Below, one piece after another: positions 1 through 32,600 of a stretch of DNA of 32,600 bases; the first letter of the stretch is position 1; the number at the start of each line of letters is the position of its first letter. The DNA lies in the NCBI GenBank assembly GCA_023485445.1, contig JAMCZT010000006.1, forward strand, positions 1-32,600, written 5' to 3'. The notes under the pieces are model-generated. The model was not told the DNA's origin. It did no database searches and was given only the letters and a program-made list of their open reading frames with translations. Source of the stretch: Patescibacteria group bacterium (GTDB taxonomy: Bacteria > Patescibacteriota > Microgenomatia > Woykebacterales > 2-01-FULL-43-14). The position numbers and the translations under genes were made by a program.

Positions 1-2
1 TC

Positions 3-170
3 CACTATCAGGATCTGTATCCCGATATTGAGTTGTTAAGAGGATACTGTATGGCCTTTAACCAAAAGTACAACTACAGGAGATTTCATCAATCTCTAGG
101 CTATCAAACACCGGCAGAATATGTTAAAAGTAATGTAGTAACTAAGGAGCAAGTGTTACGTCATGTATAG
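3..170 (+). CDS. IS transposase, C-terminal end (partial)
   Basis: The first reading frame is open from the window edge to TAG and gives 55 residues. It carries the signature of the C-terminal part of the integrase core of IS3/IS481-type DDE transposases: an N-x-x-Y-N-Y-x-R-x-H-Q-S-L-G-Y-x-T-P-A-E-Y pattern at residues 20-41. The rest of the gene lies upstream of the window, so I cannot tell whether the element is intact, nor its exact family. It sits just before the rpmH promoter, where the dnaA/oriC side would be expected in many bacteria, so the element has probably inserted near the origin. The identity as a transposase end is seen in the sequence; the family is an inference. Confidence 0.85.
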   Translation, partial: HYQDLYPDIELLRGYCMAFNQKYNYRRFHQSLGYQTPAEYVKSNVVTKEQVLRHV

Positions 171-185
171 GTCCTGCACAAGTGT

Positions 186-214
186 TTGACATGGAGGCTG
201 GTCTAGGTTATACT
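186..214 (+). promoter_or_regulatory. Consensus sigma70-type promoter of the rpmH operon
   Basis: Perfect -35 TTGACA (186-191) and near-perfect -10 TATACT (209-214) are separated by exactly 17 nt. Transcription should start near 221, leaving a leader of about 34 nt before rpmH. The -35 box is only 15 nt past the transposase stop codon, so it may lie in the right end of the insertion sequence. Confidence 0.8.
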
Positions 215-254
215 GAAAGATCGAAAGCGAAATTTATCAGTTTGTGAGGTAGCT

Positions 255-389
255 ATGAAGAGGACATATCAACCAAAAAAATTAAAACGGGTCCGGAAAC
301 ATGGTTTCCGTGCTAGAATGAGCACGACGGATGGCCAGAACGTGCTTAAAGAGCGAAGAGAAAAAGGTCGAAAGAAACTCACTGTTTGA
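255..389 (+). CDS. rpmH: 50S ribosomal protein L34
   Basis: 44 residues, the usual L34 size, very basic, with the family pattern M-K-R-T-Y-Q-P-K at the N-terminus, a central [10 protein letters not shown] segment and the R-R-x-K-G-R-K-x-L-T-V end. L34 is a late-assembling protein of the large ribosomal subunit. A GAGGT ribosome-binding site lies at 245-249. It is the first gene of the rpmH-rnpA-yidD-yidC-khpB cluster and follows a consensus promoter. It is too short to be found by length-limited ORF calling but is unambiguous. Confidence 0.97.
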
Positions 390-399
390 GCGGTGAAAT

Positions 400-753
400 A
401 TGCTCCCAAAAGAATTTCGGCTCTCCCTGGAGAAAAATTTTAGAAGGATAAAGAAGTATGCCCGCCCTCTTAATACTCCTTATTTTACGGTTTTAATTAA
501 TCGTCCTCCCCACTCTCCTGGAACTTCCCCGAATCAGACTAAAATTGGTTTCGTTGTTAGTACAAAGGTGGGAAAGTCAACTGTGCGGAATCGAGCCAAA
601 CGACTCTTGAGCGAGTCTGTGAGACTGAATTTAGATAAGATTCCCTCGGGGTTGGAATTGGTCTTTATTATTCGCTCCTCCGCGGTTGAAGTGGGCTTGG
701 AGAAAATTCAGCCGGAAGTGGAAAAGGTTTTGGAGAGGATAAAGAGCGTATGA
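400..753 (+). CDS. rnpA: Ribonuclease P protein component
   Basis: 117 residues, normal for RnpA. The protein binds the catalytic RNase P RNA and helps it trim the 5' leader of pre-tRNAs. The family motif is seen around residues 50-70: K-I-G-F-V-V-S-x-K-V-G-K-S, then [11 protein letters not shown], the RNR box that contacts the RNA. It starts 10 nt after rpmH and its TGA overlaps the ATG of yidD, so it is co-transcribed and probably translationally coupled. The RNA partner (rnpB) is not in the window. Confidence 0.97.
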
Positions 754-989
754 AGAAAGTTGTTTTAGGTATGATTACCTTTTATCAAAAATATTTGAGC
801 TTGGACCAAGGTAGCTTGGGGAAAATATTGGCGGGAGAAAAAAAGATCTGTCGGTTTCACCCCACCTGCTCGCAATATACCTACGAAGCGATCAATAAAT
901 ATGGTATAATTCGTGGAGGTTGGCTCGGTTTGAAAAGAATTGGCCGTTGCCACCCTTTTTCTTTAGGAGGGCTTGACCCTGTCCCTTAA
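750..989 (+). CDS. yidD: Membrane protein insertion efficiency factor YidD
   Basis: 79 residues. The YidD signature is clear: Y-Q-K-Y-L-S near the N-terminus, [10 protein letters not shown] at 34-43, and G[18 protein letters not shown] at 53-71, ending G-G-L-D-P-V-P. The family is a small peripheral membrane protein that aids YidC-dependent insertion. The ATG overlaps the rnpA stop (ATGA), and yidC follows directly. The place in the cluster matches the conserved bacterial order. Confidence 0.96.
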
Positions 990-1010
990 AAGGCAGTGGC
1001 GGAAATAAAG

Positions 1011-1721
1011 ATGACTGAAATCTGGAATTTTATTCACAATCAGCTTTTAAACCTTTTGTTGTTTCTTTATAATGTCCTTTTCCAAAACTTAGGTTTGGCG
1101 GTGATTGCCTTGACGGTGATCATCAGGACCCTTTTGATTCCTCTTACCGTGCCTACACTCCGCGGCGCTAAAAAGATGCAGGAGTTAAAGCCAAAACTGG
1201 ACGAGCTAAAGCGAAGGCACAAGGATGATAAGAGGAGATTGCAGGAAGAGCAAATGAAGCTGTATAAAGAGCATGGAGTCAACCCTGCTGCTGGGTGCTT
1301 GCCTAACATTGTCCAGATTGTTGTTTTGATTGCCCTTTACCAGGTTTTTATTTCCACTTTTGGCCAAGCTCATCTGAACGTTCAATTCTTGTGGTTAAAA
1401 ATGACGAAACCTGACCCGTTTTTTATTCTTCCAATTTCAGCCGGGGTGACCCAACTTCTTCTTTCGAAAATGATGGCGCCCGCAATTGAAAAACACCCAG
1501 AAGAGACACCGAAGAAGGAAGAAAGCATGGAAGATATGGTTTACACCATGCAATCCCAAATGCTATACTTGATGCCGTTAATGACGATAGTGATAGGCTG
1601 GCAGCTGCCGTCAGGGTTAGTTCTTTATTGGTTCGTGACTACCCTGTTCTCTTTAGTCCAGCAATATTTTGTCAGCGGATTAGGAGGACTAAAAGAATGG
1701 TTAAAACTGATAAAAAGGTAA
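1011..1721 (+). CDS. yidC: Membrane protein insertase YidC/Oxa1
   Basis: About 236 residues, the short form without the large periplasmic domain of Gram-negative YidC. Transmembrane segments are visible near residues 15-40, 98-118, around 135-150, and 185-220. The conserved arginine of the hydrophilic groove is in the first core helix (T-V-I-I-R-T-L-L-I-P-L). A charged cytoplasmic hairpin rich in K/R/E follows at about 50-85. YidC inserts membrane proteins with or without SecYEG. I prefer the ATG at 1011, which has GGCGGAA just upstream; a GTG at 996 in frame would add five residues. No lipobox cysteine is seen. The 3' end overlaps khpB by 25 nt. Confidence 0.94.
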   Translation: MTEIWNFIHNQLLNLLLFLYNVLFQNLGLAVIALTVIIRTLLIPLTVPTLRGAKKMQELKPKLDELKRRHKDDKRRLQEEQMKLYKEHGVNPAAGCLPNIVQIVVLIALYQVFISTFGQAHLNVQFLWLKMTKPDPFFILPISAGVTQLLLSKMMAPAIEKHPEETPKKEESMEDMVYTMQSQMLYLMPLMTIVIGWQLPSGLVLYWFVTTLFSLVQQYFVSGLGGLKEWLKLIKR

Positions 1722-2179
1722 AAGAAAATTTAAGCACGGTTGAAGTTGCCGAGAACGTTGCCCGAGACTTTCTTTCTCGTTTGGGGTTTGAAGCAAACGT
1801 CTCCGTGACTGAAGAGGATAACAGTCTTTTAATCAAGATTGACGGTGATGATTTGGGGATTTTGATTGGTTACCACGGAGAGACTCTTCAAGCGATCCAA
1901 CTAATCCTTTCTTTAGCAATAAACCAAAATTTATCTGGAGATTGGCACCGCGTATTAGTTGATATCGGTTCCTGGAGAGGATCCCGTGAGGAGGCTCTAA
2001 GACAAATGGCTTTTCGCGCGGTAGAGCGGGCGAGGTTCTCAAAGGAGCCGGTAGCCCTCCCTCCAATGATCCCCTCAGAACGAAGGGTTGTCCACTTAGC
2101 GTTGCAAGAGCACCCTGAAGTAACTAGCGAAAGTGAAGGTGAAGGCGCTAACCGTCGAGTAGTGATCCGAATTAAGTAA
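1697..2179 (+). CDS. khpB: KH and R3H domain RNA-binding protein (KhpB/Jag)
   Basis: 160 residues. A KH domain at about 40-90 shows the G-x-x-G loop as I-G-Y-H-G, and an R3H-like domain follows at about 100-160 with the E-R-R-V-V-H-L-A-L core. The N-terminal Jag domain of longer Firmicutes relatives is absent. Members bind RNA and affect cell division and envelope genes. The frame is open further upstream, but the ATG at 1697 has an excellent AGGAGG at 1682-1687, 9 nt away, inside yidC. The gene is therefore nested at the end of the operon and coupled to yidC. Confidence 0.92.
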   Translation: MVKTDKKVKENLSTVEVAENVARDFLSRLGFEANVSVTEEDNSLLIKIDGDDLGILIGYHGETLQAIQLILSLAINQNLSGDWHRVLVDIGSWRGSREEALRQMAFRAVERARFSKEPVALPPMIPSERRVVHLALQEHPEVTSESEGEGANRRVVIRIK

Positions 2180-2233
2180 TTTCCTCTGCCCATTTCCTGG
2201 TTTAAAACGGTGGTTTTAACTCTTAGGTTGTTA

Positions 2234-2262
2234 TTGACAGCCATTTTCCCTTGCATTATGCT
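2234..2262 (+). promoter_or_regulatory. Promoter of the RNase HI gene, leaderless type
   Basis: -35 TTGACA (2234-2239) and -10 TATGCT (2257-2262) are spaced by 17 nt. The ATG begins 6 nt after the -10 box (2269), where the first transcribed base is expected, and no Shine-Dalgarno sequence fits between them. An AT-rich hairpin at 2202-2219 (7-bp stem, no T tract) lies just upstream and may mark the end of the preceding operon. Confidence 0.7.
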
Positions 2263-2268
2263 ACAAGT

Positions 2269-2706
2269 ATGAATTTTCCTAAATTTATCGTTTACACGGA
2301 TGGAGGAGCGAGAGGTAATCCTGGACCAGCCGCTTCCGCGGCGATCATCAAAGACTCTGCGGGAATCGTGCGGGAAAAATGCGGGAAATATTTAGGGGAG
2401 ACTACCAATAACGTGGCGGAATACCAGGGGGTTATTTTAGCCCTTCAAAGGCTGAAAGAAACTGTTTCCGCGGGAGAACGTTTCCAAACCAGCGTTGACT
2501 TTTTTCTAGATTCGGAATTAGTGGTTAAACAATTAAACGGATTGTTTCAGGTAAAAAACGATTCGTTGCGGGAGTTAGTTTTAAAAGTGCGGGAATTAGA
2601 AACGGGTTTTAATAAAATTTCATACCAGCATATTTCGCGCAAAAAAAATGTTGAAGCGGATAAGTTGGTAAACCAAATTTTAGATAAAGGAGAAAATTAT
2701 GGATGA
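2269..2706 (+). CDS. rnhA: Ribonuclease HI family protein
   Basis: 145 residues. It cuts the RNA strand of RNA-DNA hybrids, with two metal ions held by acidic residues. The acidic set is visible: D in Y-T-D-G-G-A-R-G-N-P-G-P near residue 10, E in N-N-V-A-E-Y-Q-G near 46, D in F-L-D-S-E-L-V-V near 80, and D in V-E-A-D-K-L-V-N near 130. The G-N-P-G-P form is typical of the compact RnhA/YpdQ-like group. An upstream in-frame ATG at 2251 lies inside the promoter and is not used if the TSS is near 2269. The stop overlaps the next gene by 8 nt. Confidence 0.93.
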   Translation: MNFPKFIVYTDGGARGNPGPAASAAIIKDSAGIVREKCGKYLGETTNNVAEYQGVILALQRLKETVSAGERFQTSVDFFLDSELVVKQLNGLFQVKNDSLRELVLKVRELETGFNKISYQHISRKKNVEADKLVNQILDKGENYG

Positions 2707-3310
2707 GCTAAAAGATTTAGTTAAAGTAGTCGGAAAGTACAGACCTCTTTTTGTCTTTTTAATTTTGGTTGGGGGTGGGGGAGCTTTTATCGTTTCGGCT
2801 CTTTTGCCTGTTAAATATGAAGCGGCAACGACTGTTTACGTTGGTCGGGAGCCGCAAAAGCCGGTTGACCAATATTACACTTACGATGGTTTTTATTCTC
2901 AGCAGGCGAGTATGCAGTACACTGATACAGTGGTTGGTTTGCTAAAAACTCCCGATGTTTACCGAACCGCATTGGAAAAGGGAGGCGGGGAACAAATTAG
3001 CGCTTTAGAGTTTTTAAATAGCACCGAGGTTAGAAAAGTTTCCCCCCAAGTGATCAATATCTCTGTTGTTAGAAAAGAAAAGGAAGAATCAAGACGTTTG
3101 TTGACAACCTTATCTCAGACGGTTTCAGAGAAAATTAAGAGCCTAAACCAACAAGGCGACAACAACTTCTTTGTTAGCAGTGTCAAAGCTGATCCGCTAG
3201 TTACGACGATCAAACAGAACTATTTACTCAACACTTTTGTAGGAATGCTACTAGGTATGGTTTTTGGTTTTTCCATCATGGGCCTGGTTGAGTATTTAAA
3301 AAAACCATAA
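2699..3310 (+). CDS. Wzz-like polysaccharide chain-length / co-polymerase membrane protein
   Basis: 203 residues. There is an N-terminal membrane helix at about 17-38, with a G-G-G-G turn, and a C-terminal helix at about 177-195. The extracytoplasmic region between them starts with the family's Y-E-A-A-T-T-V-Y-V strand. This is the Wzz/BY-kinase-modulator topology used to control surface polysaccharide length. There is no C-terminal kinase domain, and the usual proline-rich stretch before TM2 is not obvious. AAAGGAG precedes the ATG, and the start overlaps the RNase H stop. The neighbouring nucleotide-sugar SDR fits a role in polysaccharide export. Family assignment is good; the substrate is unknown. 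Confidence 0.75.
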   Translation: MDELKDLVKVVGKYRPLFVFLILVGGGGAFIVSALLPVKYEAATTVYVGREPQKPVDQYYTYDGFYSQQASMQYTDTVVGLLKTPDVYRTALEKGGGEQISALEFLNSTEVRKVSPQVINISVVRKEKEESRRLLTTLSQTVSEKIKSLNQQGDNNFFVSSVKADPLVTTIKQNYLLNTFVGMLLGMVFGFSIMGLVEYLKKP

Positions 3311-3415
3311 TTCTTCCGTTAGGACTAAGCGGATTGATTCCGAATCAGCTAAAATTTTAAAGATATTTTAATAATCCCGTTGCTTTCGGTTACTTTTTGA
3401 TCTACTTTTCACCTC

Positions 3416-3444
3416 TTGTTTTTCTCCTTTGCCTTAGATAAAAT
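3416..3444 (+). promoter_or_regulatory. Promoter of the SDR-DUF4012 gene, leaderless type
   Basis: -35 TTGTTT (3416-3421), 17-nt spacer, -10 TAAAAT (3439-3444). The ATG at 3451 is 6 nt after the -10 box. No ribosome-binding site is seen before the ATG. Confidence 0.6.
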
Positions 3445-3450
3445 CAAGGC

Positions 3451-6400
3451 ATGGATGCTGCCCATCTAAAAGACTCCACTATTTCCCCCAAATTTACCAA
3501 ATCAAACCGGCAACCAACGGCGATTGTTGCTGGTGGCGCAGGTTTTTTAGGCTCTCATCTGTGTGAAACTCTCTCGGCGCAAAATTGTGCAGTGATTTGT
3601 ATCGATAACCTTTCCTGCGGTTCAAGGGAAAATATTAAGAATCTTTTAATCAAGCCAGAGTTTTTGTTTATTGAGGCAGACATTAACCAAGAAATGCCGC
3701 CCTTGCCAGAAGGCACGGTAATCGATTACATTTTTCACTTAGCAGGAACAGAGCAGCACCACAATAGGCAAAAAATCTCTTTGGAGACACTGCTGGTAAA
3801 TTCTATCGGAACCAGAAATTTATTGGAATTAGCTAGGAAGCATCAAGCGAAGTTTTTATTAGTTTCGACCGATGATTTTACCCAAGGCCAAGCTTCCGCA
3901 AGCTCCTTTGCAAATTATTTTGGTACAAGGAGTAGTCGCGAGCAGGAAGTTACCTATCAAGAAGCCAAACGCTATGCGGAAGCTTTAACTTTTGAATATT
4001 TTAAAAATTACTTCTTAGATGCGAGAATAGCCAGGGTTTTAGATGTCTACGGACCGCGAATGGACTTAAACGATGGGACGGAAGCCTCGGCGTTACTAAA
4101 ACAGATATTAAACGGAAACGAGCAGCTTGAGATAAAGGGGGATGGACTAAGCGTGAGCCATCCGACTTTTGTCTCAGACGTGATTTTTGGCCTGGTGAAA
4201 GCCATGTTTTCGCCAGAAACTAAAGGAGGAATTTTTCACTTAATTAATCCCCAAAAAACGACCGTTTTAGGTTTGGCTGACACGATAAAAAAGGTGGTTG
4301 GAAGGAATTATGAAACTGTTTTTCTCCCTAAAGAAGGGGAGCCTTTTGCCTTCTACTATCCGGGAGGAACCCGAACTCAGGAGGTTTTAAATTGGCTGCC
4401 TAAGGTAAGCTTAGCTGACGGTTTGGAAAAGACGATCCAGTTTTTTAAGGACGCATCGGCTAAGGATGCGCTTAGCCCGAATCCGTTAACGGAAGCGGTT
4501 TTAAGGGAAAATTCTGCGGAAAGTCCTAATTTTCTTTCCCTACCAAAGGTTACCGGACCAAAAATTTCTTTGCCAAAGGCTAGTTTTGGCGCTTTTTTTG
4601 ATATTAAAAAGTCTGCTGCCCCCTCGTTAAAACCGCCTTCTGTCGGTCGTTCCCATTTACAATCGATAATCTTCTTTTCCTTCTTATCTCTCGTGATTCT
4701 GGGTTTAGTCGCGCCTGCCTTGAGTTTGGTTTTTTATTTTAACTTAGGTAACCAACGTTTAAGCCAAACGGGGATTGAACTGGAAAAAATTTCTCTCAGT
4801 TCCGCTTTAGGGCTAGCGGAGGAGGCGGAAAATTATTTTCAAGCCGCAAGATCTGATTTAACTAACCTTGGTTGGGTATTTCAGTTGCTCTCTCAGAAGC
4901 CTCTTTATTTGGAATCCCAACGGCTGCTTAACGTTGAACAAAACTTGGCCGTGTCGGCTAAGTACAGCGTAATGGCCGCTCAGCCAATTAATCAAATCGG
5001 GGAATTTTTAACCAACAGCACAAAACCGGAAACGCTGAATTTTGACGAGAAACTGACTCAGGCTAAGGTAAACTTAGAAAGCGCCCAGGACTACTTATCT
5101 TTAGCAGAAGCGTCGGTGGGGCAGATCCAGAAGGCCTCCTTACCTTCTTGGCTTTTACCAAAAGTTGCGGAGTTAAATAAAGGGGTAGAGGAGGAAAAAA
5201 ACCTTGTTAGCGGGCTGAAAAAAACTTTAAGCGTCCTGCCAAAAGCGGTAGGCTTAAAAGGAACGGCCACGTACTTGTTTCTTTTTCAAGATAATTTGCA
5301 GTTGAGGCCGACGGGTGGAGTAATCAAAAGCTACGGCTTGCTGAGTTTGGAAGGGGGGAGGATAAAGGAATTTAAGGTTGATGACGTAAGTAATTTAGAC
5401 AAGCAATTAAAAGAGAAAGTTGAACCGCCGGCAGAAATTAAAAAATACTTAAATTCCAACTTTTGGAATTTAGAACAGGCAAACTGGAACCCGAGTTTCG
5501 ACCAGGCCAGTAAGGACATAGAGTGGTTTTTTGAAAAAGAAACGGGGGAAAAAGTGGATGGGGTGGTTGCTCTTGACACGACCGTGTTACGTCGGCTGCT
5601 CCAAACCTTTGGGAGCGTTGAAATCCCAGCTTATCAGGAGAAAGTCGACTCAAAAAATATTTTTGAAAAGGTGTCTTCTTACGCTAGCGGAAATAAAGAA
5701 AAAGGGGACTTTTTGGGGGCGGTCGGAAAAGCGGTGTTTGAGAAACTTGTAAGTAGCAAAAAAGAAGTTTGGCCTTATTTAATGACGACTTTTAAAGATG
5801 TTTTAAAGAGTAAACATTTGTTAATTTCTAGTTTTGATGACAATTTGGCGAAGGTTATTCAAGAGGGAGGTTGGGATGGGCGTCTCATTCCTGGCCAAAA
5901 CGGGAACCGAAATGATTACCTCATGACGGTCGATGCCAATTTAGGGAAAAACGAGGCCAACTTATGGGTTGAGAGTTTGACCAGTTATAGCGTTACTTTT
6001 AACTCCGATGGTACAGCAGAAGCCAAGCTAAAGCTTACTTACCGGACAAAAGACGGGATCGCGGCGCCAAAAGAGGGGGTTTACAAAGATTACCTAAGGG
6101 TTTTTGTTCCACTGGGGGCGCAGTTTACAAAAATTGACGCAGAAGAAGACCTCAAGGTGAAAACAGCCGAGGAAAACGGTAAAGAAGTTTTTGGTTTTTA
6201 CTTTGAGCTTTCCTCAGGCAAGTCTAAAACTTTCACCCTCTTTTACAAATTGCCCCTAATCGTAAAAGCAAATGATAAGTATTCCATAACTGTTGATAAA
6301 CAGCCAGGGAAAGAAGATTTACCATTTGACTTTAATCTAACATTGCCTAAGGAGACGTTAATTAACGGTACCAATTATTTTGGGGAAAATAAAGGAAACA

Positions 6401-6474
6401 GCTTCCACTTATTTCAAAATTTTATATCTACCGATACCATTACGATTGAAACAAAAGTGGGGGAGGGCAAATGA
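3451..6474 (+). CDS. Fusion of NAD-dependent sugar epimerase/dehydratase and DUF4012 surface protein
   Basis: 1007 residues in one frame. Residues about 22-335 are an extended short-chain dehydrogenase: Rossmann G-G-A-G-F-L-G at 28-34, active-site Y-Q-E-A-K at 169-173, and a V-S-T-D segment supplying the usual Ser/Thr. The family epimerises, decarboxylates or dehydrates UDP- or GDP-sugars. A low-complexity linker follows, then a membrane helix at about 405-430. Residues about 430-1007 match DUF4012, with its F-Q-D-N-L-Q-L-R-P-T-G-G motif near 613-625, a domain found in envelope proteins of CPR and Actinobacteria with no proven function. The sugar enzyme would face the cytoplasm and DUF4012 the outside. 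The stop overlaps the next ATG (ATGA). I see no frameshift or internal start suggesting two separate genes. Confidence 0.88.
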   Translation: MDAAHLKDSTISPKFTKSNRQPTAIVAGGAGFLGSHLCETLSAQNCAVICIDNLSCGSRENIKNLLIKPEFLFIEADINQEMPPLPEGTVIDYIFHLAGTEQHHNRQKISLETLLVNSIGTRNLLELARKHQAKFLLVSTDDFTQGQASASSFANYFGTRSSREQEVTYQEAKRYAEALTFEYFKNYFLDARIARVLDVYGPRMDLNDGTEASALLKQILNGNEQLEIKGDGLSVSHPTFVSDVIFGLVKAMFSPETKGGIFHLINPQKTTVLGLADTIKKVVGRNYETVFLPKEGEPFAFYYPGGTRTQEVLNWLPKVSLADGLEKTIQFFKDASAKDALSPNPLTEAVLRENSAESPNFLSLPKVTGPKISLPKASFGAFFDIKKSAAPSLKPPSVGRSHLQSIIFFSFLSLVILGLVAPALSLVFYFNLGNQRLSQTGIELEKISLSSALGLAEEAENYFQAARSDLTNLGWVFQLLSQKPLYLESQRLLNVEQNLAVSAKYSVMAAQPINQIGEFLTNSTKPETLNFDEKLTQAKVNLESAQDYLSLAEASVGQIQKASLPSWLLPKVAELNKGVEEEKNLVSGLKKTLSVLPKAVGLKGTATYLFLFQDNLQLRPTGGVIKSYGLLSLEGGRIKEFKVDDVSNLDKQLKEKVEPPAEIKKYLNSNFWNLEQANWNPSFDQASKDIEWFFEKETGEKVDGVVALDTTVLRRLLQTFGSVEIPAYQEKVDSKNIFEKVSSYASGNKEKGDFLGAVGKAVFEKLVSSKKEVWPYLMTTFKDVLKSKHLLISSFDDNLAKVIQEGGWDGRLIPGQNGNRNDYLMTVDANLGKNEANLWVESLTSYSVTFNSDGTAEAKLKLTYRTKDGIAAPKEGVYKDYLRVFVPLGAQFTKIDAEEDLKVKTAEENGKEVFGFYFELSSGKSKTFTLFYKLPLIVKANDKYSITVDKQPGKEDLPFDFNLTLPKETLINGTNYFGENKGNSFHLFQNFISTDTITIETKVGEGK

Positions 6475-7091
6475 ATCCTTACGTGATTGCCATTGCCGGA
6501 GGAACAGGCTCTGGAAAAAGCATGTTTGCAAACTTGCTAGAGGAACGTTTTGAAAAAGAAGTTTTAGTTTTGCCAATGGATATGTATTATAAGGACCAAA
6601 GTCACCTTCCGCTAGTGGAACGGCTGGTTTCAAATATGGATAATCCTCATGCGCTTGATGTTACCCTTTTCATTGAGCACTTACGACGCTTATCAAGAGG
6701 AATGGATATTGAACAGCCTATTTATAATTTTCCTACCCATACCAGGAACAAAAAAACCGTTACTCTTTCGTCACGGCCAGTCATTATCGCCGAAGGCCTG
6801 CTCTCGTTTGCCACGAATGAGTTGAGGGAAATGTGCGACCTGAAAATATATATTGAAGTGGATGATGACATCCGGCTGGCCAGAAGGATTTTAAGGGATG
6901 TGGCTGAAAAGCGTTCCGAGACCATCGAAGCCTCCCTGGCTCAATATCTAAGCTCGGCTCGGCCGATGCATAAAATTTATGTCCAACCCCAAAAAGAATT
7001 TGCTGATTTGATAATTCCCTGGGAAAACGAAGATAAAGCTGCCGTGGATGTGGTCGCCGCCAGGATTTTCAACTCTCTCCATCATTCCTAA
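6471..7091 (+). CDS. udk: Uridine kinase / phosphoribulokinase family protein
   Basis: 206 residues, the normal size for uridine kinase, which phosphorylates uridine and cytidine in pyrimidine salvage. The Walker A G-G-T-G-S-G-K-S is at residues 10-17, followed by the family's M-D-M-Y-Y-K-D segment near 37-43, D-N-P-H-A-L-D near 57-63, and the Y-N-F-P-T-H-T-R substrate loop near 84-91. A lid-like R-R-I-L-R-D segment follows at about 138-143. The ATG overlaps the stop of the SDR-DUF4012 gene, so the two are translationally coupled. The substrate could differ from uridine, because CPR members of this family are little studied. Confidence 0.85.
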   Translation: MNPYVIAIAGGTGSGKSMFANLLEERFEKEVLVLPMDMYYKDQSHLPLVERLVSNMDNPHALDVTLFIEHLRRLSRGMDIEQPIYNFPTHTRNKKTVTLSSRPVIIAEGLLSFATNELREMCDLKIYIEVDDDIRLARRILRDVAEKRSETIEASLAQYLSSARPMHKIYVQPQKEFADLIIPWENEDKAAVDVVAARIFNSLHHS

Positions 7092-7130
7092 TGATAAATT
7101 TTCTACTACTTTCATTTTCTTCTATGCCTG

Positions 7131-7159
7131 TTGAATTTAAATTGCCATTTTGCTATAGT
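7131..7159 (+). promoter_or_regulatory. Promoter of the Cys-rich hypothetical gene
   Basis: -35 TTGAAT (7131-7136), 17-nt spacer, -10 TATAGT (7154-7159). The expected start near 7166 gives a leader of about 20 nt that contains AAAGGAG at 7171-7177, so this gene has an ordinary leader. Confidence 0.6.
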
Positions 7160-7186
7160 GTAATCAATTAAAAAGGAGACCAAAGA

Positions 7187-7582
7187 ATGAATAAAAAGTT
7201 AATGAAGCAACTCGAACAACAGTTTGGCAGCCAATGGGCTTGCAGTTGCCGGACGCCGCTCGACCTTACTCGTTTTGAAGTCCTTTCGGAATCAGAAACG
7301 GCTTTGTTGGCCCACTATACATGTCCGGTTTGCGGACGGGAACAGATTGTGGCCGTCGCGGCGGGCGAAGGGGTGACCTCAAATGTCCAAACCGACCTTA
7401 CCGCTGCCGAAGCTTCAAAGTTGCTTTCTGCTGAACCAGTTTCGGCAGATGACGTTTTGGATATTAGGGAGGAACTGAAAAAATTTTCCCCTCCTTCTTT
7501 CAGTAAATCCGTTAAAGAATTTAAATCTGGGGGCACAACCGTAAGGGCAATCCCTTCTTCTAAAAAAAGCCTTGACAGTTAA
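7187..7582 (+). CDS. Hypothetical protein with N-terminal zinc-ribbon-like cysteines
   Basis: 131 residues; no named family recognised. The first half carries a C-x-C pair (A-C-S-C-R near residues 19-21) and a C-x-x-C pair (Y-T-C-P-V-C-G-R near 45-50), a plausible four-cysteine metal site. The second half is charged and looks flexible. It contains a predicted helix rich in E and K (D-I-R-E-E-L-K-K) and ends in a basic, serine-rich tail. AAAGGAG sits 9 nt before the ATG. It has its own promoter and precedes the L25 gene. A nucleic-acid or ribosome-linked role is possible from context only. Confidence 0.7.
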   Translation: MNKKLMKQLEQQFGSQWACSCRTPLDLTRFEVLSESETALLAHYTCPVCGREQIVAVAAGEGVTSNVQTDLTAAEASKLLSAEPVSADDVLDIREELKKFSPPSFSKSVKEFKSGGTTVRAIPSSKKSLDS

Positions 7583-7584
7583 AG

Positions 7585-7590
7585 TATAAT
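7585..7590 (+). promoter_or_regulatory. Probable -10 box upstream of rplY
   Basis: A perfect TATAAT lies 63 nt before the rplY ATG. The nearest TTGACA (7572-7577) is only 7 nt upstream, too close to act as its -35 box, and no good -35 is seen at 16-18 nt. The promoter call therefore rests on the -10 alone. Confidence 0.4.
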
Positions 7591-7652
7591 TGAGCATAGG
7601 CCAAATACGGCCAGTCAGACTAATTGTAAAACTTTTAGAAAGGATTTTTTTC

Positions 7653-8324
7653 ATGGAAAGAGTCAAATTAGAAGCGACATCTAGAATTGTGTTGGGAAAA
7701 AAAGTAAAAAAGTTGCGACGGGAAGGCTTGATTCCCGCCAATATTTTTGGCCACAACATTAAATCAGCGGCGATCCAAATCAACGCGAAAAATTTTCAGA
7801 AAGTTTTTAAGGACTCTGGAGAAACCGGATTAATCGATCTTGAAATCGGCGAGGAAAAAACCCGCCCGGTGCTCGTGGCAGGTTTTCAAAAAGAACCCAG
7901 GTCAGGCGAAATTCTCCACATTGATTTTCATCAAGTGAATTTAAAGGAAAAGGTTGTTACCCACGTGCCAGTGACGTTGGTGGGGGAAGCGCCCGTGGAA
8001 AAGAACAAGGAAGGGCTAATTTTACAAACAATTAACGAGTTGGAAATCGAATGTTTGCCCACGGATATTCCCTCCGACATTGAAGTTGATATCTCAGGTT
8101 TAACAGAAGTTGGACAAGCGATTCGAGTGGAAGACCTTAAAGTCGACCGGGAAAAGTGTGAAGTAAAGAACGAATCGGAAGAAATGGTCGTTTCCGTCCA
8201 ACCGGTGGAAATGGAAGAAGTAGTCGAAGAAGCGGCTCCGACTCCAAAAGAAGTCGAGATTACGACTGAGAAGCCCGAAGGTGAGGAAGGTGCCGAAAAG
8301 AAAGAAGAAGGCAAGCGAGAGTAA
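7653..8324 (+). CDS. rplY: 50S ribosomal protein L25, CTC (general stress) form
   Basis: 223 residues: the N-terminal 5S rRNA-binding L25 domain (about 1-90) plus the C-terminal TL5/CTC domain (about 98-190). A glutamate-rich tail follows from residue 190 to the end, typical of long L25 proteins. The start pattern R-x-x-x-G-K-K-V-K-K-L-R-R-E-G-L-I-P-A-N-I-F-G is the family hallmark. The frame is open upstream, but the ATG at 7653 is preceded by AAAGGA (7639-7644) at 8 nt and begins the conserved domain. A strong terminator follows, so this is the last gene of its unit. Confidence 0.95.
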   Translation: MERVKLEATSRIVLGKKVKKLRREGLIPANIFGHNIKSAAIQINAKNFQKVFKDSGETGLIDLEIGEEKTRPVLVAGFQKEPRSGEILHIDFHQVNLKEKVVTHVPVTLVGEAPVEKNKEGLILQTINELEIECLPTDIPSDIEVDISGLTEVGQAIRVEDLKVDREKCEVKNESEEMVVSVQPVEMEEVVEEAAPTPKEVEITTEKPEGEEGAEKKEEGKRE

Positions 8325-8348
8325 AAAATCCTCTAATTATCGTTAGCA

Positions 8349-8376
8349 GAAAAACTCCTCCAGTTAGGAGTTTTTC
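8349..8376 (+). terminator. Intrinsic terminator after rplY
   Basis: An 11-bp perfect stem (8349-8359 with 8366-8376) and a 6-nt loop. The 3' arm contains AGGAG followed by T5, and further T-rich sequence follows. The AT-rich outer stem means it could also act on the opposite strand. Confidence 0.85.
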
Positions 8377-8404
8377 TTTGCTTTTTTGCCGTTTTTTAGA
8401 GTAC

Positions 8405-8430
8405 TTGACGGTTAATATATAATATATAAG
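8405..8430 (+). promoter_or_regulatory. Possible promoter of the tRNA cluster
   Basis: TTGACG (8405-8410) and overlapping -10-like boxes TATAAT (8418-8423), TATATA (8423-8428) and TATAAG (8425-8430). None gives the ideal 16-18 nt spacing; the best is 14 nt with TATAAG. It lies 34-60 nt before tRNA-Lys, directly after the rplY terminator, so a start here is likely although the exact boxes are uncertain. Confidence 0.5.
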
Positions 8431-8463
8431 GTGAAAGGAGAGCTTGTTTTAAAAATACTTATT

Positions 8464-8536
8464 GCAGGCGTGGTGTAGTGGTTAACATGCTGGCCTTTTA
8501 AGCCAGAGACCAGAGGTTCGAATCCTCTCGCTTGCG
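8464..8536 (+). tRNA. tRNA-Lys (TTT)
   Basis: Full cloverleaf. The 7-bp acceptor stem is GCAGGCG with CGCTTGC, including one G-T pair. The anticodon stem CTGGC/GCCAG encloses loop CTTTTAA with anticodon TTT (8497-8499), and the T arm is AGAGG/CCTCT with TTCGAAT. The discriminator is G and CCA is not encoded. It is the first of three tRNA-like genes. Confidence 0.93.
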
Positions 8537-8542
8537 CTAAAT

Positions 8543-8618
8543 GGCCTGGTGGCGCAGTTTTAGGAAGCGCGCCTAGAGTGCGTCTAGGAGGTTAGGGGTT
8601 CGAATCCCCTCCAGGCCA
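8543..8618 (+). tRNA. tRNA with non-standard anticodon loop (TGC by position, lacks T33)
   Basis: All four stems pair perfectly. They are acceptor GGCCTGG/CCAGGCC, D stem GCGC/GCGC, anticodon stem CCTAG/CTAGG, and T stem AGGGG/CCCCT with TTCGAAT. The discriminator is A and CCA is not encoded. The seven-base anticodon loop 8577-8583 is AGTGCGT. Counting gives anticodon TGC (Ala) at 8579-8581, but position 33 is G instead of the almost invariant T. Taking T8579 as base 33 would give anticodon GCG (Arg), but would break the anticodon stem. It is clearly a tRNA-shaped gene; its identity is uncertain. Confidence 0.75.
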
Positions 8619-8624
8619 CTAACT

Positions 8625-8696
8625 GCGAATGTAGCTCAATGGTAGAGCACTCCGTTCAAATCGGAGAGGTTATAGGTTCGAATCCTATCATTTTAT
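8625..8696 (+). tRNA. tRNA-like gene, anticodon CAA, with broken acceptor stem
   Basis: D arm GCTC/GAGC, anticodon stem CTCCG/CGGAG with loop TTCAAAT (anticodon CAA, 8657-8659), and T arm ATAGG/CCTAT with TTCGAAT all pair. CAA is a Leu anticodon, but the variable loop is only 5 nt, whereas bacterial tRNA-Leu has a long extra arm. The 5' half recalls tRNA-Gly bodies (from memory of the family). Acceptor GCGAATG faces CATTTTA, so the two outer pairs are mismatched and the third is G-T. It may be a decayed or repurposed tRNA, possibly a pseudogene. Confidence 0.6.
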
Positions 8697-8721
8697 CGAA
8701 ATATAGGGAGAGGAGGGAGAC

Positions 8722-8835
8722 ATGGAGGATAAGGTCCAGAAAGAGGAAACCAAGGTGTGTCCACATTGCCACAGGGATGTTCCTGTAGGGTGGATAAAGT
8801 GCCAGTACTGTGGAGTAATGTTCGGGACCGATTGA
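8722..8835 (+). CDS. 37-residue zinc-ribbon microprotein
   Basis: A small ORF with a strong AGGAGG at 8711-8716, 5 nt before ATG. The first 11 residues are charged (M-E-D-K-V-Q-K-E-E-T-K). Two C-x-x-C knuckles follow, C-P-H-C at 13-16 and C-Q-Y-C at 27-30, separated by a 10-residue loop, which is the spacing of a compact zinc ribbon. It ends in TGA. It lies 25 nt after the third tRNA-like gene and before a hairpin, so it may be transcribed with the tRNAs. Partner and role are unknown; tiny zinc ribbons often bind nucleic acid or ribosomes. Confidence 0.72.
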   Translation: MEDKVQKEETKVCPHCHRDVPVGWIKCQYCGVMFGTD

Positions 8836-8838
8836 TCG

Positions 8839-8876
8839 ACCATGAACTCACTTTTCCCCACAAGTTGGTTCATGGT
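8839..8876 (+). terminator. Hairpin after the microprotein gene, possible terminator
   Basis: A 9-bp perfect stem (8839-8847 with 8868-8876) and 20-nt loop begins 3 nt after the microprotein stop. The downstream sequence is only weakly T-rich, so it may be a transcript-end or protective hairpin and not a classic terminator. Confidence 0.4.
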
Positions 8877-8973
8877 AGGGGCAGTTTTGTTTGTAAGCAA
8901 GTACATTCAAAGCTGCCCTAATTTTTTGCCTTACATCTAACCCACCTGAACTTTTCTGGCCTCAAAATACCCT

Positions 8974-9006
8974 TGTCATTGCAGACACGAAGGATCGAAG
9001 CAATCT
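8974..9006. repeat. Degenerate intergenic palindrome of the TGTCATTGC...GAAGCAATCT type
   Basis: The left arm TGTCATTGC (8974-8982) and right arm CGAAGCAATCT (8996-9006) are partly complementary. From memory, this matches a dispersed imperfect palindrome seen in intergenic regions of many unrelated bacteria. Only one copy is in this window, just after the TPR gene's stop on the other strand. The rest of 8877-9010 shows no gene. Confidence 0.4.
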
Positions 9007-9010
9007 TAGC

Positions 9011-9631
9011 TCACGGAATTAGCGCTTTGAGCTTTTTGGCGGGGTCGAAGTTGGGATCCAACATAAGGGCTTGGTCGATGGAAGCTTTGGCGGGTGGGTA
9101 CTCGTAAAGCTGGTAGTAATTAACCGCCAGTTGCACCCAAGCGTCCCGATAGTTTGGCTTCTCCTTCACGACGTTCCGCCAATAAGTAATTTGCTCCTCA
9201 ATTTTCTCTGGTTCCTCGATTGCGTTTTTGACCTTTTGTGTTTCTGCCTTTAGCGTGGCTGAATCTGTTGAAAACTCCGCAGCTAACAAGAGCTCCGATT
9301 TTGCTTGTCGCCAATTATTGGTTAGCTGATAAAGGGTGGAGAGTCGAAAATGGGGTTGGGGATTAAAATGGTCTAGCAGGGCAGCCTTTTTATATTGGGC
9401 AAAGGCTTCTTGGTAATTTTTAGCCGCTAGTGCTTTATCTCCTTGCCGGAGAGCGCCAGAAATGTCTTTTGGGGCGCTGAACCAGAGCGCTGACAAAAGA
9501 AGCAGTGTCGTGACTAAAACTAAATTTAGACTAATTTTTCCCTTGAATTTGGTTATTGGAACGGCACGCCTAGTTATCGCCCTGGCTTGCCCAGAATCTT
9601 TAACGTAATTAAAATCTTTGACTCGCCACAT
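9011..9631 (-). CDS. Membrane-anchored TPR-repeat protein
   Basis: 206 residues from the ATG at 9631. A basic N-terminus precedes one membrane helix at about 34-52. At least two or three TPR-like helical pairs follow, such as A-L-A-A-K-N-Y-Q-E-A-F-A-Q-Y near residues 65-80, and a final repeat around 170-200 ending in D-P-N-F-D-P-A. TPR domains serve as protein-docking surfaces, here probably on the outer face of the membrane. An upstream extension of the frame overlaps the valS end and looks non-coding, so I start after it. It follows valS by 43 nt and is the last gene of the tsaD-valS unit. Confidence 0.75.
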   Translation of the reverse strand: MWRVKDFNYVKDSGQARAITRRAVPITKFKGKISLNLVLVTTLLLLSALWFSAPKDISGALRQGDKALAAKNYQEAFAQYKKAALLDHFNPQPHFRLSTLYQLTNNWRQAKSELLLAAEFSTDSATLKAETQKVKNAIEEPEKIEEQITYWRNVVKEKPNYRDAWVQLAVNYYQLYEYPPAKASIDQALMLDPNFDPAKKLKALIP

Positions 9632-9674
9632 TCTCCCGAGTGTTGTAATAGCAGATCTTACGGTTCCGCTTAAC

Positions 9675-11834
9675 TTACTTCGGCCACGGCGTGACCATGA
9701 TTGATTTGCCTTCGTGAGGAAGGCGTTGCCAGACTTCTTCAGTGACATAAGGCATAAATGGGTGGAGGAGCTCCATTGAAACTTTTAAAACTTCTTCGAG
9801 AATGACCTGAGTTTCTTCCCGACGATCTTTGGACTTTTCAACATAAATATCAGCAAACTGGTGCCAGATGAACTGGTACAAAATTTGGGCCGCGTCGGAG
9901 AAGCGGTAATTTTCTAAAGATTTAGTAACTTTCTCTTTGGTCTTTTTAAGCTCGCTAAGGATTTTTTTATCTTCAAGTTTTAATTTTTCTGTCGAGATTT
10001 TGTGATCATAAAAATCAGGTTTAAAATCAATGACGAAACGCGCAATGTTCCAAATTTTATTAGTAAAGTTCCTCATGCCCCGAATTTTATCCTCTCCTAA
10101 ATTGAGATCATTGCCAGGGGTAGAGTTGAAGACTAGGGCAATCCGGATCGCGTCGGCCCCGTATTGATCGGCAATGGTTAAGGGGTTAATTACATTTCCC
10201 TTAGACTTACTCATCTTTTGTCCTTTTGCGTCTCGTACAATGCCGTGAAGATAAACTGTCCGGAAGGGTATTTTATCGGTGCAATAAAGCCCAAGCATGA
10301 TCATCCGGCTAACCCAGAGGAAGAGGATTTCATAACCGGTTTCCATGACTGAGGTGGGGTAGAAGTACTGAAAATCTTGTGTCTTTTCTGGCCAGCTTAA
10401 AGTGGTGAAAGGCCATTGGCCGGAGGAAAACCATGTGTCAAAGGTATCCGGGTCGCGGACTAGTTTCGCGTTGTGGCATTTTGGACACTGCTTAGGTTCT
10501 TCAGTCGAAACGATGATTTCCCCACAGCCTGGAGTCTCTGGTAGATTGTTTAATTTCATTTGGAGGTCACTTAAACCTTTGCTACCACAGTACCAGATAG
10601 GAAGCTGATGCCCCCACCAAATTTGCCGGGAAACGCACCAATCGCGTAAATTTTCCATCCACTGGAAGTAAATTTTCTCGTATCGTTTAGGAATAAATTT
10701 GATTTTCCCTTCTTTAACAACTTCGATGGCTGGTTTAGCTAACGGGGGCATCTTAACGAACCACTGAAGAGAAACCAAAGGTTCAATAACGTCGTTGCAA
10801 CGTTCACATCGTCCAACAGAGTGCAAATGAGGGACTTCTTTTTCCAGCAAACTTTCTTTTTTCAAATCCTCTAGGATTTGTCTTCGCGCTTCATTGACTT
10901 TAAGCCCAGCGTATTTACCACCTTCATCTGTGATACGGTTATCAAAGCCAATAACTTGGACCCTCTTTAAGTCGTGACGTTCGCTGATTTCAAAGTCTGT
11001 TGGGTCGTGAGCAGGAGTGACTTTAACTGCGCCGGTACCAAATTTTTTGTCAACGACGCTGTCCTCAATGATGGGTATCTCTCGGTTGATTAAGGGGACA
11101 ATCGCTTTGCAACCGATAAGGTTTTTATACCTTCGGTCTGTGGGGTTAACCGCTACCGCCGTATCACCAAGCATGGTTTCTGGCCTGGTGGTCGTTACTA
11201 TAATGAATTTCCCTTTTTCTTCAGCTAAAGGATATTTGATAAACCATAGCGTCGCTTCCTTTTCTTTATGGGCGACTTCTGCATCGGAAAGGGCCGTGGT
11301 ACATCGAGGGCACCAGTTGACCAAGCGTTCGCCACGGTATGCTAGCCCTTCGTTGAAGAGTTTTTTAAAAGTGTGATAAACGGCTTTTGAAATTTCCGAA
11401 TCGAGAGTAAATTTTTCCCGGCTCCAGTCACAGCTGGCGCCTAACCGGCTAAGTTGGTTTTCCATGGTGGCTTTATTTTTCATCGTAAAATCGTAAACTT
11501 CAGAATAAAACTTATCCCGGCCCAGGTCGTAACGGGTTTTGCCTTGTTTTTCCAATAAACGTTCGTACACTACTTGGGTTTGAATCCCGGCATGGTCGGC
11601 TCCTGGCAGCCAAAGAGTAGGTCGGCCCAGCATACGGTTAAACCGGATTAAAATATCCTCTAAAGTTACAAATAAGGCGTGGCCAATATGAAGCTCGCCA
11701 TTCGCGTTTGGCGGGGGCATGATGATCATGAAGGGCTCTTTTTTAGGATCAATTTTCGCCCTAAAAAAACCTTTCTTTTCCCAAAAAGAATACCATTTAC
11801 CTTCCGTTTCTTGATGCTTGTAAATCTTTTCCAT
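9675..11834 (-). CDS. valS: Valyl-tRNA synthetase, short form
   Basis: 719 residues. It attaches valine to tRNA-Val and edits mis-charged threonine. The class I motifs are P-P-P-N-A-N-G-E-L-H-I-G-H (HIGH at 49-52) and K-M-S-K-S at 540-544. The editing insert (about 190-330) contains the T-T-T-R-P-E-T-M-L-G-D-T-A-V-A-V block, and there are zinc-like pairs C-P-R-C and C-E-R-C. The anticodon-binding helical domain ends at H-P-F-M-P-Y-V-T-E-E-V-W followed by a short tail. The C-terminal coiled-coil arm of typical ValRS (about 880-950 residues) is missing. No frameshifted remnant of it is seen in the next 150 bases. The ATG lies 6 nt after a -10 box. Confidence 0.96.
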   Translation of the reverse strand: MEKIYKHQETEGKWYSFWEKKGFFRAKIDPKKEPFMIIMPPPNANGELHIGHALFVTLEDILIRFNRMLGRPTLWLPGADHAGIQTQVVYERLLEKQGKTRYDLGRDKFYSEVYDFTMKNKATMENQLSRLGASCDWSREKFTLDSEISKAVYHTFKKLFNEGLAYRGERLVNWCPRCTTALSDAEVAHKEKEATLWFIKYPLAEEKGKFIIVTTTRPETMLGDTAVAVNPTDRRYKNLIGCKAIVPLINREIPIIEDSVVDKKFGTGAVKVTPAHDPTDFEISERHDLKRVQVIGFDNRITDEGGKYAGLKVNEARRQILEDLKKESLLEKEVPHLHSVGRCERCNDVIEPLVSLQWFVKMPPLAKPAIEVVKEGKIKFIPKRYEKIYFQWMENLRDWCVSRQIWWGHQLPIWYCGSKGLSDLQMKLNNLPETPGCGEIIVSTEEPKQCPKCHNAKLVRDPDTFDTWFSSGQWPFTTLSWPEKTQDFQYFYPTSVMETGYEILFLWVSRMIMLGLYCTDKIPFRTVYLHGIVRDAKGQKMSKSKGNVINPLTIADQYGADAIRIALVFNSTPGNDLNLGEDKIRGMRNFTNKIWNIARFVIDFKPDFYDHKISTEKLKLEDKKILSELKKTKEKVTKSLENYRFSDAAQILYQFIWHQFADIYVEKSKDRREETQVILEEVLKVSMELLHPFMPYVTEEVWQRLPHEGKSIMVTPWPK

Positions 11835-11840
11835 ATCGTT

Positions 11841-11869
11841 ATTCTAGCAATTTAGGTCTGGAATGGCAA
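11841..11869 (-). promoter_or_regulatory. Promoter of valS, leaderless type
   Basis: Read on the minus strand: -35 TTGCCA (11869-11864), 17-nt spacer, -10 TAGAAT (11846-11841), then 6 nt to the ATG at 11834. No Shine-Dalgarno sequence lies between. It lets valS be transcribed independently of tsaD. Confidence 0.6.
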
Positions 11870-11883
11870 CGAGGGGAAATGAA

Positions 11884-12876
11884 TTAGAAATGCAGGCTGG
11901 GATCGGCTTTAATCTTTTGCCAGGGTTTGGGTTGGTAGTTGAAATAGGCACAAGCCGCCACTATAGCGGCGTTATCGGTGCAAAGATTAACGGGAGGAGC
12001 CAAAACCTTTCCTTCAAACCTTTCCGCCATTTCCTTTCGGAGGAGTTTGTTGGCGGCCACTCCGCCAGCCAGAAGAATTTCTTTGACTTTATACTTCTTT
12101 GCGGCGTGAATAGTTTTACTGACTAAAACATCAACTACAGCGGCTTGGGTGGCGGCAGCAAGGTTGGAGGTTTGGGTTGGCGAAAATGGTTTTGTTTCAG
12201 TAAGCAGCTTTACTTTATTTAAGACGGCAGTTTTGAGTCCACTAAAACTAAAATCTAGGTCAGGAGAATTAATCATCGGGCGGGGGAGCGGGTAGGTATT
12301 TTTATCTCCGCTTTCCGCTGCTTTGGCGATCATTGGCCCTCCTGGGTAACCAAGGTTAAGGAGACGGGCGATTTTATCAAAAGCTTCCCCGGCAGCGTCG
12401 TCTTTAGTTCCGCCAAGCCATTTAAATTTGCCGTAGGTCTTCATCAAGATTAGGTCTGTATGCCCCCCTGAGACGAGCAGAGCCACGTTTGGGAAAGTAG
12501 GGGAGTCTTTACCGAGCCAATTGGCGTAAATGTGGGCTTTTAGATGGTTTACCGGAATAAGAGGTTTGTTCCATACATAAGCTAAGGTTTTAGCCGTTTC
12601 GACGCCGATGAGAAGTGAGCCGATGAGGCCTGGGCCAGAGGTGACGGCCACCGCGTCAATATCGGTTGGTTTAAGATGGGCGGAAGCAAAAGCTTTTTTG
12701 ATGACGGGAATAATTGCCTTGAGTTGCTCCCTGGCGGCTATTTCAGGGATAATACCTCCGATTTTAGCGTGTATTTTTACCGAAGAGGAAACGACGTTGG
12801 ACAATATTTTTGCTCCATTTTCAACAATTGCCGCTGAGGTTTCATCGCAACTAGTTTCAATCGCTAAGATTTTCAT
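11884..12876 (-). CDS. tsaD: tRNA N6-adenosine threonylcarbamoyltransferase TsaD
   Basis: 330 residues, standard for TsaD (Kae1/YgjD). It transfers threonylcarbamoyl to A37 of ANN-decoding tRNAs, working with TsaB, TsaE and TsaC. ASKHA fold signatures are visible: I-E-T-S-C-D-E-T at residues 6-13, the metal-binding H-x-x-x-H in V-N-H-L-K-A-H-I near 110-117, L-V-S-G-G-H-T near 133-139, and D-F-S-F-S-G-L-K-T-A. The C-terminal part contains a G-G-V-A-A-N segment. Partner genes are not in the window. The ATG lies 6 nt after a TAAAAT box. It is 49 nt upstream of valS. Confidence 0.97.
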   Translation of the reverse strand: MKILAIETSCDETSAAIVENGAKILSNVVSSSVKIHAKIGGIIPEIAAREQLKAIIPVIKKAFASAHLKPTDIDAVAVTSGPGLIGSLLIGVETAKTLAYVWNKPLIPVNHLKAHIYANWLGKDSPTFPNVALLVSGGHTDLILMKTYGKFKWLGGTKDDAAGEAFDKIARLLNLGYPGGPMIAKAAESGDKNTYPLPRPMINSPDLDFSFSGLKTAVLNKVKLLTETKPFSPTQTSNLAAATQAAVVDVLVSKTIHAAKKYKVKEILLAGGVAANKLLRKEMAERFEGKVLAPPVNLCTDNAAIVAACAYFNYQPKPWQKIKADPSLHF

Positions 12877-12882
12877 AAATAT

Positions 12883-12888
12883 ATTTTA
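12883..12888 (-). promoter_or_regulatory. -10 box of tsaD, leaderless type
   Basis: Minus-strand TAAAAT (12888-12883) is followed by 6 nt and the tsaD ATG at 12876. The -35 region is weak, with AGTTTG at the 17-nt position. Confidence 0.5.
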
Positions 12889-12913
12889 TCATAAAGAAAT
12901 TTGAACAAACTGA

Positions 12914-12942
12914 TTGAACGTTGAAGGAGAATGGTTTAAAAT
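12914..12942 (+). promoter_or_regulatory. Promoter in front of the FN3 fragment gene
   Basis: -35 TTGAAC (12914-12919), 17-nt spacer, -10 TAAAAT (12937-12942). It is divergent from the tsaD promoter. The expected transcript start is near 12949, followed by an open frame but no ATG. Confidence 0.5.
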
Positions 12943-12975
12943 TAAAACAATCAATCAAGTATTACTAATTCCAAT

Positions 12976-14169
12976 TTGTCAACCTCGGTTACGGTGACTT
13001 GGACGACCGATAAGTCTTCTGATTCTTACGTAGAGTACGGCCTTAGTTCTTCTTATGGAACAGTCTCTGGAAAAGATGAATCAAGTTTATCTCATTCCGT
13101 CACGGTCACCGGGCTCTCTCCTTCCACTACTTATCATTTCCGGGTAAAGTCTAAAGACTCTGACGGTAATACGGGAACCAGCAATGACTCTACCTTTACC
13201 ACCAAGGATAAGTCTGTCATCACCGAGGTAACCATCTCTGATATTTCCCTAAACTCCGCCATTCTTTCCTGGACAACCAATGTCATCTCTAAATCTAACG
13301 TTAAGATCGGGACCAAGATAAACAGTTACGATAAAGAAATTCAAGAAGAATCAACGGATAAGACCTTAAACCATGTCGCCAGAATCAAAGATCTAGCCGA
13401 GGGGACTAAGTATTACCTAAGGATAGAAGGAACTGACGGGGACGGAAACAATATTACTTCCGATGACTATCCATTTTCAACAGTTTTTCTTCCAAGAATT
13501 TCTAATATTGAAATTAAGGGTTCCGATGATCATTCCCTAACTATCACTTGGCAAACAAATGTTCCTTCAGATTCGGTTGTTTCTTTTGGCAAAGAGTTGG
13601 AGAAATTAGAGACGGATAAAGGAAAAAGCGACTTAGCGACAAACCACGAGGTAAAGTTAGCTGGTTTAGACGATAACACTAAATATTACTACAAAGTTAA
13701 ATCTCGCGATAAGTACGGTAATATTTCACAATCAGCGGTTAAGGAGGCTTCTACTTCAATGGATAATATTGCCCCGGTGATTTCCGAAGTCAAATCAGAG
13801 TCGGTCATTGTCGGAGATGGTAATTCTTCGAGAATTCAGATGATCGTTTCCTGGCAAACAGATGAACCAGCGACATCGATGGTTGAATACGGCGAAGGGA
13901 TTACCTCAAATTACACTAATAAAACTAACGAGGATTCTAAACTAGCTCAACCCCACCTAATTATTATCAGCGGTCTGAAAGCTTCCACGACTTACCACTT
14001 TAAGGTTTCTTCGTCAGACCAAGTTGGTAACCGTTCTGTGTCGTCAGAGTACACGATCCTTACTCCTCAAAGAGAAACGTCCACTCTTGAACTTATCCTA
14101 AAATCTTGGGAAGAGACTTTTGCTTGGGTTCAAAACCTTAAGAAAATTGTTCCTCTTTGGCCGCTTTAA
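12976..14169 (+). CDS. FN3-repeat surface protein fragment, paralog of the giant protein's C-terminus
   Basis: 397 residues from a TTG codon; the frame is open from 12946 but has no ATG or clear ribosome-binding site. It holds four fibronectin type III-like domains of about 85-95 residues, each with T-V-T-W-x-T-D strands and an S-T-T-Y-H-F-R-V type ending. There is no signal peptide or membrane helix. The whole product aligns with the last 400 residues of the 1717-residue protein encoded at 25973-31126. The match includes the C-terminal tail K-S-W-E-E-T-F. Homology begins only at L-S-T-S-V-T-V, right at the proposed start. It is therefore a 5'-truncated copy: a decaying partial duplicate, a sequence donor, or a secreted-domain remnant. 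A promoter precedes it. Confidence 0.65.
   Translation: MSTSVTVTWTTDKSSDSYVEYGLSSSYGTVSGKDESSLSHSVTVTGLSPSTTYHFRVKSKDSDGNTGTSNDSTFTTKDKSVITEVTISDISLNSAILSWTTNVISKSNVKIGTKINSYDKEIQEESTDKTLNHVARIKDLAEGTKYYLRIEGTDGDGNNITSDDYPFSTVFLPRISNIEIKGSDDHSLTITWQTNVPSDSVVSFGKELEKLETDKGKSDLATNHEVKLAGLDDNTKYYYKVKSRDKYGNISQSAVKEASTSMDNIAPVISEVKSESVIVGDGNSSRIQMIVSWQTDEPATSMVEYGEGITSNYTNKTNEDSKLAQPHLIIISGLKASTTYHFKVSSSDQVGNRSVSSEYTILTPQRETSTLELILKSWEETFAWVQNLKKIVPLWPL
13118..13361 (+). repeat. 244-bp stretch identical to an inverted copy at 26790-27033
   Basis: Every base from 13118 to 13361 equals the reverse complement of 26790-27033 (paired coordinates sum to 40151). I compared the two base by base. Immediately outside, the sequences differ at many silent positions although the proteins stay alike. 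Confidence 0.95.
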
Positions 14170-14185
14170 AAAGTAGAAAAAGAAT

Positions 14186-14800
14186 TTACTCAATTTCCTT
14201 TGGCTCAAACTCTTGCCGGCTTGGGTTTTCGTCAAAGGTCGTTGGGGTCGGAGATCCTGGGTGACCGGCGTAGCTTTGATGCTCGAGCCTAGATGAAATC
14301 CGCTTGCTAGGGAAAAGATAACGCTTAGGGTTTTTATCCAGGTCGATAAATTCGTCTACCTCAGGAATCAGTTTTCCAGAAGTGCTTTTTCCAAAAGCCA
14401 TTACTTCGATTCGATGGCCTTGGTTTCGCAGGTATTCCAGCAGGGGAACGTAATCTCCATCCCCAGAGACTAAAACCATTACGTCGAGTTTTGGTCCAAG
14501 TCGGATCATGTCAATTGCGATTCCGATGTCCCAATCGCCTTTTCTCACCCCACCCGGGAAAATTTGGATGTCTTTAACCTTGACCTCAAAACCAGCCTTT
14601 TCTAGGGCGTCAAAAAAGCTTTGCTCTTCAGGCATAGCGGCTTTGATACCGTAAGCGATGGCCCGAATTAACTGACGTCCACCGACAGCCGTTTCTAAAA
14701 TTTTGCTAAAGTTTACTCTAGAGCTGTAGAGGTTGCGGGCGGAATAATACATATTTTGGACGTCGACAAATACGCCGACACGTTGGTTAATATTTTTCAT
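14186..14800 (-). CDS. NYN (LabA/DUF88-like) domain protein, putative ribonuclease
   Basis: 204 residues from the ATG at 14800. The NYN/PIN-like fold is recognisable from its acidic residues: D in V-F-V-D-V-Q-N-M-Y near residue 11, K-G-D-W-D-I-G-I-A-I-D in the middle, and V-S-G-D-G-D-Y-V-P-L near 110-119. The family is thought to cut RNA with a metal ion. The C-terminal 40 residues are polar and probably disordered. The gene begins 11 nt after the VanW gene's stop and is probably co-transcribed with it. GGAG lies 14 nt before the ATG, a long spacing. An in-frame start at 14848 inside the VanW gene is less likely because the domain begins at the later ATG. Confidence 0.85.
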   Translation of the reverse strand: MKNINQRVGVFVDVQNMYYSARNLYSSRVNFSKILETAVGGRQLIRAIAYGIKAAMPEEQSFFDALEKAGFEVKVKDIQIFPGGVRKGDWDIGIAIDMIRLGPKLDVMVLVSGDGDYVPLLEYLRNQGHRIEVMAFGKSTSGKLIPEVDEFIDLDKNPKRYLFPSKRISSRLEHQSYAGHPGSPTPTTFDENPSRQEFEPKEIE

Positions 14801-14811
14801 ATGATAGTATT

Positions 14812-16701
14812 TTACTCCTTTGTGCCAACTAAGTATACTGCCTGCCAAGCTTTATATCGTGAAAAGAACTTATCCGAGATGATAACTTCTCCGTTTCGGG
14901 TGACAGCTCGAGTGAAGGAAGCGTCTGCTCCCCAAGCGGCCCAGTCAATTTGCTTGGTTGTGCCTTTTGGTAAAGTCGGGTCGTCTTGATACAGTGCTGG
15001 GGGAGGGGGGACTTGGTTGCCTAGCCAAAAGTTGCCTACTTCTGACTTCCGGCCATCGAAAGTGCCGTAAATTTCAAAGGTTAGGGAATAATTAGCCAGA
15101 TCAGGGATAGCCTGAATAAGGATGTAGCCAGGAGTATCGTTCTTGAACTTAAAATCAGAAGAGGGGAAAAACACGGAGGCGTCTACCCCCGGTGACATAT
15201 CCTGCTCGTAATAACCAACTCGGTAGGCGTGAGGGTAGCGTTCCACTACCGGCAACCCTGAGTTTAAGACCGCTCGAAATAGGGTGGTGGAAACTTGACA
15301 AACTCCGCCACCATAATCAAGTTTGGTCCGACCGTTGGAAATCACGTAGGCTTCCTGGTATCCTGTCGAGCCGTCTACCTCGCCGATAGTTTTATACATC
15401 GAGAAAGTTTCTCCCGGAGCGATCAAAGCTCCGTTAATTCTGCTGGCGGCCAAGCCAACGTTATAAACTCGGCTTGGAATCGAGTGCGCAAATTTGGAAG
15501 TCCCTCGCCCGAGTAACTCTTTAATATTAAAATTACTCACGTTTTCATTAGTAACCGTGGGGTTTTTGATATTAACTGGAAGATCAACTTCCTCCTGACC
15601 GTCTTCCAAGGTGGTTGTGATTTTTTCAACCGCGGCTGTTTCGTCTAGTTCCCTCCCCACTTTATGGGGGACGAAGACGGTCACTTTTCCGTTTTCAAAT
15701 TTAAACTTCGCGTCAACCGGTTCTTGGTTTATTTCCTTAGCAATATTTGAAACCGTTTCTTTGATTTTTTCTTGGTTTAAGTTTACTTTCAAAATCGCTT
15801 TAACGTCTCCTCCCCCCCTACTATCGGCAGCATAAATACTTTTTATTTCAAAGTTTTTCCCGCCGATGGAAAAGCGGAAAGCTGGAGTAATCTCTTCCTT
15901 TTGAGTTGAAAAACTAAGGAAGGAGGAAAGTTGCTCCTTTCCAAGTGCCCAAGCTTTATCTTGATATCGTAGGGTTAGTGGGTGAGAAAGAATTTTTTCC
16001 GTTTCTTCCCGTGCTTTGAGGGCGTTGTCTTCTGTGGTAATTGGATTAGCTGGGCGCACGCTAAGGCTGACTGCAGTTGAGGAGAGAGAAGATATGGCTT
16101 GTTTAATTTTTTCTTTAGCTTCAGACCGGTCTAAAAGAACTCCTGTTTTAGCTGGCGAGATCTCGACCTTTTCCACGCTAATTTTTATGCTCGCATCGAC
16201 CGGAGGGTTATCTACCTCCTTGGCTAAGTCACGAACAGTCTTTTCTAAAGCCTCGTCATTTAAAGAATAAATCGCCTCGAAATTCACGCCTTGAGTGAAA
16301 GATTGCCATTTATCTTCAAAATTAAGAAGAGGGTTTTTTCCTCGGCCGAGGTTAAAGCTGAGTTGAGCTGTCGCCGAGGCGTCGTAAGTGACTTCTAAAG
16401 TGGAAAGCGGTAAAGTCTTATTTTTTCCGTTGTAACTTAAAGTCAGACTTTGAGCTTGGAAGGATGAAACTTGGGATTGGAGCAAGCGGTTAGCTTCTTC
16501 TAAAGTTAAATTTCCAAGATGAAGATTTCCGACCTTGACTCCGGGGTATATTTTGTTTAGGTAAGCGAGATGGTAAGCGATCAAACTAGTGGAGATTAGA
16601 ATAAAAAGTAACGCTAAAAAAGTGATGGCAGTTTTCTTGAAAATAAATTTTATGACTTCGCTTTTGCTTATTTTTCCTTTAACTTTAGACTTTTCTTTCA
16701 T
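14812..16701 (-). CDS. VanW family protein with YoaR-like peptidoglycan-binding repeats
   Basis: About 629 residues. A short basic cytoplasmic tail and one membrane helix lie at about 20-43, followed by a long extracellular part. Two related modules of about 120 residues resemble the YoaR-like putative peptidoglycan-binding domain. The VanW domain occupies about 430-560, with N-x-x-x-A-A-S-R-I-N-G, A-P-G-E-T-F-S and the hallmark Y-G-G-G-V-C-Q-V-S-T-T-L. A C-terminal beta module follows. VanW takes its name from vancomycin-resistance clusters, but its biochemical role is unknown; here nothing suggests resistance. I use ATG 16701; a TTG at 16710 would add three residues. The 1-nt-scale spacing to the NYN gene implies one transcript. 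Confidence 0.88.
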   Translation of the reverse strand: MKEKSKVKGKISKSEVIKFIFKKTAITFLALLFILISTSLIAYHLAYLNKIYPGVKVGNLHLGNLTLEEANRLLQSQVSSFQAQSLTLSYNGKNKTLPLSTLEVTYDASATAQLSFNLGRGKNPLLNFEDKWQSFTQGVNFEAIYSLNDEALEKTVRDLAKEVDNPPVDASIKISVEKVEISPAKTGVLLDRSEAKEKIKQAISSLSSTAVSLSVRPANPITTEDNALKAREETEKILSHPLTLRYQDKAWALGKEQLSSFLSFSTQKEEITPAFRFSIGGKNFEIKSIYAADSRGGGDVKAILKVNLNQEKIKETVSNIAKEINQEPVDAKFKFENGKVTVFVPHKVGRELDETAAVEKITTTLEDGQEEVDLPVNIKNPTVTNENVSNFNIKELLGRGTSKFAHSIPSRVYNVGLAASRINGALIAPGETFSMYKTIGEVDGSTGYQEAYVISNGRTKLDYGGGVCQVSTTLFRAVLNSGLPVVERYPHAYRVGYYEQDMSPGVDASVFFPSSDFKFKNDTPGYILIQAIPDLANYSLTFEIYGTFDGRKSEVGNFWLGNQVPPPPALYQDDPTLPKGTTKQIDWAAWGADASFTRAVTRNGEVIISDKFFSRYKAWQAVYLVGTKE

Positions 16702-16876
16702 TAATTTCAACCTAGACCTAAAACGATTTTCCTAAATGATTTTTAGCTTAATAAGGCTCTATGTTGCCATTTTTCTTCCTTCTATGATAACATTAAATAG
16801 CCTGGAAGTAAAATAAAAAACCTTTTATCGAATTCATTTTTAACTACTACTTTTTCTTTAGTTGTTGAGGTGGCTC

Positions 16877-17755
16877 ATGAAAATTCGCAAAGCTGTAATC
16901 CCTGCCGCTGGTTTTGGGACCAGGTTTCTACCCGCCACGAAGGCCCAGCCAAAAGAAATGCTTCCCGTGGTGGATAAGCCGATTATCCAATACGTGGTCG
17001 AGGACGCCGTGGAGGCGGGGATCGAGGATATCGTTATTGTCACCGGTTGGCATAAGCGAACCATTGAAGATCATTTTGATTATCCTTTTGAGCTGGAGCA
17101 GCGTTTAAAAGAATCAAATAAAATGGACCAGTTGGAAGAGATCCAGAGAATTTCAAACATGGCAAATTTTATTTATATCCGCCAAAAAGGCCCAATAGGT
17201 AATGCCACGCCGATACTTAACGCTAAGGAAGTGATCGGGGAAGAGCCTTTTCTGGTCTTGTGGGGCGACGACGTGATCCAGGCCCGTCCTTGCAGGGGTA
17301 GGCAACTTATTGAGGCTTACGAGCGCTTTAAGAGCCCTGTGCTGGGTTCTATTAGGACTAAAAGCGAGGAGGATAGTAAAAGGTACGGGTTTGCAGCAGG
17401 AGAGATGATTGAAGACGGGGTTATCAAAGTCAGCCGGTTGGTAGAAAAACCTGGGCCAGAAAAAGTGCCTTCCGACCTTGCCGTGGTTGGGGGAATGGTT
17501 CTCACCCCGGAAATTTTTGAAGCGATCGAATCCTTGGAAATCAAGCCAAACGAAGAGTTAGTTTATATTGATGCCTTGAATGTTTTGATGAAGAAACAAC
17601 CAGTCTACGCAGTAGAAATTAAAAATGGCAAATATCACGATTGCGGAAGTAAACTAGGTTACCTAAAGGCAAATGTAGAATTGGGTTTAGAAAGGGAGGA
17701 GTTTAATTCTGAATTTCTAAACTACCTTAAGGGAATTTCCGGAAGATTTGATTAA
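16877..17755 (+). CDS. galU: UTP-glucose-1-phosphate uridylyltransferase
   Basis: 292 residues, normal for GalU, which makes UDP-glucose for surface polysaccharide. The nucleotidyltransferase signature P-A-A-G-F-G-T-R-F-L-P-A-T-K is at residues 9-22, followed by P-K-E-M-L-P-V-V-D-K-P. Later motifs include V-L-W-G-D-D near 135-140, V-E-K-P near 190, and the C-terminal K-Y-H-D-C-G-S. The ATG at 16877 has GAGGTGG at 16867-16873. The frame extends to a TTG at 16862, which lacks a good site. The gene supports the sugar-nucleotide enzymes at 3.4 kb. A weak TTGCCA/TAACAT promoter (16764-16793) lies upstream in a 175-nt gene-free region. Confidence 0.95.
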   Translation: MKIRKAVIPAAGFGTRFLPATKAQPKEMLPVVDKPIIQYVVEDAVEAGIEDIVIVTGWHKRTIEDHFDYPFELEQRLKESNKMDQLEEIQRISNMANFIYIRQKGPIGNATPILNAKEVIGEEPFLVLWGDDVIQARPCRGRQLIEAYERFKSPVLGSIRTKSEEDSKRYGFAAGEMIEDGVIKVSRLVEKPGPEKVPSDLAVVGGMVLTPEIFEAIESLEIKPNEELVYIDALNVLMKKQPVYAVEIKNGKYHDCGSKLGYLKANVELGLEREEFNSEFLNYLKGISGRFD

Positions 17756-17759
17756 TTTT

Positions 17760-19121
17760 ATGATCAAGGCTGCCCAAAATTGGAAAGTTCTTACCTCAAT
17801 TTCTGTATTTCTTCTCCTTGTGATCGGGGGGATCCTTATTGTCGTGCCCCTTTTGACTTCCAACCAACCAAAGCAGGTGACTTTAACTTACTGGGGATTC
17901 TGGGATCCTGAGGTGATCAAACCATTGATCGATGAATATCAATCCACTCATCCAAACGTGACGGTCAATTACGAAAGAAAAGTCCCTGAAAATTACCGGG
18001 AAACGCTCCAGACTCGGATTGCTTCCGGCACGGGGCCGGATATTTTTCGTTTCCAAAACAGCTGGCTCCCGATGCTAAGAGGGCAGCTTTCTACCGTTCC
18101 TTCTTCGATTTACTCTCCCGCAAAAATGGAAGAGACGTTTTACCCGATTGTGAAAGGTGATTTGAAAACAGGCGGGGCGTATTACGGAATTCCCTTAGAA
18201 TTTGACGGTTTAGCTTTAGTTTACAACCAGGACATGTTTAACGCCAAAGGCTACAAATCACCCCCATCGACATGGGATCAGCTTCGAAATTTTGCTGCTA
18301 CCTTGACTGTAAAAGACGAAAAGGGAAACATCTTAGTTGGTGGGGCGGCTTTGGGAACGGAGAACAACGTGGAGTATTTTTCTGACATTATCGGCCTAAT
18401 GATGCTCCAAAACGGGGTGGAAATGATTAAAGATGGGCAAGTCGGCTTTGACCAAAGCTTTTCTAAAGATGAGGCTAAAAGAAACTTAGGCGTTGACGCT
18501 CTATCTTTTTATGTTAATTTTACCAAAGTGGATAAAGTTTGGAGTGAGTCCCTTCCTTCTTCGATAGAAGCCTTTGCGGAAGGGAAGGCAGCAATGATTT
18601 TCATTCCTTCCGACCGTCTTTTCGACGTACTTTATTTAAGCCGACAAAAAGGGATAAACTTAAAACTTGGGGTGGCTCCTGTTCCTCAGCTTGAAGAAAA
18701 TAGTCCGCAAAAAGTGGCTTGGGGGCGCTATTTAGCAGAAGGTGTCTCTAGAGCTTCTAAAAATCAATCCGACGCTTGGTCTTTTGTTAAATTTCTTTCC
18801 GAAAACGAATCGTTGCGTAAACTTTACACTCTAGAAAAAGATAAACTTGGCGTGGGAGAGCCGTACAGCCGGATAGACATGGCTAGCTTATTGGCGAACG
18901 ACCTGCTCCAAGGAGCATATATAAACCAAGCTTATTCGGCAAAGAACTGGTATTTAAATTCCCAAACTTTTGACGGGGGCCTAAATGATTTGTTAGTTGG
19001 TAGTTTTGTTAAAGTAGTGGATGTGGCTTTACGGGGAGACAATGCTTCTTCCGCTTTAAGTACTGCCGCAAAAGAAGTAGCTGTTGCTTTAGCAAATTAT
19101 GGTCTAGTCAACTCTTACTAA
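17760..19121 (+). CDS. Extracellular solute-binding protein (family 1), membrane-anchored
   Basis: 453 residues. An N-terminal hydrophobic segment at about 10-30 has no lipobox cysteine, so it looks like an uncleaved anchor. The mature part begins with V-T-L-T-Y-W-G-F-W-D and contains the sugar-binding-protein segment S-G-T-G-P-D-I-F-R near 85-93. Later come G-I-P-L-E-F-D-G-L-A-L-V-Y-N-Q near 140 and F-A-E-G-K-A-A-M. Such proteins deliver sugars or similar ligands to ABC importers, but no permease or ATPase gene lies near. The start codon is uncertain: ATG 17760, or TTG 17748 overlapping galU. It converges on the AI-2E gene and overlaps it by 14 nt. Confidence 0.88.
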   Translation: MIKAAQNWKVLTSISVFLLLVIGGILIVVPLLTSNQPKQVTLTYWGFWDPEVIKPLIDEYQSTHPNVTVNYERKVPENYRETLQTRIASGTGPDIFRFQNSWLPMLRGQLSTVPSSIYSPAKMEETFYPIVKGDLKTGGAYYGIPLEFDGLALVYNQDMFNAKGYKSPPSTWDQLRNFAATLTVKDEKGNILVGGAALGTENNVEYFSDIIGLMMLQNGVEMIKDGQVGFDQSFSKDEAKRNLGVDALSFYVNFTKVDKVWSESLPSSIEAFAEGKAAMIFIPSDRLFDVLYLSRQKGINLKLGVAPVPQLEENSPQKVAWGRYLAEGVSRASKNQSDAWSFVKFLSENESLRKLYTLEKDKLGVGEPYSRIDMASLLANDLLQGAYINQAYSAKNWYLNSQTFDGGLNDLLVGSFVKVVDVALRGDNASSALSTAAKEVAVALANYGLVNSY

Positions 19122-20178
19122 TTTCTTCCCGCCTTTTTAAAATTTCTTTTCCGATTGTCCACAAAACTCCAGCTACCGGGACGGCAAAAAGAGCTCCCCA
19201 GCCGCCTCCGACCTTTAGTCCCACTAAAAAGGCAATCAAAACCCAGACGGGGTGTAAGCCAATGGTTTGCTTTAGAATGAGCGGTGAAAAAACGTCAAAC
19301 TCGATTTGCTGCAGTACTAAGGTGATGACGAGTACTATCCAAAATAGGTTAGGCGTGCTCAAAAACGCGGCTAGTAAGGGTGGGATCAAGGCTAAAGGGC
19401 CGCCAATGATCGGGATGATTGTCAGTATCCCGGCCGTAACGGCGGCAATGGCGGCAAAGCTGACGCCTAGTAGCGTTAAGATGACCCATGTTAAAAGACC
19501 AGAAATTAATGCCAGGATGACTTGACCGCGGATAAATCCGGCAAATGAAGACGCGGTTGTTCGGGAAACAAAATTGATATCGTCGACCCAATTTTTAGGA
19601 AAGAAAGTGACTACCTCGTCTTTAATTCTTTCTCCATCAAGCGCGAAATAGAAAGAAATAATTAGAACTAAAGCAAAAGAAAATAGGACGCTAAAAATAG
19701 AGGTAAGGATAGAGACTAATTGGCTGGCTAAGTTAAATCCGACGTTTGAGAAGTCTATTAACCGAGCTTGGATAGCGGAAGTTAAGTTTACTTCGACCCC
19801 TCGAGAAGCGAGATAAGTTTGCAAAGAACCCACCCACTTTGGCATCTCCGACTTTAACTCCGGCAGGCGATTGCTGAGCTCGTTTAACTGAGTAATAATA
19901 ACTGGCAAGAGAAGCAAACTAGCGCCGATTAAAACTACCGCCAAGAGAAGGTAAGCAAAAAGTGCGCCTATGATTCTCGGCGTGCCTAAGTGGGTAAGAC
20001 GTTTGATAATCGGCTCCAAAATAAAGGAAAGCAGCCAAGAGAGAAAAACGATCAAAATGATGTCGGAAAAACGATCCACGACAGACCAAAATAACTGAAA
20101 AAGATAAAGCCCGGCGATGATGGAAAGAAGAGTGGCTAAAAGTTTCAGGAGTGGGTTTTCCTCAAATATTTTTTGCAT
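19108..20178 (-). CDS. AI-2E family (PerM-like) membrane transporter
   Basis: 356 residues from ATG 20178, the usual size. About seven to eight membrane helices are seen: a paired group near residues 12-70, a central soluble region around 95-150 with E-L-K-S-E-M-P-K-W, then helices from about 155 to 345. Conserved features include the glycine/proline-rich P-I-I-G-G-P-L-A-L-I-P segment near 260-275. Members export varied small molecules or act as Na+/H+ antiporters, and the name does not prove autoinducer transport. A purine-rich AAAGGGGG site precedes the ATG. The frame runs on to 20226, but that stretch contains the promoter. Confidence 0.9.
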   Translation of the reverse strand: MQKIFEENPLLKLLATLLSIIAGLYLFQLFWSVVDRFSDIILIVFLSWLLSFILEPIIKRLTHLGTPRIIGALFAYLLLAVVLIGASLLLLPVIITQLNELSNRLPELKSEMPKWVGSLQTYLASRGVEVNLTSAIQARLIDFSNVGFNLASQLVSILTSIFSVLFSFALVLIISFYFALDGERIKDEVVTFFPKNWVDDINFVSRTTASSFAGFIRGQVILALISGLLTWVILTLLGVSFAAIAAVTAGILTIIPIIGGPLALIPPLLAAFLSTPNLFWIVLVITLVLQQIEFDVFSPLILKQTIGLHPVWVLIAFLVGLKVGGGWGALFAVPVAGVLWTIGKEILKRREEISKS

Positions 20179-20197
20179 GCAGCCCCCTTTTAAAGGT

Positions 20198-20226
20198 AGT
20201 GTACCATGAAAATGAGCCAAGAGCAA
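20198..20226 (-). promoter_or_regulatory. Promoter of the AI-2E family gene
   Basis: Minus strand: -35 TTGCTC (20226-20221), 17-nt spacer, -10 TACACT (20203-20198). It lies back to back with the groES promoter, with only 4 nt between the two -35 boxes. Confidence 0.6.
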
Positions 20227-20230
20227 CCTC

Positions 20231-20259
20231 TTGACAAAGCTGTTTCAAGCTCCTAAAAT
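20231..20259 (+). promoter_or_regulatory. Promoter of groES-groEL
   Basis: Perfect -35 TTGACA (20231-20236), 17-nt spacer, -10 TAAAAT (20254-20259). No CIRCE-type inverted repeat for HrcA is seen between it and groES, so a housekeeping-type sigma factor probably drives it. Confidence 0.75.
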
Positions 20260-20310
20260 AACTTAGCAGAAGAACAGTTTGAGTGACAATCAAGTTTAAG
20301 GAGGTCTGAT

Positions 20311-20595
20311 ATGAAAATTAAACCTTTAGCAGATTATGTTTTGATCGAACCTATCGAAAAGGAAGAAACTCTTCCTTCTGGTATCTTGATCCCAGAAACA
20401 GCCAAGGAAAAACCCCAAGAAGGCAAAGTAATTGCCACTGGTCCAGGTGAGGTTAGAGACGGTAAAGTAGTTCCGATGACCGTCAAGGTTGGGGATAAGG
20501 TAATTTACAAAAAATGGGGCGGTAACGAGGTGAAGGCTGATAGAAAAGAATTATTGTTGGTTAAGGTGGAGGATATTTTAGCAGTAGTAGAATAA
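20311..20595 (+). CDS. groES: Co-chaperonin GroES
   Basis: 94 residues, the standard size. The lid of the GroEL folding chamber is recognisable from the N-terminal K-I-K-P-L-A-D-Y-V-L-I-E-P and the mobile loop region E-E-T-L-P-S-G-I-L-I-P near residues 19-29. Further signs are the V-I-A-T-G-P-G turn and D-K-V-I-Y-K-K-W-G-G-N-E-V near the end. A strong AAGGAGG (20299-20305) precedes the ATG. groEL follows after a 102-nt spacer filled with heptad repeats. Confidence 0.97.
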   Translation: MKIKPLADYVLIEPIEKEETLPSGILIPETAKEKPQEGKVIATGPGEVRDGKVVPMTVKVGDKVIYKKWGGNEVKADRKELLLVKVEDILAVVE

Positions 20596-20602
20596 ACTCA
20601 AG

Positions 20603-20685
20603 CACGAAACTCGAAATTTGAAACAAACCCTAAATTAGAAATTAAAAAAGTTTAGGATTTCGGATTTCGAATTTAGGATTTAATT
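20603..20685. repeat. Heptad-repeat imperfect palindrome between groES and groEL
   Basis: On the right are five contiguous 7-mers starting TTT: TTTAGGA, TTTCGGA, TTTCGAA, TTTAGGA and TTTAATT (20651-20685). On the left are 7-mers of the complementary type: CACGAAA, CTCGAAA, TTTGAAA (20603-20623), followed by CAAACCC, TAAATTA and GAAATTA. The two halves can fold on each other as an imperfect hairpin with an AT-rich tip. The element ends just before the groEL ribosome-binding site AGGAGG (20688-20693). Confidence 0.8.
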
Positions 20686-20697
20686 GTAGGAGGTTTT

Positions 20698-22338
20698 ATG
20701 GCAAAGCAAGTAATTTATTCTGATGAAGCCCGGGTAAAACTTAAAACTGGCGTAGATAAGTTGGCCAACGCCGTGGCAACGACTCTCGGGCCAAAAGGCC
20801 GGAATGTGGCTTTGGATAAAAAATGGGGTGCGCCAAATGTAGTTCACGATGGTGTCACCGTGGCCAAAGAAATTGAGCTTGAAGATCCATTTGAAAACAT
20901 GGGCGCTCAGCTGGTTAAGGAAGCTTCTTCCAAGACTAACGACGTGGCTGGGGATGGGACGACCACTGCGACAGTCCTTGCTCAGGCGATTGTTAACGAA
21001 GGCCTTCGTTATATCACCGCGGGTGTAAACCCGATGGTTTTGCGCGGCGGTATCGACAAAGGTGTCGAAGCGGTGGTTGAAGAGCTTAAGAAAATGGCCA
21101 AGAAAGTCAAGACCAAGGAAGAAAAAGCCCAGGTGGCTACGATTTCTGCCGCAGATGCCCAAATTGGGAACATGATTGCTGAAGCGATGGAAAAAATCGG
21201 CGACAATGGAGTGATTACGGTTGAAGAGTCAAAAGGACTTGAGATGTATGTTGACTACAAAGAGGGAATGGAGTTTGATAAAGGTTACGTTTCCCCTTAC
21301 TTTGTGACAAACTCTGAAAAAATGGAAGCCAGCATTGAAGATCCATATATCTTAATTACGGATAAAAAAATCTCTGCGATTGCTGATTTATTGCCTTTGC
21401 TTGAAAAGTTAGTCCAAGTAAGCAAGAATTTGGTAATTATCGCCGATGAAGTCGAAGGCGAGGCCTTAGCGACTTTAGTTTTAAACAAGATTCGAGGTAC
21501 TTTTACCGTTCTGGCCGTGAAGGCACCTGGCTTTGGCGATCGACGTAAAGAGATGCTTCAAGATATTGCCATTCTCACCGGAGCTAACGTTATTTCTGAA
21601 GAAACCGGCCGTAAGCTCGAGTCAGCCACAGTGGAAGATCTCGGCCGAGCAGATCGGGTTACTTCAGATAAAGACAACACCGTCATCGTTGGTGGTAAAG
21701 GTACGAAGAAAGATATCGAAGCCAGAATTCATCAAATCAAAGTTCAGATCGAAAAGACGACTTCGGACTTTGATCGGGAAAAGCTTCAAGAAAGACTAGC
21801 GAAGCTCGCAGGCGGGGTCGCGGTGATTAACGTCGGGGCCGCCACAGAAATTGAGTTAAAAGAAAAGAAAGAACGGGTTAACGATGCCGTGCAGGCGACT
21901 AAAGCGGCGGTTGAAGAAGGTATTGTCCCTGGAGGCGGAGTGGCTTTAGTTCGAAGTAGAGCCGTTCTTGAGAAACTGAACCTAACCGACGAGGAAAAAG
22001 ATGCCGTTACGATCCTTAAGAACGCTTTGGCCCAACCTCTTCGCAAGATTGCTGCAAATGCTGGAGCAGATGCCGGTTGGGTGGTTAAGGAAGTCGAGAA
22101 AGCTACAGGTGACATGGGTTATAATGTTACGACTAATAAGTTTGAATCAATGGTCGCGGCCGGAGTCATTGACCCGGTGAAAGTAACTCGCTCAGCTCTC
22201 CAGAATGCCGCCTCCGTAGCGACAATGATCTTAACGACCGAAGCCTTGGTAACTGATCTTCCAGAGAAGGAAAAGGCCGCTGGCGGAATGCCAGGCGGTA
22301 TGGGCGGCATGCCCGGCATGGGCGGAATGGAATATTAA
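20698..22338 (+). CDS. groEL: Chaperonin GroEL
   Basis: 546 residues, full length. It forms the double-ring folding chamber and uses ATP. The N-terminal [11 protein letters not shown] start, the ATP-binding T-L-G-P-K-G-R-N-V near residues 30-38, and D-G-T-T-T-A-T-V-L near 87-95 are all present. The apical domain and the G-G-G-V-A-L segment near 415 are intact. The tail has the usual G-G-M repeats, ending G-G-M-E-Y, which line the chamber floor. The ribosome-binding site is AGGAGG, 4 nt before ATG. It is co-transcribed with groES and closed by a terminator. Confidence 0.98.
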
Positions 22339-22352
22339 ATAGGTTAATGGTT

Positions 22353-22383
22353 AGAAAAACCCCTCCGAGTGAGGGGTTTTTCT
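22353..22383 (+). terminator. Intrinsic terminator after groEL
   Basis: A 13-bp perfect stem (22353-22365 with 22371-22383) and 5-nt loop CGAGT. The GC-rich core CCCCTC/GAGGGG is followed by a run of five T and more T-rich sequence. Confidence 0.9.
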
Positions 22384-22417
22384 TTTCTTTGCAGTAAAGA
22401 AATGCTTTCGTTGTTTG

Positions 22418-22446
22418 GTGACGAGGTTTTTCTTGTAGAATACAAT
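22418..22446 (+). promoter_or_regulatory. Possible promoter of the LonB-like gene
   Basis: -10 TACAAT (22441-22446), with an overlapping TAGAAT (22436-22441), and a weak -35 GTGACG at 17 nt (22418-22423). It lies between the groEL terminator and the ribosome-binding site of the protease gene. Confidence 0.4.
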
Positions 22447-22485
22447 GGCGTTATTATGTGGCGTCATCCTACAGACGGAGGTTTT

Positions 22486-24909
22486 ATGCCAATAAGTGAA
22501 CTTTCTCCGGAGCAGCTTCGAAAAACCATTGACCCTTCGTTTTTTCAATTTAAAAGCACGAAGGAATTACCAGAATTAAAAGAAGTGATCGGCCAGGGTC
22601 GGGCGATGGCTGCCCTTCGGTTTGGGGTAAGTATTCCTAGCTTTGGCTACAACCTTTTTGCCCTCGGGGTTTCTGGGACAGGAAAGATGTCGATTATCAA
22701 GCAGGAACTGGAAAAGGAAGCGGCCAAGAAAAATCCCCCTGACGATTGGTGCTATGTTTACAATTTCGACAACGCGGATTCCCCGCGTTACTTACGTCTG
22801 CCGGCTGGAAAGGGAAAAGAATTTAAAAAAGACATGGATAGTTTTGTTGAGGATTTCCAAAACCGGATGAGCAAAGCTTTCGAATCAGAAAACTACGAAA
22901 AACAGGCAGTGGGAATCGCCCAAGAAGTGCAAGAGAAACGAAGGGTTAAGATAAAAGAATTAGAGACGAGAGCCGGAGAGCTAGGTTTTACGATTGTAGA
23001 AACCCCGCTCGGAGTGGTAGTGGCGCCGGTTTTGGAAGGCCGTCCGATAATGGCCGAAGAAATAGAACAGTTACCGCCAGAGAAAAAGGAAAAAGTAGAA
23101 GCCAGCAAGAAAGCCCTTCAAGATGAAATGACCAATATCTTGCGGGAAATTAACCAGCTCGAAAAAGAATCCCGGGAAAAAGTAAAAAAACTTGACGAGA
23201 CGATCATCCTATTCGTTGTCCAGCCGTTAACAGAAGAACTTAAGGAAAAGTACCAGGAGAATAAAAAAGTAACGGAGTATTTAGAAAAAGTGAAAAAAGA
23301 CATTTTAAGTCGCGCTCAGGAGTTAAAAGATGTTCGGAAAGAAGAAGGTGGCGAAGGAAATATTTTAGAAAAGATAATCTCCAGAGAAAAAGAAGAAGCG
23401 CTTGACCTTGATCGTTACAAAGCCAACGTAATTGTTGATAACTCTTCCTTAAACCATGCTCCGGTAATCCACGAGACTTTACCCACCGCTCCTAACCTGA
23501 TCGGTCGCAGCGAGTACAAAGCCCGTTTAGGGGTCTTGATGACTGATTTTACCCTTATCAAAGGCGGCTCTCTTCAACGAGCAAACGGCGGTTACTTGGT
23601 CTTGGACGTGATGGATATTTTGCGCAATCCCTTTGCCTGGGAAAGCTTGAAGAATTCACTCCGCAATAAAGAAGTTAATATTGAAGACATGACGGAGCGG
23701 ATCGGGATCGGGTTACACACGGCCACTTTGCGTCCCGAGCCGATTCCTTTAGACGTGAAGGTTGTCTTGGTTGGCTCGCCTTTTGTTTATTATTTACTTT
23801 ATTTATTGGACGAGGATTTTCCTGAACTGTTTAAAGTAAAAGTCGATTTTGACGTCGAGACGAATCTAAACGAGGAGAATATGGAAAAATATGCCCAATT
23901 TGTAGCTGAACGGGCGAGGGAGGATAATTTAAAGTCTTTCTCGCCTTCAGCGGTGGCAAAGCTGGTGGAACAAGGGTCTCGTTTAGTTGAAGATAAAAAT
24001 AAAGTTTCCGTTCGTTTCCTCCAACTGGGAGATCTAGTTAGGGAATCTAGTTATTGGGCTCAGGAAAATGAGAATAGTTTGGTGGAAGCTGAGGATGTGG
24101 AAAAAGCCATTGGAGAAAAAATTTACCGCTCGAACCTAATCGAAGAAAAACTGCGGGAAATGATCGCTGACGGGACGTTATTTATTGACGTTACTGGGGA
24201 AGTAATTGGGCAAGTAAACGGGATTTCTATCCTTTCCCTAGGCGACTACACTTTTGGAAAACCTTCGCGAATTACCGCCAAGACTTTCGTCGGAAAAGAA
24301 GGGGTTTTTGATATAGAAAGAAAAACCCAGCTTGGTGGGAAAATTTACGGCAAAGGTGTGTTAATCCTCTCCAATTATTTGGGAGCCAAATTTGCCCAAG
24401 ATGTTCCCTTAGCCCTTTCCGCCTCGTTGACGTTTGAACAAACCTATGAGGAAGTGGAAGGGGACAGCGCTTCGTCAACGGAACTTTACGCTTTACTTTC
24501 TTCCCTCTCGGATTTACCTTTAAAACAAAATTTAGCCGTGACTGGTTCAGTTGACCAACATGGGCAAGTCCAGCCGGTCGGAGGAATCAACCAGAAGATC
24601 GAAGGTTACTTTGATGTTTGTAAGATAAAAGGATTAACCGGTGATCAAGGCGTTTTGATTCCGGCAGAGAATGTTAAAAACTTAATGTTGAGAGAGGACG
24701 TTGTTTCCGACGTGAAAAACAAGCAATTTCATATTTATCCAATAAAAACGATTGACCAAGGGATTGAGCTTTTGGCCGGTCGAAAGGCGGGAGAAAGAAA
24801 GGCGGATGGAAGTTACCCGGAAGGTACCGTAAATGCGGCGGTTCGAGATAAACTAGAGTCTTTAGCCCACAAGTGGAAGGATTTTTTCGGCACGGAAGCC
24901 CGAACCTAA
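22486..24909 (+). CDS. LonB-like ATP-dependent protease (AAA_32 + Lon proteolytic domain)
   Basis: 807 residues. The Walker A motif G-V-S-G-T-G-K is at 61-67. A long helical insert (about 120-310) is rich in E and K and probably coiled-coil. It is followed by the rest of the AAA module, with A-N-G-G-Y-L-V-L-D, and the proteolytic domain at the C-terminus. The Ser-Lys pair is visible: S661 in E-G-D-S-A-S-S and K704 in G-G-I-N-Q-K, exactly 43 residues apart as in E. coli Lon. It lacks the Lon N-terminal domain and fits the AAA_32/LonB-like group. The ATG at 22486 has GGAGG just upstream; the frame also opens earlier, overlapping the groEL terminator. It follows groEL, forming a quality-control group. 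Confidence 0.92.
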   Translation: MPISELSPEQLRKTIDPSFFQFKSTKELPELKEVIGQGRAMAALRFGVSIPSFGYNLFALGVSGTGKMSIIKQELEKEAAKKNPPDDWCYVYNFDNADSPRYLRLPAGKGKEFKKDMDSFVEDFQNRMSKAFESENYEKQAVGIAQEVQEKRRVKIKELETRAGELGFTIVETPLGVVVAPVLEGRPIMAEEIEQLPPEKKEKVEASKKALQDEMTNILREINQLEKESREKVKKLDETIILFVVQPLTEELKEKYQENKKVTEYLEKVKKDILSRAQELKDVRKEEGGEGNILEKIISREKEEALDLDRYKANVIVDNSSLNHAPVIHETLPTAPNLIGRSEYKARLGVLMTDFTLIKGGSLQRANGGYLVLDVMDILRNPFAWESLKNSLRNKEVNIEDMTERIGIGLHTATLRPEPIPLDVKVVLVGSPFVYYLLYLLDEDFPELFKVKVDFDVETNLNEENMEKYAQFVAERAREDNLKSFSPSAVAKLVEQGSRLVEDKNKVSVRFLQLGDLVRESSYWAQENENSLVEAEDVEKAIGEKIYRSNLIEEKLREMIADGTLFIDVTGEVIGQVNGISILSLGDYTFGKPSRITAKTFVGKEGVFDIERKTQLGGKIYGKGVLILSNYLGAKFAQDVPLALSASLTFEQTYEEVEGDSASSTELYALLSSLSDLPLKQNLAVTGSVDQHGQVQPVGGINQKIEGYFDVCKIKGLTGDQGVLIPAENVKNLMLREDVVSDVKNKQFHIYPIKTIDQGIELLAGRKAGERKADGSYPEGTVNAAVRDKLESLAHKWKDFFGTEART

Positions 24910-24912
24910 AGC

Positions 24913-25692
24913 TTAGGGTAAGAAATTTCGAGGGTTAACAGGTTTTTCGTTTTCTAATAGTTCAAAGTGTAAATGGGCACCGGTTGTATGACCGGTTAAA
25001 CCAACCAAACCGATGGTAGTGTTTTCCTCGACTTCGTCGCCCACTGAAACCAGAATTTTTTCAAGGTGAAAATAGTTAGAACTAAAGCCACCTTTGTGTT
25101 TAATGGTCACGTTTAATCCTCGACCATCCCCATCTCGGGCCGCTTTTTCCACGGTTCCGCTTGCCACTGGTTTGATGGCCGAACCAACCGGATTTGGAAT
25201 GTCGATTCCAGGGTGGAAGTAACCAAATTCCTGAGAAGCCTCACCGTTTAGCGGCCATTGGAATAAAGGAGCTTCCCCAGCCGTAACTTCAGCTTTAATT
25301 TCCGATAAAGACGCGGAGGCCGTTACAGGAGAGCCGTATTTAGAAGAAGGAACTACTCCCTGAGCAGAGATGCTTGAAGAAAAAGTCAATATTAAAATCA
25401 AGCCAAAGATTGCGGCAGAAATTTTAGCCTTAGCCTTGACTCGGATAAAGTAAGCTAATTTTCCAATACCCTTGTTTACCCCACGCCAAAATTTTTGCCA
25501 GTCAGAGATGATGGCTTTTGGTTCTGGAGTGTGAAGAGAGGATTGGATTAGCCCTACTTTAGAATGAATTGAGTGATTGATATGGTCAGCAACAACTTTG
25601 CCCTCAGTGATTAGTATTTTTGTTGGTTGCTTCTTGTCGATACTCTTAGGCAGAGAGCTCCCAGCAGAACTGGTTGTTCTCTTAATTTTCAT
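24913..25692 (-). CDS. M23 family (LytM-type) metallopeptidase, membrane-anchored
   Basis: 259 residues from ATG 25692. A basic cytoplasmic part of about 85 residues is followed by one membrane helix near 93-112. A linker and then the M23 domain, about 150-259, complete the protein. Zinc ligands are visible as H-P-G-I-D (H-x-x-x-D) and H-L-H-F-E (H-x-H), with F-H-L between. Such enzymes cut peptide bridges in peptidoglycan or act as activators of amidases. The gene is convergent with the LonB gene, 3 nt apart. Its leader holds two hairpins and its promoter lies directly after tRNA-Cys. A TTG at 25716 is an alternative start. Confidence 0.92.
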   Translation of the reverse strand: MKIKRTTSSAGSSLPKSIDKKQPTKILITEGKVVADHINHSIHSKVGLIQSSLHTPEPKAIISDWQKFWRGVNKGIGKLAYFIRVKAKAKISAAIFGLILILTFSSSISAQGVVPSSKYGSPVTASASLSEIKAEVTAGEAPLFQWPLNGEASQEFGYFHPGIDIPNPVGSAIKPVASGTVEKAARDGDGRGLNVTIKHKGGFSSNYFHLEKILVSVGDEVEENTTIGLVGLTGHTTGAHLHFELLENEKPVNPRNFLP

Positions 25693-25696
25693 ATAC

Positions 25697-25711
25697 GGTC
25701 CAAAGTGGACC
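25697..25711 (-). promoter_or_regulatory. Small hairpin just before the M23 start codon
   Basis: A 6-bp perfect stem, GGTCCA/TGGACC, with a 3-nt loop ends 4 nt before the ATG. It occupies the place where a ribosome-binding site should be, and no Shine-Dalgarno sequence is seen. Confidence 0.5.
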
Positions 25712-25714
25712 AAC

Positions 25715-25737
25715 AAAAAACTCTCCTTTTAGGAGAG
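25715..25737 (-). terminator. Terminator-like hairpin in the M23 leader
   Basis: On the minus strand the stem CTCTCCT/AGGAGAG (7 bp) has an AAA loop and is followed by six T. It lies between the promoter at 25753-25782 and the M23 gene. It may end the tRNA-Cys transcript or act as an attenuator of the peptidase gene. Confidence 0.65.
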
Positions 25738-25752
25738 AGTTTAATTGTCAAC

Positions 25753-25782
25753 ATTATATCAAAAAAAGCAGGCTCTTGTCAA
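25753..25782 (-). promoter_or_regulatory. Promoter directly after tRNA-Cys
   Basis: Minus strand: -35 TTGACA (25782-25777), 18-nt spacer, perfect -10 TATAAT (25758-25753). The -35 box starts 5 nt after the tRNA CCA. The expected start is near 25746, about 9 nt before the terminator-like hairpin. Confidence 0.65.
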
Positions 25783-25786
25783 ATTC

Positions 25787-25863
25787 TGGAGGCCACGGCC
25801 GGATTTGCACCGGCGAATCGCGGTTTTGCAGACCGCTCCCTTGGACTACTTGGGTACGTGGCC
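25787..25863 (-). tRNA. tRNA-Cys (GCA), CCA encoded
   Basis: Minus-strand cloverleaf. The acceptor stem GGCCACG/CGTGGCC is perfect, anticodon stem GCGGT/ACCGC encloses loop CTGCAAA with anticodon GCA (25829-25827), and the T arm is GCCGG/CCGGC. The discriminator is T, as expected for Cys, followed by encoded CCA (25789-25787). The upstream region to 25972 holds a possible -10 TAAAAT but no gene. Confidence 0.93.
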
Positions 25864-25972
25864 AAAATTACCACTTGGTTTACCGGACGAAGCTTTAGCG
25901 AAGGCCGGCGACGTCGCCCTATTCACGAAAGGTATTTTACCACAAAAGGTTCCACTCTAAAAGGATAATAGG

Positions 25973-28900
25973 TTAAAAAGGCCATAAAGGAATAACTTTC
26001 TTAAGATTTTGAACCCAAGTAAAGGTTTCTTCCCAAGATTTTAGAATTAGTTGAAGGGTTGAAACATCTTTGGGAGGAGTTAAGACTGTGTATTCTGTAG
26101 ATTGGGATTGGTTACCGATTTTATCTTTAGAGACGACTCTAAAGTGGTAGGTCGTGGAAGGTTTTAATCCCGAGATAATCACAATGTGAGATTGGTTTAA
26201 AGTTGAGTCTTGGGTTGTGTGGTTAGAGTAAATACTATTCCCTAAGCCTATGCCTTCGTCATAGTCTACTTGAGAAGTGGCTGGTTCATCTGTACTCCAG
26301 CTAACAATGATTTGGATTCTTGAAGTTTCTCCACTTCCCACTAAGGAAGCTTCAGATTTAACTTCTGAGATGGCTGGAGGAGTGGTATCGGTGGAAGTAG
26401 TGACTTCTTTGACTTCTCCTTCCCCTAAGTTACCAAATTTATCTCGAGATTTAACAAGGTAGTAGTATTTAGTGTTATCATCAAGATTAGTTAATTTAAT
26501 CTCATGGGAAGTTACTTGATCTGATTTTCCTTTATCAGTGTCAAGTTTGTCTTGAGTCTTTCCATAAGAGATGGTTGCGTCAGAGGGGACATTAGTCTGC
26601 CAAGTAATGGTCACGGAATGATCATCAGTTCCTTTAACTTTAACGTTAGTAATAATTGGTTTAGAAATAGTTGAGAAAGGATAATCATCAGAAGTAATAT
26701 TATTGCCATCTCCGTCTGTCCCAACAATTCGAAGGAAGTATTTTGTTCCTTCAGCTAGATCTTTAATTCTAGCCACATGATTTAAAGTTTTATCCGTTGA
26801 TTCTTCTTGAATTTCTTTATCGTAACTGTTTATCTTGGTCCCGATCTTAACGTTAGATTTAGAGATGACATTGGTTGTCCAGGAAAGAATGGCGGAGTTT
26901 AGGGAAATATCAGAGATGGTTACCTCGGTGATGACAGACTTATCCTTGGTGGTAAAGGTAGAGTCATTGCTGGTTCCCGTATTACCGTCAGAGTCTTTAG
27001 ACTTTACCCGGAAATGATAAGTAGTGGAAGGAGTTAGTCCAGTCACAGTCACGGAATGAGATAAAGTGGATTCATCAAGGCCAGTGTTAGTTCCGTAAGA
27101 AGCGGTTAGTCCGTATTCAACATAAGAATCAGAAACTTTATCAGTATTCCAAGTAACCGTGACTGAGGTGGAAAGAGCCGTAACCGTTGGGCCAGTTCCG
27201 GAGATATTCGGAGGAGTGGTACTGGCTTTAGCTAACGAAGCGGTGGTAAAGGAAGACGGAGAGGAGTTAGTCTCCGGATAAGAAGAATTACCAGATTTAA
27301 CTCGGTAGTAGTAAATGGTACCGGGGGTGAGACCGGTTAGCAAAACGGAGTGGTCGGTGTTGGAAGCGGTGCTTGATTCACTCCCTATCGATCCCAGAGC
27401 GGAGGTGGTTCCGTAGTCGACTTCTCCACCGGCATTTTCTGAAGTTTTCCAGGTAACGGTAACTGAGGAGGTGGCGATATTGACCGTGACCGCATTAGAA
27501 ATAGTCACATTAGAAGAAGTAGTGAAAGTTTTGTTTTCTTCTAAAGTGGAAGTCTTGGTTTTTCCTTCAAAGTTGGTGACGGAGGTGGCGCGGACACGGT
27601 AGTTGTAAGTCGTCCCGGAAGTGAGACTAGTTAAAGTAATGCTGTGGGGATTTTGGCTGGAGACAGCGTCTACCTCCCCCAGGGTTTTCTTGGTACCATC
27701 AGTAATCCAGTAATCAACGTAACCGTAAGCCACGTCTGAAGTATAAAAGGTAAAGGTCGCAGTAGTCGAAGTAGTCGAGATGGAGATGGTGGTATTGCTG
27801 GATAAAGCCGGGGGAGAGATATCACCCACCGAAGGAGCAGCAGAGATAACCGAAGAAAGAGTGGAAGCATTATTAAGTTGATCGACGCTCCCCACCTTGT
27901 AGTAATACCTTTGGTTCTGGGTTAACCCTTGATCAAGGTAATAAGTCGTGTTCGAATTATTAATCGTCGCCACAACGCTTCCGTTACTATTGGAATCGGT
28001 CGAGCGATAAACTTGATAAGAGGCAAAATCGTTATCAGGGTCACCTACCTTCGACCAAGAAAGAATTAAGCGATAATTCCCGTTGGCCAAATCGGAAATA
28101 TCGGCGATTTTGGGGCTGGTGGGGGTAGGGGACGTATTATCATAAACAATTACGTCCGAAGCCATCGCGCTGACGTTACCGGACGAATCTTTAAATTTAA
28201 CGTAAATGGTATTGACTTGATTGCTAGAAGAGGTGCGAAGTGGATAAGCCGATTTCGTGGCCACGTAAGATTCCCAAGAAGAGTTAGTAAAGCTAGAATC
28301 ATTGGTGGAAAGCATCAGGTACTTACTGGAATCGTTGTCGGTCGCGTCTAAGCTTAAAGTCACGGCCGCCGTGTTGGTCCTTTTGGTTCCACTGATGGTG
28401 ACAGAAGAGGTAGCGGTAATGCTAATCGAGGGGGAGGTAGGCGCCTTCGTATCAATGACCACTGTCGTGGCGGCAGAAGCAGTGGTGTTTTTGAGAGAAT
28501 TCCCGTCATTAGCGAAAGTTCGCAGGTAATAGTTGGTTTGATCCAGGCTAGAGCCTAAGTCTGTTTTGACGTTCCACATCGCGATGTAAGTGGTAGAGCT
28601 TTGATGGATCCCGGTCAAGGCAATCACCCCGGCGGTCACCGTCTGACCACTTTGAGAGACCGTGGCCGCGCTAGACCAGTTAGCGTTATCCGTGGAGTAT
28701 TGGATAGTGACACTTACTAAGCCATCGTCCGCCCCGTTGCACACTCCAGAATCAGTGCAGAGCCCATCCTCGCTATCAGATAAGGTGTAGTTTACTGTCA
28801 TAATTCCTGTTCCGTCTGTCGCTAGAGAGGCAGCGGTGGTAGCCACGACCGGAGGAGTATTTTGGACGTAAGAAACAGTCACTTCATTTAAAGTCGGAGT

Positions 28901-31126
28901 CTGAGACTGATTAGTCGTCACTAAACCTATTTCTAATTCTAAAAACTGGTTATCCATTTGGCCGGTTAAAGAAGAACCAGAGGTGGTTAGGTAAGCGGAC
29001 CAAGAAGCCGAAAATAGCCCACCGGAAGTCGAAGCGGTTCGGACCCGGAATCTAACGCTGGTAGCCGAAGGAGTTGCGGCTCCCAAGGAAAGGCTTAACC
29101 AACTAGAAGTTTTAGTTGCGTCAAAAATTAAGTTGGAGATCGTCCCGGAAGTGGGATAATAGGCATAATTAACAGTGATATCCGAAAGGGCCGGGGTTTG
29201 GGAGGTATCCGTCGTGGTCAAAGAAACTTGATATTGAATAAAACGATCGCCGTTATGAATGGTATTAATTGTCGCCCCAGAAGTAGCGTAAGAGTCACTC
29301 GCCCCGGTCGGACCGTACCAGGTTGCAGAAGATAGCGCGCCGGAAGAAGTCGCGGATCTGAGTTGAAAAGTAGCAGTGGTGCTCGCTGAGACGGTCGTGG
29401 TAAAAGCTAAAGTCGTGAAGTTTGAATTTTGACCTAGGTCAATTGCTCCCGATGTAAAGCTTCCACTGGTGTTGTAGCCCGGGCCTCTCTTCTCGATTCG
29501 CCACTCGTCGTTGCCTGGCAGGGAATCGTTGCCAATCAAGTAAAGATAACCAGAGTCGACCAGAACATTAAAAAGAGTCGTCAATCCACTCCCTTGATTA
29601 ACCGTTATCACCCCGTTCGTGCCAAAATTCGCCGCCAGAGCCCCAGTAGTGAGGTCTCGTTTCTCGAGTCGCCATTCAGAGGCACTTCCACCTGGGGAAC
29701 TATCTTGGCCGCCTGCGTAAAGATAACCGGAATCCATCGCTAAAGAATAAATTAGATCAGTTCCGCTGCTCGGGTTAGTCGTCACCACCCCACCTGTCCC
29801 AAAGGCACTCACTAAGGCTCCGGTGGTTTTATCTCTCTTCTCGATTCGCCACTCGTCGTTGCCCGCAGAATTCTGAAAAGAATCACTACCGCCTAAGTAA
29901 AGGTAGGTTGAATCAACCACAACAGACTTAATGATGTCTTGGCTACTACTAGGATTGGCTATCACCACTCCGTTTGTCCCGAAGGCACTTACCAACGCTC
30001 CGGTCGTGATATCTCTCTTCTCGATTCGCCACTCATAATCGCTCCCTCCAGGCGAATTATCTCTACCCGCGAAATAAATATAAGCTGAATCTACCACCAG
30101 AGACCACAAGGAATCAACGCCAGCACTAGGATCAACCGTCACCACCCCACCTGTCCCAAAAGCGGAGACTAAAGCGCCGGTGGACAGATCTCGCTTTTCA
30201 ACCCGCCACTGGAAAAGGCCAACGGAACCGTCTGAACCACCTACGTAAAGGTAACTGGAATCAATCGCCAGAGTAGTGATAACATCATTCGTACCACTAG
30301 GATTAACCGTCACCACCCCACCTGTCCCAAAGGCACTCACTAAGGCTCCGGTGGTTTTATCTCTCTTCTCGATTCGCCACTCGCCGTTGCCCGGAACGTA
30401 GTCACGACCCCCCGCGTAGAGGTAATTAGAATCTGCCACCAGAGCGTAGATGATATCCGACCCGCTACTTTGGTTAGAGGTTACCACCCCATCTATCCCA
30501 AAAGCGGAGACTAAAGCCCCGGTCGTCTTATCCCTCTTTTCAATCCGCCATTCATTATTGCCTGGAGCAGTGTCCCACCCACTAACGTAAAGGTAATTAG
30601 CGTCTACCGTGGAGATAGAGGCCTCGTCGGCCCCAGTGCTAATGTCTTCTCGTATCGCCGCGCCGCCGTTAAAACTAGACGTCTGGGCGCTGTTATTAAC
30701 TCCCGTCGTTAAAACCACGTTGGCCCCGGTTCCCGTTCCACTAATCGTCGCTTGGTTAAAAGTCCCTCCGTTAAAATCAGTCTCACTAGTTTGAGTTTTA
30801 GAAGAGGAAGTAGAAGCTAAGATCACATTTCCAGCATTGGCATCAGTGGGAGTGCCTGAACCATTAAGGGTGACTCCAGAGGCAGTGGAAGTGGTTCCCG
30901 AGACACCATTAGCATAGTTAAAGTCATTGTAACTGGTCCAAGTCTTAGTAAAGGTAGCGGCGGCCGTGTCCTTTGTTCTTTGCCGAAACTGAATCGTCAC
31001 CCCGATCGTCACGGCAATTATTGTCAGACCGAGCATTACGAAATGAAGGTATTTATGAAAGACAATCGCCTTGATTTTAGGATGGAGACGGTTCGCCAAC
31101 GTACTGGAAATAAACTTTTCATTCAT
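25973..31126 (-). CDS. Giant surface protein: beta-propeller-like repeats plus FN3 array
   Basis: 1717 residues. A basic N-terminus and one membrane helix at about 27-47 anchor it. Residues about 165-560 hold seven copies of a 57-60-residue unit (E-W-R-I-E-K-R-D-K-T-T-G-A-L, then A-F-G-T-G-G-V-V) resembling delta-60 repeats, likely one beta-propeller. Two jelly-roll-like modules follow (about 560-760), each with an S-Q-T-P-x-L-x-x-I/V-T-V-x-Y strand. Next come an Ig-like region with C-T-D-S-G-V-C (about 790-960) and about seven FN3-like domains up to residue 1680. It ends with the conserved tail K-S-W-E-E-T-F. Nothing enzymatic is seen; adhesion or a surface coat is likely. Its last 400 residues are paralogous to the gene at 12976-14169. 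Confidence 0.85.
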   Translation of the reverse strand: MNEKFISSTLANRLHPKIKAIVFHKYLHFVMLGLTIIAVTIGVTIQFRQRTKDTAAATFTKTWTSYNDFNYANGVSGTTSTASGVTLNGSGTPTDANAGNVILASTSSSKTQTSETDFNGGTFNQATISGTGTGANVVLTTGVNNSAQTSSFNGGAAIREDISTGADEASISTVDANYLYVSGWDTAPGNNEWRIEKRDKTTGALVSAFGIDGVVTSNQSSGSDIIYALVADSNYLYAGGRDYVPGNGEWRIEKRDKTTGALVSAFGTGGVVTVNPSGTNDVITTLAIDSSYLYVGGSDGSVGLFQWRVEKRDLSTGALVSAFGTGGVVTVDPSAGVDSLWSLVVDSAYIYFAGRDNSPGGSDYEWRIEKRDITTGALVSAFGTNGVVIANPSSSQDIIKSVVVDSTYLYLGGSDSFQNSAGNDEWRIEKRDKTTGALVSAFGTGGVVTTNPSSGTDLIYSLAMDSGYLYAGGQDSSPGGSASEWRLEKRDLTTGALAANFGTNGVITVNQGSGLTTLFNVLVDSGYLYLIGNDSLPGNDEWRIEKRGPGYNTSGSFTSGAIDLGQNSNFTTLAFTTTVSASTTATFQLRSATSSGALSSATWYGPTGASDSYATSGATINTIHNGDRFIQYQVSLTTTDTSQTPALSDITVNYAYYPTSGTISNLIFDATKTSSWLSLSLGAATPSATSVRFRVRTASTSGGLFSASWSAYLTTSGSSLTGQMDNQFLELEIGLVTTNQSQTPTLNEVTVSYVQNTPPVVATTAASLATDGTGIMTVNYTLSDSEDGLCTDSGVCNGADDGLVSVTIQYSTDNANWSSAATVSQSGQTVTAGVIALTGIHQSSTTYIAMWNVKTDLGSSLDQTNYYLRTFANDGNSLKNTTASAATTVVIDTKAPTSPSISITATSSVTISGTKRTNTAAVTLSLDATDNDSSKYLMLSTNDSSFTNSSWESYVATKSAYPLRTSSSNQVNTIYVKFKDSSGNVSAMASDVIVYDNTSPTPTSPKIADISDLANGNYRLILSWSKVGDPDNDFASYQVYRSTDSNSNGSVVATINNSNTTYYLDQGLTQNQRYYYKVGSVDQLNNASTLSSVISAAPSVGDISPPALSSNTTISISTTSTTATFTFYTSDVAYGYVDYWITDGTKKTLGEVDAVSSQNPHSITLTSLTSGTTYNYRVRATSVTNFEGKTKTSTLEENKTFTTSSNVTISNAVTVNIATSSVTVTWKTSENAGGEVDYGTTSALGSIGSESSTASNTDHSVLLTGLTPGTIYYYRVKSGNSSYPETNSSPSSFTTASLAKASTTPPNISGTGPTVTALSTSVTVTWNTDKVSDSYVEYGLTASYGTNTGLDESTLSHSVTVTGLTPSTTYHFRVKSKDSDGNTGTSNDSTFTTKDKSVITEVTISDISLNSAILSWTTNVISKSNVKIGTKINSYDKEIQEESTDKTLNHVARIKDLAEGTKYFLRIVGTDGDGNNITSDDYPFSTISKPIITNVKVKGTDDHSVTITWQTNVPSDATISYGKTQDKLDTDKGKSDQVTSHEIKLTNLDDNTKYYYLVKSRDKFGNLGEGEVKEVTTSTDTTPPAISEVKSEASLVGSGETSRIQIIVSWSTDEPATSQVDYDEGIGLGNSIYSNHTTQDSTLNQSHIVIISGLKPSTTYHFRVVSKDKIGNQSQSTEYTVLTPPKDVSTLQLILKSWEETFTWVQNLKKVIPLWPF
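26790..27033 (-). repeat. Inverted partner of the identical 244-bp stretch at 13118-13361
   Basis: It encodes parts of two adjacent FN3 domains of the giant protein. Base-for-base it equals the reverse complement of 13118-13361. Flanks diverge at silent sites. Confidence 0.95.
29461..30570 (-). repeat. Seven tandem repeats of 171-180 bp inside the giant gene
   Basis: The repeated core encoding W-R-I-E-K-R is found, reading + coordinates, near 29491, 29662, 29839, 30019, 30195, 30367 and 30538, so the period is 171-180 bp. Units at about 29797-29854 and 30325-30382 are almost identical over nearly 60 bp, suggesting recent exchange between repeats. The unit nearest the C-terminus is incomplete. 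Confidence 0.85.
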
Positions 31127-31184
31127 TTAAGGCAGACCTTTTCGTATTAACAACACAATAAGTCAACTTGCTTGCTCAAGTTTT

Positions 31185-31213
31185 AATGTACACTACCTTC
31201 AGCTACTTTTCAA
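31185..31213 (-). promoter_or_regulatory. Promoter of the giant surface protein gene
   Basis: Minus strand: -35 TTGAAA (31213-31208), 17-nt spacer, -10 TACATT (31190-31185). This predicts a leader of about 52 nt; an AAAAGG lies 10-15 nt before the ATG at 31126. Confidence 0.55.
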
Positions 31214-31269
31214 GGGGATGTTGTATATTTAAAGGATTTAGAAGCAAATAGACTAGTGGTAGGAAAGGA

Positions 31270-32388
31270 TTAAATTTTTGTGGCGTACTGAGAGGAAATC
31301 CAGCCTTCCTTGCCATCACTGAGCTTGATTTTGTACCAGCCTGTTTTTTCTTCCAGTAACTCGTAGATTTCTCCAGGATTAACCTTGGTGATTATGGAAT
31401 TACTTTGACTTGCCCCGCCGCGGACATTAAGCCAGCCGGTTGGAGTTGAGCTGATCTTAACCTTTGCTATGGGATAAAAAGAATTTTTTATTTCCTCATA
31501 TTTTTTCTTTGCCGCTTCACTCAATCCAGATTCTGTTGTTTTAGATAAATAACCGATAATTACTGCCTTTTTCTCGCTTTGTTTTTTAGCCCAATCGGTG
31601 CTGGAAGAGTAATAGCCTTTTCCGTTTGAGTCGAGAATCAAATCAAACCTTGGACTCGCCGAAGCATATTTTTCTTGGAAAAACCAAATGCCGGATGCCC
31701 ATGATTGTGGATCGTCAAGTAGGGTAAAGTTATCAGTGGAAAAGCGATAAAGGGTGACTTTTTCGTTTCCTTCCGCTTTTTGTTCTGATTCCAAGGGGTT
31801 AAGGGCCAATTGGGCGTTGATAATCAATCGAAAACCGTTTGGCACATTAACTGTTATCTCCCGAGAAAAGTATCCAGTTTTAGAAAGTTTTAATTTATGG
31901 TTCCCGACCGTAGCTGAGGCAGAAATGGGTGAGACTGAAAGATCATTTCCATCTAGGTTAACTTTAACTTCCTCTGGTTTAGTAATTACAGTCAAGCCTG
32001 TTCCTTTTTCTAGACTTAAGATTTCTCCTGAAGAGAAAATGGAAAGAGGACCGATCTCTTGGTTAATAACTGTCTGGGTATTTGGAGTTACGCGAATGTT
32101 ACTTTCCCAGGTAATCTTAGTCGCGGAAGGGGTAGCCGAAGGAGCGGAAGTGGCTATCAGCACGTCACTAACCAATTTTACTAAGTAATCCTTAACAGGA
32201 AGATCTTTAGCTGAATAAGGAGTGGTTCCGACGACTTTATCATTTAAGCTAACGGTAGTGGAGGCGTTAGTGGTAATTAGCAAGAAAGCTTTTCCACCAA
32301 TAAAATCCGCAAATGAGGATTGAAAGAAAATATAGCCGGAGCTTAAGATGACCAAGACGACAATCGTAATAATAAGGTTTCTTTTCAT
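31270..32388 (-). CDS. PEGA-domain protein with C-terminal bacterial SH3 domain
   Basis: 372 residues. One N-terminal membrane helix (about 5-24) lacks a lipobox cysteine. A PEGA-like domain lies at about 35-75 (V-S-L-N-D-K-V-V-G-T-T-P-Y), and a second follows at about 135-190 (V-N-L-D-G-N-D-L, then G-N-H-K-L-K-L-S-K-T-G-Y). A middle region of unknown fold (about 205-300) precedes a C-terminal SH3b domain at about 305-370 (W-L-N-V-R-G-G-A-S-x-S, ending D-G-K-E-G-W-I-S). PEGA and SH3b domains are both common in surface proteins, and SH3b often binds cell-wall material. It has GGAGGG before the ATG. It lies between two surface-protein genes on the same strand. Confidence 0.87.
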   Translation of the reverse strand: MKRNLIITIVVLVILSSGYIFFQSSFADFIGGKAFLLITTNASTTVSLNDKVVGTTPYSAKDLPVKDYLVKLVSDVLIATSAPSATPSATKITWESNIRVTPNTQTVINQEIGPLSIFSSGEILSLEKGTGLTVITKPEEVKVNLDGNDLSVSPISASATVGNHKLKLSKTGYFSREITVNVPNGFRLIINAQLALNPLESEQKAEGNEKVTLYRFSTDNFTLLDDPQSWASGIWFFQEKYASASPRFDLILDSNGKGYYSSSTDWAKKQSEKKAVIIGYLSKTTESGLSEAAKKKYEEIKNSFYPIAKVKISSTPTGWLNVRGGASQSNSIITKVNPGEIYELLEEKTGWYKIKLSDGKEGWISSQYATKI

Positions 32389-32406
32389 TTACCCTCCGAT
32401 AATTAA

Positions 32407-32435
32407 AGTTTAAATCAAGAGAAGAAGAATTACAA
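32407..32435 (-). promoter_or_regulatory. Promoter of the PEGA/SH3 gene
   Basis: Minus strand: -35 TTGTAA (32435-32430), 17-nt spacer, -10 TAAACT (32412-32407). This predicts a leader of about 12 nt containing GGAGGG. Confidence 0.45.
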
Positions 32436-32461
32436 GATTTAGTTATTTTTCAGCAGGTTGG

Positions 32462-32600
32462 TTATTTCCCGCCTAAGAAAGGTATCTTGGAAACCCAAGA
32501 GAAAGTATCTTCTAGAGATTTGACGATCAGGTCAAGGACAGACTTGGAAGCCTTGGAAGTGATGACGACGTTATCTTCAGAGTAAGTGGTATTACCCGCC
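32462..32600 (-). CDS. C-terminus of another surface protein sharing the conserved tail (partial)
   Basis: 45 residues are readable before the TAA; the rest lies beyond the window. The last 25 residues (V-L-D-L-I-V-K-S-L-E-D-T-F-S-W-V, then I-P-F-L-G-G-K) align with the C-terminal tails of the giant protein and the FN3 fragment. The pattern is L-x-L-I-x-K-S-x-E-x-T-F-x-W-V followed by a proline and hydrophobic residues. It is 73 nt upstream of the PEGA/SH3 gene on the same strand. The protein is probably a third member of the same surface-protein group. Confidence 0.7.
   Translation of the reverse strand, partial: AGNTTYSEDNVVITSKASKSVLDLIVKSLEDTFSWVSKIPFLGGK

Follow-up and report, generated by a model that had tools for sequence, protein, structure and literature searches.

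Introduction

The question raised by this locus is why two FN3 surface-protein genes, lying in inverted orientation on one contig and differing from each other at many silent sites, share 244 consecutive bases without a single mismatch. The window analysed here, 32,600 bp long, is the whole of contig C29 in the draft genome (G000) of a tiny uncultured bacterium related to Candidatus Woesebacteria, a draft of 0.9 Mb in 43 contigs with a completeness of 88.6%. Giant surface proteins of Patescibacteria-type bacteria are probably involved in host-cell contact. In Patescibacteriota, the reshuffling of giant exoproteins by homologous recombination has been suggested from domain patterns, with antigenic variation raised as an open question (PMC11809585), and a hypervariable repeat gene has been described in a Gracilibacterium (PMC6851277).

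The evidence brought together below indicates that the shared patch most probably records a recent interlocus gene conversion among three or more dispersed giant FN3 paralogs, members of a lineage-specific family. In searches across the genus, the family and the order, the long C-terminal match was confined to this genome and to that of Candidatus Woesebacteria DeMMO6_50 (G002), which represents a sister genus and is the nearest relative with a giant FN3 gene family. A single scan of viral contigs returned just one distant FN3 match.

The FN3 Fragment as a Remnant of a Giant Gene

The features discussed in this work are collected in Table 1. The giant protein is arranged as an N-terminal membrane-type segment followed by a repeat region, a C-terminal FN3 array and a conserved tail (...LQLILKSWEETFTWVQNLKKVIPLWPF), and its closest paralog is encoded by a 2439-aa gene on contig C31 of the same genome (73% amino acid identity over 1070 aa). 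The much shorter fragment, in which Pfam detects fn3 / Pur_ac_phosph_N domains, can be read in an open frame only from 12946 onwards, and the DNA preceding 12976 does not encode FN3 sequence.

Table 1. Position, strand and supporting observations of the window features considered in this work.
Feature	Position	Strand	Observation
tsaD, left synteny anchor of the fragment	11884..12876	-	Pfam TsaD
Remnant of a giant FN3 surface-protein gene, 5'-truncated	12976..14169	+	397 codons, free of internal stops
Second, weaker mosaic patch	12988..13031	+	44 bp identical to G000 C31:13553-13596
Patch S, copy 1	13118..13361	+	In the FN3 fragment, codons 49-129; identical to 26790-27033 inverted
NYN-domain gene, right synteny anchor of the fragment	14186..14848	-	Pfam NYN
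Giant surface protein gene, 1717 aa	25973..31126	-	Pfam; match to the C31 paralog
Patch S, copy 2	26790..27033	-	In the giant gene; likely recipient copy (identity, third-position GC)

Within the window, the fragment is found in the gene order tsaD–fragment–NYN–VanW. In the sister genus, the gene after tsaD is a giant gene that has a start codon and a membrane-type N-terminus and runs off its contig, and contig C4 of that genome opens with the C-terminus of a giant gene, after which come the NYN gene (89% identical) and the VanW gene. Therefore, the synteny tsaD–giant gene–NYN identifies the fragment as the surviving 3' end of a giant gene that occupied this locus. Moreover, as it comes from another genus and another assembly, the same synteny provides independent support for the contig order around copy 1 of the patch. 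It is unlikely that the remnant is expressed as a surface protein.

Silent-Site Identity in the 244 bp Patch

Copy 1 of the patch is the exact reverse complement of copy 2, with 244 of 244 positions matching, whereas the fragment and the giant gene are only 75% identical across the surrounding 1.2 kb. In the codon alignment, 43% of the degenerate codons specifying the same amino acid in both genes are identical outside the patch, whereas inside it 79 consecutive codons of this class are identical, a run for which the permutation value (p <= 5e-5) is the lowest that 20,000 shuffles can return. The same value, p <= 5e-5, is obtained for the patch when the C31 paralog is added as the third row of a three-sequence Sawyer-type silent-site test. 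When a null distribution was built by resampling the flanking codon pairs, the longest exact match had a median of 16 bp, a 99.9% value of 33 bp and a maximum of 42 bp in 20,000 draws, compared with the 244 bp observed. Silent identity of this kind, confined between diverged flanks and shared by non-allelic copies, is the pattern expected of interlocus gene conversion. The patch lies where the shared C-terminus is most conserved, in the C-terminal FN3 array, and no further significant run of silent identity was detected between the intact giant genes in the part tested, their shared C-terminal region of ~1,000 aa.

These results bear out several claims of an earlier, sequence-only reading of the same DNA, which had described the 244 inverted identical bases, the many silent differences between the two paralogs around them and, correctly, the point past 13361 at which the protein remains unchanged while third positions differ. 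The examination of silent sites along the alignment that it proposed places the run in the patch beyond the shuffles, both pairwise and with three sequences.

Third and Fourth Paralogs

A third copy of the patch is located at G000 C26:8200-8401, where 201 of 202 bases match 13120-13321 and the sole mismatch, at the equivalent of 13206, is silent. This copy sits in a 2059-codon gene that runs off its contig, which ends at 8401 inside the patch. The left edge of identity agrees within about 8 bp in the fragment, the giant gene and the C26 gene, a coincidence that independent conversion events would not be expected to produce and that hints at either a preferred end point or an effect of the assembly. 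The fourth paralog, encoded on C31, exhibits ordinary divergence at the patch (76% identity), yet its protein differs there at about 8 of 81 residues. Therefore, constraint at the level of the protein or of the DNA cannot explain the identity of the other copies, and the earlier argument that selection on the protein does not account for silent identity holds, given that C31 has diverged at silent sites while encoding nearly the same protein. The fragment also shares a 44 bp block with C31 (Table 1), for which the permutation values, uncorrected for multiple tests, are p = 0.003 pairwise and 0.011 with three sequences.

As regards the structure of the assembly, contig ends in G000 overlap by exactly 127 bases, which is the mark of a de Bruijn-type graph with k = 127. 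Contig C26 ends 115 bases past the last distinguishing base, where a graph overlap would predict 127, and an interpretation of this end as a fork in a k = 116 graph was ruled out by the contig-end overlaps. The right part of the fragment was also considered as the missing C-terminus of the C26 gene, a candidate set aside because the synteny in G002 favours the assembled order.

Probable Direction of Transfer

The base composition at third codon positions offers an indication of direction. Third-position GC amounts to 0.49 in the patch, compared with 0.29 in the flanks of the giant gene (Fisher p = 8e-4) and 0.39 in those of the fragment (p = 0.13), and the C31 paralog shows no such jump, with 0.31 at both patch and flank positions. 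Since the patch is in this respect unlike the flanks of the giant gene and like those of the fragment, the giant gene would likely be the recipient, and a sequence of the fragment/C26 type the donor.

Recurrence in the Sister Genus

In G002, the paralog ends on contigs C31 and C5 are identical over three blocks of 99, 78 and 49 bp, and the stretches between them contain many silent and amino acid differences (permutation p = 1.5e-4 with the first block, at the contig end, left out). Another pair of paralogs in the same genome, on contigs C4 and C26, shares 99 bp at yet another position. Such patchwork identity, placed differently in a second genus, agrees with the expectation for recurring gene conversion. 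Moreover, because the identical patches of G002 are placed elsewhere in the genes of this family, it is unlikely that one particular site is constrained at the DNA level. Thus, the comparison with related genomes that the sequence-only reading had recommended in search of shuffled FN3 segments revealed that this relative has identical blocks of its own, elsewhere in the gene. Its view of recent recombination as the cause of the identity is well supported by the contrast at silent sites, the direction suggested by third-position GC and the independent patches of G002.

Alternative Explanations

The identity might be an artefact, with a short-read assembler having filled or collapsed near-identical segments of paralogs, in which case either the identity itself or the joins to its flanks would be false. 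At 244 bp, the repeat exceeds the k of the graph and must therefore have been resolved by paired reads, and assembly could have erased a small number of silent differences. Furthermore, contig C26 stops within the patch, the three copies share their left edge, and the contigs of G002 also break inside the giant gene family, with shared ends of 99 bp. However, the C26 copy retains its own silent difference within the patch, so that for at least one copy the assembly drew on that copy's own reads, and the tsaD–FN3–NYN order of copy 1 is backed by the synteny and assembly of another genus. The complete blocks of 78 and 49 bp in G002, in turn, lie in the interior of contigs and are shorter than the apparent k of about 99, and thus they are not contig-end overlaps, while a shift in third-position GC is not expected from random misjoining. 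On balance, an artefact is considered unlikely. Purifying selection on the DNA or RNA of the patch, acting as a regulatory or recombination site, is an explanation of virtually negligible probability; the patch edges do coincide across three paralogs, but in C31 24% of the DNA positions differ over this stretch although the encoded protein remains about 90% identical, which largely refutes such a constraint, and the sister genus carries its identical blocks elsewhere in the same protein. A diversity-generating retroelement was rejected as well, since only a remnant of a reverse transcriptase was found and the differences between fragment and giant gene outside the patch span all six kinds of change and are not A-specific.

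Silent-cassette antigenic variation is exemplified by the pilE/pilS system of Neisseria and by vlsE in Borrelia, and the sequence-only reading had suggested that the truncated gene could serve as a donor cassette of this kind. The fragment would then be a silent and promoterless donor that rewrites expressed giant genes, leading to pilS/pilE-like antigenic or host-range variation. As in those systems, converted tracts are common to full-length surface-protein genes and to a copy that is truncated at its 5' end and apparently not expressed. In addition, the fragment keeps an open frame of 397 codons despite its truncation, seems, from its third-position GC, to be the donor and matches two or three other paralogs in mosaic fashion, and recombination-driven reshuffling of giant exoproteins has been a matter of speculation in Patescibacteriota (PMC11809585). 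Nevertheless, instead of an array of cassettes serving one expression locus, there is a single truncated remnant alongside several full-length loci (the giant gene, C26 and C31 all carry start codons), and the tract, rather than being concentrated in variable exposed segments, falls in the conserved C-terminal FN3 array. The fragment descends from a giant gene at a conserved locus, the exchanged region is the one that is most conserved, with about 8 of 81 residues differing from the unconverted C31 paralog, and the exchange is not limited to the fragment, as C26 also shares the patch, nor is there any excess of patches in the shared upstream part of the intact giant genes. A dedicated cassette function is therefore unsupported, and programmed variation of this type appears quite improbable. 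The earlier reading had also noted that the inverted pair could flip the DNA lying between its members. Indeed, exact inverted repeats flank 13.4 kb, a geometry that fits a crossover inverting this segment and swapping the C-terminal ~270 residues between giant gene and fragment, and the two C-termini involved in such a swap differ from each other at roughly one residue in three. Synteny, however, supports solely the assembled orientation for copy 1, and the 13.4 kb segment holds housekeeping genes (chaperonin, Lon-type protease). No invertase was present among the window ORFs scanned, and no recombinase adjacent to the repeats was identified by Pfam in 19 proteins, comprising 18 window ORFs and the gene on C26, the two tyrosine recombinases of the genome being located away from the window on contigs C1 and C39. 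Hence, an inversion switch is extremely improbable. It is also quite doubtful that a recombination network connects the giant genes of this lineage, with the left edge at 13118 as a fixed end point within the FN3 array that would allow loci to exchange C-terminal modules and with the 13.4 kb inverted pair functioning as a C-terminus switch driven by homologous recombination.

Probable Gene Conversion and Its Significance

In the course of events proposed for gene conversion, a segment of the fragment/C26 type would have replaced the matching segment of the giant gene by non-reciprocal homologous recombination, through a presumably RecA-dependent mechanism. The machinery for homologous recombination is represented by an intact recA gene at G000 C10:44482-45270. 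The outcome would be a mosaic gene, in which old flanks that have diverged at silent sites surround 244 bp of fresh identity. The 5' part of the giant gene at the tsaD–NYN locus would have been deleted, with the leftover 3' end still able to exchange sequence, and the exchange would represent passive concerted evolution rather than programmed switching. Since the tract falls in the most conserved C-terminal part and would change roughly 8 of 81 residues, it acts mainly to homogenise the genes and to a lesser extent to diversify them.

This case has in common with interlocus gene conversion in other bacterial paralogs a short and sharp tract of silent identity, dispersed paralogs, recA and mosaic genes. 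Unlike conversion described elsewhere, it involves one draft genome together with mosaic blocks in one relative, and the left edge is identical in three copies. Within the literature searched, no direct precedent was found for gene conversion in Woesebacteria/Patescibacteria, and no paper was found that resolves conversion tracts in giant surface-protein genes. The proposal of reshuffling in PMC11809585 deals with the same phylum and likewise with giant, repeat-rich surface proteins with shuffled domains for which homologous recombination was suggested; however, it was deduced from domain patterns, whereas here a conversion tract is resolved at the nucleotide level. The gene reported in PMC6851277 is likewise a CPR surface-protein gene whose variation disturbed assembly, although in that case repeats (9-mers) vary within one gene, whereas here the exchange takes place between dispersed paralogs. 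The present case also helps to account for the assembly breaks inside the giant genes of this lineage. It supplies a nucleotide-level tract with a direction, adds a third gene that takes part and includes tracts specific to a second genus, which makes the suggestion of reshuffling (PMC11809585) testable in existing read sets.

Additional Observations on the Gene Family and the Genome

Several features of the giant genes and of the draft genome lie outside the patch. The N-terminal repeat region of the giant gene contains an exact direct repeat of 76 bp (ORF bases 744-819 and 1272-1347, EWRIEKRDKTTGALVSAFG units), and a similar internal repeat of 50 bp is found in the C26 gene. At the right end of the contig, window positions 32483-32596 (-) encode the C-terminal tail of a further gene (SVLDLIVKSLEDTFSWVSKIPFLGGK), which is a diverged version of the tail common to the giant proteins (STLQLILKSWEETFTWVQNLKKVIPLWPF) and may represent a common anchoring or sorting tail. 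The reverse-transcriptase remnant mentioned above, which carries an internal stop, is situated at G000 C41:67740-67979, about 5 kb from FN3-coding sequence. Finally, many contig ends of G000 fall into four groups with shared end sequences of 127-182 bp, each comprising about 7 to 12 ends. The group to which window positions 1-181 belong encodes the tail of an IS3-like transposase (...YRRFHQSLGYQTPAEYV...), recognised by eye, and the grouping of the ends suggests that several high-copy insertion sequences are present in this 0.9 Mb genome.
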